Positions 1 to 64,000 of a DNA stretch of 64,000 nt are shown here, piece after piece. The notes beneath the pieces are model-generated. The model saw nothing but the letters and a program-made list of their open reading frames with translations, was not told the origin of the DNA and searched no databases. Source of the DNA: Comamonadaceae bacterium (GTDB lineage: Bacteria; Pseudomonadota; Gammaproteobacteria; Burkholderiales; Burkholderiaceae_C); NCBI GenBank assembly GCA_947378785.1, contig CANCLK010000005.1, positions 1-64,000 on the forward strand. The letters are read 5' to 3'. Both the position numbers and the translations under genes were made by a program. The first letter of the stretch is position 1; the number at the start of each line of letters is the position of its first letter.

Positions 1-686
<686 letters not shown>

Positions 687-755
687 TCAAGATGTGATCA
701 GTTGAGGACCGAGCTGCGGGGGCTTTGCCGTCCGCAGGTCCGTCCCACAAGGAAT

Positions 756-1046
756 TTATTTCTCAACAACAGCGAAGAGGTCTTCTTCTTTCATGACCAG
801 CAACTCGTCGCCGTCAACTTTGACCGTTTGGCCGCTGTATTTGCCGAACAAAACGCGGTCACCGACTTTGACGCCGACGGGCTGAATTTCACCCTTGTCG
901 TTTTTCTTGCCGGGGCCAACAGCCAAGATCTCGCCTTGATCAGGCTTTTCAGCAGCGCTGTCAGGAATGACGATGCCAGAGGCAGTTTTGGTTTCGTTTT
1001 CTACGCGTTTGACAATCACGCGATCGTGCAATGGACGAAGTTTCAT
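756..1046 (-). CDS. groES: Co-chaperonin GroES (10 kDa)
   Basis: GroES is the 96-residue lid of the GroEL folding chamber and forms a heptameric ring in the cytosol. The protein starts [16 protein letters not shown], the canonical GroES N terminus. It carries the mobile GroEL-binding loop (about residues 17-32, [16 protein letters not shown]) and the roof-region motif [10 protein letters not shown]. Length is standard for the family. A purine-rich AAGGAGCTCCTATG context precedes the ATG. It is the promoter-proximal gene of groESL. The leader of about 135 bases upstream contains a CIRCE operator. Confidence 0.98.
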
Positions 1047-1180
1047 AGGAGCTCCTTGTTTTGAAACACTGTTTTTAAGACATCAAATAAGCACAACCAT
1101 TACGCCAAAGCGTGGTGGGTGCTCGCCAACTTTGAGGGTTGAACGCGCCGCAGCAAGGCGGGCAAGCCCAAACAGGCTTG

Positions 1181-1207
1181 TTAGCACTCAACTACATCGA
1201 GTGCTAA
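1181..1207 (-). promoter_or_regulatory. CIRCE operator (HrcA binding site) for groESL
   Basis: The sequence TTAGCACTC-N9-GAGTGCTAA is an exact match to the CIRCE consensus, with perfect 9-bp arms around a 9-base spacer. In known systems the repressor HrcA binds this element and shuts off groESL until unfolded protein titrates GroEL. It sits about 135 bases upstream of the groES start, at and just downstream of the predicted -10 element. hrcA itself is not in this window. Confidence 0.95.
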
Positions 1208-1235
1208 TCATAAGGGTGTTTTTGGAAGTTTCAAG
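1207..1235 (-). promoter_or_regulatory. groESL promoter with overlapping sigma70- and sigma32-like elements
   Basis: Read on the minus strand, TTGAAA (1234-1229), a 16-base spacer and TATGAT (1212-1207) form a good sigma70 promoter. The same bases also read CTTGAA (1235-1230) followed by CCCTTATGA (1216-1208). This resembles the RpoH (sigma32) consensus CTTGAA-N(13-15)-CCCCATnT, with mismatches in the -10 part. The CIRCE arm begins at the end of the -10, so HrcA binding would block initiation. The sigma70 call is firmer than the sigma32 call. Confidence 0.7.
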
Positions 1236-1364
1236 GTCTGCAGGGAGGCAGAGCCTGAAATTGATGTTGATGCTGTCGTTCTGCTTTGGATCTAGCATCC
1301 TTGACTAGATGCGGAAATAGACTCAAAATTGCATCATATTTGATTCCAAAACGGAGTGCTCACC

Positions 1365-1571
1365 ATGCGAACCACTGTCACTATCGATGACGCCCTCTAC
1401 GAAAAAGCCTTGGAAGTTGCCGACACCAACATGGACAAGGCGGACATTTTCCGTGAAGCCTTCAAAACCTTCGTTCGAGTTCAGGCGGCCAAGCGACTTG
1501 CAGCACTAGGCGGTACGACGCCTGAAATGAAGAATGTCTCGCGACGCCGCGAGAAGCCTGTTTCGCCGTGA
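1365..1571 (+). CDS. VapB-type antitoxin of a type II toxin-antitoxin pair
   Basis: This 68-residue protein begins MRTTVTIDDALYEKALEVAD, the strand-plus-helix start typical of VapB/DUF2191-type antitoxins that dimerise as a ribbon-helix-helix and bind their own promoter. The C-terminal part (about residues 45-68) would wrap the toxin. I chose the ATG at 1365, not the GTG at 1356, because CGGAG at 1352-1356 is well spaced for the ATG and would overlap the GTG. The stop overlaps the GTG start of the downstream PIN-domain toxin, the usual coupled arrangement. Autoregulation is expected from the family; no operator was identified. Confidence 0.8.
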   Translation: MRTTVTIDDALYEKALEVADTNMDKADIFREAFKTFVRVQAAKRLAALGGTTPEMKNVSRRREKPVSP

Positions 1572-1948
1572 GTGTGCTCATCGACACCTCGGTGTGGGTA
1601 GACCACTTCCGACATGGGAACGATGGGTTGGTGGCGCTACTCGGGCTAGACCGTGCTTTGACTCACCCGATGGTCATGCTCGAAATAGCCTGCGGAACGC
1701 CACCTTCACCACGCATCCAGACACTCAACAACATCGCCCTTTTGCAGACCTGCCATCAGGCGAGCTTGGGTGAGGTCATGGCATTCATCGAGCGAGAGAA
1801 GCTGTACGGTCTTGGCTGTGGGTTGGTGGACATGGCGCTACTCGCCTCCACACTCATCACGCCAAGCGCTGAATTATGGACGCTTGATAAACGCCTAGCG
1901 GACTTGGCAGGGCGCTTTGGCGTAGCTCATCAGCCGACGCTGCATTAG
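1568..1948 (+). CDS. vapC: VapC-type PIN-domain ribonuclease toxin
   Basis: This 126-residue PIN-domain protein has the four acidic residues of the Mg2+-dependent nuclease site at the expected places: D6 (LIDTSVW), E39 (MLEIACG), D88 (LVDMALLAS) and D107 (WTLDKRL). VapC toxins cleave tRNA or rRNA when freed from VapB; the target cannot be read from the sequence. It starts at a GTG overlapping the antitoxin stop by 4 bases, implying translational coupling. Its stop codon overlaps the 3' end of the convergent FAH-family gene. The catalytic set is complete, so the toxin is probably functional. Confidence 0.88.
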   Translation: MSVLIDTSVWVDHFRHGNDGLVALLGLDRALTHPMVMLEIACGTPPSPRIQTLNNIALLQTCHQASLGEVMAFIEREKLYGLGCGLVDMALLASTLITPSAELWTLDKRLADLAGRFGVAHQPTLH

Positions 1949-2796
1949 GCTTCGTCGCGGATCCCGTTGCGCAGAATGCCGATGGCGTCGACCTCGATTT
2001 CGACCAAGTCGCCGGGTTTCATGAAGACTTGGGGCACGCGTTTGTTGCCAACGCCACCGGGCGTGCCAGTGACGATGACATCACCCGCTTCCAAGGGAAT
2101 GAAGGTGGAGATATAGGCGATCTGACGCGGAATGCTGTGGATCATCATGGCCGTGGTGGCGGTCTGCATGACCTGTCCGTTGAGTCGGGTGGTCAGCGTC
2201 ATCAATTGGTTCGGCTTGATCTCGTCGGCCGTCACCATCCAGGGGCCAAAGCCGCCGGTGCGAAAGAAGTTTTTGCCTGGCGTCCATTGCGTGGTGGCTA
2301 CCTGCCAGTCGCGAATGCTGCCGTCGTTGTAGCAGCTGTAGCCAGCAATATGGCTCCAGGAGTCGGCCTCACTGATGCGGCGACCACCCTTGCCAATGAC
2401 GATAGCGATCTCACCTTCGTAGTCTAGGCGCTGTGATTCGGGCGGACGCACGATGTCTTGCCCGTGCGCGACCTGAGATTCGGTCAAGCGCAGAAAGAGG
2501 GCTGGGCTCTCGGTGAGTTCGCGCCCTGTTTCGCGAACGTGCTCGCCGTAGTTCAGACCGACGCAAACGATTTTGTTGGGGTTGGGGATGACGGGTAACA
2601 GCGTGAGTTGCGAGAACTTCAACGTGGCTGGATGGGTTTTGGCCGCGGCGGCTGCAGCGCTCAGCAGGTCCTGCGCGATCAGGGCCTTCAGGTCTGGCGC
2701 CTGTGCGCCGAGGATGGACGTGAGGTTGAGGACATCGTCACCGTTGACGATGCCATAGGAAGGTGTGCCTTGATGCAGGAAGCTGATGAGTTTCAC
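1945..2796 (-). CDS. Fumarylacetoacetate hydrolase family protein
   Basis: This 283-residue enzyme has the FAH/MhpD-type C-terminal fold, whose members are Mg2+-dependent C-C hydrolases, hydratases or decarboxylases of ring-cleavage products. Visible signatures are CVGLNYGEHVRE (about 78-89), the metal-binding acids E127 and E129 (DYEGEIAIVIGK), D158 (YNDGSIRDW), PGKNF and VTGTPGGVG. The N-terminal ~65 residues match the usual small extra domain. It lies 44 bases downstream of a VOC-family gene on the same strand. This suggests sequential steps after ring cleavage, such as hydrolysis of an acylpyruvate. The substrate cannot be assigned. Confidence 0.88.
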   Translation of the reverse strand: MKLISFLHQGTPSYGIVNGDDVLNLTSILGAQAPDLKALIAQDLLSAAAAAAKTHPATLKFSQLTLLPVIPNPNKIVCVGLNYGEHVRETGRELTESPALFLRLTESQVAHGQDIVRPPESQRLDYEGEIAIVIGKGGRRISEADSWSHIAGYSCYNDGSIRDWQVATTQWTPGKNFFRTGGFGPWMVTADEIKPNQLMTLTTRLNGQVMQTATTAMMIHSIPRQIAYISTFIPLEAGDVIVTGTPGGVGNKRVPQVFMKPGDLVEIEVDAIGILRNGIRDEA

Positions 2797-2840
2797 GGGA
2801 AAAGTCCTTTAAGAAGAGGGGATAAGAATAAGGGGGAAAG

Positions 2841-3416
2841 TCAGGCCTGCACGCTGTAGCCCATGCGGCGCGCCATCTCTGCCTGCCACACAGCGCGCGA
2901 TTGGAACCTCGGACGGCTGCGGGCAATGGCTTCGGCGCGCGCCCAAATGGCGTCGTCGGTCTGGTCAAGGTCGATGGCTTCACGCAAGGGCTGTTCGCAA
3001 TACCACGGGGAGTCCATGTAGACCTCCAGCCGATTGCCTTCGGGGTCGCGGAAATAAATGGACACGGCATTGCCGTGGGTGGCGCACAGCAACTCTGTGA
3101 CGTCTGCATCGGCGGCGACGCGGTCACGCATCAGCCTCAGGGTGGCCAGATCGGGCACCCGCAACGAAATTTGGTTGATGACGTTGAAATTCAGATCGGC
3201 AGGACGGCCCGACGCCAGCACGATCTGGTGGTGCTCCGACGGGTCGCGGCTGAGAAAGATCAGTTGCACCGTGCCCAAGTCGCCCCGGTCTGTTTCGGTG
3301 AAGCACATCACGTCTTGGTAGAAGCGCGACATGCGCTCTAAGTCGCGCACATAAAAGCCCATATGGCTGAAGACCAGAGCGTCGCGCTGGCGCAAGTTTG
3401 GCGTGGGTTGGGTCAT
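2841..3416 (-). CDS. VOC (glyoxalase / extradiol dioxygenase-like) family protein
   Basis: This 191-residue protein has two beta-alpha-beta-beta-beta VOC modules. Candidate metal ligands are H18 (FSHMGFYVRDL), H62/H63 (EHHQIVLASG) and E131 (NRLEVYMD). The corresponding position in module two is Q82 (NQISLRV). The text FRDPEGNRLEVYMDSPW is typical of catechol 2,3-dioxygenase-like VOC proteins. The ORF can extend to 3473, but I place the start at 3416 (MTQPTPN), just after GGAGG. A role as a ring-cleavage dioxygenase or isomerase acting before the FAH-family enzyme is an inference from context. Confidence 0.8.
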   Translation of the reverse strand: MTQPTPNLRQRDALVFSHMGFYVRDLERMSRFYQDVMCFTETDRGDLGTVQLIFLSRDPSEHHQIVLASGRPADLNFNVINQISLRVPDLATLRLMRDRVAADADVTELLCATHGNAVSIYFRDPEGNRLEVYMDSPWYCEQPLREAIDLDQTDDAIWARAEAIARSRPRFQSRAVWQAEMARRMGYSVQA

Positions 3417-3544
3417 GGGCCTCCAAGGTGCGGAAATGAAAAACTTGCAAGATGTTAGCGACATCGCAGCCACTCAGGGTTAAACGCTATGGAATCAGAC
3501 CTGCGCTGAACCAACAATGGCGCAACGATTGAGGAGATTACACG

Positions 3545-4528
3545 GTGTTTAAAAAATTCCTGATGGGTCATGCGTCTGTGGCCGCAGCTTGCATTGTCTG
3601 TGTTGGTTATGCAGCGCCTGCCGCCGCGCAAGACGGCTACCCGAACAAGCCGATCCGCCTGCTGCTCGGCTTTGCACCCGGCGGTGGCAGTGACGTGGTG
3701 GCACGGCTGGTTGCCAAGCCACTGGGCGATCGTCTGGGCCAAACGGTGATGGTGGACAACAAACCGGGCGCCGGCGGCAATATCGCGGCGGACATGGCGG
3801 CGAAGGCCGCGCCTGATGGCTACACGCTGGTCTTGCTGCCCAGCGGCCACGCCAGCAACGCCGCCATGAAAAAAACGCTGCCGTTTGACCCGGTGAATGA
3901 CTTTGCTTGGATCTCGACCATCACGACCTATCCGCTGGCGCTTTCGGTCAAGCCCGATTCGCCGATTCGCTCGTTTCAAGATTTCATGCAACGCACCAAG
4001 GCCGAGCCGGGGCGTTACACCTACACCTCCGTGGGCGTCGGCACCGCCATGCATCTGGTCGGCGAGTGGATCATGGCGGAAGGCGGTGGCACGGCCGTGC
4101 ACGTGCCCTTCAAGGGCGGCAGCGCACCGCTGACCGAATTGTTAGCCGGACGTGTCGACGTGATGATCGACACCATGACCAGCACCGCGCCTTTGCTCAA
4201 AGACAAACGCTTGCGCGGCTTAGCCCTGACGTCGCCCAAGGGCCAGAGCAATATGTTCGGCGTGCCCAACGTGGCAGACACGTATCCGACGCTGGTGTTT
4301 GAGTCGTGGCTGGGCATTGCCGCGCCGCCCGGCACGCCACCCGCCATCGTGGCCAGATTGCAGCGCGAACTGAAGGCCGTGGTGGAGTCACCCGAGGTCA
4401 AACAAAAGCTGACCGACTGGGGCGGTCAGCCGCAGGCCAGTACGCCAGCGGAGTTCAAAGGTCGGGTCGAGAAAGACATCCAGAACCTGCGCCGGGTGGT
4501 CACAGACCGGCGCATTGAACTGGAGTGA
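3545..4528 (+). CDS. Bug/TctC-family tripartite tricarboxylate transporter substrate-binding protein
   Basis: This 327-residue periplasmic binding protein has a signal peptide (cleavage after about residue 28, PAAAQ). The family fingerprint YPNKPIRLLLGFAPGGGSDVVAR follows, then DNKPGAGGNIAAD and HVPFKGGSAPLTELLAGRVD. The Bug family is greatly expanded in Burkholderiales and binds carboxylates and other small organic acids. No TctA/TctB membrane genes are adjacent, so it is an orphan receptor that either shares a permease encoded elsewhere or acts in sensing. It starts at GTG after a good GAGGAG. It is divergent from the VOC-FAH pair, which suggests co-regulation and a related substrate. Confidence 0.92.
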   Translation: MFKKFLMGHASVAAACIVCVGYAAPAAAQDGYPNKPIRLLLGFAPGGGSDVVARLVAKPLGDRLGQTVMVDNKPGAGGNIAADMAAKAAPDGYTLVLLPSGHASNAAMKKTLPFDPVNDFAWISTITTYPLALSVKPDSPIRSFQDFMQRTKAEPGRYTYTSVGVGTAMHLVGEWIMAEGGGTAVHVPFKGGSAPLTELLAGRVDVMIDTMTSTAPLLKDKRLRGLALTSPKGQSNMFGVPNVADTYPTLVFESWLGIAAPPGTPPAIVARLQRELKAVVESPEVKQKLTDWGGQPQASTPAEFKGRVEKDIQNLRRVVTDRRIELE

Positions 4529-4542
4529 CGTCGCGCGCAGCT

Positions 4543-6939
4543 TCAAACCCGACCGAGCGCCTTCAAGATTTTCTCTGGCGTGAAGGGTTGCGACATGACT
4601 TGCGCATGGAGCGGGTGCAAGGCGTCGTTGATGGCGTTCATCACGGCCGCTGGCGCGCCGGCTGTGCCGGCTTCACCGGCACCTTTGGCACCTAGTTTGC
4701 TGCTCTTGGTGGGCGTCTCGATGTGGGCGACTTCAATGTCTGGCATCTCGGCGCACATGGGCACCAGATAGTCGGCCATGTTGGCGTTGAGCATCAGGCC
4801 TTGGCTGTCGTAGAGGCACTCTTCGAGCATGGCGCCGCCAATGCCTTGCACGATGGCGCCGCGAATTTGCTCGTCCACCAGCATGGGGTTGATGACGCGG
4901 CCGCAGTCTTCCACCGCCCAGTGTTTCAGCAGCTTTACAAACCCGGTGTCGGGGTCGACTTCGACGTACGAGGCTTGCACCCCGTTCGTGAAGATGAACG
5001 GAAAGTCGCGCTGGGCGTAGTGACGGGTGACATTCAGCTCGGGGGTGAAATCATTGGGCAGCAGGTCCGAGCGAAAGTACGCAATGCGGCCGATTTCGGT
5101 CAAGGGCGTGAGCACTTCACGGCTTGCGATGTCGATCACATCGCCACGGTGAATATCTAAATCTTGGAGATCACGCTTCAAGATGACTGCCGCGACTTTC
5201 AGGATGTTGGCGCGCAGGGCTTCACCTGCCAGCAAGACAGCTTCGCCGCCAATGCCGGCCCCGCGCGAGGCCCAAGTGCCGCCGCCGTAGGGCGTGACAT
5301 CGGTATCCCCCGTGACGACGCGAACCAGTGCCATGTCGACGCCGACCGCATCGGCCGCAATCTGGGTGTAGATCGCGTCGTTGCCTTGACCCTGCTCGCC
5401 GACGCTGACCATGACGGTGATGCCGCCATTCGGATCGAACCGGGCTGTGGCACCGTCTTGTGAAGCGATGCGTGCGCCACCGACGCCGTAAAAAGCTGCG
5501 CTGGGGTTGGTGAGCTCAATCAGCGCCGCAATGCCGATGCCCCGGTAAATGCCTTTTTTGCGCAGTGCCGCTTGCTCTGTGCGCAGGGCTTTGTAGTCCA
5601 TCAGTTCTTCAAGCTTGGCCAAGCAGGCTTGGTGCGACAGACCTTCAAACTTGATGCCGCTGATGCCCGAACACGGGTACGCATCGTCGGGAATAACGTT
5701 GCGGCGACGGATCTCCATCGGGTCCATGTCGATCGCACGCGCTGCCATGTCGACGAGGCCTTCGGTGATGGCGCAGGCGACCGGGTGACCGACGCCGCGG
5801 TACTGGCAGGTCGGTGTTTTGTTTTGAAAAACGACGTTGAGTTTGGCGCGGTAGTGTTGGTGCTTGTACGGACCGCCGACCAAGTTGACAACCTGATTGC
5901 CTTCAATGGCGCTGGTCCGTGGGAACATCGAAAACGGGCCGATGCCGGTCAGGTCGTCCATGTCGAAGGCCAGAATTTCACCGTCGTTGCGCACCGCAAT
6001 GCGGGCTTTCACTAGGTGATGACGGGCGTGGATGTCGCTGGTGAAAGACTCAAGCCGGTCGGCCACAAACTTGACGGGGCGGCCGATCAGCATGGACAGC
6101 GCCACCGTGGCGAAGTCGTCTGGGTAGGCGTGCACCTTGATGCCAAACGAGCCGCCGACGTCTTTGCAAATCACCCGTACCGCTGATTCAGCGATGCTGA
6201 ATTGCCGTGCATACAGGTCTTGCATCATGTGCGGGGCTTGCTGTGAGTGGTAGACCGTCAGGCGCTGCTCGGCGCTGCGCCAGTCAGCGATTTGGCAGCG
6301 CGGCTCCAGCGTGACGCCGGTGTGGCGGCCGAACTCGAAAGTGGTGCTGACAACGTGGTCGGCGCGGGCGAAGGCTTCGTCAACGCCGCCGCTGTCGAGG
6401 CTGCGGGTGAAGCACAGGTTGTCGCCGAGCTCCGGGTGAATGATGGGCGTGTCGGGGTCTAGTGCGGTTGCCATGTCGACCGCCGCCGGCAGCAACTCCC
6501 AACTGACTTGCAGGTAGGTCATGGCGTCTTCAGCTTGGGCACGCGTTTCAGCAACGATGGCGACCACTGGCTCGCCTTGCCAGCAGGCGCGGTCGATGGC
6601 GAGCGGGTATTGCGGCGCTGACTTCATGCCCGCCAAATGCCCGAGCGTGGCCACCCAAGGCTTGCAGATTTTGGCCAACATCGGGCCGTCGGCCACCAGC
6701 ACAACGCCGGGCATGCGTTTGGCAAATTCAGCGTTGATGCCGGTGATGCGGCAGTGCGCCACCGGGCTGCGCCAGAAGACCACATGCGTCATGCGGGGTA
6801 ATTCAATATCGTCTGTGTAGCAGCCTTGGCCTTGCACCAGACGCCGGGCACTTGGCCGCTCCGGGCTGTGGCCGATGTAGCGCGGGTCTTGCGTCAGGTC
6901 GTGCAGCTTGGCGTGTTTCTTGTCGATGGTGATGCTCAT
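4543..6939 (-). CDS. Xanthine dehydrogenase-family molybdopterin-binding (large, CoxL-like) subunit
   Basis: This 798-residue catalytic subunit of a molybdenum hydroxylase would use water-derived oxygen to hydroxylate an aromatic or N-heterocyclic carbon. Seen are KDVGGSFGIK (about 259-268), TPYGGGTWASRGAGIGG and the C-terminal KGAGEAGTAGAP, whose glutamate (~E756) is the expected catalytic base. The active-site loop reads CQYRGVGHP (378-386), not the AYXCSFR of true aerobic CO dehydrogenases, so CO is an unlikely substrate. The ORF track extends to 7122. The true start is 6939, where ATGA couples it to the 2Fe-2S subunit stop. It is the last gene of the G-M-S-L operon. Confidence 0.93.
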   Translation of the reverse strand: MSITIDKKHAKLHDLTQDPRYIGHSPERPSARRLVQGQGCYTDDIELPRMTHVVFWRSPVAHCRITGINAEFAKRMPGVVLVADGPMLAKICKPWVATLGHLAGMKSAPQYPLAIDRACWQGEPVVAIVAETRAQAEDAMTYLQVSWELLPAAVDMATALDPDTPIIHPELGDNLCFTRSLDSGGVDEAFARADHVVSTTFEFGRHTGVTLEPRCQIADWRSAEQRLTVYHSQQAPHMMQDLYARQFSIAESAVRVICKDVGGSFGIKVHAYPDDFATVALSMLIGRPVKFVADRLESFTSDIHARHHLVKARIAVRNDGEILAFDMDDLTGIGPFSMFPRTSAIEGNQVVNLVGGPYKHQHYRAKLNVVFQNKTPTCQYRGVGHPVACAITEGLVDMAARAIDMDPMEIRRRNVIPDDAYPCSGISGIKFEGLSHQACLAKLEELMDYKALRTEQAALRKKGIYRGIGIAALIELTNPSAAFYGVGGARIASQDGATARFDPNGGITVMVSVGEQGQGNDAIYTQIAADAVGVDMALVRVVTGDTDVTPYGGGTWASRGAGIGGEAVLLAGEALRANILKVAAVILKRDLQDLDIHRGDVIDIASREVLTPLTEIGRIAYFRSDLLPNDFTPELNVTRHYAQRDFPFIFTNGVQASYVEVDPDTGFVKLLKHWAVEDCGRVINPMLVDEQIRGAIVQGIGGAMLEECLYDSQGLMLNANMADYLVPMCAEMPDIEVAHIETPTKSSKLGAKGAGEAGTAGAPAAVMNAINDALHPLHAQVMSQPFTPEKILKALGRV

Positions 6940-7424
6940 GCTGCAGACTCCTGATTGCGCTGTGCCAACACGGCGCAGATGGCATCGACGATGGCGTGAT
7001 AACCGGTGCAGCGACAGTAGTTGCCGCTCATCCATTCGCGCACTTCTTCGCGTGTGGCGTCGGGTTTGTGTTGGATCAGTTCGCGCGCCGCCAGCAGCAT
7101 GCCGGGTGTGCAAAAGCCGCATTGCAATGCGTTGTGTTTGACGAAAGATGCTTGCAAAGCGCGGGAATCTGGAAAGTCGGCCAGACCTTCAACGGTGCGC
7201 ACATGCTTGCCGTCCGCTTGCACCGCGAGTGTCAGGCAGCCGCGCACCGCGCGGCCATCGACCTCGACCGTGCAAGCACCGCAAACGCCATGTTCGCAGC
7301 CGAGGTGTGAACCTTTGAGGCTCAGTTCATTGCGCAGCATGTCGACCAAGTGCATGCGCGGCGGAACGCTGCAACTGTGGGCCTGTCCGTTGACGTGGAG
7401 TCGAATGGTTTGAAGCTCTGCCAT
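6936..7424 (-). CDS. (2Fe-2S)-binding small subunit of the molybdenum hydroxylase (CoxS-like)
   Basis: This 162-residue electron-transfer subunit carries the two [2Fe-2S] clusters that link the molybdenum site to FAD. The plant-ferredoxin-type cluster ligands are C43, C48, C51 and C63 (CEHGVCGAC...RGC). The second cluster uses C102, C105, C137 and C139 (CGFC...CRC). All eight cysteines are present and correctly spaced. Length is standard. It overlaps the large-subunit start by four bases and follows the FAD subunit by 19 bases, consistent with one operon and assembly of an L-M-S complex in the cytosol. Confidence 0.96.
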   Translation of the reverse strand: MAELQTIRLHVNGQAHSCSVPPRMHLVDMLRNELSLKGSHLGCEHGVCGACTVEVDGRAVRGCLTLAVQADGKHVRTVEGLADFPDSRALQASFVKHNALQCGFCTPGMLLAARELIQHKPDATREEVREWMSGNYCRCTGYHAIVDAICAVLAQRNQESAA

Positions 7425-7443
7425 GGTGTTTGCCTTGTGGGTT

Positions 7444-8319
7444 TCAAGCCGCCACGCTGAGGCGTGTGGCGTTGGCCTGCGTCAGCAGGCGGCGGGCCAA
7501 CACAGTGGCCAAGTGTTTTTTGGTGGCGCCGGTGTTTGTCAGGTCGGCGATCGGGTCAAGCTCTTCGCGCAACGAGGCTGCGACCAGTTCAAGCGAGGCT
7601 GAGTCCAGCGGTTTGCCGACCAGCAGGGCTTCAGTTTGTCGGCTTCGCAGCGTGGTCGCATTCAATCCCAACCAAGACAGGCGAGCCGATTGAACCACCG
7701 GGCCGGCGAAATGCAGGTGCATGGCGAGGCCGGCGATGGCGTAGTCGCCATGGCGCCGGGCGAGTTCTTGAAAGCCGAACCAGTCGTCTCTTTGCGCCAG
7801 CGGGACATCGCAGGCCAGCAAGATTTCATCGTCGCCCAAGGCTGTTGTGTACAGCCCGGTGAAAAAATCAGCCGCGGCGATGCGGCGCTCACCCTGTGGG
7901 CCTTGGACGATGACCGTACCGTCCAGCGCCAGCAGGCAGCAAGGCCATTCAGCAGCCGGATCGGCATTGGCGATGGAGCCGCCCCAGGTGCCAGAATTAC
8001 GAATGGCGCGGTGCGCGATGTGGCCGACGGCCAGCTTGAGCAGCGGCGCATGTTGCGCGACCAAGGCCGAATTTTCGATGTCGGTGTGTGTCGTCAGGGC
8101 GCCAATGCGCAAGGCGTTTTGCGTGACCTGGATGCCGCGCAGTGCGTCGATGCCGCCAATGTCAATCAGCAGCGATGGCTCGGACAAGCGCATGTTCAGC
8201 GCCGGCAGCAAACTTTGGCCGCCGGCCAGCACTCGGGCTTCATCGCCGTGGCTCGCCAGCAGCGACAGGGCGTGCTCGATGGAGCGCACCTTGATGTAGT
8301 CGAATTCAGGGGACTTCAT
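7444..8319 (-). CDS. FAD-binding medium subunit of the molybdenum hydroxylase (CoxM-like)
   Basis: This 291-residue subunit passes electrons from the 2Fe-2S clusters to the external acceptor through FAD. Both family FAD-binding motifs are present: AGGQSLLP (32-39) and TWGGSIANADPAAE (111-124). The CO-dehydrogenase-type C-terminal flavoprotein domain follows, ending about residue 285. A good AAGGA precedes the ATG. The gene lies between the CoxG-like gene (9-base gap) and the 2Fe-2S subunit in one leftward operon. Confidence 0.95.
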   Translation of the reverse strand: MKSPEFDYIKVRSIEHALSLLASHGDEARVLAGGQSLLPALNMRLSEPSLLIDIGGIDALRGIQVTQNALRIGALTTHTDIENSALVAQHAPLLKLAVGHIAHRAIRNSGTWGGSIANADPAAEWPCCLLALDGTVIVQGPQGERRIAAADFFTGLYTTALGDDEILLACDVPLAQRDDWFGFQELARRHGDYAIAGLAMHLHFAGPVVQSARLSWLGLNATTLRSRQTEALLVGKPLDSASLELVAASLREELDPIADLTNTGATKKHLATVLARRLLTQANATRLSVAA

Positions 8320-8328
8320 GACCGGTCC

Positions 8329-8946
8329 TTAGCGCAGAAAGTGGGCCAGCGTGAAGCCGAAGCCAGTCGCTAAACAGCCCAAAGCGAACCACAACACGCG
8401 GGTGCCTTCTCCGGTGTGCGAGGGCGTTTCTTGGCGATAAGTGGGTGCTGCTTGTTGAGGTGCTTTGACTGATGCGTCTGGCACCGCAGCTGCGGTATGT
8501 TCAGCGTCTGCGCTGAGAATTTTACTGAGACGGGTGAAGAATTGATCAGCCATTTGCTTGGACGCAGCGTCGAGCATGCGGGCGCCGATCTGGCCCAGCT
8601 TGCCACCGACCGAGGCGGTGGCGGTGTAGCGAACCAGTGTGCCGCCGTTGTCGTCACTCAACTGCACAGATGACTTGCCCGTGGCCATCCCGGCCGCACC
8701 GCCAGAGCCTTCGAAATTCATCACGCAGGCGCTGTTGGGAGTCACGTCGCTGAGGGTGATTTTGCCGACAAAGCGCGCACGGACCGGACCGGCTTTGACG
8801 AGCAAGCGAACATGCCGCTCCGTCGCTGAAGTGATCTCTACCGCTTCGCAACCGGGGATGCACTGCATCAGGTTGCGCTCGTCATTCAGGGCCTGCCAGA
8901 CGCTTTCACGTGGGGCGGCGATGCGAACTTCTCCAGTCAATTCCAT
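8329..8946 (-). CDS. CoxG-like SRPBCC-domain protein with C-terminal membrane anchor
   Basis: This 205-residue protein has an N-terminal SRPBCC/CoxG domain (about 1-150; GEVRIAAPRESVWQALNDE, CIPGCEAVE, GSGGAAGMATGKSSVQL). A low-complexity linker of about 30 residues follows, then one hydrophobic segment (about 184-203, WFALGCLATGFGFTLAHF). CoxG proteins accompany molybdenum hydroxylases. They are thought to help recruit the enzyme to the membrane or deliver electrons to quinone; that role here is inferred. It is the first gene of the leftward operon and is preceded by AAGGA. The TetR gene is divergent from it across an 82-base gap. Confidence 0.88.
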   Translation of the reverse strand: MELTGEVRIAAPRESVWQALNDERNLMQCIPGCEAVEITSATERHVRLLVKAGPVRARFVGKITLSDVTPNSACVMNFEGSGGAAGMATGKSSVQLSDDNGGTLVRYTATASVGGKLGQIGARMLDAASKQMADQFFTRLSKILSADAEHTAAAVPDASVKAPQQAAPTYRQETPSHTGEGTRVLWFALGCLATGFGFTLAHFLR

Positions 8947-9028
8947 GGCAATCCTTGGTTGGACAGTGTGTCGGGTCAGGCTTGGGGGGTGCCGTTTCCT
9001 CTGCTTTTAAAACTGAGGGTTTGCACCG
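8947..9028. promoter_or_regulatory. Divergent control region between the coxG-like operon and the tetR gene
   Basis: These 82 bases separate two divergently transcribed units and must hold promoters for at least one, probably both. I see a self-complementary TTTTAAAA near 9006-9013 and GAGGG placed as a ribosome binding site for the tetR gene. No convincing long palindrome that would mark the TetR-family operator is visible. Control of both units by the adjacent regulator is an inference from the divergent layout. Confidence 0.4.
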
Positions 9029-9817
9029 ATGATCTTATTGACCAAGCGTTCAACAATGCTACCCATGGATGACGCATCGGTAAATAGGGCTTTGCCTAGG
9101 GCAAACCCTCAAGGCATGCCCATCGGGGCTCCGGCAGCGCGCAAGCGCATGTCGGTGCAGGACCGCGAGCGTCAGATTGTGGACGGTGCAATCGAGTTTT
9201 TTGCGCGTCACGGTTTTGATGCGCAGTTGCGTGATCTGGCCAAAAGCATTGGCGTCACCCACACTTTGCTTTATCACTACTTCCCCGACAAACAGGCCTT
9301 GATTGATCGGGTCTACGTCGAGGTGTTTGAGGGCTGCTGGAAGCCCGAGTGGGAGAAGTGGCTGGACTCCCCTGAACTCGGCTGCGAAGACAAATTCACC
9401 CGCTTTTACATTGACTACGCGGCGACGGTGCTGACGCGCGACTTTGTGCGCATCCTGATTTTTTCGGGTCTGACAGACCAGACCATCACCAACCGATTTT
9501 TCGAGCTGTTGCGCGAGCGACTTTTCCCGCGACTGATTCGGGAGACCCGACGTTTTAGAGGCCTCAAGAGCCGAGCCCAACCCAGCGTGGCTGAGCATGA
9601 GTTGTTGATGGGTTTGCACGGCAGTATTTTTTACATTGGCGTGCGACGCTGGGTCTACAACCAGGCCGTTCACAGCCAGTCAACGCAGGCTTTCGACCCA
9701 GAGGTCATCCGCAGCCAAGTGCGTGGCTACTTGCAGGCGAGTTTGTCCCTGGTCAAGGCTGCTAACGCTACCGTTTCTCAACGCAAACCCATCAAGGAGA
9801 TACCGCCATGGCATTGA
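9029..9817 (+). CDS. TetR/AcrR-family transcriptional regulator
   Basis: This 262-residue protein has a TetR-type helix-turn-helix at about residues 50-96 (IVDGAIEFFARHGFDAQLRDL then GVTHTLLYHYFPDKQALIDRVY). A mostly helical ligand-binding domain follows. The ~45-residue N-terminal extension before the HTH is longer than usual. ATG 9029 has a GAGGG at fair spacing; starts near 9065 or 9110 are possible. TetR proteins normally repress neighbours until a ligand binds. The divergent molybdenum hydroxylase operon and the downstream VOC-monooxygenase-liv genes are the obvious targets. Its 3' end overlaps the VOC start by 10 bases. Confidence 0.9.
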   Translation: MILLTKRSTMLPMDDASVNRALPRANPQGMPIGAPAARKRMSVQDRERQIVDGAIEFFARHGFDAQLRDLAKSIGVTHTLLYHYFPDKQALIDRVYVEVFEGCWKPEWEKWLDSPELGCEDKFTRFYIDYAATVLTRDFVRILIFSGLTDQTITNRFFELLRERLFPRLIRETRRFRGLKSRAQPSVAEHELLMGLHGSIFYIGVRRWVYNQAVHSQSTQAFDPEVIRSQVRGYLQASLSLVKAANATVSQRKPIKEIPPWH

Positions 9818-10260
9818 CGCTGAATCACTTTTCCATTCGTACGCTTGACATGGAGACGACGCGTCGTTTTTATGTCGATGTGCTGGGCTTGACAGTCGGC
9901 CCCCGTCCGGCATTTCCGTTTCCGGGGATCTGGCTGTACCGCGGCGACCATGCTCACGTGGGCAATGCCGTGGTGCATGTGATCGGCATGGACGCAAACG
10001 ACCCGGTCGGCTTGAAAAATTACCTCGGTGATCGTGATGTGTCGTCGCTCAGCGGCAGCGGTTCGGTGGACCATATCGCCTTTTTTGCAGATGGTTTGAG
10101 CACCATGCTGGCGCACCTGAAAACGCAAGGCGTTGCATCGCGTGAACGGACAGTGCCATCGATTGGTTTGCACCAGATTTTTTTGGATGATCCGAATGGC
10201 GTGGTGATCGAGCTCAACTACCCGGCGACAGAAAAACAGGCCGTGGACGCTGCGGCCTGA
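9808..10260 (+). CDS. VOC-family protein (glyoxalase/bleomycin resistance/dioxygenase fold)
   Basis: This 150-residue VOC protein has two modules and the expected metal-ligand set: H in LNHFSIRTLDM (module one), H in NAVVHVIGMD, H in SVDHIAFFA (module two) and E in GVVIELNYP. A full His/His/His/Glu set suggests an active metalloenzyme, for example a glyoxalase-like isomerase or dioxygenase. The start overlaps the TetR gene and follows AAGGAG. The next gene, a flavin monooxygenase, begins on the base after this stop, so the two are probably co-translated and may act on successive intermediates. Confidence 0.85.
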   Translation: MALTLNHFSIRTLDMETTRRFYVDVLGLTVGPRPAFPFPGIWLYRGDHAHVGNAVVHVIGMDANDPVGLKNYLGDRDVSSLSGSGSVDHIAFFADGLSTMLAHLKTQGVASRERTVPSIGLHQIFLDDPNGVVIELNYPATEKQAVDAAA

Positions 10261-11538
10261 ATGTCAAAAATTCTCATCATCGGCGGCTCGCTGGGTGGGC
10301 TGCTCGCGGCCAACGTATTGCACCGTGAAGGTCACGACGTGTGCGTGCTCGAAAAGGTCCGTGGCTCGATGGATGGCCGGGGTGCCGGCATCGTCACGCA
10401 TGACGCCTTGTTCGCCGGTTTGCACCGCGCTGGTTTGGACGGCACTGAGGCGCTGGGCGTTCAGGTGCAGCAGCGTGTGGCGCTGGATGCCAACGGCGAA
10501 GAGGTCGTCTTGCTGGAGATGCCGCAGATTTTGACGTCGTGGAGCCGGCTTTACGATGCGCTGCATCAGTTGTTGCCGGCTGAGCGTTACGTGCAAGGTG
10601 TGGCGGTTCAAAAAGTCGACAACGACGCAGCGGGTGCCGTGGTGCATGGCTTGACGGCGGATGGCGCAAAGACCTGGTCGGCTGATTTGGTGATTGCCAG
10701 CGATGGCATTCGCTCGGTGGTGCGGCAGCAACTGGCGGCACAGGTGCAGCCGCAGTACGCAGGTTATGTGGCATGGCGCGGCGTTTGCGACGAAGCGGTG
10801 TTGTCAGACCGGACGCTGAAAAGTGTTTTTGAAAAGTTTGGATTTGGCTTGCCAGCAGGAGAGCAAATCATTGGCTACCCGGTGGCCGGTCAAGGCAACG
10901 ACACCCGCCCCGGGCATCGCGCCTATAACTTTGTCTGGTATCGCCCAGCCAGCGAGACGGCGCTGGCGGCTTTGTTGACAGACGCTGATGGCGTGCACTA
11001 TCAAGGTGGAATTTCGCCTAACAAAGTGGACTGGCGCCAGGTCGCTGACATGCGTCAAGCCGCCCGCGCGCTGCTGGCGCCGCAGTTTGCCGAAATGATT
11101 GAGAAGACGGCACAACCCTTTTTGCAGCCGATCTACGATGTTTGTTCAGAGCAACTGGCGTTCGGTCGCGTCGGCTTGATGGGTGACGCATCCTTTGTCG
11201 CTCGCCCGCACATTGGCATGGGTGTGACCAAAGCGGCGCAGGATGCTGTGGCGCTGGCAGATGCCATTGGCGAACACGGGGCCACGCCGAAAGCTTTGCT
11301 GGCGTACGAGAAAAAACGCTTGCCCGAGGGCCAAGCTGCCGTTGCAAGGGCGCGTTGGCTAGGCGCCTACATGCAGTCCCAAACCCACTCGCTCAGCGCG
11401 CAGCAGGCAGGCCGCAGTGCGCGAGATGTGGTGGCTGAAACCGCCATTGATTTAGGCCGTTATGGCCACCTGAGTTCCTTTCCCGGGGTGGCAGCGTATC
11501 GCCCCGACTTTGCCGCGGTCGCATCGACCATTCTTTGA
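10261..11538 (+). CDS. FAD-dependent aromatic monooxygenase, 2,6-dihydroxypyridine 3-monooxygenase-like
   Basis: This 425-residue class A flavin monooxygenase has a Rossmann dinucleotide fold with the variant GGSLGG (residues 8-13), the DG motif ASDGIRSVVR (about 146-155) and the FAD-ribityl GD motif GLMGDASFVARPHIGMG (about 305-321). The GGSxxG start together with GDAxxxxRPHxGxGxTKAAxDA is characteristic of 2,6-dihydroxypyridine hydroxylase and relatives, which ortho-hydroxylate activated rings using NAD(P)H and O2. It sits directly after a VOC gene and opposite a molybdenum hydroxylase, fitting consecutive ring hydroxylations. The substrate is not proven. UbiH- or salicylate-type enzymes are less likely from this fingerprint. 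Confidence 0.88.
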   Translation: MSKILIIGGSLGGLLAANVLHREGHDVCVLEKVRGSMDGRGAGIVTHDALFAGLHRAGLDGTEALGVQVQQRVALDANGEEVVLLEMPQILTSWSRLYDALHQLLPAERYVQGVAVQKVDNDAAGAVVHGLTADGAKTWSADLVIASDGIRSVVRQQLAAQVQPQYAGYVAWRGVCDEAVLSDRTLKSVFEKFGFGLPAGEQIIGYPVAGQGNDTRPGHRAYNFVWYRPASETALAALLTDADGVHYQGGISPNKVDWRQVADMRQAARALLAPQFAEMIEKTAQPFLQPIYDVCSEQLAFGRVGLMGDASFVARPHIGMGVTKAAQDAVALADAIGEHGATPKALLAYEKKRLPEGQAAVARARWLGAYMQSQTHSLSAQQAGRSARDVVAETAIDLGRYGHLSSFPGVAAYRPDFAAVASTIL

Positions 11539-11566
11539 TTCTTTGACACCTTCTTAGGAGACATTC

Positions 11567-12823
11567 GTGAACCATCAAGATTCTAAAAACGCCACCGCGG
11601 CCAACCGCCGCCAACTGCTTCAACTCGGTGCTGCGGGCGCTGCGCTGGGCACGGCCCCTTTCTTGTTCAACATCGCCAGTGCGCAGACCGCGACCATCAA
11701 GATCGGCTTCCCCGTTCCTTTGACAGGTGCTTTCTCGGCCGAAGCGCAAGACCAAGTGCGTGCCGCCGAAATTGCTATCAAGGAGTTCAACGACGCGGGC
11801 GGCTTCAATGGCCGCAAGGCGGAACTGCTGGTGCGTGATGACAAGCTCAACCCCGGCGAGGCAGCCACCCGCACACTGGAACTGATCGAAAAAGACAAGG
11901 TCGATTTCATCGTCGGCTCGCTGTCGGCAGCGACGCAGTTGTCGATCAATGCGGTCACCCGCGAGCGCAAGGTCATCTTCAATTCGATCAGCCAGTCTGA
12001 TGCGATCAATGAAGCCAAGGACTGGAGTCCGTACACCTTTCATGAGGCCTTGAATCCGCACATGACGGCGGGCGCAGTGGCGCGCTATGCCTTTCCTAAG
12101 TTTGGCAAGCGCGTGGTCTACCTGACGGCAGATTACGCCTACGGCCACGAGATGGTTCGCGGATTTGAGCGTGCCGGTAAGACGCTGGGTGCGACGACGC
12201 TGGCTGATATTCGGCATCCGATCGGCGCTGCCGATTACTCTTCATTCCTGCCGCGCATTCAGGCCCTCAAACCCGATGTGCTGGTGATGTGCAACTTCGG
12301 CCGTGACTTGGTGAATTCGGTCAAGCAGGCAACGGACTTTGGTCTGAAGGAAAAGACACGCATCATCACGCCGGTCTTGCTCTACACCGCGCGCCAGTCC
12401 GCTGGGGCTGATGCGTTTGAAGGCGTGGTCGGCGGTACCTCGTATTACTGGGGCATTGAAGACAGCGTGCCGGCGGCCAAGGCGTTCAACGACAAGTTCC
12501 GCAAAGCCCACGGCGGCGCGGTGCCTTCCGATTACGGCGCGCTGGGTTACGCCGGTATTCGCAGTGTCTTGCAGGGCGTGCTGAATGCCAAGTCAACCGA
12601 CTCCCTGAAGGTCAGCGCGGCCATGGGTCAGCTGAAATACAACTGGTACAAGGGCGATCAGTACTTCCGCAAGTGTGACCACCAGTCGGTTCAATCGGTC
12701 ATCATTGTTGAGTCGCAGTCCAAGGGCATGAAGGACAAAAACGATGTCTTCAAGGTCGTGGGTATGGAAAATCCCAACGAGGCCAACTTGCGCAGCTGCA
12801 CGGAACTCGGCCACAAGGCCTGA
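11567..12823 (+). CDS. Branched-chain amino acid/aromatic-type ABC transporter substrate-binding protein (LivK-like)
   Basis: This 418-residue periplasmic-binding fold type I protein starts with a Tat-like leader (RRQLLQLGAAG at 14-24, then ASAQT). The mature domain begins IKIGFPVPLTGAFSAEAQD and contains GGFNGRKAELLVRDD and the TLELIEKDKVDFIVG motif, both standard in HAAT receptors. In Burkholderiales such proteins bind amino acids, amides, urea or aromatic acids. It heads a complete five-gene importer, 28 bases after the monooxygenase stop, with a strong TAGGAGAC. The context suggests it captures the compound degraded by the neighbouring enzymes. Confidence 0.93.
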   Translation: MNHQDSKNATAANRRQLLQLGAAGAALGTAPFLFNIASAQTATIKIGFPVPLTGAFSAEAQDQVRAAEIAIKEFNDAGGFNGRKAELLVRDDKLNPGEAATRTLELIEKDKVDFIVGSLSAATQLSINAVTRERKVIFNSISQSDAINEAKDWSPYTFHEALNPHMTAGAVARYAFPKFGKRVVYLTADYAYGHEMVRGFERAGKTLGATTLADIRHPIGAADYSSFLPRIQALKPDVLVMCNFGRDLVNSVKQATDFGLKEKTRIITPVLLYTARQSAGADAFEGVVGGTSYYWGIEDSVPAAKAFNDKFRKAHGGAVPSDYGALGYAGIRSVLQGVLNAKSTDSLKVSAAMGQLKYNWYKGDQYFRKCDHQSVQSVIIVESQSKGMKDKNDVFKVVGMENPNEANLRSCTELGHKA

Positions 12824-12843
12824 CGGGAAAAGGAGAACGCCCC

Positions 12844-13728
12844 GTGCTTGACATCACCCCTTCCTTGTTCATGCTGCAGTTGGTGACGGGCATCGCCCTC
12901 GGGGCGGTGTACGCCCTGTTGGCGATTGGTCTGTCGCTGATCTTCGGCATGTTGACCGTGGTGAATTTTGCCCATGGGGCGTTCTTTATGGTGGGCGCGT
13001 TTTTAGGCGTCTATTTTTTGGGGTTGACCGGTAATTTTTGGCTCAGCCTGGTGATTGCACCGCTGGTGGTGGGTGTCATTGGTTTGCTGGCTGAACGTTA
13101 CTTGGTCAGACCCTTGTATGGTCGCGGCATCGACTATCCGCTGTTGCTGACGTTTGGCCTGTCGTATGTTTTGATTGATGTGGTGCGGGCCTTGTTTGGC
13201 ATTGAAGGCTTGCCGTCGTCTACGCCGGCCTCATTGCGTGGTGCGGTGGATCTTGGCTTTGGTCACTTCCCCTTGTACCGATTGTTCTTGATTGGCGCGA
13301 CGGCGGTGGTGGTGCTGGCGCTGTGGCTATTTTTAGAAAAAACACGTTATGGCTTGATCATTCGTGCGGGTTCGCGCGACTCAGAAATCGTCCGCGTTCT
13401 GGGCGTTGATATCTCCAAGGTCTGGTGGCTGGTATTTGGTTTGGGAACGACCATCGCCGGTCTGTCGGGTGTGCTGGCTGCGCCGACTCGGGCGGTGAAC
13501 CCGGAGATGGGCATTTCCGTTTTGGCAGAGTCGTTTGTGGTGACCGTCGTGGGCGGCATGGGCTCGCTGCCGGGCGCGGTTGTGGCTGGACTTTTGGTGG
13601 GCATTGTCTTCAGCATGACCGCCTTGTTGGCGCCCGCGTACGCTGAAATGTCGATATTTGTGTTGATGGCTTTGGTGTTGCTGGTGCGACCGCAAGGATT
13701 TTTTGGCAAAGCCGGAGCGCTCGGATGA
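12844..13728 (+). CDS. ABC transporter permease, LivH family
   Basis: This 294-residue inner-membrane permease of the branched-chain amino acid transporter family has about eight hydrophobic segments. Family signatures are IALGAVYALLAIGLSLIFGM and VNFAHGAFFMVGAF near the N terminus and VVGGMGSLPGAVVAGLLVG near the C terminus. It begins at GTG after AAAAGGAG. It pairs with LivM to form the channel and overlaps the next start by four bases (ATGA). Confidence 0.95.
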   Translation: MLDITPSLFMLQLVTGIALGAVYALLAIGLSLIFGMLTVVNFAHGAFFMVGAFLGVYFLGLTGNFWLSLVIAPLVVGVIGLLAERYLVRPLYGRGIDYPLLLTFGLSYVLIDVVRALFGIEGLPSSTPASLRGAVDLGFGHFPLYRLFLIGATAVVVLALWLFLEKTRYGLIIRAGSRDSEIVRVLGVDISKVWWLVFGLGTTIAGLSGVLAAPTRAVNPEMGISVLAESFVVTVVGGMGSLPGAVVAGLLVGIVFSMTALLAPAYAEMSIFVLMALVLLVRPQGFFGKAGALG

Positions 13729-14702
13729 ATTTGCATTCCCTCGTCAACGGCATGGCTCGCCACCGTGTCGGTTCTGCTCTCTTGTTCTTGTTGATTTTTC
13801 CGTTGCTGATGCCGTACGAAGCGTTGGCCATCAACATCCTGATATTCGGTTTGTTCGCTGTCGGCTTTAACTTGGTCTTTGGTTACACCGGCATGCTGTC
13901 ATTTGGCCATGCGTCATTCTTGGGTGTCGGCAGTTACCTGACCGGCATCGCCATGGTGCACTTTGGTGTGCACTGGATTCCCGCCATCTTCGTCGGCGTG
14001 GTGGCGTCCTTGTTCGCGGGTTTGCTGGTGGGTTATCTGGCCATACGCACCCGGGGCATCTACTTTTCGATGGTGACGCTGGCCTTGGGGCAAGTCATTT
14101 ATTACTTGTTCTACAAAGCCGATCGCTGGACCGGCGGTGAAAACGGCCTGCGCGGTATCAAGGCCGAGGTGATGGAGGTGTTCGGTTTTCGTATCGACTT
14201 TCTCGATCCGCTCACCAAGTACTACATCATCTGGATGTTTGTCGCATTTGCGCTCTGGCTGGTGTCCCGTATCTTGGCATCGCCGTTTGGCTCGGTGATT
14301 GAATCGATTCGCGAAAATGAAAAACGAACCGTCGCCTGTGGCTACGACGTGGCGCGTGCCAAGCTGCTGATTTTTGTCATTTCTGCGGGTGTGTGCGGCT
14401 TGGCCGGCGCGCTGCGTGCGCTGCATTTGTCGGTGGTGCCGGTGGACTCCCTGCATTACTTGCAGTCGGGGCAGGTCGTGATGATGTCTTTGCTGGGTGG
14501 CATGGGTAGTTTTTTTGGACCCTTCGTTGGCGCAGGTGTATTTTTGTATCTTGAAGATATCGCCACCAATGTGACCAAGTACTGGATGGGCGTTGTTGGA
14601 CTTCTTTTCATGGCCCTGATCTTGTTTTTCCCGCGCGGTATCTGGGGCAGCTTGATGCATGAACTGAAACAACGCGGCATGCTGAAGGGAGACCGCGAAT
14701 GA
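13725..14702 (+). CDS. ABC transporter permease, LivM family
   Basis: This 325-residue permease is the partner of the LivH-like protein. It shows the LivM fingerprints FNLVFGYTGMLSFGHASFLGVG and IRTRGIYFSMVTLALGQ, the cytoplasmic coupling-loop text FGSVIESIRENEKRTVACGY, and a C-terminal MMSLLGGMGSFFGPFVGA segment. It has about nine hydrophobic stretches. Both ends overlap neighbouring genes by four bases, a tightly coupled operon arrangement. Confidence 0.95.
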   Translation: MNLHSLVNGMARHRVGSALLFLLIFPLLMPYEALAINILIFGLFAVGFNLVFGYTGMLSFGHASFLGVGSYLTGIAMVHFGVHWIPAIFVGVVASLFAGLLVGYLAIRTRGIYFSMVTLALGQVIYYLFYKADRWTGGENGLRGIKAEVMEVFGFRIDFLDPLTKYYIIWMFVAFALWLVSRILASPFGSVIESIRENEKRTVACGYDVARAKLLIFVISAGVCGLAGALRALHLSVVPVDSLHYLQSGQVVMMSLLGGMGSFFGPFVGAGVFLYLEDIATNVTKYWMGVVGLLFMALILFFPRGIWGSLMHELKQRGMLKGDRE

Positions 14703-15445
14703 ACCCATCGCCCCTGATTGAAGTGCGCAACGTGAGCTTGCACTATGGGCGCTTCAAAGCCCTTTCGAACGTCACAGTCAGCTTTGCCCCGAACCAGCTG
14801 ACGGCGATTATTGGCCCAAATGGCGCGGGCAAGAGCACGTTTTTCAATGTCTTGAGTGGTGCCTTGCCGCCGACCACTGGCCAAGTGTTTTTTGAAGGGC
14901 AGGACATCACCGCCTTGAAAGCGCATGACTATGCGCGGCGCGGCATTGCCAAAAGTTTTCAGATCACCAATGTGTTCAAGCAACTCAGCGTGCATGAAAA
15001 CGTTCGGGTCGCGGCCCAGATGCGGTATTCGCGGTATGAGCTCTTCAAGCCGCGCGCCTCATTCAAGCAAGCGATTGAGGAGGCCGATGCTTTGCTGAAT
15101 CGTGTTGGCCTGACCGCCTTGCGCAACAAGACGGTGGCTGACTTGGCGCATGGCCAGCAGCGCTCGCTTGAGATCGCCATGGCGCTAGCGGCCGAGCCCA
15201 AGCTCTTGCTGATGGACGAACCAACGGCGGGCATGTCGCCTGAAGAAACGTCATCCATGATGGAATTGATCACGGCGCTCGCCAAGGAGCGCACGGTTGT
15301 TCTGGTCGAGCACAAGATGAAGCTGGTGATGGGCATTTGCGAGCGCTTGATCGTGCTGCATCACGGTGAATTTTTGGCGCAAGGCACGGCGGATGAGATT
15401 CGCAACAACGACGAAGTGCGCCGTGTTTATTTAGGTCAGGGTTGA
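14699..15445 (+). CDS. ABC transporter ATP-binding protein, LivG family
   Basis: This 248-residue ATPase has Walker A GPNGAGKST (39-47), a signature region LAHGQQRSLEIAMAL in place of classic LSGGQ (usual for LivG), Walker B LLLMDEPTAGMSPEE and the H-loop VLVEHKM. It powers import with LivF on the cytosolic face of LivHM. The start overlaps the livM stop (ATGA), with GGGAGACC upstream. Confidence 0.95.
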   Translation: MNPSPLIEVRNVSLHYGRFKALSNVTVSFAPNQLTAIIGPNGAGKSTFFNVLSGALPPTTGQVFFEGQDITALKAHDYARRGIAKSFQITNVFKQLSVHENVRVAAQMRYSRYELFKPRASFKQAIEEADALLNRVGLTALRNKTVADLAHGQQRSLEIAMALAAEPKLLLMDEPTAGMSPEETSSMMELITALAKERTVVLVEHKMKLVMGICERLIVLHHGEFLAQGTADEIRNNDEVRRVYLGQG

Positions 15446-15447
15446 AG

Positions 15448-16167
15448 ATGCAAACCACTCCTTTGCTTGATGTGCAGGATTTGAACGCTTGGTACGACCG
15501 CAGTCACGTGGTGCAGAACGTGTCTTTTCATGTGAATGCGGGCGAGATCGTCACCTTGATGGGGCGCAATGGCGCAGGTAAGACCACGACGCTTCGAACC
15601 CTGATGGGTTTGCTCACGCGCTGCAATGGCCGGGTTCGGTTTGACGGCCAAGACTTGCTGACGCAACCCGCGCATGCGCGGTTTCATTTGGGCTTGGCCT
15701 ACGTGCCTGAAGACCGCCGCATCGTGCCCTCTTTGACGGTGCGTGAAAACCTGCAGCTGGGACTTTTGGCCAGTCACAAGAAGGTGGATATTGAGGCGCG
15801 CATCGACGTCATCGCTGAAACATTTCCGCGCCTGAAAGAGCGCTTGTCGCAAGAGGCGACATCCATGTCGGGTGGCGAGCAGCAAATGCTGGCGATTGCG
15901 CGGGCGATGATGGCCGAACCGCGGATGATCCTGCTGGACGAACCCTCGGAGGGCATCATGCCGGTGCTGGTCGACGAAATGTTCGAGTTGTTTGCGCGTA
16001 TGAAGGCGAGTGGCATCACGCTGCTGCTGGTAGAGCAAAACGTCGCCCGCGCGCTGGCGGTGTCTGACCGTGCTTACATCCTTGACCAAGGCTTGATCGT
16101 GCATGAAGGGACGGCCCAAGCCTTGCTGGCCAATGAAGAGATTCAAAACAAATACTGTGCAGTTTGA
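15448..16167 (+). CDS. ABC transporter ATP-binding protein, LivF family
   Basis: This 239-residue second ATPase of the Liv-type importer has Walker A GRNGAGKTT (39-47), signature MSGGEQQMLAIARAM, Walker B ILLDEPSEGIMPVLV and LLVEQN. The ORF track starts at a TTG (15442) overlapping the livG stop. I prefer the ATG at 15448, two bases past that stop, because CAGGG then sits at proper spacing. It ends the rightward operon. An inverted repeat follows within 10 bases. Confidence 0.94.
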   Translation: MQTTPLLDVQDLNAWYDRSHVVQNVSFHVNAGEIVTLMGRNGAGKTTTLRTLMGLLTRCNGRVRFDGQDLLTQPAHARFHLGLAYVPEDRRIVPSLTVRENLQLGLLASHKKVDIEARIDVIAETFPRLKERLSQEATSMSGGEQQMLAIARAMMAEPRMILLDEPSEGIMPVLVDEMFELFARMKASGITLLLVEQNVARALAVSDRAYILDQGLIVHEGTAQALLANEEIQNKYCAV

Positions 16168-16171
16168 AGGA

Positions 16172-16191
16172 ATGTCAGCTCTGGCTGACAT
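16172..16191 (+). terminator. Stem-loop just after the livF-like gene
   Basis: ATGTCAGC-TCTG-GCTGACAT is a perfect 8-bp hairpin with a four-base loop, starting five bases after the livF stop. It is followed by TGCGTTTCGGGCTTTTTGACC, so the T-run is about 14 bases away, not immediate. It may stabilise the 3' end or act as a weak terminator. A classic rho-independent terminator is not established. Confidence 0.5.
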
Positions 16192-16499
16192 GCGTTTCGG
16201 GCTTTTTGACCCTACGCCACCTTTCGTACGGACTAGGCTTTGACTAGCGTGGGATTTTTGCCCGCTCAAAAAGGAAGCAGCAGGAGCGAACAATGAACGA
16301 AGCAGGCATTCGAGTCGCCAATCGTGCAGGTCCGCAGGCGCAAGAGGCGTGGTGGCGTGGTGTTGAGCCGATCGAACCTCAGCGATCGCGCTGGCCGTTC
16401 ACGGTTTTGAGGAGAGACAAAGAGGTCTCGTCATCCGGGGCCAACAACCCGTCAACGTTCAGTTTCACCACTTGATGGGCCTGCACGTTTTGGACGTCA
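16192..16499. other. Intergenic stretch with one doubtful small ORF
   Basis: These 308 bases lie between the liv operon and the metK terminator. The only candidate gene is a 60-codon ORF at 16293-16475 (+). It has a well-placed AGGAG 7-8 bases before its ATG but encodes a low-hydrophobicity, Trp- and Arg-containing peptide (start MNEAGIRVANRAGPQAQEAW) that I do not recognise. I see no tRNA, riboswitch or repeat. I treat the ORF as unproven and the rest as empty. Confidence 0.35.
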
Positions 16500-16530
16500 A
16501 AAACCGCCCCGTGTGAAGTGAGGCGGTTTT
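16500..16530 (-). terminator. Rho-independent terminator of metK, probably bidirectional
   Basis: AAAACCGCC and GGCGGTTTT form a perfect 9-bp stem around a 13-base loop, beginning about 16 bases past the metK stop. Read leftwards the stem ends in a run of five T, a textbook terminator for metK. Read rightwards it also ends in TTTT, so it could stop transcription from the liv side too. Confidence 0.85.
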
Positions 16531-16545
16531 CGTCGACTGAGAGGC

Positions 16546-17730
16546 TTAGCCTTTCAGGCCAGCTGCATGGCGTAGCAAGGCTGCCTTGTCGGTACGCTCC
16601 CAAGTGAACTCGGGTTCATCACGGCCGAAGTGGCCGTAAGCCGCTGTCTTCTCGTAGATCGGACGCAGCAGATCAAGCATCTGGATGATGCCTTTCGGGC
16701 GCAGATCAAAGTGTTCGTTGACAAAGGCGGCGATTTTCTCGTCCGAAATAACCCCCGTGCCTTCGGTGTTCACCGTGATGTTCATCGGGCGCGCCACGCC
16801 AATCGCGTAAGCCACCTGAATCTCGCACTTGGTGGCTAAGCCGGCGGCGACAATGTTTTTGGCCACGTAACGGGCAGCGTAGGCGGCAGAGCGGTCCACC
16901 TTTGTGGGGTCTTTGCCGGAAAATGCACCGCCGCCGTGGCGGCAGGCGCCGCCGTAGGTGTCAACGATGATCTTGCGACCGGTCAGGCCGCAGTCGCCCT
17001 GAGGGCCGCCAATGACGAAACGCCCGGTCGGGTTGACCAAGAATTTGGTGTCAAGGAGCCATTCTTTGGGCAGCACCGGCTTGATGATTTCTTCGATCAC
17101 CGCTTCGATGAAGGCTGGCTTCATCTTGTGGCCGTCGCTCATCTCGGGGCTGTGCTGGCTTGACAGCACAACGGTGTCGACACTGTGTGGCTTGCCATCG
17201 ACGTAGCGCATGGTGACCTGGCTTTTGGCATCAGGTCGCAAGAAAGGCAGACGGCCGTCTTTGCGCAGCTGGGCCTGGCGCTCGACCAAACGGTGAGCGT
17301 AATAAATCGGCGCGGGCATGAGTTCGGTGGTCTCGCTGCAGGCGTAGCCAAACATCAGGCCTTGGTCGCCGGCGCCGGTGTTCAGGTGGTCGTCGCTCGC
17401 ATGGTCGACGCCTTGGGCAATGTCGTTGCTTTGCTTGTCGTAGGCAACCAGCACGGCGCAGCCTTTGTAATCAATGCCGTACTCTGTGTTGTCGTAGCCA
17501 ATGCGCTTGATGGTGTCGCGCGCGACTTGGATGTAGTCGACATGCGCGTTGGTGGTAATTTCACCTGCCAGCACCACGAGACCGGTGTTGGTCAGGGTTT
17601 CAGCGGCCACGCGGGACAGCGGGTCTTGTTTGAAAATTGCGTCGAGAATAGCGTCTGAAATTTGGTCGGCGACCTTGTCAGGGTGGCCCTCGGAGACGGA
17701 TTCGGATGTGAAAAGATAATCGTTCGCCAT
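16546..17730 (-). CDS. metK: S-adenosylmethionine synthase
   Basis: This 394-residue enzyme makes S-adenosylmethionine from methionine and ATP in the cytosol. It begins [19 protein letters not shown], and contains [13 protein letters not shown] (ATP/methionine region) and the phosphate-binding loop [16 protein letters not shown]. Length matches MetK. The ORF track extends to a GTG at 17739. I chose the ATG at 17730 because GGAG lies eight bases upstream and the product then starts as in other MetK proteins. It is transcribed alone, divergent from the acyltransferases, and closed by a strong terminator. No known SAM or SAH riboswitch was recognised in the 139-base upstream gap. Confidence 0.98.
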
Positions 17731-17869
17731 TGCGTACACTCCATTGGATTAGTCGGCGCGTTGCCAGCTAGAGTGCCTCGGCGAACGCTTTAGCAGAGAT
17801 GTTTAACGTCGCCCTGCAAGTTGTTCTGTAACTCGGCGACCAACCAATTATAAAGATAAAGCGGCCCTG

Positions 17870-18760
17870 ATGTTTTTGTTGTTTCGTTTTTTCTCCCATT
17901 GGCCTTTGCGTGTCTTGCATGCGTTGGGCGCTGCCATGGGCTGGTCTGTGTGGTTACTGAGCCCACGTTACCGGGCGACTTTCAGAGCCAACGTGGCGCA
18001 GGCTGGCCTGCCTTTTGAGGCGGCCAGACCGGCCATCGCCGAAGCGGGTCGATTTGTCGCAGAGCTGCCCAAACTCTGGATGCGGCCGCACGATCAATCT
18101 TGCTTGGCGCTGGTACACGTACAAGGCCAAGCCTATGCAGAAGCTGCTTTTGCGGCAGGTCAGGGTGTGATTTTTTTCGCCCCCCACGCGGGTAGTTTTG
18201 AGTTGGCGCCGCAGGCTTTGGCGGAACTCTATGGTCCGGTGACGGCGATGTACCGGCCCGCGCGGCAAGCGTGGTTGGCGCGTCTGATGCAGTCCAGCCG
18301 CTTGCGCCCCGGGCTGGTGGCCGTACCTGCTAACTTGAGTGGTATTCGGCAAATGCACCGAACCCTCAAAGCCAATGGCGCGGTGGCCCTGTTGACCGAC
18401 CAAGTGCCGCCGGAGGGGCTGGGTTTGTGGGCTTCATTTTTTGGCAAACCGGCTTACACCATGACCTTGGCCGCAAGGCTGGCCCTGCAGAGTGGCGCGG
18501 TCATGTTGCCAGTGCGCACCTTGCGCTTGCCGCGCGGGCAAGGCTATTCGCTGGAGATTTTGCCGCCTGTCGCCGGTTTGAACACCACACCGCCACCTGA
18601 CTTGTTGCAGGCGGTGAGCCTCGTCAACCAAGCCATCGAGACGCTGGTGTTGAGCCAGCCGGGTCAGTATTTGTGGGGCTATGCACGCTACAAAACGCCG
18701 CGCCGCGAAACTGCCGCGCCTGCCGAGGACAATGGGCAGCCAGAAAAGAATAAAAAGTGA
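17870..18760 (+). CDS. Lipid A biosynthesis acyltransferase (LpxL/HtrB family), first copy
   Basis: This 296-residue inner-membrane enzyme is expected to add a secondary acyl chain from acyl-ACP to Kdo-lipid A. It has an N-terminal hydrophobic anchor (about 12-31), the catalytic HX4E motif HAGSFE (H106-E111), the acyl-acceptor region TAMYRPARQAWL and TDQVPPEGLGLWASFFGKPA. Length is normal for the family. It overlaps the second acyltransferase gene, so the two probably act in one pathway. Which is LpxL and which LpxM cannot be decided from motifs alone. The C terminus ends in a polar Glu/Lys-rich tail. Confidence 0.9.
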   Translation: MFLLFRFFSHWPLRVLHALGAAMGWSVWLLSPRYRATFRANVAQAGLPFEAARPAIAEAGRFVAELPKLWMRPHDQSCLALVHVQGQAYAEAAFAAGQGVIFFAPHAGSFELAPQALAELYGPVTAMYRPARQAWLARLMQSSRLRPGLVAVPANLSGIRQMHRTLKANGAVALLTDQVPPEGLGLWASFFGKPAYTMTLAARLALQSGAVMLPVRTLRLPRGQGYSLEILPPVAGLNTTPPPDLLQAVSLVNQAIETLVLSQPGQYLWGYARYKTPRRETAAPAEDNGQPEKNKK

Positions 18761-18762
18761 GT

Positions 18763-19656
18763 ATGAACGTCGGATTATTTCTAAGCACCTTGGCAACCCG
18801 TGTCGGCATCGCTTTCATGCGGGTGCTCGCCCACTTTCCGTTGCCTGTACTGCGCGCGCTGGGGGCGGTGCTGGGCTGGTTGTTGTACTGGGTGGTGGTG
18901 CCGCGCCGACGGGTGGTGCAGACCAATTTGGCGCTGTGTTTTCCGGAACTCAGTGCCGCCGAGCGTGAGGCTTTGGCGCGCCAGACCTTTGTTTATTTTG
19001 CACAGACATGGTTAGACCGCAGCTGGCTCTGGCACGGCCGACCCGAGGTGCTGGCCCAGCGGCTGCATTTGCATGGTGCTTTGCATGAGTTCGACGGCCA
19101 TGCCCCGACAATTGTTTTCAGCCCGCATTTTTACGGATTGGACGCCGGTGCCACCGCCATCAACATGAACATTGACCGGGATTTCACGTCGATCTATTCT
19201 GAGCAGAGCAACCCGCTGCTGGACCAGTGGATCAAGGCCGGGCGTCTGCGTTTTGGCCGGGTCAGGTTGTTTTTGCGGAGCGAGGGGGCCAAGGCCAATG
19301 TCAGCGCCTTGCGTTCAGGCGAGGTCCTGTATCTGTTGCCCGACATGGACTTCAGCTTTGAGGGCACGGTGTTCGTGCCTTTTTTTGGCGTACCGACGGC
19401 CACGGTACCGTCGATTCCGCGCTTTGCGCGACTTGGCCGCGCCAAAGTGATTTCAGTGGTGCCGCGGCTCACGCCCACAGGCTATGACGTCGAAGTGATG
19501 CCGGCTTGGGAGAACTATCCCACCGGCGATGTGGAGGCTGATACCGCCCTGGTGAATCAGCATCTGGAGCGCTTCATTAAAACCATGCCAGCGCAGTATT
19601 ACTGGGTCCACAAACGCTTCAAGACACGCCCTGAAGGCTCGCCCTCGGTTTACTGA
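18763..19656 (+). CDS. Lipid A biosynthesis acyltransferase (LpxL/LpxM family), second copy
   Basis: This 297-residue acyltransferase is a paralogue of the previous gene. It has an N-terminal membrane anchor, the HX4D motif HFYGLD (H122-D127) and the LPDMDFSFEGTVFVPFFGV segment corresponding to the TDQ...FFG region of the first copy. It probably adds a second secondary acyl chain to lipid A. Two starts are possible: GTG 18757, overlapping the upstream stop as GTGA, or ATG 18763, used here. Both have weak ribosome binding sites, so translational coupling is likely. Confidence 0.9.
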   Translation: MNVGLFLSTLATRVGIAFMRVLAHFPLPVLRALGAVLGWLLYWVVVPRRRVVQTNLALCFPELSAAEREALARQTFVYFAQTWLDRSWLWHGRPEVLAQRLHLHGALHEFDGHAPTIVFSPHFYGLDAGATAINMNIDRDFTSIYSEQSNPLLDQWIKAGRLRFGRVRLFLRSEGAKANVSALRSGEVLYLLPDMDFSFEGTVFVPFFGVPTATVPSIPRFARLGRAKVISVVPRLTPTGYDVEVMPAWENYPTGDVEADTALVNQHLERFIKTMPAQYYWVHKRFKTRPEGSPSVY

Positions 19657-19663
19657 GTTTTTG

Positions 19664-20371
19664 TTATTGCGCTGGCTTAGGCTTGGCCGTCGCACTCAGC
19701 AGGCCTTCGGGATGGGCCCAGTTCCACAAATGCAAGGCAACCTCATCGACACCTTTGCGCTTGAGGGCCGAAAAGAGTTTCACATCGCCGCCACCAGCTT
19801 GCAGTTTCACAATCGACAGCACCTTGGCGGCCTCTGTTTTGTTGAGCTTGTCTGACTTGGTCAGCAGCACCAAAAATTTCAGGCCTTCGGCTACGCGCGG
19901 TCGTACCACGTCAAGCAATACTTCGTCGAGTTCGGTCAAGCCTAGCCGCGGGTCACAGAGCAACACAATGCCTGTGAGGTTGCGGCGGGTTTGCAAATAG
20001 TTGGCCATCACTTGTTGCCAGCGGTACTTGGCCGCTTTGGGCACTGCCGCGTAGCCGTAACCTGGCAAGTCGGCCAGCACGGCATCGGTGATGCCTTGTT
20101 TGCCCAGCGAAAACAGGTTGATGCTCTGCGTCCGACCAGGTGTTTTGGAGGCAAACGCCAACCGGTGCTGCTGCGTCAGGGTGTTGATGCAGGTGGATTT
20201 ACCGGCATTGGACCGACCCACGAAGGCGATTTCAGGAAAATCGAGCGCCGGCAGATGATGCAATTCAGGCGCGGTGGTCAAAAATTTAGCCGTGTGCATC
20301 CAACCCATGGCGATTTTTTCAGGATCGATGGGCAGACCCGCGGAGGGGGGAGAGGCAGCGGGGGAGGTCAT
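19664..20371 (-). CDS. ysxC: Ribosome-biogenesis GTP-binding protein YsxC/EngB
   Basis: This 235-residue GTPase acts in late large-subunit ribosome assembly. The G motifs are clear: G1 GRSNAGKST (52-60), G2 in SKTPGRTQSINLF, G3 DLPGYGYA and G4 TKSDKL. A ~45-residue N-terminal extension precedes the GTPase domain and a short Lys/Pro tail follows it. I use the ATG at 20371 (MTSPAAS), not the TTG at 20377. It converges with the second acyltransferase gene with a seven-base gap and is divergent from the cytochrome c4 gene. Confidence 0.96.
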   Translation of the reverse strand: MTSPAASPPSAGLPIDPEKIAMGWMHTAKFLTTAPELHHLPALDFPEIAFVGRSNAGKSTCINTLTQQHRLAFASKTPGRTQSINLFSLGKQGITDAVLADLPGYGYAAVPKAAKYRWQQVMANYLQTRRNLTGIVLLCDPRLGLTELDEVLLDVVRPRVAEGLKFLVLLTKSDKLNKTEAAKVLSIVKLQAGGGDVKLFSALKRKGVDEVALHLWNWAHPEGLLSATAKPKPAQ

Positions 20372-20569
20372 AGGCAAATTTTGGTGAGGGGCTGTTGGGC
20401 GGTTGAACCATCCAATGACTCGGTCATATCGACTGAAATAGTCGGCTGATGTGTCGGAAAGATCAGAGATTCAGCGTTGCCCGGATCAACTGCCCGGTTC
20501 TGCGGGGCGAAGCCATTGTAAAATCAGAAGCTGTCAGTTTTGTTGTGCCCCCTAATTAAAACGCCCGAT

Positions 20570-21205
20570 ATGAAGCTCTTCGCTACTTATGTCCTCGCCG
20601 CCCTCTTGGCCGTGCCTGTTGTTTCGTCTTTCGCTGCTGAGGGCACCGCCCCGACCCAGGTCACCAAGCCTGACCTGGTTGTAGGGGAAGCCAAGTACGC
20701 TGCCGTGTGCGCAGCCTGCCACGGCGCTGATGGCAATGCCGGCTCGCCCGCTTACCCAAAGCTGTCCCAGCAACACCCTGAATACTTGGTCAAGCAGCTC
20801 CATGAATTTAAAACGGGTGTTCGCAAGAACGCCATCATGCAAGGCTTTGCCGGGCAGCTCAGCGACGATGACATGAAAAACATCGCTTTCTGGGTGGCCT
20901 CTAAAAAGATCAAGCCCGGCTTTGCCAAAGAAAAAGACCTTGTGGTGCTCGGCGAGCGTATTTACCGCGGTGGCGTGTCCGATCGCCAGATTGCAGCTTG
21001 CGCCGGTTGCCACAACCCGACAGGTGCGGGCAACCCCGCCCAGTACCCGCGTTTGGGCGGCCAGCATGCCGATTACACCGCAGCACAATTGACCAGTTTT
21101 CGTGACGGCGTGCGCAACAACAGCTTGCCCATGACGCAAGTGGCAGCCAAGCTCAATGACCGTGAAATCCGTGCTTTGGCAGACTACATTGCGGGCCTGC
21201 GTTAA
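20570..21205 (+). CDS. Diheme cytochrome c4
   Basis: This 211-residue periplasmic cytochrome has a cleavable signal peptide (about 1-22, ending SFAA) and two c-type haem sites, CAACH (C47-H51) and CAGCH (C144-H148). Each half carries the c4-type texts YPKLSQQHPEYLVKQL and YPRLGGQHADYTAAQL, showing an internal duplication. Cytochrome c4 shuttles electrons between the bc1 complex and terminal oxidases. I chose the ATG at 20570 over the track start 20540 because it gives a normal signal peptide. A strong terminator follows. The next genes encode its haem-attachment machinery. Confidence 0.95.
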   Translation: MKLFATYVLAALLAVPVVSSFAAEGTAPTQVTKPDLVVGEAKYAAVCAACHGADGNAGSPAYPKLSQQHPEYLVKQLHEFKTGVRKNAIMQGFAGQLSDDDMKNIAFWVASKKIKPGFAKEKDLVVLGERIYRGGVSDRQIAACAGCHNPTGAGNPAQYPRLGGQHADYTAAQLTSFRDGVRNNSLPMTQVAAKLNDREIRALADYIAGLR

Positions 21206-21269
21206 ATCGCCTAGTTTTCAGCAGGCTTCAATCTTGATGGAACCCTGAGCTGAAAATATAGTCACAAGC

Positions 21270-21303
21270 AGGCGGGTCTTTCGCAGAAAGGCCCGCCTTT
21301 TTT
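21270..21303 (+). terminator. Rho-independent terminator after cytochrome c4
   Basis: AGGCGGG pairs with CCCGCCT and the inner CTTTC pairs with GAAAG around a GCA loop. The stem runs straight into TTTTTT. It lies 65 bases past the cytochrome stop and should separate that transcript from resB. Confidence 0.93.
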
Positions 21304-21373
21304 ATCGGCTCTTCGTTTTTCATACGATCTGTCTCTTCGTCATTGGTCTTCATCATCTCAATTTTTCATCGGC

Positions 21374-23566
21374 ATGACAGTTTCTACCCAAGGCATTGAG
21401 CTTGAATCCGGTTCCCGCACATGGCGCAGCTTGGTCGAACTGCTGTCGTCGATGCGGTTCTCCATCTCGTTGCTGACGGTTATCTGCATTGCATCGGTCA
21501 TCGGCACCGTGCTCAAGCAGCAAGAGCCGCTGAGCAATTACGTCAATCAGTTCGGTCCTTTCTGGGCGCAGGTGTTCAGCCTTGTCAGCCTCAACACGGT
21601 CTACAGTGCTTGGTGGTTTTTGCTGATCTTGGCTTTTCTGGTGATCAGCACCAGCTTGTGCATCAGTCGCAATGCGCCCAAAATTTTCGCGGAGCTGAAC
21701 CAGTTCAAGGAAAACATCCGCGAACAAAGCCTGAAGGCTTTTGGGCACCGTGCTGAAAACACCTTGACCGAAGCACCAGAAGTGGCAGCCCGGCGTATCG
21801 GCCAGACGCTGGTGCAGGGCGGTTGGCGGGTCAAACTACAACAGCGTGACAGCGGCTGGATGGTGGCGGCCAAAAAAGGTTCAGCCAACAAGCTTGGTTA
21901 CATCGCGGCGCACAGCGCCATCGTGCTGGTCTGCATCGGCGGGCTGCTCGACGGCGACTTGATGGTGCGCGCGCAAATGTGGTTCAGCGACAAGGTGGTT
22001 TTCTCTGGCGGAGGGCTGATCGCTGACGTGCCGCAACAGCACCGCTTGAGCGTGTCTAATCCGACCTTTCGCGGTAACCTGCTGGTGGCTGAGGGAACGC
22101 AGTCAAGTGTGGCGCTTCTGAACCAGCCCGGTGGTGTGCTGTTGCAAGAGCTGCCCTTTTCTATTGAGCTCAAAAAATTCATCGTTGAGTACTACTCCAC
22201 TGGCATGCCTAAGTTGTTCGCCAGCGAGATCGTGATTCACGACAAAGAAACCGGTGAAAAAATCCCGACCCGTGTGGAAGTGAACCACCCGGCCAACCAC
22301 AAGGGCGTCGAGATTTACCAGTCCAGCTTTGACGATGGCGGCTCCAGCGTCACGCTCAAGGCCATTCCGATGAATGCGGAGATCAAGCCGTTTGAGATTC
22401 AGGGCACGATTGGCGGCTCGAGCAACTTGAGCAATGGGTCTGACAAACTCACACTCGAATACACCGCGCTGCGCGTCATCAACGTTGAAAATTTCGGCAA
22501 CGCCGGGCGCCAAGTTGGTGATTCGGGTTCCGGCGTCGATGTGCGCAAAGTGGATCTGCGCCAAGCCATCGACAGCCGTCTGGGCGCTGCCAACAAGACG
22601 CGCGGCAACAAAGAGTTGCGCAATGTCGGCCCAAGTGTCAGTTACAAGCTGCGTGACGGTGCCGGGCAGGCGCGCGAATATCAAAACTACATGCTGCCAG
22701 TGCGCATGGACGACAACCCCGACAGCATTGCGGTGTTTTTGCTGGGCGTGCGAGAAACCCCGATCGATCCTTTTCAGTACCTGCGTGTGCCTGCCGACCA
22801 AGAAGGCAGCATGAACACCTTCTTGGCCACCCGCGCGGCGCTGGCTGATGAGCGACTGCGTGACGAAGCAGTCCGGCGATATGTCCGCCAAGCGATCGCC
22901 GCTGGCCGTCCGGACTTGGCCGCCCAACTGACGGCTTCAGCCTCGCGTGCGTTGGGCCTCTTTGCTGGTGTCGAAAGTGTTGCCCCACGGGTTGGGCCAA
23001 GGGCTGATGCCCCGCCTCAAACCGACAAGCCGGTGGCGGGCCTCCAAGCGATCTCGGATTTCATGGAAATCAACGTGCCTGAAGCCGAGCGCAGCCGGGC
23101 TGGCGAGGTGCTGGTGCGCATTCTCAACGGTGTGCTGTTTGAGCTGGTGTCCATGTCGCGCGAACAGGCCGGGCTGAAACCGATGTCGCGCGACGACAAA
23201 ACGCAAAATTTCATGACCCAAGCGGTGTTGAGCTTGAGCGATGCACACCACTACCCGGCGCCCATGACGTTTGCGCTAAAGGACTTTACGCAGGTGCAAG
23301 CCAGCGTTTTTCAGGTGGCCCGCGCGCCTGGTAAAAAAATTGTTTATCTGGGTTGCGCTTTTCTGATCGTGGGCATTTTTGCCATGCTCTATGTGCGCGA
23401 GCGGCGGGTCTGGGTCTGGTTGTCGCCTCGTCGTGGCACGCTTGAGGCTGGCCAGACAGACAGCGCCAGTCATGCGACCATGGCGCTGTCGGCCAACCGC
23501 AAGACGATGGATGGCGACCAGGAATTTGAAATGTTGAAAACCCGACTCTTACAGGTGTCCCCATGA
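21374..23566 (+). CDS. resB: Cytochrome c biogenesis protein ResB (System II, CcsB/Ccs1-type)
   Basis: This 730-residue membrane protein works with the next gene product to export haem and attach it to apocytochromes c in the periplasm. Transmembrane segments lie near residues 30-50, 75-97 and 175-195, with a fourth near 655-675 (IVYLGCAFLIVGIFAMLYV). A large periplasmic domain lies between the third and fourth. Conserved family text includes SMRFSISLLTVICIASVIGT, VEVNHPANHKGVEIYQSSFDDGG and FLGVRETP-like motifs. Length suits proteobacterial ResB. It overlaps the next start by four bases. Confidence 0.94.
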   Translation: MTVSTQGIELESGSRTWRSLVELLSSMRFSISLLTVICIASVIGTVLKQQEPLSNYVNQFGPFWAQVFSLVSLNTVYSAWWFLLILAFLVISTSLCISRNAPKIFAELNQFKENIREQSLKAFGHRAENTLTEAPEVAARRIGQTLVQGGWRVKLQQRDSGWMVAAKKGSANKLGYIAAHSAIVLVCIGGLLDGDLMVRAQMWFSDKVVFSGGGLIADVPQQHRLSVSNPTFRGNLLVAEGTQSSVALLNQPGGVLLQELPFSIELKKFIVEYYSTGMPKLFASEIVIHDKETGEKIPTRVEVNHPANHKGVEIYQSSFDDGGSSVTLKAIPMNAEIKPFEIQGTIGGSSNLSNGSDKLTLEYTALRVINVENFGNAGRQVGDSGSGVDVRKVDLRQAIDSRLGAANKTRGNKELRNVGPSVSYKLRDGAGQAREYQNYMLPVRMDDNPDSIAVFLLGVRETPIDPFQYLRVPADQEGSMNTFLATRAALADERLRDEAVRRYVRQAIAAGRPDLAAQLTASASRALGLFAGVESVAPRVGPRADAPPQTDKPVAGLQAISDFMEINVPEAERSRAGEVLVRILNGVLFELVSMSREQAGLKPMSRDDKTQNFMTQAVLSLSDAHHYPAPMTFALKDFTQVQASVFQVARAPGKKIVYLGCAFLIVGIFAMLYVRERRVWVWLSPRRGTLEAGQTDSASHATMALSANRKTMDGDQEFEMLKTRLLQVSP

Positions 23567-24921
23567 AAACCACCACGCTCAAGCGCAGCGGCGCCGACGA
23601 CGGCTTCATCTTGAATGAAGGTTACTTCGCGCGTCGCAATTTGCTCGACTGGCTGTTTGCCGCACTCGTGATGTGTGGCGGGCTCTACGTCTTTTTCCGC
23701 TACCAAGCGCAGATGGATGTGTACGAAAAAGGGATCTTGCTGGGGGTTATTCCCGCGGCCATCGCCATGGGCTGGTTCTGGCGTCCGCTGCGTGCCTTGA
23801 TGCTGGTGGTGACGGTCGGCTCGCTGCTGGGCATCGTGTCGTATCAGGGTGATCTGGCGCGTGCAGAGCAGGTTTTTTGGCTGAAGTATTTCCTCTCCAG
23901 CCAATCCGCCATTTTGTGGATGAGCGTGCTGTTTTTCATGGGCACTATTTTTTATTGGCTTGGCATGGTGACCAGCCGCGGTGAAGGCGGCAACAGCGCA
24001 GCTTTCGAGTCGATGGGCTCGAAAATTGTTTGGGTCGCGATTGGCATGGCCTTGATTGGCACGATGGTGCGCTGGTACGAGGGCTACCTGATCGGGCCAG
24101 ACATTGGTCACATTCCGGTCAGTAATTTGTATGAAGTGTTCGTCTTGTTTTCTTGGATGACGGCCGCCTTTTACTTGTACTTTGAAGCCCAATACAAGAC
24201 CCGCGCCTTGGGTGCTTTTGTCATGCTGGTGGTGAGCGCCGCAGTGGGTTTTCTGCTCTGGTACACCGTTGTTCGCGAAGCCCACGAAATCCAGCCGCTG
24301 GTGCCCGCGCTGAAAAGCTGGTGGATGAAGCTGCACGTGCCGGCCAACTTCATTGGCTACGGCATGTTTTCTCTGGCGGCGATGGTCTCGCTGGCTTACT
24401 TGATCAAGCAGCAGGCGTCTGAGACGCGCTGGTACAAGTTGACGCCGCTGTGGTTGTTGGGCGTGGTGATCTGCTTTGTGCCGATTGTTTTTCGCAAGGC
24501 ACCGGCGGAAGTCGGTGGCAGCAACTACTGGCTTGGTTATCTGATTGTCTCGGGCCTGATCGCCGGTGGTATTTTGCTGGGCCGTCAACGCATTGCCGAG
24601 CGGCTGCCGAGCTTTGAAGTGCTGGACGATGTGATGTACAAAGCCATCGCTGTTGGTTTTGCTTTCTTCACCATCGCCACCGTTCTGGGTGCACTGTGGG
24701 CGGCCGAAGCTTGGGGTGGCTATTGGAGCTGGGACCCGAAAGAGACTTGGGCCCTGATCGTCTGGCTCAACTACGCAGCTTGGCTGCACATGCGCCTCAT
24801 GAAGGGCTTGCGCGGCACCGTGGCGGCTTGGTGGGCGTTGGTTGGTTTAGCGGTGACCACCTTCGCTTTTCTGGGCGTCAATATGTTTCTGTCGGGCCTG
24901 CACAGCTACGGCGAACTGTGA
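23563..24921 (+). CDS. ccsB: Cytochrome c biogenesis protein CcsB/ResC (CcsA family), haem-handling WWD protein
   Basis: This 452-residue multi-spanning membrane protein (about eight helices) has the tryptophan-rich haem-binding motif WGGYWSWDPKETWALIVWL, the hallmark of the CcmC/CcmF/CcsA family. Candidate haem-ligand histidines flank it, for example KLHVPANFIGYG and WLHMRLMKG. With ResB it forms the System II cytochrome c synthetase. The ATGA overlap with resB indicates coupled translation. Its location downstream of a cytochrome c4 gene fits the function. Confidence 0.95.
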   Translation: MKTTTLKRSGADDGFILNEGYFARRNLLDWLFAALVMCGGLYVFFRYQAQMDVYEKGILLGVIPAAIAMGWFWRPLRALMLVVTVGSLLGIVSYQGDLARAEQVFWLKYFLSSQSAILWMSVLFFMGTIFYWLGMVTSRGEGGNSAAFESMGSKIVWVAIGMALIGTMVRWYEGYLIGPDIGHIPVSNLYEVFVLFSWMTAAFYLYFEAQYKTRALGAFVMLVVSAAVGFLLWYTVVREAHEIQPLVPALKSWWMKLHVPANFIGYGMFSLAAMVSLAYLIKQQASETRWYKLTPLWLLGVVICFVPIVFRKAPAEVGGSNYWLGYLIVSGLIAGGILLGRQRIAERLPSFEVLDDVMYKAIAVGFAFFTIATVLGALWAAEAWGGYWSWDPKETWALIVWLNYAAWLHMRLMKGLRGTVAAWWALVGLAVTTFAFLGVNMFLSGLHSYGEL

Positions 24922-24980
24922 TGTCGGCCGGCGGGCCGGTGCTTTTTGATTATTGACACGCTCTTTTTAAAGGAACCATC

Positions 24981-25979
24981 ATGTTGATCAAGACCGACCA
25001 CAACGGATTCACTCATCCTGTGTCCAGCGAGATCACGCCCGAGCGTGTGTACCGCGAGCGACGCGCGCTCATCAAACTGATGGCGGGCGGTGTGGCGGGT
25101 GCGGCACTGGCGGGCTGGGCTGGCCGTGAAGCGATGGCGCAGGCGATTGTCCGACCGGGTCAGCATGCGGTGCTGCTGGGCGGCATATCGACCGTGGCTG
25201 GTGCAGTGAGCATGGACAAAGTCACCGAGTACAAAGACGCCAGCACGTACAACAATTTTTACGAATTCGGTACGGACAAGGCCGACCCCGCACGCAACGC
25301 CGGCACGCTCGTCACCCGTCCCTGGACGGTGAGCATTGAGGGACTGATCAAGCAGCCGAAAACCTACGGCATTGAAGAGTTGCTCAAGCTCAGCGCACAA
25401 GAAGAGCGGATTTACCGGATGCGCTGTGTCGAGGGTTGGTCGATGGTGATCCCGTGGGTCGGTTATTCGCTGGCCGAGCTGATTAAAAAAGTCGAACCAT
25501 TGGGCAGCGCCAAGTATGTTGAGTTTGTCACGCTGGCAGACCCCAAGACCATGCCTTTCGTTGGTTCGCGCGTGCTCGATTGGCCTTATGTCGAAGCTCT
25601 GCGGATGGACGAGGCCATGAACCCGCTGACCTTGCTGACCTTCGGCATGTACGGTGAGGTGTTGCCGAATCAAAACGGTGCACCGGTGCGCTTGGTTGTG
25701 CCATGGAAATACGGCTTCAAGAGTGGCAAGAGCATCGTCAAGATTCGCTTCACTGACAAGGAGCCGCGCACCGCCTGGAACAAGGCTGCCGCGCAAGAGT
25801 ACGGTTTTTATTCAAACGTCAACCCGAACGTCAGCCACCCGCGCTGGAGTCAGGCCACCGAACGGCGCATTGGCGAAGACGGTTTGTTTTCCAAGAAGCG
25901 CAAGACGCTGATGTTCAATGGCTACGAGGCACAAGTGGCGCAGCTTTACGCCGGCATGGACTTGAAAAAGCTTTTTTAA
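24981..25979 (+). CDS. msrP: Protein-methionine-sulfoxide reductase catalytic subunit MsrP (YedY)
   Basis: This 332-residue periplasmic molybdopterin enzyme repairs oxidised methionines in envelope proteins. It has a Tat leader ([22 protein letters not shown] at 27-28). The sulfite-oxidase-type fold contains the Mo-ligating cysteine C149 ([18 protein letters not shown]), NYYEFGT-like text [10 protein letters not shown] and [20 protein letters not shown] good AAAGGAACC precedes the ATG. The haem partner msrQ follows, separated by a 63-base REP-like palindrome. Confidence 0.97.
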
Positions 25980-26023
25980 CGTCAAGCATGTGTCTGTGCC
26001 TGAAGCGGACTTCCACAAGATGA

Positions 26024-26086
26024 GTCGTTGCGAGCGGAGCGCGGCAACCCATGACCGCTGGATCGCCGCGCTCCGCTCGCGATGAC
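26024..26086. repeat. REP-like imperfect palindrome between msrP and msrQ
   Basis: GTCGTTGCGAGCGGAGCGCG... and its imperfect complement ...CGCGCTCCGCTCGCGATGAC form two 28-base arms with four mismatches around a seven-base TGACCGC loop. The arm text (TTGCGAGCGGAGCGCGGCAA / GGATCGCCGCGCTCCGCTCGC) resembles palindromic intergenic repeats widespread in proteobacterial chromosomes. It lies between two genes of one functional pair, so it may form an mRNA stem-loop affecting msrQ expression. Copy number elsewhere in the genome is unknown. Confidence 0.75.
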
Positions 26087-26099
26087 AATGGGTGATGTC

Positions 26100-26708
26100 A
26101 TGAATAAGTTACTGCTGAAACCCTCAGCCAAACCGACCGTTTTCACGCTGTGTTTGCTGCCATTTTTTTGGCTGCTGTATCGCGCTTTGGCTGACCAGCT
26201 CGGCGCCAATCCGCAGGAGGCGCTGATACGTTCTACTGGCGATTGGGCTTTGCGATTTTTGTGTATTGGGCTGGCGGTCACGCCGCTGCGGCTGCTGAGC
26301 AAGACGCCAAGCTTGGCGCGATTTAGACGCATGCTCGGTCTGTTCATGTACTTTTATGCGCTGGTTCACTTTCTGAGTTACAGCTGGTTTGACATGGGTT
26401 TTGATGTTGGCGACATCGTCAGCGACATCATCAAGCGACCGTTTATTTGGGTCGGCGCCCTGTCGCTGTTGTTGCTGTCGCCCTTGGCTGCGACATCGTT
26501 CAATGCGGCTATCAAGCGGCTGGGTGCGAAACGCTGGCAGCAATTGCACCGGCTGGTTTACGGCGTGGCCGGCTTGGCCGTGTTGCATTTTTTTTGGATG
26601 CGCGCCGGCAAAAATGACTTTGCCGAGGTGGCTGTCTATGCCGGGATTCTGGCCGTGCTGCTGGGGTGGCGACTGCGTCAGTATTTACGCAGCCGCGCAA
26701 AGTCTTAG
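26100..26708 (+). CDS. msrQ: Haem-binding membrane subunit MsrQ (YedZ)
   Basis: This inner-membrane b-type haem protein of about 202 residues passes electrons from the respiratory chain to MsrP. About five to six hydrophobic helices are visible. Ferric-reductase-like features include GDWALRFLCIGLAVTPLR, RRMLGLFMYFYALVHFLSY and WQQLHRLVYGVAGLAVLHFFW, which contain the candidate haem-ligand histidines. The track start at 26082 lies inside the palindromic repeat, so I prefer the ATG at 26100 (MNKLLLKPSAK). ATG 26088 is also possible. Operon with msrP is inferred. Confidence 0.92.
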   Translation: MNKLLLKPSAKPTVFTLCLLPFFWLLYRALADQLGANPQEALIRSTGDWALRFLCIGLAVTPLRLLSKTPSLARFRRMLGLFMYFYALVHFLSYSWFDMGFDVGDIVSDIIKRPFIWVGALSLLLLSPLAATSFNAAIKRLGAKRWQQLHRLVYGVAGLAVLHFFWMRAGKNDFAEVAVYAGILAVLLGWRLRQYLRSRAKS

Positions 26709-26727
26709 AGCTTTGTCTTAAAGCGTC

Positions 26728-28038
26728 TTAAAGAGCGACCAGTCGCTCAAGCCGCATCTGATCGGCAGTGCTTTCGCGTTCGCGGATCACATGCACCGTC
26801 GCCCGATCTACCAACAGCTCGACAGCGCGGCTACGGGTGTTGTAGTTGCTGGACATGCTCATGCAGTACGCCCCCGCCGAGAGCACGGCGAGTTGGTCGC
26901 CAGACTTGACCGCCAGCGTGCGGTCGCGGCCGATCCAGTCACCGCTTTCGCAGATCGGACCGACCACGTCGTAGCGTGCTTCAGGCGTGTCGGTGGGATT
27001 CGCCAGCAAGGGCACGATGGCATGAAAGGCTTGGTACATGGCCGGGCGCGGCAAGTCGTTCATGGCGGCATCAATGATGCAGAAGTTCTTGAGTTCCCCG
27101 GGCTTGACGTACAGCACCTCGGTCACACAAACGCCGGCATTGCCGACGAGTGAGCGGCCCGGCTCGATCATGAGTTTTTTGTGACCGAAACCGCGCTCAT
27201 CTAGCTTGCGAAGCAGCTGTGCCCACAGCGCGTCAGCCGCTGGTGGTGTGTCGTTGTTGTAGTTGATGCCGAGGCCGCCGCCGAAGTCGATGTGTGTCAA
27301 CGCGATGCCGCTGGCCTCGATGCTGGCAACCAGATCCAGCACGCGGTCCATCGCATCAAGGTAGGGCGTGGCGTCGGTGATTTGTGAGCCAATATGGCAG
27401 TCGATGCCGACCACTTGCAAGCCTTTGAGGCTGGCAGCGTGCTGGTAAATCCGCAGGGCATCTTCGTGAGCGACGCCAAACTTGTTGTCTTTCAAGCCAG
27501 TCGAAATATACGGGTGAGTTTTCGGGTCGACGTTGGGATTCACGCGAATGCTGATGGGGGCTCGCAGCGCCAGCGACTCGGCTACTGCAGACAGCACATC
27601 CAACTCGGCTTCGCTCTCGACATTGAAGCAGCCAATGCCGGCTTGCAAGGCTTGGCGCATCTCGCCGCGGGTCTTGCCGACGCCTGAAAAAATGATCTTT
27701 GCGGCATCGCCGCCGGCGGCCAAAACCCGTTCAAGTTCACCGCCGGAGACGATGTCAAAACCGCAGCCAGCGGAGGCAAACACCTGCAACACGCCGAGCG
27801 ACGAGTTGGCCTTCATGGCATAGCAAATTTGCGCATGGCGGCCAGCGAAGCCGCGTTGATAAGCCGCCAGCGCTGCCAACATAGATGCTTTTGAATAGAC
27901 AAACAGCGGTGTGCCATGCTCGGCGGCGAGTTGGCTGAGGGCGACGTCTTCGACCTGCAACACAGCGCCGTGGTAAGCCACAAAAGGATGTCCCGGCAGG
28001 TCTTGGGCAGCGCTTGCGCTTGAAGGTTGATGGCTCAT
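26728..28038 (-). CDS. lysA: Diaminopimelate decarboxylase
   Basis: This 436-residue PLP enzyme makes L-lysine from meso-diaminopimelate. It has the PLP lysine K76 (CYAMKANSSLGVL), HIGSQI, GGGLGINY, EPGRSLVGNAG and the active-site CESGDWIGRDR of the other monomer face. The ORF track extends the frame to 28224. The real start is the ATG at 28038, which forms an ATGA overlap with the lipoprotein gene lptM. An N-terminal ~35-residue lead precedes the TIM barrel; length is normal. Confidence 0.96.
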   Translation of the reverse strand: MSHQPSSASAAQDLPGHPFVAYHGAVLQVEDVALSQLAAEHGTPLFVYSKASMLAALAAYQRGFAGRHAQICYAMKANSSLGVLQVFASAGCGFDIVSGGELERVLAAGGDAAKIIFSGVGKTRGEMRQALQAGIGCFNVESEAELDVLSAVAESLALRAPISIRVNPNVDPKTHPYISTGLKDNKFGVAHEDALRIYQHAASLKGLQVVGIDCHIGSQITDATPYLDAMDRVLDLVASIEASGIALTHIDFGGGLGINYNNDTPPAADALWAQLLRKLDERGFGHKKLMIEPGRSLVGNAGVCVTEVLYVKPGELKNFCIIDAAMNDLPRPAMYQAFHAIVPLLANPTDTPEARYDVVGPICESGDWIGRDRTLAVKSGDQLAVLSAGAYCMSMSSNYNTRSRAVELLVDRATVHVIRERESTADQMRLERLVAL

Positions 28039-28328
28039 TGGGCTTGTTGGGGGACTGCGGCTGGCCGGTAAGGCGCATCCGGAATGCTTGGCGCCGGAGT
28101 GAAGGCGGCAGGTGGGATGGGTTTGGACGTGGGGAGGGTTGGCTGCGGGTACGGCAGCGTCTGAAGCGGCGGGGGCTGTCCGGGTAGAAACAGCGGCCCT
28201 TTTTGGCCGCAGCCGACCAGACATGCGGTGAACAAGACGCCGACCATGGCGGCGCCAAGGCCTTGTGGTCTGAACGACAAAGCGTGACGGCCTAAAATTT
28301 GGGCGTGAATTTGAAGTGAAGCAAACAT
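28035..28328 (-). CDS. lptM: Small lipoprotein LptM (YifL-like), LPS translocon maturation factor
   Basis: This ~97-residue lipoprotein is found in many proteobacteria immediately upstream of lysA. The lipobox LVGC is followed by [11 protein letters not shown], the signature of LptM (DUF2751-like lipopeptides), which helps disulfide maturation of the LptD/E LPS export pore. A Pro-rich tail of about 45 residues follows. The track ORF reaches 28556; I chose the ATG at 28328 (MFASLQIH), which gives a usable export signal, though the n-region is long. It is divergent from cyaY with a 12-base gap. Confidence 0.83.
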
Positions 28329-28340
28329 GATGGGATTGTA

Positions 28341-28673
28341 ATGAGCGACTTGGAATACTTGGACAGTGCAGAAGCCGTTCTGCAAGCCGTGGAAATAGCC
28401 TGCGACCGGATCAACGATGAGTCGGATGCCGATGTCGACAACCAGCGCACCGGCGGCATGGTGACGCTGACGTTTGAAAACCGCAGCCAGATCATCATCA
28501 ACCTGCAAAAACCCTTGCAAGAAATATGGCTGGCCGCGCGGGCCGGCGGTTTTCATTACAAGTACGCGTCAGGTCAGTGGCTTGACACTAAAACAGCGAG
28601 TGAATTTTTCACTGACTTGTCCCGCTACGCCAGCGAGCAAGCGGGCCAGCCATTGCACTTTAGCGCTGCTTAA
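28341..28673 (+). CDS. cyaY: Iron donor/frataxin-like protein CyaY
   Basis: This 110-residue frataxin homologue binds iron and modulates Fe-S cluster assembly by IscS. It shows an acidic first helix ([17 protein letters not shown] and [13 protein letters not shown]), the strand [21 protein letters not shown] and the conserved [14 protein letters not shown] of the frataxin sheet. Length is standard. It converges with and overlaps by four bases the 3' end of the penicillin-binding protein gene. Confidence 0.95.
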
Positions 28674-31069
28674 TTTTTAAACAGATCCAAGATGCGCCGG
28701 CGTTCGTCTGAGGGTGGCAACACCTGTATTTGAGCGCCCGGCTTGCCTGCATCACCTGGCAGGCCTGACGGGCGACCCTCAATGCCCATGCTGCTGATAC
28801 CGGCGCCACGTGCATATTCTTCGTAAAACCATTCGCCATCGATATTGACCACGCCTGCAGGCACTGGCAAGTCGACGACAGGCGTTGATTTCAGCGCTGT
28901 TTCCATGAAGTTGATCCAGATCGGTAAGCTCAAGCCGCCACCGGTCTCACGGTCGCCCAGTTTTTTCGGCTTGTCATAGCCCATCCAGACCGCCGCCGTC
29001 AGTGTCGGCTGGTAGCCGACAAACCATGTGTCGATGGAGTCGTTGGTGGTGCCTGTCTTGCCATAAAGATCGGGGCGTTTGAGCATGGCCTGTGCTCTGG
29101 CGGCGGTACCCGAACGCGTCACTTCTTGCAGCAGGCTGGACATGATGAATGCATTGCGCGGCTCAATCGCACGGGTGCTTTCCTCGCGCACCGGGGTTGG
29201 TGTTTCCACCAGCGTGCGGCCTTGCTGATCGGTGATCTTCGTGATCAGGTAAGGGTTGATGCGATAGCCGCCGTTGCCAAAGACTGAATAAGCTGTGGCC
29301 ATCTGCATCGGCGTGACCGAGCCGGCACCCAGAGCCATCGTCAGGTAAGCCGGATGTTTGTCCGCTTCGAAGCCGAAACGACCGATCCAGTCCTGGGCAT
29401 TTTGCGTGCCAACGGCTTGCAAAATTCGGATCGAGATCATGTTCTTGGATTTTTTCAAGGCTGTCCGCATGCTCATCGGACCCTCAAAAGTTCCATCGTA
29501 ATTTTTTGGTTCCCACGGCTGGCCGCCGGTCACCCCTGAGTCAAAAAACAAGGGTGCGTCATTGATGATGGTCGCCGGCGTGAAGCCTTTTTCAAGTGCG
29601 GCTGAATAGATGAATGGTTTGAAGCTGGAACCCGGCTGGCGCCACGCTTGCGTCACGTGGTTGTACTTGTTTTTACCGAAATCGAAGCCGCCGACCAGTG
29701 CGCGGATGGCGCCATCGCGAGGGTCCAGTGCCACAAACGCGCCCTCGACTTCAGGTAACTGCGTGATTTCCCATGTGTTTTTATCGGTTTTTGCGACGCG
29801 AATCAATGCACCGCGGCGCAGCCTGATGTTGGCCGGGGCTTTGTCACTCAAGCCCGATTGGGCGGGCTTGAGGCCATCGCCCGTGATCACGACTGACTCG
29901 CCATTCTGCCGCACAGCAGTGATTTTTTTCGGTCCTGCGTCAAGGACGACCGCAGACATCACATCGCCGTTGTCCGGGCTGTCGACGAGCGCGTCGTCAA
30001 TCACGTCTTCGGCTTCTTTCGGGTCATCAGGCAAGGTCAGGAATTTTTCCGGTCCACGGTAAATCTGACGCCGTTCAAAATCCATGATGCCCTTGCGCAG
30101 TGACTTGTACGCAGCGGACTGGTCAACAGAGGACAAGGTGGTGTAAACGTTCAGTCCGCGGGTGTAAGTCTCATCGCCGTACTGGTTGAAAACGAGTTGG
30201 CGAGCGGTCTCGGCGACGAACTCGGCATGGACACGTCCGTCGTTGCCACCGCGTCGGATTTTCAGCTCTTCTTTTTTGGCAGCGGCCGCTTGTGTGCTGG
30301 TGATGAAGTTGTTTTCCTCCATGCGATCCAAGATGTAGAGTTGCCGCGAACGTGCCCTCTGCAGGTTGTTGATGGGGTTGTTGGCGGAGGGCGCTTTGGG
30401 CAGTCCCGCCAGCATGGCGGCTTCTGCGATGCTGATGTCTTTGAGCGGCTTTCCGAAATAAGTTTCTGATGCAGCGGCAAAGCCATAAGCCCGTTGACCC
30501 AGAAAAATCTGGTTCATGTAGATCTCAAGAATCTGGTCCTTGGTCAGCATGTGCTCAAGTTTGAAGGTCAGCAAAATTTCGTAAATCTTGCGGGTGTAGC
30601 TCTTCTCTGCAGACAGGTAAGCATTGCGCGCGACTTGCATGGTGATGGTCGACGCACCTTGACTTTTAGAGCGGCCGACGTTGGCCAGGCCGGCGCGAAT
30701 CACGCCCAAGTAATCGACGCCACCGTGCTGAAAAAAGCGCGCATCCTCAATCGCCAGAACGGCGTCTTTCATGACTTGCGGGATGTCCTTGATGGGCGTT
30801 AGGCTGCGCCGCTCTTCACCGAACTCGCCAATCAGCACGCCATCTGCGGAGAACACGCGCATGGGGAGTTTGGGCCGGTAGTTCGACAGGTCTGAAATGT
30901 CTGGCAAATTGGGATACGCCACCGACAGCGCGACAGCAATCACCAGCAGCAAGCCCAGCCCGCCGGCGACTGCCAAGCCTGTCGCCCAGATGATCAGACG
31001 GATCACGATATGACGTGCGCTGTCTGGCGGAGTGGCAGAGGGTTTGGCGGTTGAGTTTTTTGGAAGCAT
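28670..31069 (-). CDS. mrcA: Penicillin-binding protein 1A (bifunctional transglycosylase/transpeptidase)
   Basis: This 799-residue class A PBP polymerises and cross-links peptidoglycan. One N-terminal membrane anchor (about 22-51) precedes the GT51 glycosyltransferase domain with catalytic E108 ([14 protein letters not shown]), QGASTITMQ and RKIYEILL. An OB-like insert follows, then the transpeptidase domain with [18 protein letters not shown] and KTG (YGKTGTTND). I use the ATG at 31069. The tail ends in a Gly/Pro-rich segment. It lies divergent from pilM, as in many proteobacteria. Confidence 0.96.
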
Positions 31070-31094
31070 GAGTTCGATCTTAGGGCACCGAGAC

Positions 31095-31100
31095 ATTATA
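31095..31100 (-). promoter_or_regulatory. Candidate -10 element of the mrcA promoter
   Basis: Read leftwards this is a perfect TATAAT about 25 bases before the mrcA ATG, implying a very short leader. No good -35 hexamer lies 16-18 bases upstream, so the call is tentative. Confidence 0.35.
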
Positions 31101-31242
31101 AAAATGCTCGGCAGTTCTAGGGGTCTATGGGCGTCAGGGGGTCTGGCGTGAATGACGCTGATTGTAAAAAATGTAATTAATATGGATAAATAAAAACAAA
31201 ATTTGCCATAATTGCCGTGTTTATAAACACTTTGGTACTAAT

Positions 31243-32256
31243 TTGAGGCGAATTTTCAAAGCAAGCCCCAAGCCGCTGATTGGTTTGGACATGGGCTCCA
31301 CCAGCTTGAAATGGGTGGAATTGGCTCAGGATGACAACTCAACGCTGATTCTGGAGCGCTGCATCATGGAGCCGCTGGAGACTGGCTGGATTGTGGCAGG
31401 TCGCATAGAACAATTTGACGAGGTGGCAGCAGCGCTTCAGCGTCTGGTCAAAGCAAGTGACAGTGGCAGTCGACAAGTGGCGCTGGCCATGCCGGACTCG
31501 GCCGTCATCTTGACAAAAATACGGCTGCCGTCCGACATGGGGGAGGTCGAGCTGGTGCGACAAGTGGGGTTGGAAGTTGAGCGGCTGAGTGGCCAACCCT
31601 TGGCGGATATGAGTGTCGACTATTCGGTTCAGGGGCGGACTCCGGCGGCCGAGGCCAGCGGTGAGGTCGGCGTCCGGATTGCTGCTTCGACCAAGGTCAT
31701 GGTGCAAGATCGGCTGGGACTTGCCGAGGCGGCAGGCCTTGAGCCCGTCGTCGTGGATGTCGATGGTGAGGCCTCAATGCAAGCCGCACAACGGCTGATC
31801 GGCGCTCTTTATCCGGCATCTGCCAACCCGGTGGTGGCTCTCATACAAGTTGGGGCCGAGGGTTACAGTTTTCAGGTCACGCATCAGGGCGTAGTGATTC
31901 ATGTAAAACGCACGATTGGCGATGACCCTCAATGGGCTGATCTCAGCATGCAAGCGGTTTTACAGCCCTTCATCACGTCACTGGCCGATGACCTTGCCAG
32001 TGACCTAGACGGTTTCCTGTCGGTCTCTTCTTTTCGGAAGTTAGACGCCATCTTGCTGGCCGGTGGCTCAGCGGTGCTACCCGGCTTGCAGGTCGAAATC
32101 AAGCGGCGGACATTTGCTGACTGCGTGCTGGTGGACCCCTTCAGTGGGATGCGGGTCAGCGAGGCCATTCAAAGCAGCCCCATGTCGTTCGGCGTGCGTG
32201 CAAGTATGTTGACGGCCTGTGGTCTGGCCTTGCGGCGGTTCAACGGCGCATGCTGA
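31243..32256 (+). CDS. pilM: Type IV pilus inner-membrane platform protein PilM
   Basis: This 337-residue actin-like (FtsA/ASKHA-fold) cytosolic protein docks PilN and links the pilus assembly motor to the envelope complex. The start MRRIFKASPKPLIGLDMGSTSLKWVEL matches PilM, with the phosphate-1 motif GLDMGSTS. The later ILLAGGSAVLPGLQVEIKR and GVRASMLTACGLALRR match the adenosine and C-terminal regions. The only usable start before the first motif is TTG 31243, so initiation may be weak. It opens pilMNOPQ and overlaps pilN by seven bases. Confidence 0.93.
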   Translation: MRRIFKASPKPLIGLDMGSTSLKWVELAQDDNSTLILERCIMEPLETGWIVAGRIEQFDEVAAALQRLVKASDSGSRQVALAMPDSAVILTKIRLPSDMGEVELVRQVGLEVERLSGQPLADMSVDYSVQGRTPAAEASGEVGVRIAASTKVMVQDRLGLAEAAGLEPVVVDVDGEASMQAAQRLIGALYPASANPVVALIQVGAEGYSFQVTHQGVVIHVKRTIGDDPQWADLSMQAVLQPFITSLADDLASDLDGFLSVSSFRKLDAILLAGGSAVLPGLQVEIKRRTFADCVLVDPFSGMRVSEAIQSSPMSFGVRASMLTACGLALRRFNGAC

Positions 32257-32864
32257 TCAATTTTTTACCGCATCGGGAATGGGCGTTGGCACGACAGCGC
32301 CAACAATTCGCCGTATCCATGGCGGTGGCAGCGCTATTGGGACTGTTCATGGCCGCGGGCCTTTGTACTTGGCTGGAGCAGCAACTGAGCGTGCAAAGGG
32401 ATGCCAATACCATTCTCAAACAGGCCATCAAGGCGGTTGACGTGCAACTCAAGATGAAGGCCAAGGTGAAGGCAGATATTGGCACGCTGAGTTTGCGTGC
32501 CACAACGCTCCAGGCTTTGCAGGACGAAAGTCAACTGGCGGCGATTTGGCTGGACGAGGTGGTTGGGTTCTTGCCTGAAGGCCTGTATCTGACCGCACTG
32601 AAGCAGGATGGCAACACTGTTCGCATCGACGGCGTTGCCCGATCCAGTGAGGAGGTGTTTGAGCTGTTGCGTGAGATGGCAAGTCAGGGTCAATGGCTGG
32701 CGAGGCCTGAATTGATCGAGGTAGCAGCTACACCTTTGAGTCAGGATGGCTTCGCGCTGGTGGGCACGCCCATGGGGACGCCCTTTTCCATGAAAGCCCA
32801 GCTCAAGCGCCCTGAGCTGCAAACGGATGCCGATGGTCACCATCTTGCTGCTGGCACTGACTGA
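32250..32864 (+). CDS. pilN: Type IV pilus assembly protein PilN
   Basis: This 204-residue bitopic inner-membrane protein starts MLINFLPHREW, close to the conserved INLLPWR-type N terminus that binds PilM. A single transmembrane helix lies at about 24-45, followed by a coiled coil and a PilN-type periplasmic domain (LPEGLYLTALKQDGNTVRIDGVARS). It forms the alignment complex with PilO and PilP. It sits within the pil operon, overlapping pilM. Confidence 0.92.
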   Translation: MLINFLPHREWALARQRQQFAVSMAVAALLGLFMAAGLCTWLEQQLSVQRDANTILKQAIKAVDVQLKMKAKVKADIGTLSLRATTLQALQDESQLAAIWLDEVVGFLPEGLYLTALKQDGNTVRIDGVARSSEEVFELLREMASQGQWLARPELIEVAATPLSQDGFALVGTPMGTPFSMKAQLKRPELQTDADGHHLAAGTD

Positions 32865-32882
32865 GTCACAGGGGAAGAACAC

Positions 32883-33509
32883 ATGCTCAACTCTGTAAAA
32901 GATCTGTGGCGCAGCATTCAAGACATGGACCGCAATGCACCGATGGCGTGGCCGATCTGGCTGCGCCAATGGGTCTATGCCTTAGTCTGTGCGGCATTTT
33001 TCGGTTTGCTTTGGGGTCTGTGGCTGTCATCTGTCCATCAAGCGTTGACGCATGCAGAGGTGACACAAGAGCGGCTGAAAACCGAATTCAGCGCTAAGTT
33101 GCGCCGCGTCGCGCCGTTGTCCGATTTGCAAGAACAACGATCCATGTTGGAACAGCGACTGCTGGAACTTGAAAAGCAGTTGCCTGATGAGCACGGCATG
33201 GCTATTTTGTTAGCGGACATGAGCCGTGCCGGTCGAGCCCGTCACTTGCGGTTCGAGTTGCTGCGACCGGCCGCATTGAAACGTCACCAGACCTACGCGC
33301 AACAGGACATCAATTTGCGCGTGGTCGGCCGATATCACGATCTGGCGGGGTTTACCGCCGACATGGCAGGGTTAGCGTGGTTGGTCTCCATTCAGAGCTT
33401 CACGATGCTGCCAGCACACGACGGTGTGCTGGTGATGGATGCCGTGGTTCGGACTCTGGGTCCGCCCGGCGCGGTGCCAACCCAAGCTTTAGAAAAAGGT
33501 GCAACTTGA
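32883..33509 (+). CDS. pilO: Type IV pilus assembly protein PilO
   Basis: This 208-residue bitopic inner-membrane protein has a transmembrane helix at about 28-48, a coiled coil (TQERLKTEFSAKLRRVAPLSDLQEQRSMLEQRLLELEKQLPDE region) and a C-terminal ferredoxin-like domain with INLRVVGRYHDLAGFTADMA. It heterodimerises with PilN. The stop overlaps the TTG start of pilP by three bases. Confidence 0.92.
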   Translation: MLNSVKDLWRSIQDMDRNAPMAWPIWLRQWVYALVCAAFFGLLWGLWLSSVHQALTHAEVTQERLKTEFSAKLRRVAPLSDLQEQRSMLEQRLLELEKQLPDEHGMAILLADMSRAGRARHLRFELLRPAALKRHQTYAQQDINLRVVGRYHDLAGFTADMAGLAWLVSIQSFTMLPAHDGVLVMDAVVRTLGPPGAVPTQALEKGAT

Positions 33510-34057
33510 AAATTAATTCATTCACAGCACTCTTGTGCATGACATCGGCCGTGGTGGTGTTGCTGACCGGCTGCGGTGAGACGAACCGAGAGGATTTGCA
33601 AGTCTGGATGCAGCGCGAACGCACGCTGCACATGCCGACTGGTCAGCCCATTTCTGCGCCGACTGACGATCAGGCTCACGCCTACATGTACCAGCAAGGC
33701 GTTGAGCCGTTCAGCACGCAACGATTGCTACTCGCTGTCCCTGCGAACGTTGTCATGCCCGCTAAAGCAACACTGTCAGCAGCGTCGCTGACACGCGTTA
33801 GACCTTCGCTGGAGGAGTCACCGCTTGAGGCCATCAGGCTTGTCGGCAGTTTGCAGCGGGGTGGTGCGGCCTTGGCATTGCTGCGGTGCAAAGGTTTGAT
33901 CTATTCAGTCCGGGTGGGGGACAGACTCGGCCAAGACCAAGGACGTGTCAGCGACATCACCTTGACCCAGCTGCTGTTGCGCGAGGTCGTACTTGATGCG
34001 GCTGGTCATGAAACCGAGCGAGTCGTCAGCTTGGCGCTGGTGCCGGAGCCTTCATGA
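33506..34057 (+). CDS. pilP: Type IV pilus lipoprotein PilP
   Basis: This 183-residue inner-membrane lipoprotein joins PilNO to the secretin PilQ. It has a signal sequence with lipobox LLTGC, then a flexible region with the PilP text QVWMQRERTL. The C-terminal HR domain contains LEAIRLVGSLQRGGAALALLRCKGLIYSVRVGDRLGQDQGRV. The track ORF begins in another position. The best start is TTG 33506, overlapping the pilO stop; no ATG gives a normal signal peptide. It overlaps pilQ by ATGA. Confidence 0.92.
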   Translation: MKINSFTALLCMTSAVVVLLTGCGETNREDLQVWMQRERTLHMPTGQPISAPTDDQAHAYMYQQGVEPFSTQRLLLAVPANVVMPAKATLSAASLTRVRPSLEESPLEAIRLVGSLQRGGAALALLRCKGLIYSVRVGDRLGQDQGRVSDITLTQLLLREVVLDAAGHETERVVSLALVPEPS

Positions 34058-35553
34058 ACGCGATCTTTTCGATGAAAAAACCAAGGTGCCTTTTTGCGGT
34101 GATTTCCGTGGTGTTGGGGTTTGCTGTGGCGGTTGATGACGCCCCAGCCGTGGCCAAGACCGCCGCGCCTGTCGCTGTGACGGGGCGAACCCCTTCAGAC
34201 CTCATCACACTGAATTTTCAAAATATCGAAATCCGCGCGCTGCTGCAGGTCATGGCCGAATTCACAGGGCTCAATATCGTGGTGTCTGATGGCGTTTCGG
34301 GCACGGTGACCTTGCGCTTGAAAGATGTGCCTTGGCAGCAAGCGCTGGAGATTATTTTGGAATCGCGCGGCTTGGGGATGCTTCAAGTCGGTAATATTTT
34401 GCACATTGCGCCCAAAAAAGAACTGGCAGACCGCAAAAAGGGCGATCTTCAAGCTCAGCAAGCGTTGCAAGTGATGGAGCCGACTCAGACGCAGGAGTTC
34501 AGGTTGAATTACGCCAAAGCGGAAGCCGTGTCGCGAAGTCTGAAGGGGGCTGGCGGCACAGGCGCGGCAGTTGGCATTGGTTCAACACGTATCTTGTCGC
34601 CGCGCGGGAGCGTGATGGCCGATGTGCGAACCAATCAGGTTTTTGTGACTGACATTCCTTCTAAGCTGGCACAGGTTCAGGGTCTGATCCGCCAGCTCGA
34701 CATCCCTGTCCGGCAGGTTCTGATCGAGGCGCGGATTGTCGAAGCATCAGACGCCTTTGGCCGATCTATTGGGGTCCGTTTGGGGGGTCGCCCAATCACC
34801 CTGAATGGCAGCCGCAATACGCAGTTTGGTGCGACGTACATCGCACCCGATATTTCGCCAGGTACTGCGTCGGTATTGGGCGGTCATTTTGGCGCCACCA
34901 CGGGTGACTTCGTGAATTTTCCGGCGGTGTCACAAAGTGGTGCTGTCGCCGCGACCTTTGCGGTTTCCCTTTTCAATTCCTCGCTCACACGCCTGCTGAA
35001 TCTTGAAATTTCGGCCATGGAGGCCGATGGCAAGGGAAAGGTGATCTCCAGTCCACGCATCGTCACCACCAATCAAGTGAAAGCCCTGATTGAGCAAGGC
35101 ACGGAGCTGCCCTACCAGACAGGCGGCACGCCGACAACCTCGCCAACGATTGAGTGGCGCAAGGCCAGTCTGAAGCTAGAAGTCACGCCGCAGATCACCC
35201 CAGAAGGCAACATCATCTTGACGCTCGATGTCAACAAGGACACCGTGGGGCAGGTCACCGCCAATGGTTTTGCCATTGATACAAAGCGAATCCAAACGCA
35301 GGTGCTGGTCGAAAATGGTGGCACAGTCGCCATCGGCGGCATTTTTGAAGAGACTGAGCGCAACGACGACACCAAGGTGCCACTGTTGGGGGATCTGCCT
35401 TTCATTGGGGCTTTGTTCCGAAGCCGAACCCTCAGCACCAGCAAGTCTGAAATGCTGGTGTTCATCACCCCGCAGCTGCTGCCTGAAGGTCTGCCCGCTT
35501 CGGCACAAGCGTTGGGAACCGAAGGATGGCCTGGAATGCTAAAGACGCCGTGA
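34054..35553 (+). CDS. pilQ: Type IV pilus secretin PilQ, short form without AMIN domains
   Basis: This 499-residue outer-membrane secretin forms the pore for the pilus. After a signal peptide (cleavage near residue 27-30) the STN/N0 domain begins almost at once (ITLNFQNIEIRALLQVMAEF, about 47-110). An N1 domain follows (FRLNYAKAEAVSRSL, VTDIPSKLAQVQGLIRQLD), then the secretin core (VISSPRIVTTNQVKALIEQG and VPLLGDLPFIGALFRSR). PilQ proteins of this order are usually near 700 residues with one or two AMIN peptidoglycan-binding domains before STN. These are absent. Reading through pilP shows no frame holding them, so this is not a simple frameshift. Confidence 0.93.
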   Translation: MNAIFSMKKPRCLFAVISVVLGFAVAVDDAPAVAKTAAPVAVTGRTPSDLITLNFQNIEIRALLQVMAEFTGLNIVVSDGVSGTVTLRLKDVPWQQALEIILESRGLGMLQVGNILHIAPKKELADRKKGDLQAQQALQVMEPTQTQEFRLNYAKAEAVSRSLKGAGGTGAAVGIGSTRILSPRGSVMADVRTNQVFVTDIPSKLAQVQGLIRQLDIPVRQVLIEARIVEASDAFGRSIGVRLGGRPITLNGSRNTQFGATYIAPDISPGTASVLGGHFGATTGDFVNFPAVSQSGAVAATFAVSLFNSSLTRLLNLEISAMEADGKGKVISSPRIVTTNQVKALIEQGTELPYQTGGTPTTSPTIEWRKASLKLEVTPQITPEGNIILTLDVNKDTVGQVTANGFAIDTKRIQTQVLVENGGTVAIGGIFEETERNDDTKVPLLGDLPFIGALFRSRTLSTSKSEMLVFITPQLLPEGLPASAQALGTEGWPGMLKTP

Positions 35554-35672
35554 CGGCGTTGCGAATGGCGCTGCTGACACGGTTATGCTCTCCATCTTTC
35601 GGTTGCTGCGTGACAGCAGCTGAGCGAGCACCATCAACCGGCCACCGCACATACTGTCGATTTTTAAAACAA

Positions 35673-36215
35673 GTGAACACGAACCCGCAACGAATTGCCT
35701 GTGTCGGCTTGCCAGGCTCCGGAAAATCCACGGTCGGCCGCCAACTGGCCCGGCGTATCGGTTGCCGTTTCATTGACTCAGACCACGTCATTGAGCACCG
35801 CATTGGTTCTTCCATTCGCGAATTTTTTGAGCGCGAAGGGGAGCCGGCTTTTCGCGACCTTGAAGAGACGGTGATCGATGAGTTGACACAGGGTGAGAGT
35901 TGCGTGTTGTCGACCGGTGGCGGTGCAGTGTTGCGCCCTCTTAATCGTCAGCATTTGCATGCGCGAACCACCACGGTCTACCTGCACTCGGCACCTGAAG
36001 AGGTTTTCAGGCGCTTGCGCCATGACCAAAATCGGCCCTTGCTGCAGGTGGCCGATCCCTTGGTGCGGCTTAAAGAGTTGTATGAGGTGCGCGATCCGCT
36101 GTACCGCGAGACGGCGCACCTCGTCATCGAAACTGGCCGGCCGTCGGTGGCCAGTCTGGTCACCGCCATCATGGTCGAGCTCAAGCTGGAAGCTTGGGAG
36201 CCGCCGCGGCCCTGA
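35673..36215 (+). CDS. aroK: Shikimate kinase
   Basis: This 180-residue kinase phosphorylates shikimate in aromatic amino acid synthesis. It shows Walker [10 protein letters not shown] (12-20), the shikimate-binding FIDSDHVIE (about 32-40), [10 protein letters not shown] and the lid region RHDQNRPLL. The track extends the frame upstream into pilQ; I use GTG 35673, which gives the normal length, although the ribosome binding site is poor. The 119 bases after pilQ contain no other feature I can support. Confidence 0.93.
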
Positions 36216-36231
36216 CCACGAGGGCGACAGC

Positions 36232-37401
36232 ATGGGTGAGACCTTGGCCGATACACTTGGGGCTATGCAAACTGCTCCACTTTCCAAGACAGATTTCCCC
36301 GTCACGCAGCAGGTGCGTATTGAGCTCGCTGAGCGCTCCTACGACATCCTCATTGGTAGCCAACTCTTGGGCCGTCCCGAAACGTATGCCGGCCTGCCGC
36401 AGGCCAGCACCGCGCTGATCGTCTCCAACACGACGGTGGCGCCCTTGTATGCGGCGCAATTGCAGGCCGCGCTGAAGTCGCATTACGGCAAAGTCTTGCT
36501 GGTCAGCTTGCCCGATGGCGAGGTCTACAAAGACTGGCCGACGCTGCAACTGATTTTTGACGCCTTGCTGGAAAACAGCTGCGACCGCAAAACTGTTTTG
36601 TTTGCCTTGGGTGGCGGCGTGGTCGGCGACATGACCGGTTTTGCGGCCGCCAGCTACATGCGTGGCGTGCCTTTTGTACAAATCCCTACGACTTTGCTGG
36701 CACAAGTGGACTCGTCGGTGGGTGGTAAAACGGCCATCAACCATCCGCTGGGCAAGAACATGATTGGCGCTTTCTACCAGCCGCAACGCGTCATTTGCGA
36801 CTTAGATGTGCTGGCCACTTTGCCGCCGCGTGAACTCAGCGCGGGGCTCGCCGAGATCATCAAGTACGGCCCGATCGCTGACATGGATTTTCTCGATTGG
36901 ATTGACGCGCACATTGATGATTTACGCGCTGGCGACAGTGCGGCACTGGCGCACGCCGTCAAGCGCAGCTGCGAAATCAAGGCCTTTGTGGTGGGCCAAG
37001 ACGAACGCGAATCGGGCCTGCGAGCGATCTTGAATTTCGGTCACACCTTTGGCCACGCGATTGAGTCGGGCATGGGTTATGGCGCTTGGTTGCATGGCGA
37101 AGGCGTTGCTTGCGGCATGGTCATGGCGGCAGAGTTGTCGCAGCGGCTCGGTCTGGTTGATGCCGCCTTGGTGGCGCGGTTGCGCCGCTTGGTGGCGCTT
37201 GCTGGCTTGCCGACGGTCGGCCCACAACTCGACACGATCGACAACGCCGGGCGCTACATGGCGCTCATGCGTGTTGATAAAAAGGCCGAGGCTGGTGCGA
37301 TTAAATTCGTCGTGATCGACCGGCCTGGCAGCGCAGCGGTACGCGGCGCGCCTGATGCGCTGGTGCGTGAGGTCATCGACGCCTGCTGCGTGCCGGTCTG
37401 A
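36232..37401 (+). CDS. aroB: 3-dehydroquinate synthase
   Basis: This enzyme of about 389 residues makes 3-dehydroquinate from DAHP using NAD+ and a divalent metal. It has the NAD-binding [10 protein letters not shown] and [36 protein letters not shown], and the metal/active-site regions LAEIIKYG and [10 protein letters not shown]. The track ORF begins inside aroK. The ATG at 36232 has GAGGG at good spacing; ATG 36265 is an alternative giving 378 residues. It follows aroK by 16 bases, the usual aroKB pair. Confidence 0.96.
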
Positions 37402-37416
37402 GCCCCCATTGCCTGC

Positions 37417-38556
37417 ATGACTCTCGCCGCTTACGCTTCTGATCCTTCCAAAACGCGTGGCCGTCGCTTTGCCGAGTCTGTCGCACCGACGCGAACCGAC
37501 TTTCAACGCGACCGCGACCGCATCGTGCATTCCACGGCTTTTCGCCGCTTGGTCTACAAGACGCAGGTTTTTTTAAACCATGAAGGCGACTTGTTCCGCA
37601 CGCGCTTGACGCACTCGCTGGAAGTCGCGCAGCTGAGCCGCTCGATCGCCAGGCCTTTGGGTTTGAACGAGGACTTGGTGGAGGCGGTGGCGCTGGCGCA
37701 TGACCTGGGTCACACGCCCTTTGGCCATGCCGGGCAAGACGCGCTGAATGAATGTATGGCGCCGCATGGCGGCTTCGAGCACAACTTGCAGAGTTTGCGG
37801 GTGGTCGACCAGCTTGAAGAGCGCTACCCGGCTTATGACGGCCTGAACCTGACGTTTGAAACCCGCGAGGGCATCCTCAAGCACTGCTCGCACCGCAATG
37901 CCGAGCTCATCGAGCAGTCAGAGCCAGGCGGTGTGGCGCGGCGCTTTTTAGACCGAAGCCAGCCCAGCCTGGAAGCGCAGCTGTGCAATTTGGCCGACGC
38001 CATCGCCTACAACGCGCATGACATTGACGATGGCGTGCGCTCAGGTCTGATCACCATGGCCCAGCTGCAGTCGGTCGAGCTGTTTGAGCGCTACTGCGTT
38101 GAGGCGCTGACCGAGTATCCCGACATGGCTGAACCTTCACGCGCCCGCCGCTTGTTGTATGAAACCATACGCCGCATGCTCAGCGCGCAGGTCTATGACG
38201 TGATCGCCGCCACCCGGCAGGCGCTCAGCCAAGCCGCACCGACCAGTGCTGATGAGGCCCGTTTGGCCGGGCCCTTGTTGCGTTTCAGCCCCGCCATGCA
38301 CGCGCAATCGACGGCGCTGAAGCAATTTTTGTTTGCCCAGCTCTACCGCCATCCGCAGGTCATGCAGATGACAGGTCAGGCTCAGATCGTGGTGCGTGAG
38401 CTGTTTGAAGCCTATTCTGCGCAGCCGTCTGAAATGCCAGCGGAACACGCGGCAAGGCCAGATGCAGCCCGCACTGTGGCCGACTACATTGCCGGCATGA
38501 CAGACCGATTTGCCGGACGCGAGCATGAGCGGCTGACGGGGCGCAAGCTACTCTAA
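37417..38556 (+). CDS. dgt: Deoxyguanosinetriphosphate triphosphohydrolase-like HD-domain protein
   Basis: This 379-residue dNTPase hydrolyses deoxynucleoside triphosphates to nucleoside and triphosphate. The HD metal site is visible: H66 (RTRLTHSLEVAQ), H95-D96 (ALAHDLGHTPFGHAG), and a later D in NLADAIAYNAHDIDDG. N-terminal RRFAESVAPTRTDFQRDRDRI is typical of the Dgt type-2 family. It follows aroB by 15 bases and probably ends the aroKB-dgt unit. Confidence 0.94.
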   Translation: MTLAAYASDPSKTRGRRFAESVAPTRTDFQRDRDRIVHSTAFRRLVYKTQVFLNHEGDLFRTRLTHSLEVAQLSRSIARPLGLNEDLVEAVALAHDLGHTPFGHAGQDALNECMAPHGGFEHNLQSLRVVDQLEERYPAYDGLNLTFETREGILKHCSHRNAELIEQSEPGGVARRFLDRSQPSLEAQLCNLADAIAYNAHDIDDGVRSGLITMAQLQSVELFERYCVEALTEYPDMAEPSRARRLLYETIRRMLSAQVYDVIAATRQALSQAAPTSADEARLAGPLLRFSPAMHAQSTALKQFLFAQLYRHPQVMQMTGQAQIVVRELFEAYSAQPSEMPAEHAARPDAARTVADYIAGMTDRFAGREHERLTGRKLL

Positions 38557-38580
38557 GCCCGACAAACCGGCACATAGACC

Positions 38581-39282
38581 ATGGCCCGCCAACCCCGCCT
38601 CACTGTTCCAGGTTATCCGCACCACGTGATCCAGCGTGGCAACAACCGTCAGCCGATCGTGCTGGATGATTCGGACCGGCTGCGCCTGTTGGGGCTGTGG
38701 GCAGAGCACGCGGCGCGCTGCAAAGTAGCGCTGCATGCCTACGTGCTCATGGACAACCACTTTCACCTGCTGGCCACACCCGAAACTCAGGATGGCCTGC
38801 CACAACTGATGCAGGCGGTGGGTCGCAGCTATGTCCGGTATTTCAACAACCGGCATGGCCGCAGCGGCACCTTGTGGGAAGGGCGCTACAAATCGACCTT
38901 GATCGAAACTGACCGCTATTTGCTCGCCTGCATGGTCTACATGGACCTCAATCCCGTGCGTGCAGGCATGGTGGCAGAGCCGGCGCAGTACCCGTGGTCG
39001 AGCCACAGGCACTGTATTGGACAAGGCGTGGACAAGTTGGTGACGCCGCATGCACTGCTTTGGAACTTGGGCAATACGCCGTTTGCGCGCGAGGCTGCCT
39101 ACCGTGAGTTGGTGCATGCTGGTGTTTCACCCCCTCAGCAAGAAGTCCTGACGCGCGCCGCCTTGACCGGCTGGGCTCTGGGGTCGACGGCATTTCTGCA
39201 GGAATTGCAAGAAGGAACGACGCGGCGAATAGCCCCCAACAAACGCGGCAGACCCAGGCGTCCTGACAGCCTTGGACAATAG
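38581..39282 (+). CDS. REP-associated tyrosine transposase (RAYT/TnpREP, IS200-like Y1 family)
   Basis: This 233-residue HUH single-strand endonuclease of the Y1 transposase family has MARQPRLTVPGYPHHVIQRG at the start, the HUH motif HFH (H60-H62, DNHFHLL) and the RAYT-typical LMQAVGRSYVRYFNNRHGRSGTLWEGRYKS segment. That segment holds the candidate catalytic tyrosine. The protein has no cargo, and I see no matching left-end repeat. RAYTs are usually single-copy, immobile genes that process neighbouring palindromic repeats. A perfect long palindrome lies 45 bases downstream. The gene is intact and sits between dgt and gltB. Confidence 0.9.
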   Translation: MARQPRLTVPGYPHHVIQRGNNRQPIVLDDSDRLRLLGLWAEHAARCKVALHAYVLMDNHFHLLATPETQDGLPQLMQAVGRSYVRYFNNRHGRSGTLWEGRYKSTLIETDRYLLACMVYMDLNPVRAGMVAEPAQYPWSSHRHCIGQGVDKLVTPHALLWNLGNTPFAREAAYRELVHAGVSPPQQEVLTRAALTGWALGSTAFLQELQEGTTRRIAPNKRGRPRRPDSLGQ

Positions 39283-39299
39283 CCGCCTTGGGTTGTTTT

Positions 39300-39378
39300 G
39301 ATCTGACCCCAATTAATTCAGAAGCTGAATGCCAAACGAAATAAATGGGATCTGACCCCATTTATTTCGTTTGGCATT
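39300..39378. repeat. RAYT-associated repeat: direct GATCTGACCCC copies and a perfect palindrome
   Basis: Two copies of GATCTGACCCC start near 39300 and 39349; the second lies across the loop of an inverted repeat. The palindrome arms AATGCCAAACGAAATAAATGGG (39328-39349) and their exact complement (39357-39378) are 22 bp, with a seven-base loop. The GATCTGACCCC / GGGGTCAGATC motif is often seen next to RAYT genes, so this is probably the substrate or end of that transposase. The right arm contains the -35 hexamer of the likely gltB promoter. Confidence 0.85.
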
Positions 39379-39399
39379 ATTGTTGCAGTGCACTATGCT
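39371..39399 (+). promoter_or_regulatory. Predicted sigma70 promoter of gltBD
   Basis: TTGGCA (39371-39376), a 17-base spacer and TATGCT (39394-39399) give a strong sigma70 match about 44 bases before the gltB ATG. The -35 lies in the right arm of the RAYT palindrome. The spacer contains TGCAGTGCA, an odd-centred palindrome that could be a regulator site. Confidence 0.65.
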
Positions 39400-39442
39400 C
39401 GCTTCTCGGAATTTTATTTGACTGTTTTGGATGGGGATTGCC

Positions 39443-44179
<4,737 letters not shown>

Positions 44180-44196
44180 ATCGACAGGAAATCATC

Positions 44197-45663
44197 ATGG
44201 GAAAAATCACTGGCTTCATGGAATTCGAGCGGCTCGAAGAGGGCTACAAACCCGTCGCCGAGCGTCTGAAGAACTACAAAGAAATCGTCATCGGTCTGGA
44301 TGACAAGCAAGCCAACCAACAGGCGGCGCGTTGCATGGACTGCGGCACACCGTTTTGCAACAGTGGCTGCCCGGTCAACAACATCATTCCTGACTTCAAT
44401 GACATGGTGTTTCGCAACGACTGGAAAAACGCCATCCAGACGCTGCACAGCACCAACAATTTCCCCGAGTTCACCGGCCGTATTTGCCCGGCGCCATGCG
44501 AGGCGGCCTGCACGCTCAACGTGAATGACGAGCCTGTCGGTATCAAGTCGATTGAGCACGCGATCATCGATCGCGCTTGGGCCGAAGGCTGGGTCACGCC
44601 GCAGTTGCCCAAGCACAAGACGGGCAAAAAAGTCGCTGTCGTGGGCTCCGGCCCTGCAGGTCTGGCGGCGGCGCAGCAACTCGCGCGTGTCGGCCATGAC
44701 GTGACGCTGTTTGAAAAGAACGACCGCGTCGGCGGCTTGCTGCGCTACGGTATTCCTGACTTCAAGATGGAAAAAATCCACATCGACCGCCGCGTCGAAC
44801 AGATGACCGCCGAGGGTGTGACCTTCCGCTGTGGCGTGTTGGTCGGTGACTTGCCAAAAGACAGCAAGGTCACCAACTGGGCGACCGAAACCATCACACC
44901 GACACAGCTGCAACAAGACTTTGACGCCGTGGTCTTGACGGGCGGCGCTGAGCAATCCCGCGACTTGCCAGTGCCTGGCCGTGATCTGTCTGGCATCCAT
45001 TTCGCGATGGAATTTTTGCCACAACAAAACAAGGTCAATGCCGGCGACAAGCTGAAAGAGCAGCTGCGCGCTGCGGGCAAACACGTCATCGTGATCGGTG
45101 GCGGCGATACCGGCTCCGATTGCGTCGGCACCAGCAATCGTCATGGCGCGGTCAGCGTCACGCAGTTCGAATTGATGCCCGAGCCTCCGGTTGAAGAAAA
45201 CCGACCTATGACGTGGCCGTACTGGCCGATCAAGCTGCGCACCAGCACCAGCCATGAAGAAGGTTGCGACCGCGAGTTCGCTATTTCGACCAAGGAATTC
45301 ATCGGCGAAAAGGGCAAAGTCACCGGGCTTAAAACCGTTCGCGTGGAATGGAAAGACGGCAAGATGCAGGAAGTTGCTGGCTCGGAGCAACTGCTCAAGG
45401 CCGACCTGGTGCTGCTGGCCATGGGCTTTGTGGCGCCGGTCAGCACGGTGCTCAAGGCCTTCGGCGTCGAGGCTGACAACCGCGGCAATGCCAAGGCCAG
45501 CACCGATTTCACCGGTGGTTATGCCACCAACGTGCCCAAGGTGTTTGCCGCAGGTGACATACGCCGCGGCCAGAGCTTGGTCGTCTGGGCGATTCGCGAA
45601 GGTCGGCAAGCCGCCCGGGCCGTCGACGAGTTTCTGATGGGCAGCAGCGACTTGCCACGTTGA
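44197..45663 (+). CDS. gltD: Glutamate synthase (NADPH) small subunit
   Basis: This 488-residue beta subunit feeds NADPH electrons to GltB. N-terminal [4Fe-4S] cysteines occur in [17 protein letters not shown] and [12 protein letters not shown]- and NADPH-binding folds show [15 protein letters not shown] and [15 protein letters not shown], and [16 protein letters not shown] closes the FAD site. A good ACAGGAAATC precedes the ATG. Together with gltB it forms the complete enzyme. Confidence 0.97.
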
Positions 45664-45687
45664 ATCGCGAAGACCCTGAAATAATGT
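45660..45687 (+). promoter_or_regulatory. Possible sigma70 promoter for the mla operon
   Basis: TTGAAT (45660-45665), a 16-base spacer and TAATGT (45682-45687) lie 64 bases before mlaF. The match is moderate, and the -35 overlaps the gltD stop. Two small hairpins downstream could modulate read-through from gltD. Confidence 0.35.
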
Positions 45688-45719
45688 AAAAGCCTTATCA
45701 TCAGGGCTTACCCTCATCC

Positions 45720-45740
45720 AAGCCGGCGCTCTGCCGGCTT
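45720..45740 (+). terminator. Hairpin between gltD and mlaF
   Basis: AAGCCGGC-GCTCT-GCCGGCTT is a perfect 8-bp stem followed by TTCTATCTTTC, ten bases before the mlaF ATG. It may be a weak terminator of gltBD. Because it sits over the mlaF ribosome binding region, it could also influence mlaF translation. Confidence 0.45.
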
Positions 45741-45750
45741 TCTATCTTTC

Positions 45751-46623
45751 ATGGCCGAACAGTCGTCTTCTCTCGTCGAATTCAAGCAAGTCACCTTCGC
45801 CTACCCAGGCGCCAAGGGTGACCGTGTCATTTTGAAAGACATCAGCCTGAGCGTGCCACGCGGCAAGGTCACGGCCTTGATGGGCGCCTCAGGCGGTGGC
45901 AAAACCACCGTCTTGCGCTTGATTGGTGGTCAGCAAAAAGCCACCTCGGGCGATGTTCTGTTTGACACGCAAAATGTTGGCGGCTTGAGTCAGACGGACT
46001 TGTATGCCGCACGGCGCCGCATGGGTATGCTGTTCCAGTTTGGTGCGCTGTTCACCGACCTCAGTGTGTTTGACAACGTGGCCTTTCCTTTGCGCGAGCA
46101 CACCCGACTTGGCCCTGAATTGATCCGTGACATCGTGCTCATGAAGCTTGATGCAGTCGGTTTGCGTGGTGCGCGTGATTTGATGCCCTCTGAAATCTCA
46201 GGCGGTATGGCGCGGCGTGTGGCGCTGGCGCGGGCCATTGTGTTGGACCCGGAGCTGATCATGTACGACGAGCCGTTTGCGGGGTTGGACCCGATTTCTT
46301 TGGGCACGGCGGCCCAGCTGATTCGTCAGTTGAATGACACGCTCGGCATCACCAGCATCGTGGTATCGCACGATCTGGAAGAGACCTTCCGCATTGCCGA
46401 CAAAGTCATTATTTTGGCCAACGGCGGCATTGCCGCTGAAGGCACGCCAGATGAAGTCAGGAGCTCCAAAGATCCGCTGGTGCACCAATTTGTCAACGCG
46501 CTGAGCGAAGGACCGGTCGAGTTTCATTACCCCGGACCCGACGCTGAAGCCGACTATGGCTTGCTCAGTCGGGGCAAGAAAAGCGCTGAGGCACAACGCC
46601 CTTCGAAAGGTGGCCGCTCATGA
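45751..46623 (+). CDS. mlaF: Phospholipid ABC transporter ATP-binding protein MlaF
   Basis: This 290-residue ATPase drives the Mla pathway that keeps phospholipid out of the outer leaflet of the outer membrane. Motifs are Walker A GASGGGKTT, signature EISGGMARRVALARAI, Walker B LIMYDEPFAGLDPI and VVSHDLEE. The C terminus is about 20 residues longer than typical MlaF and is Lys/Ser-rich. It overlaps mlaE by ATGA. MlaE, D, A, C and B follow in one direction. Confidence 0.95.
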   Translation: MAEQSSSLVEFKQVTFAYPGAKGDRVILKDISLSVPRGKVTALMGASGGGKTTVLRLIGGQQKATSGDVLFDTQNVGGLSQTDLYAARRRMGMLFQFGALFTDLSVFDNVAFPLREHTRLGPELIRDIVLMKLDAVGLRGARDLMPSEISGGMARRVALARAIVLDPELIMYDEPFAGLDPISLGTAAQLIRQLNDTLGITSIVVSHDLEETFRIADKVIILANGGIAAEGTPDEVRSSKDPLVHQFVNALSEGPVEFHYPGPDAEADYGLLSRGKKSAEAQRPSKGGRS

Positions 46624-47411
46624 AATGGCAGCCTATCGATCTTGTGGCCGACCTCGGTCAGGCGACGCGCAGCCAGCTGGTTCAACTCGGTCAGGCTGCC
46701 CGCTTGTTCGCCCGCCTGGTCGCCCTGTCGGGCCCGACGCTCCGGCGTTTTGGGTTGGTCCGCGACCAAATTTTCTTTTTGGGCAACTACTCGTTGGCCA
46801 TCATTGCGGTGTCGGGTCTTTTTGTGGGTTTTGTATTGAGCTTGCAGGGTTATTACACGCTGCAGCGTTACGGCTCGGCCGAAGCCCTTGGGTTGCTGGT
46901 TGCGCTCAGTCTCGTGCGTGAACTTGGACCCGTGGTGACGGCACTGCTGTTTGCCGGACGCGCTGGCACGGCGCTGACGGCTGAGATTGGTCTGATGAAA
47001 GCGGGAGAGCAGCTCTCAGCCATGGAAATGATGGCGGTCGACCCGATACGTCGCATTTTGGCACCGCGTTTTTGGGGCGGTTTGATCGCCATGCCGCTGC
47101 TGGCAGCGGTCTTCAGTGCGGTCGGCATCATGGGCGGCTGGATGGTCGGAGTGCTGATGATCGGCATCGATGCGGGGTCGTTTTGGAGCCAAATGCAGGG
47201 CGGCGTGGATGTCTGGCGCGATGTCGGCAACGGTGTTGTCAAGAGTTTTGTGTTTGGCGTCACCGTCACTTTTGTGGCGTTGTACCAAGGTTTTGAGTCC
47301 CAGCCCACGCCAGAAGGCGTGTCGCGCGCGACCACCCGCACCGTGGTGGTCGCCTCTTTGGCGGTGCTGGGCTTGGATTTTCTATTGACGGCTTGGATGT
47401 TCAGCCTCTAA
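46620..47411 (+). CDS. mlaE: Phospholipid ABC transporter permease MlaE
   Basis: This 263-residue inner-membrane permease of the MlaE/Ttg2B family has about five to six helices. Family text includes FFLGNYSLAIIAVSGLFVGFVLSLQ, ELGPVVTALLFAGRAGTALTAEIG, EQLSAMEMMAVDPIRRILAPRFW and a C-terminal STRTVVVASL-like segment. It pairs with MlaF ATPases and the hexameric MlaD ring. The 135-base gap to mlaD has no clear feature. Confidence 0.96.
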   Translation: MKWQPIDLVADLGQATRSQLVQLGQAARLFARLVALSGPTLRRFGLVRDQIFFLGNYSLAIIAVSGLFVGFVLSLQGYYTLQRYGSAEALGLLVALSLVRELGPVVTALLFAGRAGTALTAEIGLMKAGEQLSAMEMMAVDPIRRILAPRFWGGLIAMPLLAAVFSAVGIMGGWMVGVLMIGIDAGSFWSQMQGGVDVWRDVGNGVVKSFVFGVTVTFVALYQGFESQPTPEGVSRATTRTVVVASLAVLGLDFLLTAWMFSL

Positions 47412-47546
47412 TTCGAGTCGCATGGCAGTGCTTTGAGCGGCGCTGTGCGTGCGTGCTCGTCGCATGAGAAAATGCCAAGGTTTCCTTTTTGATACGGAAT
47501 ATTTAAGCTCTTGAGCTTTTCCAGTGGATGTTTTTGAAAGCAAGTC

Positions 47547-48056
47547 ATGTCACGTACCAGAACCGATGTGTGGGTCGGCCTTTTTGTGTTGATCGGAGGG
47601 ATTGCCCTTCTTTTTCTGGCCTTGAAGTCTGCCAACTTGATGAGTTTTCAGTTGGTTGACACGTCTTATCCCGTGGTCGCTAGATTCGACAACATCGGTG
47701 GTTTGAAGCCGCGTGCCGCTGTCAAAAGTGCCGGTGTGGTGGTTGGGCGCGTTGAACATATCAGTTTTGATGACAAACGCTACCAAGCGAGCGTGCATCT
47801 GGCCATGGAAAGCCGTTATGTTTTCCCCAAAGACAGCTCCTTGAAAATTCTCACCAGTGGCTTGTTGGGTGAGCAGTACATCGGCATCGAGCCCGGCGCG
47901 GATGAAAAGCTATTGGCCGCAGGTGACGTGATCAACCAGACCCAGTCGGCGGTCGTGCTGGAAAATCTCATCAGTCAATTTTTGTACAGCAAAGCAGCTG
48001 ACAGCGGTTCGGCCAGTACGGCGACACCAGCTGCAGGCACGGGAGCCAACAAATGA
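47547..48056 (+). CDS. mlaD: MCE-domain phospholipid-binding protein MlaD
   Basis: This 169-residue protein has an N-terminal transmembrane anchor (about 9-28, VGLFVLIGGIALLFLALKSA) and one MCE domain (ARFDNIGGLKPRAAVKSAGVVVGRVEHI, then SSLKILTSGLLGEQYIGIEPG). It forms a periplasmic ring that carries lipid between MlaE and MlaC. The C-terminal tail is Ser/Ala/Gly-rich. It overlaps mlaA by ATGA. Confidence 0.95.
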   Translation: MSRTRTDVWVGLFVLIGGIALLFLALKSANLMSFQLVDTSYPVVARFDNIGGLKPRAAVKSAGVVVGRVEHISFDDKRYQASVHLAMESRYVFPKDSSLKILTSGLLGEQYIGIEPGADEKLLAAGDVINQTQSAVVLENLISQFLYSKAADSGSASTATPAAGTGANK

Positions 48057-48862
48057 TCATCCTTCAACACGCGGCTTTATCCACCTCGCGATCTTCGCGG
48101 ACTGTTCTCCTCAGCTTCGTTGCCTTGGTGCTAGCGGTGCTGCAGGGTTGCGCCATGTCGCCAAACGCCAATCCGCGTGACCCTTGGGAGCCGTTCAACC
48201 GCAACATCGCCAGCTTCAATGACGGGCTAGATGAAGCCGTTGTCAAGCCGGTGGCGACTGCTTACCAGCATGTCACGCCGCAAATCATGCGGACAGGTGT
48301 GAATAATTTCTTCGGCAATATTGCGGACGTCTGGTCCCTCGTCAACAACGTCCTACAGCTCAAGCCGGCAGAGTCGGTGGAGACCCTGTTCCGTGTCGGT
48401 GTCAACACCACCATCGGACTCGTCGGCTTGATCGATGTAGCCTCCGAATTGCGGCTGGAAAGACACACGGAAGACTTCGGCCAGACGCTGGGTTATTGGG
48501 GCATGCCTGCGGGGCCTTATGTGGTCCTGCCACTGCTCGGCCCTTCGACCTTGCGTGACTCGCTGTCCTTGCCGGTGGATGCCAAGGGTAATTTGGTAGG
48601 CCGCGTAGATGATGTGGCGCTTCGCAACAGTTTGATCACGTTGCGTATAGTGGACGTGCGTGCGAATTTATTGAACGCTGGCAGGCTGCTCGATGCCGCA
48701 GCGCTCGATAAGTACAGTTTCACCAGGGACGCTTACCTGCAGCGGCGACGCGGTCTGATCAAAGAACAGACTACCGATGTGAACTCGGAAGAGGAGCGCT
48801 ACGATTTGCCGGCGCCCGGTCAGCCAGAAGTGTCACCCGTCGATACTAAAAATACACCCTGA
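48053..48862 (+). CDS. mlaA: Outer-membrane phospholipid-removing lipoprotein MlaA (VacJ)
   Basis: This 269-residue lipoprotein removes mislocalised phospholipid from the outer leaflet together with porins. A signal with lipobox LQGC is followed by the family text DPWEPFNRNIASFNDGLDEAVVKPVATAYQ, then VNNFFGNIADVWSLVNN and the DFGQTLGYWGMPAGPYVVLPLLGPSTLRD block. Unlike E. coli, where mlaA is separate, it lies inside the operon between mlaD and mlaC. It overlaps mlaD by four bases. Confidence 0.95.
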   Translation: MIILQHAALSTSRSSRTVLLSFVALVLAVLQGCAMSPNANPRDPWEPFNRNIASFNDGLDEAVVKPVATAYQHVTPQIMRTGVNNFFGNIADVWSLVNNVLQLKPAESVETLFRVGVNTTIGLVGLIDVASELRLERHTEDFGQTLGYWGMPAGPYVVLPLLGPSTLRDSLSLPVDAKGNLVGRVDDVALRNSLITLRIVDVRANLLNAGRLLDAAALDKYSFTRDAYLQRRRGLIKEQTTDVNSEEERYDLPAPGQPEVSPVDTKNTP

Positions 48863-48946
48863 CACCTGATCTTTGGCGAGCAAGTTCGTCAGTTGGCACT
48901 TGAGGCTGACCAGATCTACACGCCTTCACAAGATTGAAAGAATGAC

Positions 48947-49588
48947 ATGACATTGAACCGCCGACTTTTGAGCCAATTTTTGACCGCATCGCTGGGTGTG
49001 ATGTTCCTGCTGTCAGTGCCCGTTGCGCGCGCCGCCGCTGATGGTCCTGATGAGATGATCCGTCGCCTGTCCACTGATGTCCTGAACAACATCAAGGCAG
49101 ACAAAGACGTGCAAAAGGGCGATGTGAGCAAGATCACGGCCTTCGTTGACACCAAGGTCATGCCCAATGTGAACTTCACCCGCATGACAGCTTCTGCCGT
49201 GGGCCGCAACTGGCGCCAAGCGACGCCCGAACAACAAAAACGCTTGCAAGATGAGTTCAAAAGCATGTTGGTGCGGACTTACGCTGGCGCGCTGAGCCAA
49301 GTGAAAGACCAGACCGTCGACGTCAAGCCGTTGCGTGCGGGTGCTGCCGATACTGACGTGATTGTGCGCACCGAGGTCATCGGCCGCGGTGACGCCGTGC
49401 AGCTGGATTACCGCATGGAAAAAACGGCCAATGGCTGGAAGATTTACGACTTCAACGTGCTGGGCATCTGGATGGTGGAAACCTACCGCACGCAGTTTGC
49501 GCAAGAAATTTCGGCGCGCGGCATTGATGGCCTGATCGCGACGCTGGCACAGCGCAACAAAAGTGGTTCTGCCGAGAAAAAGAGCTAA
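48947..49588 (+). CDS. mlaC: Periplasmic phospholipid carrier MlaC (Ttg2D)
   Basis: This 213-residue soluble lipid shuttle has a signal peptide ending near residue 28 (VPVARAAA), then the MlaC fold with VDTKVMPNVNFTRMTASAVGRNWRQATPEQQ, TYAGALSQ and GWKIYDFNVLGIWMVETYRTQFAQEI. It carries phospholipid between MlaA and the MlaFEDB complex. It begins 84 bases after mlaA and is followed by the STAS protein gene. Confidence 0.95.
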   Translation: MTLNRRLLSQFLTASLGVMFLLSVPVARAAADGPDEMIRRLSTDVLNNIKADKDVQKGDVSKITAFVDTKVMPNVNFTRMTASAVGRNWRQATPEQQKRLQDEFKSMLVRTYAGALSQVKDQTVDVKPLRAGAADTDVIVRTEVIGRGDAVQLDYRMEKTANGWKIYDFNVLGIWMVETYRTQFAQEISARGIDGLIATLAQRNKSGSAEKKS

Positions 49589-49637
49589 TCCAGACGCCGT
49601 GGTTCAAATTGAGCGCTCATTAAAAACAGGATCTGAC

Positions 49638-49919
49638 GTGTTGCTAAAACTCCCCACTGTGCTCACCCACGACCAAGCCAGCGACTGGTCGCGCAGTCTG
49701 ACGTTGGCCGTGCAGGCGACGGCGGCTGACAAGGAGCCGGTCATCGCTGATGCCAGTTCAATGACGCAGTTTGACTCGTCCGCGCTGGCTGTCTTGTTGG
49801 AGTGCAGGCGCGAAGCTCTGGCCATGGGGCGGACATTTTGGGTGCAAGGCTTGCCCCCCCGTCTGCGTCAGTTGGCTGGCCTGTACGGCATCGCATCGCT
49901 GATTCCATCCCCTGCCTGA
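49638..49919 (+). CDS. mlaB: STAS-domain protein MlaB
   Basis: This ~93-residue single STAS domain binds MlaF and supports the ATPase. It shows LPTVLTHDQASDWSRSL and the STAS switch region VIADASSMTQFDSSALAVLLECRREA, ending GIASLI. The track start (49563) overlaps mlaC. I prefer GTG 49638, which has AGGA at good spacing and gives a normal STAS length. It completes mlaFEDACB. Confidence 0.85.
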   Translation: MLLKLPTVLTHDQASDWSRSLTLAVQATAADKEPVIADASSMTQFDSSALAVLLECRREALAMGRTFWVQGLPPRLRQLAGLYGIASLIPSPA

Positions 49920-49956
49920 GCACTGCCATCGGGCTAGCCCCTAAAATAGAGGGCTC

Positions 49957-50907
49957 ATGCCCGCTATCTCATTCCAGTCCGTCTCCAAAACATTTCAATC
50001 TTCACGGGGTGCTTCCGGACCCGTCGTGCGAGCGCTGGACCATGTCAGTTTCGACATTCAGCCCGGCGAATTTTTCGGTCTCCTTGGACCTAACGGGGCC
50101 GGTAAAACCACCTTGATCAGCATTCTGGCCGGCCTGTCCCGCGCCAGCAGTGGCCAGGTCTTGGTGCAAGGCCACGATGTGGTCACCGACTATGCCGAGG
50201 CTCGCCGTCAGCTGGGGGTGGTGCCACAAGAGCTGGTGTTCGACCCCTTTTTCACGGTGCGGGAAGCCTTGCGCATCCAGTCCGGCTATTTCGGAATCAA
50301 AAAGAATGACGACTGGATTGACGAACTCCTCAGCAGCTTAGGTCTGGCCGACAAGGCGCACGCCAACATGCGCCAACTTTCCGGCGGCATGAAGCGGCGG
50401 GTGCTCGTGGCCCAGGCGCTGGTCCACAAACCGCCGGTGATTGTGCTGGACGAGCCCACGGCGGGGGTCGATGTGGAGTTGCGGCAAACGCTGTGGCAGT
50501 TCATCGCCAAATTGAATCGCCAGGGCAGCACCGTGCTGCTCACCACGCATTACCTTGAAGAAGCCGAAGCGCTTTGCAGCCGTATTGCGATGCTCAAACA
50601 GGGTCAGGTGGTGGCTTTGGCCTCCACATCGGATCTGCTCAAGAGCGCATCCTCAAATGTGTTGCGCTTCAAGGTCGACCGCGAGTTGCCTGACGCGTTG
50701 GCGGTGCAGGCACGCGTGACGGGCAGGATTGTGCAGTTCCCCGCGCACAATGCGCGTGAGATCGAGAACTATCTGGCAGCCGTGCGTGAGGCTGGCTTAG
50801 TGGCAGAAGATGTCGAAATCCGCAAGGCCGACCTCGAAGATGTCTTTCTCGAAGTCATGTCCGATAAGACCGCCCACACCCCAGCGGTAGCCGAGGTCAC
50901 AGCATGA
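49957..50907 (+). CDS. ABC-2-type transporter ATP-binding protein (YadG-like)
   Basis: This 316-residue ATPase has Walker A GPNGAGKTT, signature LSGGMKRRVLVAQAL, Walker B VIVLDEPTAGVDVELR and LTTHYLEEAE. A DUF4162-like C-terminal region follows (about 215-305), typical of CcmA/YadG exporters. It pairs with the next gene by ATGA overlap. The cargo is unknown. Its place directly after mla suggests, but does not prove, an envelope function. Confidence 0.92.
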   Translation: MPAISFQSVSKTFQSSRGASGPVVRALDHVSFDIQPGEFFGLLGPNGAGKTTLISILAGLSRASSGQVLVQGHDVVTDYAEARRQLGVVPQELVFDPFFTVREALRIQSGYFGIKKNDDWIDELLSSLGLADKAHANMRQLSGGMKRRVLVAQALVHKPPVIVLDEPTAGVDVELRQTLWQFIAKLNRQGSTVLLTTHYLEEAEALCSRIAMLKQGQVVALASTSDLLKSASSNVLRFKVDRELPDALAVQARVTGRIVQFPAHNAREIENYLAAVREAGLVAEDVEIRKADLEDVFLEVMSDKTAHTPAVAEVTA

Positions 50908-51659
50908 ACGGCTGGCAAACACTGTTGTACAAAGAAGTCCTGCGTTTCTGGAAGGTGGGCTTTCAAACGGTTGGCGCGCCCATTCTGACGGCCGTGCTTT
51001 ACATGCTGATTTTTGGTCACGTGCTGCAAGATCAAGTCAAGGTTTATGGGAGCGTCAGCTACACCGCATTTCTGGTGCCTGGCTTGGTGATGATGAGCGT
51101 GTTGCAAAACGCCTTTGCCAACAGTTCCTCCTCATTGATCCAGAGCAAGATCATGGGGAACTTGGTGTTTTTGCTACTCACCCCGCTGTCGCATTGGCAC
51201 TGGTTTGTGGCCTACGTGGGGTCTTCAGTGGTGCGAGGTTTGGCGGTCGGCACCGGTGTTTTTGCCGTGACGGTGTTTTTTGGTCAGCCCGGTTTTGTGG
51301 CGCCGCTGTGGATTGTGGTGTTCGCGGTACTGGGTGCGGCGCTGCTGGGTGGGCTGGGTTTGATCGCCGGTTTGTGGGCAGAAAAATTTGGCCAGATGGC
51401 GGTCTTCCAGAACTTCATCATCATGCCCATGACGTTTTTGAGCGGCGTGTTCTACTCCATCCATTCATTGCCGCCGATGTGGCAAACGGTGAGTCATCTG
51501 AACCCGTTTTTCTACATGATTGACGGCTTCCGTTATGGCTTTTTTGGTGTCAGCGATGTGTCGCCTTGGCTGAGTCTGGCCATCGTTGGCAGCGCATTGA
51601 TCGTGGTCAGTGTCACGGCAGTGCACTTGTTGAAAATTGGCTACAAAATTCGCCATTGA
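50904..51659 (+). CDS. ABC-2-type transporter permease (YadH-like)
   Basis: This 251-residue membrane protein has six hydrophobic segments and ABC2_membrane text: PILTAVLYMLIFGHVL, SYTAFLVPGLVMMSVLQNAFANSSSSLIQSKI, and FIIMPMTFLSGVFYSIHSLPPMWQ. It forms a half-exporter dimer with the YadG-like ATPase. This pair commonly lies between mla and murA in betaproteobacteria. No substrate can be assigned. Confidence 0.92.
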   Translation: MNGWQTLLYKEVLRFWKVGFQTVGAPILTAVLYMLIFGHVLQDQVKVYGSVSYTAFLVPGLVMMSVLQNAFANSSSSLIQSKIMGNLVFLLLTPLSHWHWFVAYVGSSVVRGLAVGTGVFAVTVFFGQPGFVAPLWIVVFAVLGAALLGGLGLIAGLWAEKFGQMAVFQNFIIMPMTFLSGVFYSIHSLPPMWQTVSHLNPFFYMIDGFRYGFFGVSDVSPWLSLAIVGSALIVVSVTAVHLLKIGYKIRH

Positions 51660-51718
51660 AACGCCCAAGCCCGCAGATCGATATTTCATTGAATTAACGG
51701 ACCTCATTTTTAAACACC

Positions 51719-51964
51719 ATGACCAGCGACGAACTTCAGGCCATCATCAGCGCCAGCATTGATTGCGAGCACATCGAACTTTCGGGCGATGGCCGGCATT
51801 GGTATGCCACCATCGTTTCCAGTATTTTTGAAGGCCAGCGACTGATCCAGCGGCATCAGCGCGTCTATGCCACGCTGGGTGGCCGCATGCAGACCGACGA
51901 AGTCCATGCCTTGTCGATGAAAACCTTCACGCCCACCGAGTGGGCCACGCAAAACCAAAACTAA
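51719..51964 (+). CDS. BolA-family protein (IbaG/YrbA-like)
   Basis: This 81-residue small BolA-type protein has the class fingerprint IDCEHIELSGDGRHWYATIVSSIFEG, HQRVYATLGGRMQTDEVHALSMKTFTP, with the invariant C-terminal histidine. It probably partners a monothiol glutaredoxin in Fe-S handling. IbaG is typically encoded just before murA, as here (six-base gap), and the two are likely co-transcribed. Confidence 0.93.
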   Translation: MTSDELQAIISASIDCEHIELSGDGRHWYATIVSSIFEGQRLIQRHQRVYATLGGRMQTDEVHALSMKTFTPTEWATQNQN

Positions 51965-51970
51965 AAAATC

Positions 51971-53254
51971 ATGGACAAGCTACGCATCAAAGGCGGCAAA
52001 TCGCTGTCGGGTACCGTTGATATTTCAGGCGCTAAAAATGCCGCCTTGCCCGAGCTTTGCGCGGCACTGCTCACGGCCGAGCCGGTCACGCTGACCAATG
52101 TGCCGAGGCTGCAAGACGTCTCGACCATGCTCAAGCTGATTCGCAACATGGGCGTCACGGCGGAGCAGGGCGCGCTGGGTCAGCCAGATTCTGGCACCGT
52201 GCGGATTGACGCCGGCCCACTGCGCACGCCTGAAGCCCCCTACGAACTGGTGAAAACCATGCGCGCCTCGGTGTTGGCGCTGGGGCCGCTGCTGGCCCGC
52301 TTTGGTCACGCCCGGGTGTCCTTGCCCGGCGGCTGCGCGATTGGCTCACGGCCGGTGGACCAGCACATCAAAGGTTTGCAGGCGATGGGCGCCGAGATTG
52401 TGGTGGAGCACGGCTACATGATTGCGCGTCTCGCGCCCGGCCTGACGCGTTTGCAAGGTTGCCATCTGACGACCGATATGGTGACCGTGACAGGCACCGA
52501 AAATTTCATGATGGCGGCGGCGCTGGCTGAAGGCGAAACCGTTTTGGAAAACGCCGCACAGGAGCCTGAGATCGGCGACCTGGCCGAGATGCTGATCAAG
52601 ATGGGCGCGAAGATTGACGGCCACGGCAGCCGGCGCATTCGCATTCAGGGCGTCGCGCGCTTGCATGGCGGCACGCATCAGGTGGTCGCTGACCGCATTG
52701 AAACCGGCACCTTTTTGTGCGCTGTGGCGGCGGCTGGCGGAGACGTGGTCTTGCGCCACGGCCGCGCCGACCATCTGGAAGTGGTGATCGAGAAGCTGCG
52801 CGAAGCGGGCGCGACGGTCAGCGCCGGCGATGGTTTTATCCGCATCCAGTCGCAAGGCCGGCTCAAGGCGCAGTCTTTCCGGACCACCGAATACCCAGGT
52901 TTCCCGACCGACATGCAGGCGCAGTTCATGGCGCTGAATGCCATCTCTCACGGCACCAGTAAGGTCACTGAGACAATTTTTGAAAACCGCTTCATGCACG
53001 TCAACGAAATGGTGCGCTTGGGCGCCAACATCCAGATCGACGGCAAGGTCGCGCTGCTGGAAGGGGTTGAAAAACTCTCTGGTGCTACCGTCATGGCGAC
53101 TGATTTGCGGGCCTCGGCCAGCTTGGTGATTGCCGGCTTGGTGGCGGAAGGCGAAACCGTGGTGGAGCGGATTTACCACCTAGACCGCGGTTACGACCAA
53201 ATGGAAACCAAATTGCGCGGCATTGGCGCAGACATCGAAAGGGTCAAAGGATGA
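51971..53254 (+). CDS. murA: UDP-N-acetylglucosamine 1-carboxyvinyltransferase
   Basis: This 427-residue enzyme transfers enolpyruvate from PEP to UDP-GlcNAc, the first committed step of peptidoglycan synthesis. The start [27 protein letters not shown] is typical. Catalytic C122 lies in [13 protein letters not shown], so the enzyme should be fosfomycin-sensitive. [17 protein letters not shown] and the C-terminal [20 protein letters not shown] are also diagnostic. It overlaps hisG by four bases. Confidence 0.98.
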
Positions 53255-53889
53255 TCACGCTGGCGCTGTCCAAGGGACGCATTTTTGACGACATTCTCCC
53301 GCTCCTGCAGTCGGCCGGCATCGAGGTGCTCGACGACCCGGAAAAGTCACGCAAACTGATTTTGGACACCAACCAACCCGACCTGCGCGTGGTGCTGGTG
53401 CGCGCCACTGACGTGCCGACCTATGTGCAGTACGGCGGCGCAGACTTGGGTGTGGTGGGTAAAGACACCTTGCTTGAATCCGGCAGCCAAGGCTTGTACC
53501 AGCCGCTGGATTTGCAAATCGCCAAATGCCGTATCAGTGTGGCCGTGCGAGATGGCTTTGACTACGCCGCAGCCGTGCGCCAAGGCGGGCGGCTCAAGGT
53601 CGCCACCAAGTACGTGGCCATCGCCCGCGATTTTTTCGCCACCAAGGGCGTTCACGTCGATCTGATCAAGCTGTATGGCAGCATGGAACTCGCGCCTTTG
53701 ACGGGCCTGGCCGACGCGATTGTCGACCTGGTCTCCACTGGCAACACGCTGAAGGCCAACCACTTGGTTGAAGTTGAACGCATCATGGACATCAGCTCAC
53801 ACTTGGTGGTGAATCAAGTAGCGCTCAAGCTGAAACAAGAGCCGATTCGCCGCCTGATTGATTCACTGGCCCTGGCTGTCGCCGCGTAA
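53251..53889 (+). CDS. hisG: ATP phosphoribosyltransferase, short form HisG(S)
   Basis: This 212-residue enzyme condenses ATP with PRPP to begin histidine synthesis. Text includes [43 protein letters not shown], and the PRPP loop [21 protein letters not shown]. It is about 90 residues shorter than the long form and lacks the C-terminal regulatory domain. It should therefore need the HisZ regulatory subunit, which is not in this window. It is the first his gene and overlaps murA. Confidence 0.96.
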
Positions 53890-53908
53890 CCTTTTTCCTG
53901 TTTTCCAA

Positions 53909-55252
53909 ATGAACCTCGTTGCTCAACCTGTCCGCCTGTCCACGCTTGCCAGCGACTTTGAAGCCGCCTTCAAGGCGCGCCTGCATTGGTCAGCCGACGC
54001 AGATGCGGCCATTGAAGAGCGCGTCGCCGCGATTCTGGCTGACGTGCAACTGCGTGGTGATGCCGCCGTGCTCGAGTACACCAGCCGGTTTGACGGACTG
54101 GCGGCAGCCAGCGTGCAGGCTTTGGAGCTGACGCAGACCGAACTCAAAGCGGCTTTTGATGGGTTGCCCGAAGCTCAGCGCGCTGCGCTGCAAGCGGCCG
54201 CAGCGCGAGTCCGCAGCTACCACGAGGCCCAGAAAAAAGCCTGCGGCGAAAGCTGGAGCTACCGCGACGCCGACGGCAGTTTGCTAGGGCAAAAAGTCAC
54301 GCCCCTTGATCGCGTCGGCATCTATGTGCCCGGCGGCAAAGCGGCTTATCCATCGTCGGTGCTGATGAACGCGATTCCGGCGCATGTCGCGGGTGTTGGC
54401 GAGATCATCATGGTGGTGCCCACACCGCGGGGTGACAAAAATCCGCTGGTGCTGGCGGCAGCGTATGTGGCTGGCGTCACCCGGGTCTTCACCATCGGTG
54501 GCGCGCAAGCGGTGGCTGCATTGGCCTACGGCACGGCCACGGTGCCAGCGGTCGACAAGATCACCGGCCCGGGCAATGCCTACGTGGCGGCGGCCAAGCG
54601 CCGCGTTTTCGGCACCGTGGGCATCGACATGATTGCCGGACCCTCTGAAATTTTGGTGTTGGCCGACGGCAGCACGCCAGCCGACTGGGTCGCCATGGAT
54701 CTCTTCAGCCAAGCCGAGCATGACGAGTTGGCGCAAAGCATTTTGCTGTGCCCGGACGCCGCCTACATCGACGCGGTGCAGGCCGCCATCGGCCGTTTGT
54801 TGCCGAGCATGCCGCGTGCCGCCATCATCGCCAAATCTCTGAACGACCGCGGCGCCTTGATTCAGACCCGCAGCATGGAGGAAGCCTGCGAGATCAGCAA
54901 CCGCATTGCGCCGGAGCACCTCGAAGTCTCGACCCGTGACCCGCAGCGCTGGGAACCTTTGCTCAAGCACGCCGGCGCGATCTTTTTGGGTGCCTACACC
55001 AGCGAAAGCCTGGGCGACTACTGTGCCGGCCCGAACCACGTCTTGCCCACCAGCGGCACAGCGCGTTTTTCGAGCCCGCTTGGGGTCTATGACTTTCAAA
55101 AGCGTTCCAGCCTGATCGAGGTCAGTCAGGCCGGCGCTCAGGTGCTGGGCCCGGTGGCTGCCGAGCTGGCTTACGGGGAGGGCTTGCAAGCCCATGCCCG
55201 TGCCGCCGAGATGCGCTTGAACGATGTTCCGCCGATGCGGGGTGCCGCATGA
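53909..55252 (+). CDS. hisD: Histidinol dehydrogenase
   Basis: This 447-residue zinc enzyme oxidises histidinol to histidine in two NAD+-dependent steps. It shows [39 protein letters not shown], the zinc/active-site regions [13 protein letters not shown] and APEHLE, and [20 protein letters not shown]. The track ORF starts inside hisG; I use ATG 53909 ([11 protein letters not shown]). It overlaps hisC by ATGA. Confidence 0.97.
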
Positions 55253-56373
55253 GCACCGTCAACACTGCGAACACGTCAGCTCAGCTCAGCCCCGAGTTGA
55301 AAAAACGCATCCGGCAAGACGTGCAGTCCATGCACGCCTACGCCATTCAAGATTCCGTCGGCATGGTCAAGCTCGACGCCATGGAAAACCCACACCGGCT
55401 GCCGGCGCACCTGCAAGTTGAGCTCGGTCGTCGTCTCGGTGCACTCGCGCTGAACCGCTACCCGGACGGCCGGGTCAACGACTTGCGTCGTGCGCTGGCC
55501 AACTACGCCGGCCTGCCCGAAGGCTTTGACATCATGCTGGGCAATGGCTCGGACGAATTGATCTCGCTGCTGTCGCTGGCCTGCGATGTGCCCGGCGGCA
55601 GCGTGCTGGCACCCGTGCCCGGCTTCGTGATGTACGCCATGAGCGCCCAGTTGCAAGGGCTGGCTTTCATCGGTGTGCCGCTGACCGCTGACTTTGAGCT
55701 CGATGAAACGGCCATGCTGGCGGCTATCGCCGAGCACAAGCCGTCTATCGTGTACTTGGCTTACCCGAACAACCCGACAGCCAATTTGTGGGACGACGCG
55801 GTGATTGAAAAAATCATCATCGCCGTCGGTGAGCAAGGTGGTCTGGTCGTCATGGACGAGGCCTATCAGCCGTTTTCAAGCAAAAGTTACCTCGACCGCA
55901 TCACCCGTCACGACCATGTGCTGCTGATGCGCACGCTCAGCAAGTTTGGCTTGGCCGGTGTCCGTCTGGGTTACATGATGGGGCCGAAGGCGCTGATCGC
56001 CGAGATCGACAAGGTGCGCCCGCCCTACAACATCAGCGTGCTCAATTACGAGTGCGCGCTGTTCGCGCTAGAGCACCAAGAAGTGTTCGCCGCGCAGGCA
56101 GTCGACTTGGTGCAGCAGCGTGAGCGCGTGCTCAAGGCGCTGCGTGCCATGCCGGGCCTGACGGTCTGGAACAGCGACGCCAACATGATTCTGGTGCGTG
56201 TGCCGGGGACTGCTGACGCAGCCGGTCTGGTTTTCGAGCGTTTGAAGGCCGGCGGCGTGCTGGTCAAAAACATTTCTAAAATGCACCCACTGCTGGCGAA
56301 CTGTCTGCGTCTGACGGTTGGCACGGCCGACGAGAATACGCAACTGCTGGCAACCCTTCAAAAAGCCCTATGA
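55249..56373 (+). CDS. hisC: Histidinol-phosphate aminotransferase
   Basis: This 374-residue class II PLP aminotransferase makes histidinol phosphate. It has [45 protein letters not shown] and the PLP lysine in [16 protein letters not shown]. Length and order match HisC. It overlaps hisD and hisB by four bases each. Confidence 0.96.
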
Positions 56374-56993
56374 CCTCCAACGCCACCCTCACACCGTCTT
56401 TCGCCCCACGCACCGCCGAAGTCACGCGCAACACGGCTGAAACCAAAATCACCGCCAAAGTGAACCTCGATGGCACCGGTGCATCACATCTCAACACCGG
56501 CATCGGATTTTTTGACCACATGCTGGACCAGATCGCCCGTCACGGTCTGATCGACCTGGACATTCAGGCCGATGGCGACTTGCACATCGACGGCCACCAC
56601 ACGGTGGAAGACGTGGGCATCACCTTGGGCCAAGCGGTGGCGCTGGCCGTGGGTGACAAAAAAGGCCTGCGCCGTTATGGCCACGCCTATGTGCCGCTGG
56701 ACGAAGCCCTGAGCCGCGTGGTCATCGACTTTTCTGGCCGTCCCGGTCTGGTGATGAACGTGCCGTTCACCAGCGGCACGATCGGTACTTTTGACTCGCA
56801 ACTGGCCTACGAATTTTTCCAAGGCTTTGCGAACCACGCCTTTGTCACCCTGCACATCGACAATCTGCGCGGCGAAAATGCCCACCACCAAGCTGAAACA
56901 GTGTTCAAAGCCTTCGCCCGCGCCCTGCGCATGGCGCTTGAGCTGGACCCCCGCATGGCCGGTGTGATTCCTTCGACCAAGGGCTCCCTGTAA
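56370..56993 (+). CDS. hisB: Imidazoleglycerol-phosphate dehydratase (monofunctional)
   Basis: This 207-residue manganese-dependent dehydratase removes water from IGP. The metal motifs are [14 protein letters not shown] and the later [18 protein letters not shown]. The start region includes the family text [28 protein letters not shown]. There is no fused histidinol phosphatase domain, so that step must be done by another enzyme not in this window. Confidence 0.97.
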
Positions 56994-57009
56994 ACCGCCC
57001 GATGCTTTC

Positions 57010-57702
57010 ATGACAGTTCTGAAAAAAGTAGCCGTGGTCGATTACGGCATGGGCAACCTCCGATCGGTGTCGCAAGCGGTGGCACATGTCGCCCAAGGCG
57101 CAGGTTTTGAGGTGCTCGTCACCTCCCGTGCACAAGACGTTCTTGACGCTGACCGCGTGGTGCTGCCGGGTCAGGGCGCCATGCCTGACTGCATGCGCGA
57201 GCTGGACGAGTCGGGGCTGCGCCAAGCCGTGCTGCATGCGGCGGCGCACAAACCTTTGTTTGGCGTTTGCGTGGGCATGCAGATGCTGCTGGACCGCAGC
57301 GAAGAAGGCCCCGCCGGTGTGGGCACCCCCGGGCTTGGACTGATCGGCGGAGACGTCGTCAAATTTGATCTGGCCGGCCGGCTGCAACCAGACGGCAGCC
57401 GCTTCAAGGTGCCGCAAATGGGTTGGAACCAGGTCTACCAAGGCAGCTCAGCCGTGCCGACTGGCAGCCAGGCACGGCATGCGCTGTGGGCTGACATCCC
57501 CGATGGGGCTTATTTCTACTTTGTGCACAGTTTTTACGCCAAGCCGTCTGATGCGCGCAACACTGCGGGCGAAGCTGACTACGGCGGACGCTTCACAGCG
57601 GTCGTTGCACGGGATAATATTTTCGCGACGCAGTTTCATCCTGAAAAGAGCGCCGACCAAGGACTGGCCTTGTACCGCAACTTCCTGAAATGGAATCCCT
57701 GA
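57010..57702 (+). CDS. hisH: Imidazole glycerol phosphate synthase glutaminase subunit
   Basis: This 230-residue class I glutamine amidotransferase supplies ammonia to HisF. The triad is visible: nucleophile C87 ([10 protein letters not shown]), H210 and E212 ([13 protein letters not shown]). [12 protein letters not shown] and VPQMGWNQV are diagnostic. It follows hisB by 16 bases and is separated from hisA by 77 bases without a recognised feature. Confidence 0.97.
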
Positions 57703-57779
57703 GCGGTCTTTGAACCGAGTTTGGGTGCCGCAGTTTTCTTTTATTTCATCCCTTTTTTGGCTTTCTTCCTTCACGCAAC

Positions 57780-58520
57780 ATGCTACTCATCCCCGCGATT
57801 GACTTGAAAGACGGTCACTGCGTTCGCCTCAAACAGGGCGACATGGACCAGTCCACCACCTTCGGCGAAGACCCGGCCGCCATGGCGCGCAGCTGGGTCG
57901 ACAAAGGCGCGCGCCGCCTGCATCTTGTCGACCTGAATGGTGCCTTTGCTGGCAAGCCTAAAAACGAGGCGGCGATTCGCAAGATCCTGCTGGAAGTGGG
58001 TAGCGAAATCGATGTGCAACTCGGCGGCGGTATCCGCGACCTCGACACCATTGAACGCTACTTGGACGCGGGTCTGCGTTACGTCATCATCGGCACGGCG
58101 GCGGTGAAAAACCCCGGTTTTCTGCAGGACGCCTGCACCGCTTTTGGCGGGCACATCATCGTGGGCTTAGACGCCAAAGACGGCAAAGTCGCCACCGACG
58201 GCTGGAGCAAACTCACCGGCCACGAAGTTGTTGACTTGGCCAAGAAGTTTGAAGACTACGGCGTCGAGTCCATCATTTACACCGACATTGGTCGTGACGG
58301 CATGCTCAGTGGTATCAATATCGAGGCGACCGTCAAGCTGGCTCAGGCCTTGCGGATTCCGGTCATCGCTTCAGGTGGGCTCTCCAACATGGCAGACATC
58401 GAGGCCTTGTGCCAAGTTGAGGACGAGGGCGTTGAGGGCGTGATTTGCGGCCGCTCGATCTACAGCGGCGATCTTGATTTCGCGCTGGCGCAGACGCGCG
58501 CTGATGAGCTCAACGGCTAG
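57780..58520 (+). CDS. hisA: ProFAR isomerase (phosphoribosylformimino-5-aminoimidazole carboxamide ribotide isomerase)
   Basis: This 246-residue TIM-barrel enzyme isomerises ProFAR to PRFAR. It has [21 protein letters not shown] with the catalytic first Asp, VQLGGGIRD, the second-half phosphate site [16 protein letters not shown] and VIASGGLSN. It lies 12 bases before hisF, its structural relative. Confidence 0.97.
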
Positions 58521-58532
58521 TGTCTAGCTTTA

Positions 58533-59312
58533 ATGCTCGCTAAACGAATCATCCCTTGCTTAGATGTCACCGGTGGACGGGTTGTCAAAGGCGTCAATTT
58601 CCTAGAGCTACGGGACGCAGGTGACCCGGTTGAAATTGCCGCGCGCTACAACGGCCAAGGCGCAGACGAGCTGACATTTTTGGACATTACCGCGACCAGT
58701 GATGGCCGCGACCTGATATTGCACATCATTGAAGCGGTGGCTTCACAGGTCTTCATTCCCCTGACAGTGGGTGGCGGTGTGCGCACGGTGGACGATGTGC
58801 GGCGCCTGCTCAATGCGGGCGCCGACAAGACCAGTTTCAACTCCGCTGCGCTGGCCAATCCACACATCATTGACGAAGTCTCGGCGCGCTACGGTGCGCA
58901 ATGCATCGTCGTCGCCATTGATGCCAAGCGCCGCTCTGATGCGGAGGCATTGACACGTGGGCCGGGTTGGGATGTCTTCAGCCATGGCGGCCGACAAAAC
59001 ACCGGCCTCGACGCAGTGGTCTGGGCCAGTGAAATGGCGCGTCGTGGTGCCGGCGAAATATTGCTCACCAGCATGGACCGCGATGGCACCAAGGCCGGCT
59101 TTGACTTGGCGCTGACCCGCGCCGTCAGCGACGCCGTGAGTGTTCCTGTCATCGCCTCAGGTGGCGTTGGCAACCTCGATCATTTGGCCGATGGCATCCA
59201 GATCGGCGGCGCTGACGCCGTGCTGGCCGCGAGTATTTTCCATTACGGCGAATACACCGTTCAGCAGGCCAAGCAGCGCATGGCCGAGCGCGGCATCCCG
59301 GTTCGTCTTTGA
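58533..59312 (+). CDS. hisF: Imidazole glycerol phosphate synthase cyclase subunit
   Basis: This 259-residue TIM-barrel cyclase takes HisH ammonia and PRFAR to give IGP and AICAR. It begins [23 protein letters not shown] with the first catalytic Asp; the second is in [36 protein letters not shown] and [16 protein letters not shown] mark the phosphate sites. It precedes hisI by about 30 bases. Confidence 0.98.
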
Positions 59313-59341
59313 GCCTTGGCCAATCACCGACAATACCCGGC

Positions 59342-59737
59342 ATGAACTGGTTAGATGAAGTCCGATGGGACGAGCGGGGCCTGATCCCCGTGATTGCGCA
59401 AGAAGCCGCCAGCGGCGACGTGCTGATGTTTGCCTGGATGAACCGCGAGGCGCTACAGGAAACTGCTGACTCCGGTCGGGCCGTGTACTTCAGCAGGTCG
59501 CGGGGCAGGCTTTGGCGCAAGGGCGAAGAGTCCGGCCATGTGCAGACCGTGCATGACATTCGGTTGGACTGCGACAACGACGTCATTTTGCTGAAGATCA
59601 CGCAACTCGGTCAGGAGGCGGGGCCTTCCATCGCTTGCCACACTGGTCGCCACAGCTGCTTTTTTCACCGCTATGAAGGCGGCCAATGGGTCGTGGCAGA
59701 GCCCGTGCTCAAAGACCCGAAACATATCTACACATAA
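59342..59737 (+). CDS. hisI: Phosphoribosyl-AMP cyclohydrolase
   Basis: This 131-residue zinc/magnesium enzyme opens the adenine ring of PR-AMP. It shows [37 protein letters not shown], the zinc/Mg-binding [13 protein letters not shown] and [11 protein letters not shown] cysteine-histidine sites. The track start (59309) overlaps hisF; the ATG at 59342 (MNWLDEVRW) gives the normal N terminus. HisI and HisE are separate genes here, not fused. Confidence 0.96.
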
Positions 59738-59754
59738 GCAAAGGGCAGCGCGCC

Positions 59755-60141
59755 ATGACCACGACCTCAAATGACTCCCTTGCGCGCCTAGCGCAGGTGA
59801 TTGAAAGCCGCAAAGTGCGCAACGGTGGCGACCCAGACAAAAGCTATGTCGCCCGCTTGCTGCACCAAGGCCCGGACGCATTCCTGAAAAAGATCGGTGA
59901 AGAAGCCACCGAAACCGTCATGGCCGCCAAAGACCTTGACCATGGCGGTGCCACGCCTGAGTTGCAGGGCAAGTTGATCGGCGAGGTGGCGGATCTGTGG
60001 TTTCACAGCTTGATCGCCTTGGCCCATTACAACTTGACGCCAGCCGATGTGATTGCCGAGTTGGAGCGACGCGAAGGCACCAGCGGCATCGAGGAAAAAG
60101 CCTTGCGCAAAGCTGTGCTTCGCGCAGACGCTGAGAAATAA
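59755..60141 (+). CDS. hisE: Phosphoribosyl-ATP pyrophosphatase
   Basis: This 128-residue all-helical MazG-like enzyme removes pyrophosphate from PR-ATP. Motifs are [34 protein letters not shown] and [14 protein letters not shown], which supply the metal-binding Glu/Asp set. I use ATG 59755. It is the last his gene. Confidence 0.96.
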
Positions 60142-60148
60142 GCCACCG

Positions 60149-60520
60149 ATGAACACCACTGATCCCTGCGACAACACCGCGAAGACGTCGAGTGACCTGC
60201 TGGTCATGCAAATTCTGTACGGGCTGCACACAATGGCTTGGTTCAGCGGTGGCGTTTTTGCTGTCGTTGCGCTGATCATCAATTACCTGCGGCGGTCCGA
60301 TGAAGTCGATCCTATGTACATCGCGCATCACAATTTCATGATCTCGACGTTTTGGTGGACGTTGGTTTGGCTGGTGTTGCTGTCGCCGCTGTGGTTGTTT
60401 TTTCTCGTTCCGGGCATGCTGGCTTATGCCGTGGTCTGGCTTTGGTATCTGTACCGTTGCATCAAAGGCTGGTTGCGCTTCAACGCCAACCGTGTGCCGC
60501 AGACGGTAGTGACGGTATGA
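60149..60520 (+). CDS. DUF4870-like small membrane protein
   Basis: This 123-residue protein of unknown function has three hydrophobic segments at about 25-45, 60-80 and 82-105. The text HHNFMISTFWWTLVWLVLLSPLW and LVWLWYLYRCIKGW-like C-terminal segment resemble DUF4870/TIGR-type small membrane proteins often found after hisE in this order. The track start (60053) lies in hisE; ATG 60149 is preferred. Its stop overlaps the HIT gene start as ATGA, implying co-translation. No specific role can be claimed. Confidence 0.75.
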   Translation: MNTTDPCDNTAKTSSDLLVMQILYGLHTMAWFSGGVFAVVALIINYLRRSDEVDPMYIAHHNFMISTFWWTLVWLVLLSPLWLFFLVPGMLAYAVVWLWYLYRCIKGWLRFNANRVPQTVVTV

Positions 60521-60909
60521 GCAGCGTTGAGAAGCACAACCATGCGGAGGGCGTATCTGCTGACAATTGCCTCTTTTGCAAAATTGCTGCGGGGAAAATT
60601 CCGAGCCGAAAAGTCTATGAAGACGATGAGTTGCTGGCATTCCATGACATCAACCCATGGGCGCCGGTGCACTTTTTGATGATCCCAAAAGCCCATATTG
60701 CCTCCATGGCTCAGGTCGGGCCAGAGCATGAATCGCTGCTGGGCCGCATGATGGTGCTGGCGCCACGGTTGGCGTTGGAGCAGGGTTGCAGACCGTATCC
60801 GGAAGGTGGTTATCGCATCGTGACCAACACCGGTGCCGAGGGAGGCCAAGAGGTGCACCACTTGCATATTCATGTGATGGGCGGCCCGCGCCCTTGGTTG
60901 CGGGGCTGA
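60517..60909 (+). CDS. HIT-family (histidine triad) nucleotide-binding protein
   Basis: This 130-residue protein of the HINT branch has CLFCKIAAGKIPSRKVYEDD near the start, DINPWAPVHFLMIPKAHI, and the catalytic triad VHHLHIHVMGG (H115-x-H117-x-H119). HINT proteins hydrolyse nucleoside phosphoramidates; the physiological substrate is unclear. It starts at 60517, coupled to the DUF4870-like gene, and precedes tatA by about 150 bases. Confidence 0.93.
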   Translation: MSSVEKHNHAEGVSADNCLFCKIAAGKIPSRKVYEDDELLAFHDINPWAPVHFLMIPKAHIASMAQVGPEHESLLGRMMVLAPRLALEQGCRPYPEGGYRIVTNTGAEGGQEVHHLHIHVMGGPRPWLRG

Positions 60910-61058
60910 GGCTCGCGATAGGCGCTGGTAACGGTTTAAAACACAGCTGCTGTGGTCAATGTTGTATAAGTTTTTGACGCGGCGGATAAGCACCTTAGAA
61001 TCACGATTATTCGTACACGCTGGCCTGAGAGGGCGGCATAAAAAGTTAGGACAGAAAC

Positions 61059-61316
61059 ATGGGTGGACTTTCCATTTGGCATTGGTTGATCGTCTTGTTG
61101 ATCGTGGTCATGGTGTTTGGCACCAAGAAGCTGAGAAATATGGGCGGTGACCTTGGTGGTGCGGTCAAAGGTTTCAAAGACGGTATGAAAGACGGCGGCC
61201 AACCTGCTGCCGATGACGCAGCGGCTGCGACGCCTCCTGCGCAGGTCACTGCTGCGACAGCGGCGCCGGCTGACGACAAAAACACCATTGACGTGCAAGC
61301 GCGTCAAAAATCCTGA
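61059..61316 (+). CDS. tatA: Twin-arginine translocase subunit TatA
   Basis: This 85-residue protein has a short N-terminal helix (about 4-20, [18 protein letters not shown]), the [25 protein letters not shown] amphipathic helix, and an Ala-rich tail. TatA forms the protein-conducting assembly of the Tat pathway. Predicted clients in this window include MsrP and the LivK-like protein. Confidence 0.95.
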
Positions 61317-61373
61317 TCAGGTTCTCATTGAGCTTTCAAGGCGACCGGGCGCTTTGCGTCTGTGTGAACTGAC

Positions 61374-61859
61374 GTGATCGATCTCGGCATCTCCAAAATT
61401 GCGCTGATCGGTGCGGTTGCGCTCATCGTCATTGGCCCCGAAAAGCTACCGCGACTGGCGCGCACCATTGGCACGTTGGTGGGCAAGGCGCAACGTTACG
61501 TTGCCGACGTCAAAAGTGAAGTCAGCCGCTCGATGGAGCTCGACGAACTCAAAAAGATGAAGGACAGCGTCGAGGGGGCGGCTCGAGATGTCGAAAGCTC
61601 GATGCAGACCAGCGCCAGTGACTTTGAAAAGACATGGGCCGAAACCACCAGCCTGGCTGGTGACAGCAGCTATACCAACGACCTGCCCGGCATGATCAGT
61701 TTTCCGGAGTACAAAAATCCGGGCAAAAACTGGCGGCTCAAGCAGGGCGCCACACCGCAATGGTTCAAGGCGCGTTCGGGTGTACGCACCAAGGCACTGT
61801 CTGGCGCCGCCAGAGTGGCCCGATTCCGGCCGAAGTCGCGCGCCATTTCCCATGCCTAG
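61374..61859 (+). CDS. tatB: Twin-arginine translocase subunit TatB
   Basis: This 161-residue protein has an N-terminal membrane helix with the TatB signature [33 protein letters not shown], followed by an amphipathic coiled coil (about 45-95) and a Lys/Arg-rich tail. It starts at GTG. TatB and TatC form the receptor for twin-arginine signal peptides. Confidence 0.95.
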
Positions 61860-61889
61860 CCGACGCTTTCCTTTTTTTCTGACCGGACC

Positions 61890-62690
61890 ATGAGCGATTC
61901 GCAAACCGACAAACCTGACGAACTCGCAGGCACTGAGCAACCTTTTGTCCAGCACCTGATGGAGCTGCGCGACCGAATGATCAAGGCCGTCATTGCGATT
62001 GGCGTTGCTGCCGCCGTGCTGGCCCTGTTTCCTGGCCCAGGCGCACTCTATGACCTGATGGCGGCGCCGTTGATTGCCAGCCTGCCCAAGGGGGCCACGC
62101 TGATCGCCACCAATGTGATTTCGCCTTTCGTCGTGCCCATCAAGATCATGTTCATGGCGGCGTTCATGATCGCCTTGCCGGTGGTGCTTTACCAAGTCTG
62201 GGCATTCGTAGCACCCGGCCTTTACGCGCACGAAAAAAAGCTCGTGATGCCGCTCGTTATTTCCAGTACGTTGCTATTTTTTATCGGTGTGGCTTTTTGC
62301 TATTACTTTGTTTTCGGACAAGTGTTCTCCTTCATTCAGAGCTTTGCACCCAAGTCCATCACTGCCGCGCCTGACATTGAGGAATACCTCAACTTTGTCA
62401 TCGGTATGTTCATGGCTTTCGGCTTGGCGTTTGAGGTGCCGATTGCGGTGATTTTGCTGGTCCGCATGGGCATCCTCACGGTTGCCCAGTTGCGCGAGTA
62501 CCGTGGTTATTTTTGGGTACTCGCTGCCGTCGGCACCGCGCTGGTCACACCGCCTGATGCAGGCTCGATGCTCATGCTGCTCGGCGTGGTTGGCGGTCTG
62601 TACGAGGTCGGTATTCTGGCGGCACAACTGTTTGTGAAACACACCAAAGCGCCTGAAGCAGAGCCCGAGGACAGCGCCCCGATGCCTTGA
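61890..62690 (+). CDS. tatC: Twin-arginine translocase subunit TatC
   Basis: This 266-residue inner-membrane protein has six helices. Signatures are FVQHLMELRDRMIKAVIAIG, MKIMFMAAFMIALPVVLYQVWAFVAPGLYAHEKK-like text and the conserved FGLAFEVPIAVILLVRMG. It recognises the RR motif. The C terminus is an acidic cytoplasmic tail. It converges with the HtrA-like gene. Confidence 0.96.
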   Translation: MSDSQTDKPDELAGTEQPFVQHLMELRDRMIKAVIAIGVAAAVLALFPGPGALYDLMAAPLIASLPKGATLIATNVISPFVVPIKIMFMAAFMIALPVVLYQVWAFVAPGLYAHEKKLVMPLVISSTLLFFIGVAFCYYFVFGQVFSFIQSFAPKSITAAPDIEEYLNFVIGMFMAFGLAFEVPIAVILLVRMGILTVAQLREYRGYFWVLAAVGTALVTPPDAGSMLMLLGVVGGLYEVGILAAQLFVKHTKAPEAEPEDSAPMP

Positions 62691-62737
62691 GTGCTTACCC
62701 GCCTCAGGGGCGAGTTCACTGGGCTGCCTTCTTGAAC

Positions 62738-63886
<1,149 letters not shown>

Positions 63887-64000
63887 GGTGGTGATTGCCA
63901 AAAACAAAAGAAGGTGAAAAAACCGGTCAGCGTGACAGTTGAGGACAGGAACGCAGACAGCTGATTTTGACTGATTGACCGCGTGATGAGCAGCACAGCG
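63887..64000. other. Upstream region of the HtrA-like gene, to the window end
   Basis: These 114 bases hold AGAAGG-type purine runs and no ORF or RNA feature I can support. They presumably carry the promoter of the leftward protease gene; no clear -35/-10 pair was identified. Confidence 0.3.

Follow-up and report, generated by a model that had tools for sequence, protein, structure and literature searches.

The closest described relatives of the locus analysed here are the TIRYTs, low-copy Y1/HUH genes of the RAYT type with GGGGWSAS motifs at their ends (TIRtrons; Di Nocera et al. 2013, PMC3733652). TIRYTs probably correspond to RAYT group 1 / subclass 2.1, in the vicinity of which no REP-like sequences have been found (PMC6006769). 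The TnpAREP protein of the Escherichia coli REPtron, encoded in single copy and described as domesticated, is represented by PDB entry 4ER8, in which it is bound to a REP hairpin. A third system is that of the TldR proteins (named in PMC13418256), which are TnpB-derived, RNA-guided transcription factors. Why RAYT-like proteins are kept is an open question; one branch of them is tied, in the genomes compared here, to a single promoter of central metabolism with a fixed operator geometry. Since this tie is fixed and catalysis has been lost in some members, a host function exerted without transposition becomes directly testable. A single-copy RAYT gene beside gltB, sites at fixed distances from the promoter and the frequent absence of cutting residues suggest, at the level of sequence, a regulator of nitrogen assimilation.

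The features of the locus in the window, i.e. the whole 64,000-nucleotide stretch of DNA that was analysed, are summarized in Table 1. The original prediction described a RAYT gene beside a palindrome with mismatch-free 22-bp arms, GATCTGACCCC occurring twice around it, and a TTGGCA within its right arm followed, ahead of gltB and after 17 bases, by TATGCT. All of these observations were confirmed, that of the RAYT ORF by the Pfam Y1_Tnp profile. Of the two starts of gltB given in Table 1, the downstream ATG is the likelier, because the similarity of relatives usually begins there.

Table 1. Features of the RAYT-gltB locus (positions in the window)
Feature	Position	Strand	Basis or remark
dgt, dGTP triphosphohydrolase, upstream neighbour	37417..38556	+	PRK01286 equivalog, 618 bits vs cut-off 390
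gltB-linked RAYT/TIRYT, Y1/HUH TnpA relative, 233 aa	38581..39282	+	ORF, profiles, alignment with 4ER8, AlphaFold model
Codons of G223-R224-P225 in the C-terminal KRGRPRR tail	39247..39255	+	Putatively AT-hook-like, by eye
Site A, GATCTGACCCCAATTAATT in the window, GATnTGTCCCcAATTAAtt in most relatives	39300..39318	+	Motif, alignment of relatives
Site B, GATCTGACCCCATTTATT	39349..39366	+	Motif, alignment of relatives
Perfect palindrome, 22-bp arms around site B	39328..39378		Outer left arm in this genome only
Predicted gltB -35, TTGGCA	39371..39376	+	Promoter scan, alignment of relatives
Predicted gltB -10, TATGCT	39394..39399	+	Promoter scan, alignment of relatives
gltB, glutamate synthase large subunit	39431..44179	+	ORF list, profiles; likely true start 39443

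The RAYT protein of the window matches Pfam Y1_Tnp at 6.7e-10 (39.6 bits, cut-off 23) and NCBIfam REP_Tyr_transpos with 74.7 bits, which is below the curated cut-off of 80; the latter profile is matched by 71 of 73 relatives at E values up to 0.001. Standard annotation may label a gene below this cut-off a plain transposase, which may explain why the linkage described below has been overlooked. The catalytic residues are intact (HUH motif H60-F61-H62, Tyr120), the Y...NP motif is present, and the HUH and Tyr positions align with those of 4ER8, the best PDB match both by profile and by fold (Foldseek, 1.1e-08). The AlphaFold2 model, built from 73 sequences of the window and related loci, has a pLDDT of 95.6; in the C-terminal part, where TIRYTs of subclass 2.1 have an HTH-like extension, it contains helices at residues 167-180, 184-196 and 203-211, with no Pfam HTH match. 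In the 73-row alignment the invariant residues are M1, R3, R6, Q78, G101, R102, G147, W161, G164, T166-P167-F168, R170 and the C-terminal GRP. The latter, with its basic neighbours, resembles an AT-hook and would suit AATT tracts.

The protein belongs to the RAYT/TnpAREP superfamily, its Y1_Tnp core being related to TnpAREP. It shares with the E. coli system the fold, the HUH and Y...NP motifs and the single copy per genome, but differs from it in the extra C-terminal domain, in that no GTAG REP was seen here, and in the many relatives devoid of catalytic residues. Its similarity to the TIRYTs extends to the low copy number and to the GGGGWSAS motif, which roughly half of the intact relatives carry in inverted orientation on the two sides of the gene. 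The differences are (i) fixation at gltB, with two direct sites at a constant distance from a host promoter, (ii) repeated loss of catalysis, (iii) the C-terminal GRP tail together with the lack of a Pfam HTH match, and (iv) in the window, the restriction of the GGGGWSAS repeats to the downstream side, the upstream repeat being absent. Mobility of the IS200/IS605 type was not seen: the genome carries one copy of the gene, and its locus is fixed across the family.

The search for gltB N-termini covered 110 genomes from the order and 91 from the family, and the upstream DNA was then compared. Of the 89 genera tested in the GTDB family of the window, 88 have a RAYT gene ahead of gltB in the same orientation (82 loci of the family sample, including that of the window, four identified by coordinates and two from the order sample). 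The sole exception is a draft genome, 80% complete (G213), whose gltB locus (L273) gave no RAYT profile match. The linkage was also found in some or all sampled genomes of six other families (f3, f4, f8, f10, f18 and f32); in the remaining families examined there was no RAYT upstream of gltB. None of the 28 class-wide loci from outside the family has an adjacent RAYT; in one of them, L324, a RAYT is located at a distance of about 0.8 kb. Within the genus sample (61 genomes), a RAYT match was obtained in 60, at an identity of at least 59% in 58, and usually in one copy; the gltB-linked gene is usually the only close RAYT of its genome. No report of the linkage was found in the literature searched, a set to which Bertels 2017, the main RAYT classification paper, did not belong, and the linkage is likely to be new to the literature.

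In 80 named relatives the RAYT gene lies directly ahead of gltB at almost all loci, including three gammaproteobacterial ones (L078, L102 and L109). The latter have the order dgt-RAYT-gltB, and their RAYTs group among those of the Comamonadaceae type. RAYT and gltB distances are correlated (Mantel 0.32, none of 999 permutations being as high). The median RAYT distance between gamma- and betaproteobacterial loci is 0.33-0.34, compared with 0.32 among the betaproteobacterial ones, and the respective values for gltB are 0.28-0.30 and 0.14. Since the gammaproteobacterial RAYTs are about as close to the betaproteobacterial ones as these are to one another, and gltB is not, horizontal movement is likely in this case.

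Alignment of 177 intergenic regions revealed a module composed of site A (TGTCCCcAATTAA), an interval of 48-49 bp, site B (TCTGACCCcAATTA), 17-18 nt, the -35 TTG, a 17-bp spacer and TAnnnT. The consensus, tttgATnTGTCCCcAATTAAnt - variable - aattAAttgGaaTCTGACCCcAATTAnt-tg-TTGgca-17-TAtgcT, comes from 68 loci preselected for an A-B distance of 48, an offset of 14 and a spacer of 17, so that its distances are fixed by construction, whereas base conservation and the variability of the A-B interval were not imposed by the selection. The bases between A and B vary from locus to locus while A and B themselves are conserved. When both sites are present (149 loci), they are 48 or 49 bp apart in 135 cases (89 and 46, respectively) and 50 bp apart in eight. 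The distance from B to the -35 TTG takes two neighbouring values in 153 of the 177 loci (128 + 25), site B having been sought with progressively looser patterns (131 exact matches to TCTGACCCC and 25 more to TCTGACCC); in three gammaproteobacterial loci it is 10-11 nt longer, i.e. by about one helical turn. A -35/-10 pair is present in 163 of the 177 loci, with a spacer of 17 in 149 and 18 in 12, and the TTG-17-TAnnnT promoter occurs family-wide.

In the window, the copies of GATCTGACCCC are located at 39300-39310 and 39349-39359, 49 bp apart; counted from the G(ACCC), site B follows site A by 49 bp and precedes the -35 TTG by 17 nt. The 3.1-Mb draft genome contains three occurrences of GATCTGACCCC, two of them at gltB. 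The one further genomic copy of GGGGTCAGATC is solitary and lies away from the RAYT locus, at L001:1501-1511 (G000:C4:23469-23479).

As judged from displaced genes, the A/B sites usually appear to belong to gltB rather than to RAYT. In four loci (L180, L203, L087 and L088) the RAYT lies 0.9-1.6 kb from gltB, and in genome G116 (L132) about 3.8 kb from it, and the pair is still found at the gltB promoter. The exceptions are L121/G113 and L122, where the pair is degraded despite a nearby RAYT, and L237, where it is adjacent to the RAYT and absent within 260 bp of gltB. Of the 43 loci whose compared stretch contains no RAYT, L132 alone has the pair, and its genome has a RAYT nearby. Common descent confounds the association between sites and RAYT, as A and B may represent ends of the element itself.

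The HUH histidines and/or the tyrosine are missing in a fifth of the gltB-linked RAYTs (39 of 202), in many different residue combinations. On a quick tree these losses amount to at least seven changes by parsimony, at least three of which are forced by well-supported (starred) branches; many of the catalytically dead rows are long branches, and the number of loss events is uncertain. The dead proteins retain the LGNTPF motif, the fold and the C-terminal GRP tail, and A and B are 48-50 bp apart in 24 of the 26 dead loci with both sites. Purifying selection is maintained in the few pairs that were testable: dN/dS is 0.065-0.144 in intact pairs, and 0.096 (L087/L088) and 0.276 (L197/L209) in two dead ones; for none of the dead RAYTs did the sample include a close relative from the same genus. 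The arms of site B co-vary in intact loci (pairing of 0.640 vs 0.596 +/- 0.008 with left arms shuffled), and no co-variation was detected in dead loci (0.436 vs 0.430 +/- 0.016). The RAYTs of the same genomes that are not linked to gltB failed as an all-intact control, most of those in L258-L267 (HTH type) also looking dead. They include a second RAYT paralogue, present in several genera of the family (L258-L265 and L267; e.g. L264, with the ORF on the minus strand), which has a C-terminal helix-turn-helix-like end (LGLSVSRVSRLIA) and in most members lacks the HUH and Y...NP motifs. It is possibly another domesticated branch.

It is conceivable, but rather unlikely, that A and B simply represent the right-hand end of an ancient RAYT element, constant because they are inherited together with a gene that is kept for some other cellular function and depends on its own end sequences, regulation of gltB being incidental. 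In other species, TIRYT genes are flanked by GGGGWSAS repeats (PMC3733652). Here, 74 of 141 intact loci have an inverted copy ahead of the RAYT, compared with 3 of 37 dead ones. Some intact genomes also carry many copies of the motif, several in the form of inverted pairs with a spacing of 68-69 bp: AAWTGGGGTCAGA is amplified (at least 4 copies, range 4-36) in 15 of 51 intact and none of 29 dead genomes (Fisher 0.0007, uncorrected for kinship). Against this origin stand the fixed distance between B and the gltB -35, the displaced RAYTs, most of which have left the sites at gltB, and the dead RAYTs, whose loci have retained A and B but in few cases the upstream repeat. In several genomes with a dead RAYT, among them G226, G249 and G251, the sole copy of AAWTGGGGTCAGA is directly upstream of gltB. 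Loss of catalysis was not significantly associated with loss of either the upstream repeat or the palindrome in a comparison of three phylogenetically independent pairs, which has no power. In three genomes of the family (G205, G176 and G234) the many inverted pairs of AAWTGGGGTCAGA, 68-69 bp apart, are reminiscent of a REPIN/MITE of about 80 bp.

Still less probable is that A and B are operators of an unrelated nitrogen regulator, the RAYT being merely trapped between dgt and gltB. gltB is commonly regulated, and we infer the identity of the A/B-binding protein; however, the motif is a recognised TIRYT end motif, recurs inverted on the other side of the RAYT and is absent from nearly all loci without a RAYT. 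Moreover, one would not expect a gene that is simply trapped to remain subject to purifying selection and to keep its tail invariant once catalysis has been lost.

The interpretation that we favour, and consider fairly probable, is that the locus is a conserved regulatory module in which a domesticated Y1/HUH TnpA most likely binds A and B and controls gltB. The RAYT protein would bind both sites as double-stranded DNA beside the -35, recognising GGGGWCA and the flanking AATT tract, and would thereby control gltB transcription. Activation is favoured over repression on two grounds: relative to the predicted start, B and A are located at about -40 to -57 and -88 to -106, respectively, and the three gammaproteobacterial loci have about one additional helical turn between B and the -35. 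We infer the binding, the direction of regulation and its signal; that known TnpAREP binds folded single-stranded DNA (PMC8266576) counts against the proposed binding to duplex. For the whole family, an influence of the RAYT on gltB is put forward as the leading hypothesis.

The chances appear even that these proteins represent a class of transcription factors that arose from Y1/HUH TnpA, is catalytically dead in several lineages and controls glutamate synthase throughout the family and in parts of the order, as the TnpA counterpart of TldR. In both cases an IS200/IS605-related protein would have become a regulator (putatively so here), but TldR descends from TnpB and is RNA-guided, whereas the gltB-linked protein is of the TnpA type, with no RNA guide in evidence. 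If this is true, a regulator of nitrogen assimilation has gone unrecognised in a large bacterial group with environmental, plant-associated and clinical members.

The promoter scan of the region gave a single sigma-70-like match, namely the predicted promoter TTGGCA-TATGCT, whose spacer is 17 bp long. A sigma-54-dependent promoter (TTGGCAT-N5-TTGC, GG-N10-GC), of which TTGGCA would be the -24 rather than the -35, is attractive in the window, and GG-N10-GC also occurs in many Comamonadaceae-type loci. It is very improbable and was rejected as not conserved among relatives: many members have lost the GG (TTGATG, TTGAGC, TTGCCT, TTGAAT), while TTG-17/18-TAnnnT persists in most of the 177 loci.

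The arms of the palindrome in the window (39328-39349 and 39357-39378) enclose a 7-nt loop. As single-stranded DNA the region folds with -27.4 kcal/mol, and the hairpin is not due to chance, since its z score is -7.6 and none of 200 shuffles was as good. The original prediction held that a mobile-element-related repeat had become part of the gltB promoter, the palindrome donating the -35. A RAYT-related repeat does abut the promoter; the palindrome as donor was ruled out, since TTGGCA-17-TATGCT is present in close relatives without the long palindrome (L005-L011), which still keep a short one at site B; this largely amounts to the refutation that the original prediction had specified. These relatives retain the right side, ...CATTTATTT(T/C)(A/G)TTTGGCATT(A/G)TTGTTGC...TATGCT, and each of them has its own, unmatched outer left arm. 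The promoter therefore predates the long palindrome. Among the 177 loci, the perfect arm at site B is longest in the window (22 bp), followed by 16 and 14 bp, with a median of 3 bp. The long palindrome is a recent local feature, and the half-site pair with the promoter the old, conserved one; by a local perfecting of site B, the left arm in the window has become a mirror of the promoter, as quasi-palindrome correction by template switching would yield.

That the palindrome is the functional element here, as a transcription terminator of RAYT/dgt or a cruciform affecting gltB, is hardly credible: the hairpin is very stable and a terminator-like match spans 39330-39376, but such matches are no commoner in the region than in shuffles, and the long arms are unique to the genome of the window. 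In the RAYT-gltB intergenic regions of L146 and L155, the left arm of site B pairs over a longer distance with a stretch following site A (ATTTGTTGAAT/ATTCAACAAAT) than with its own right arm, which corresponds to alternative hairpins.
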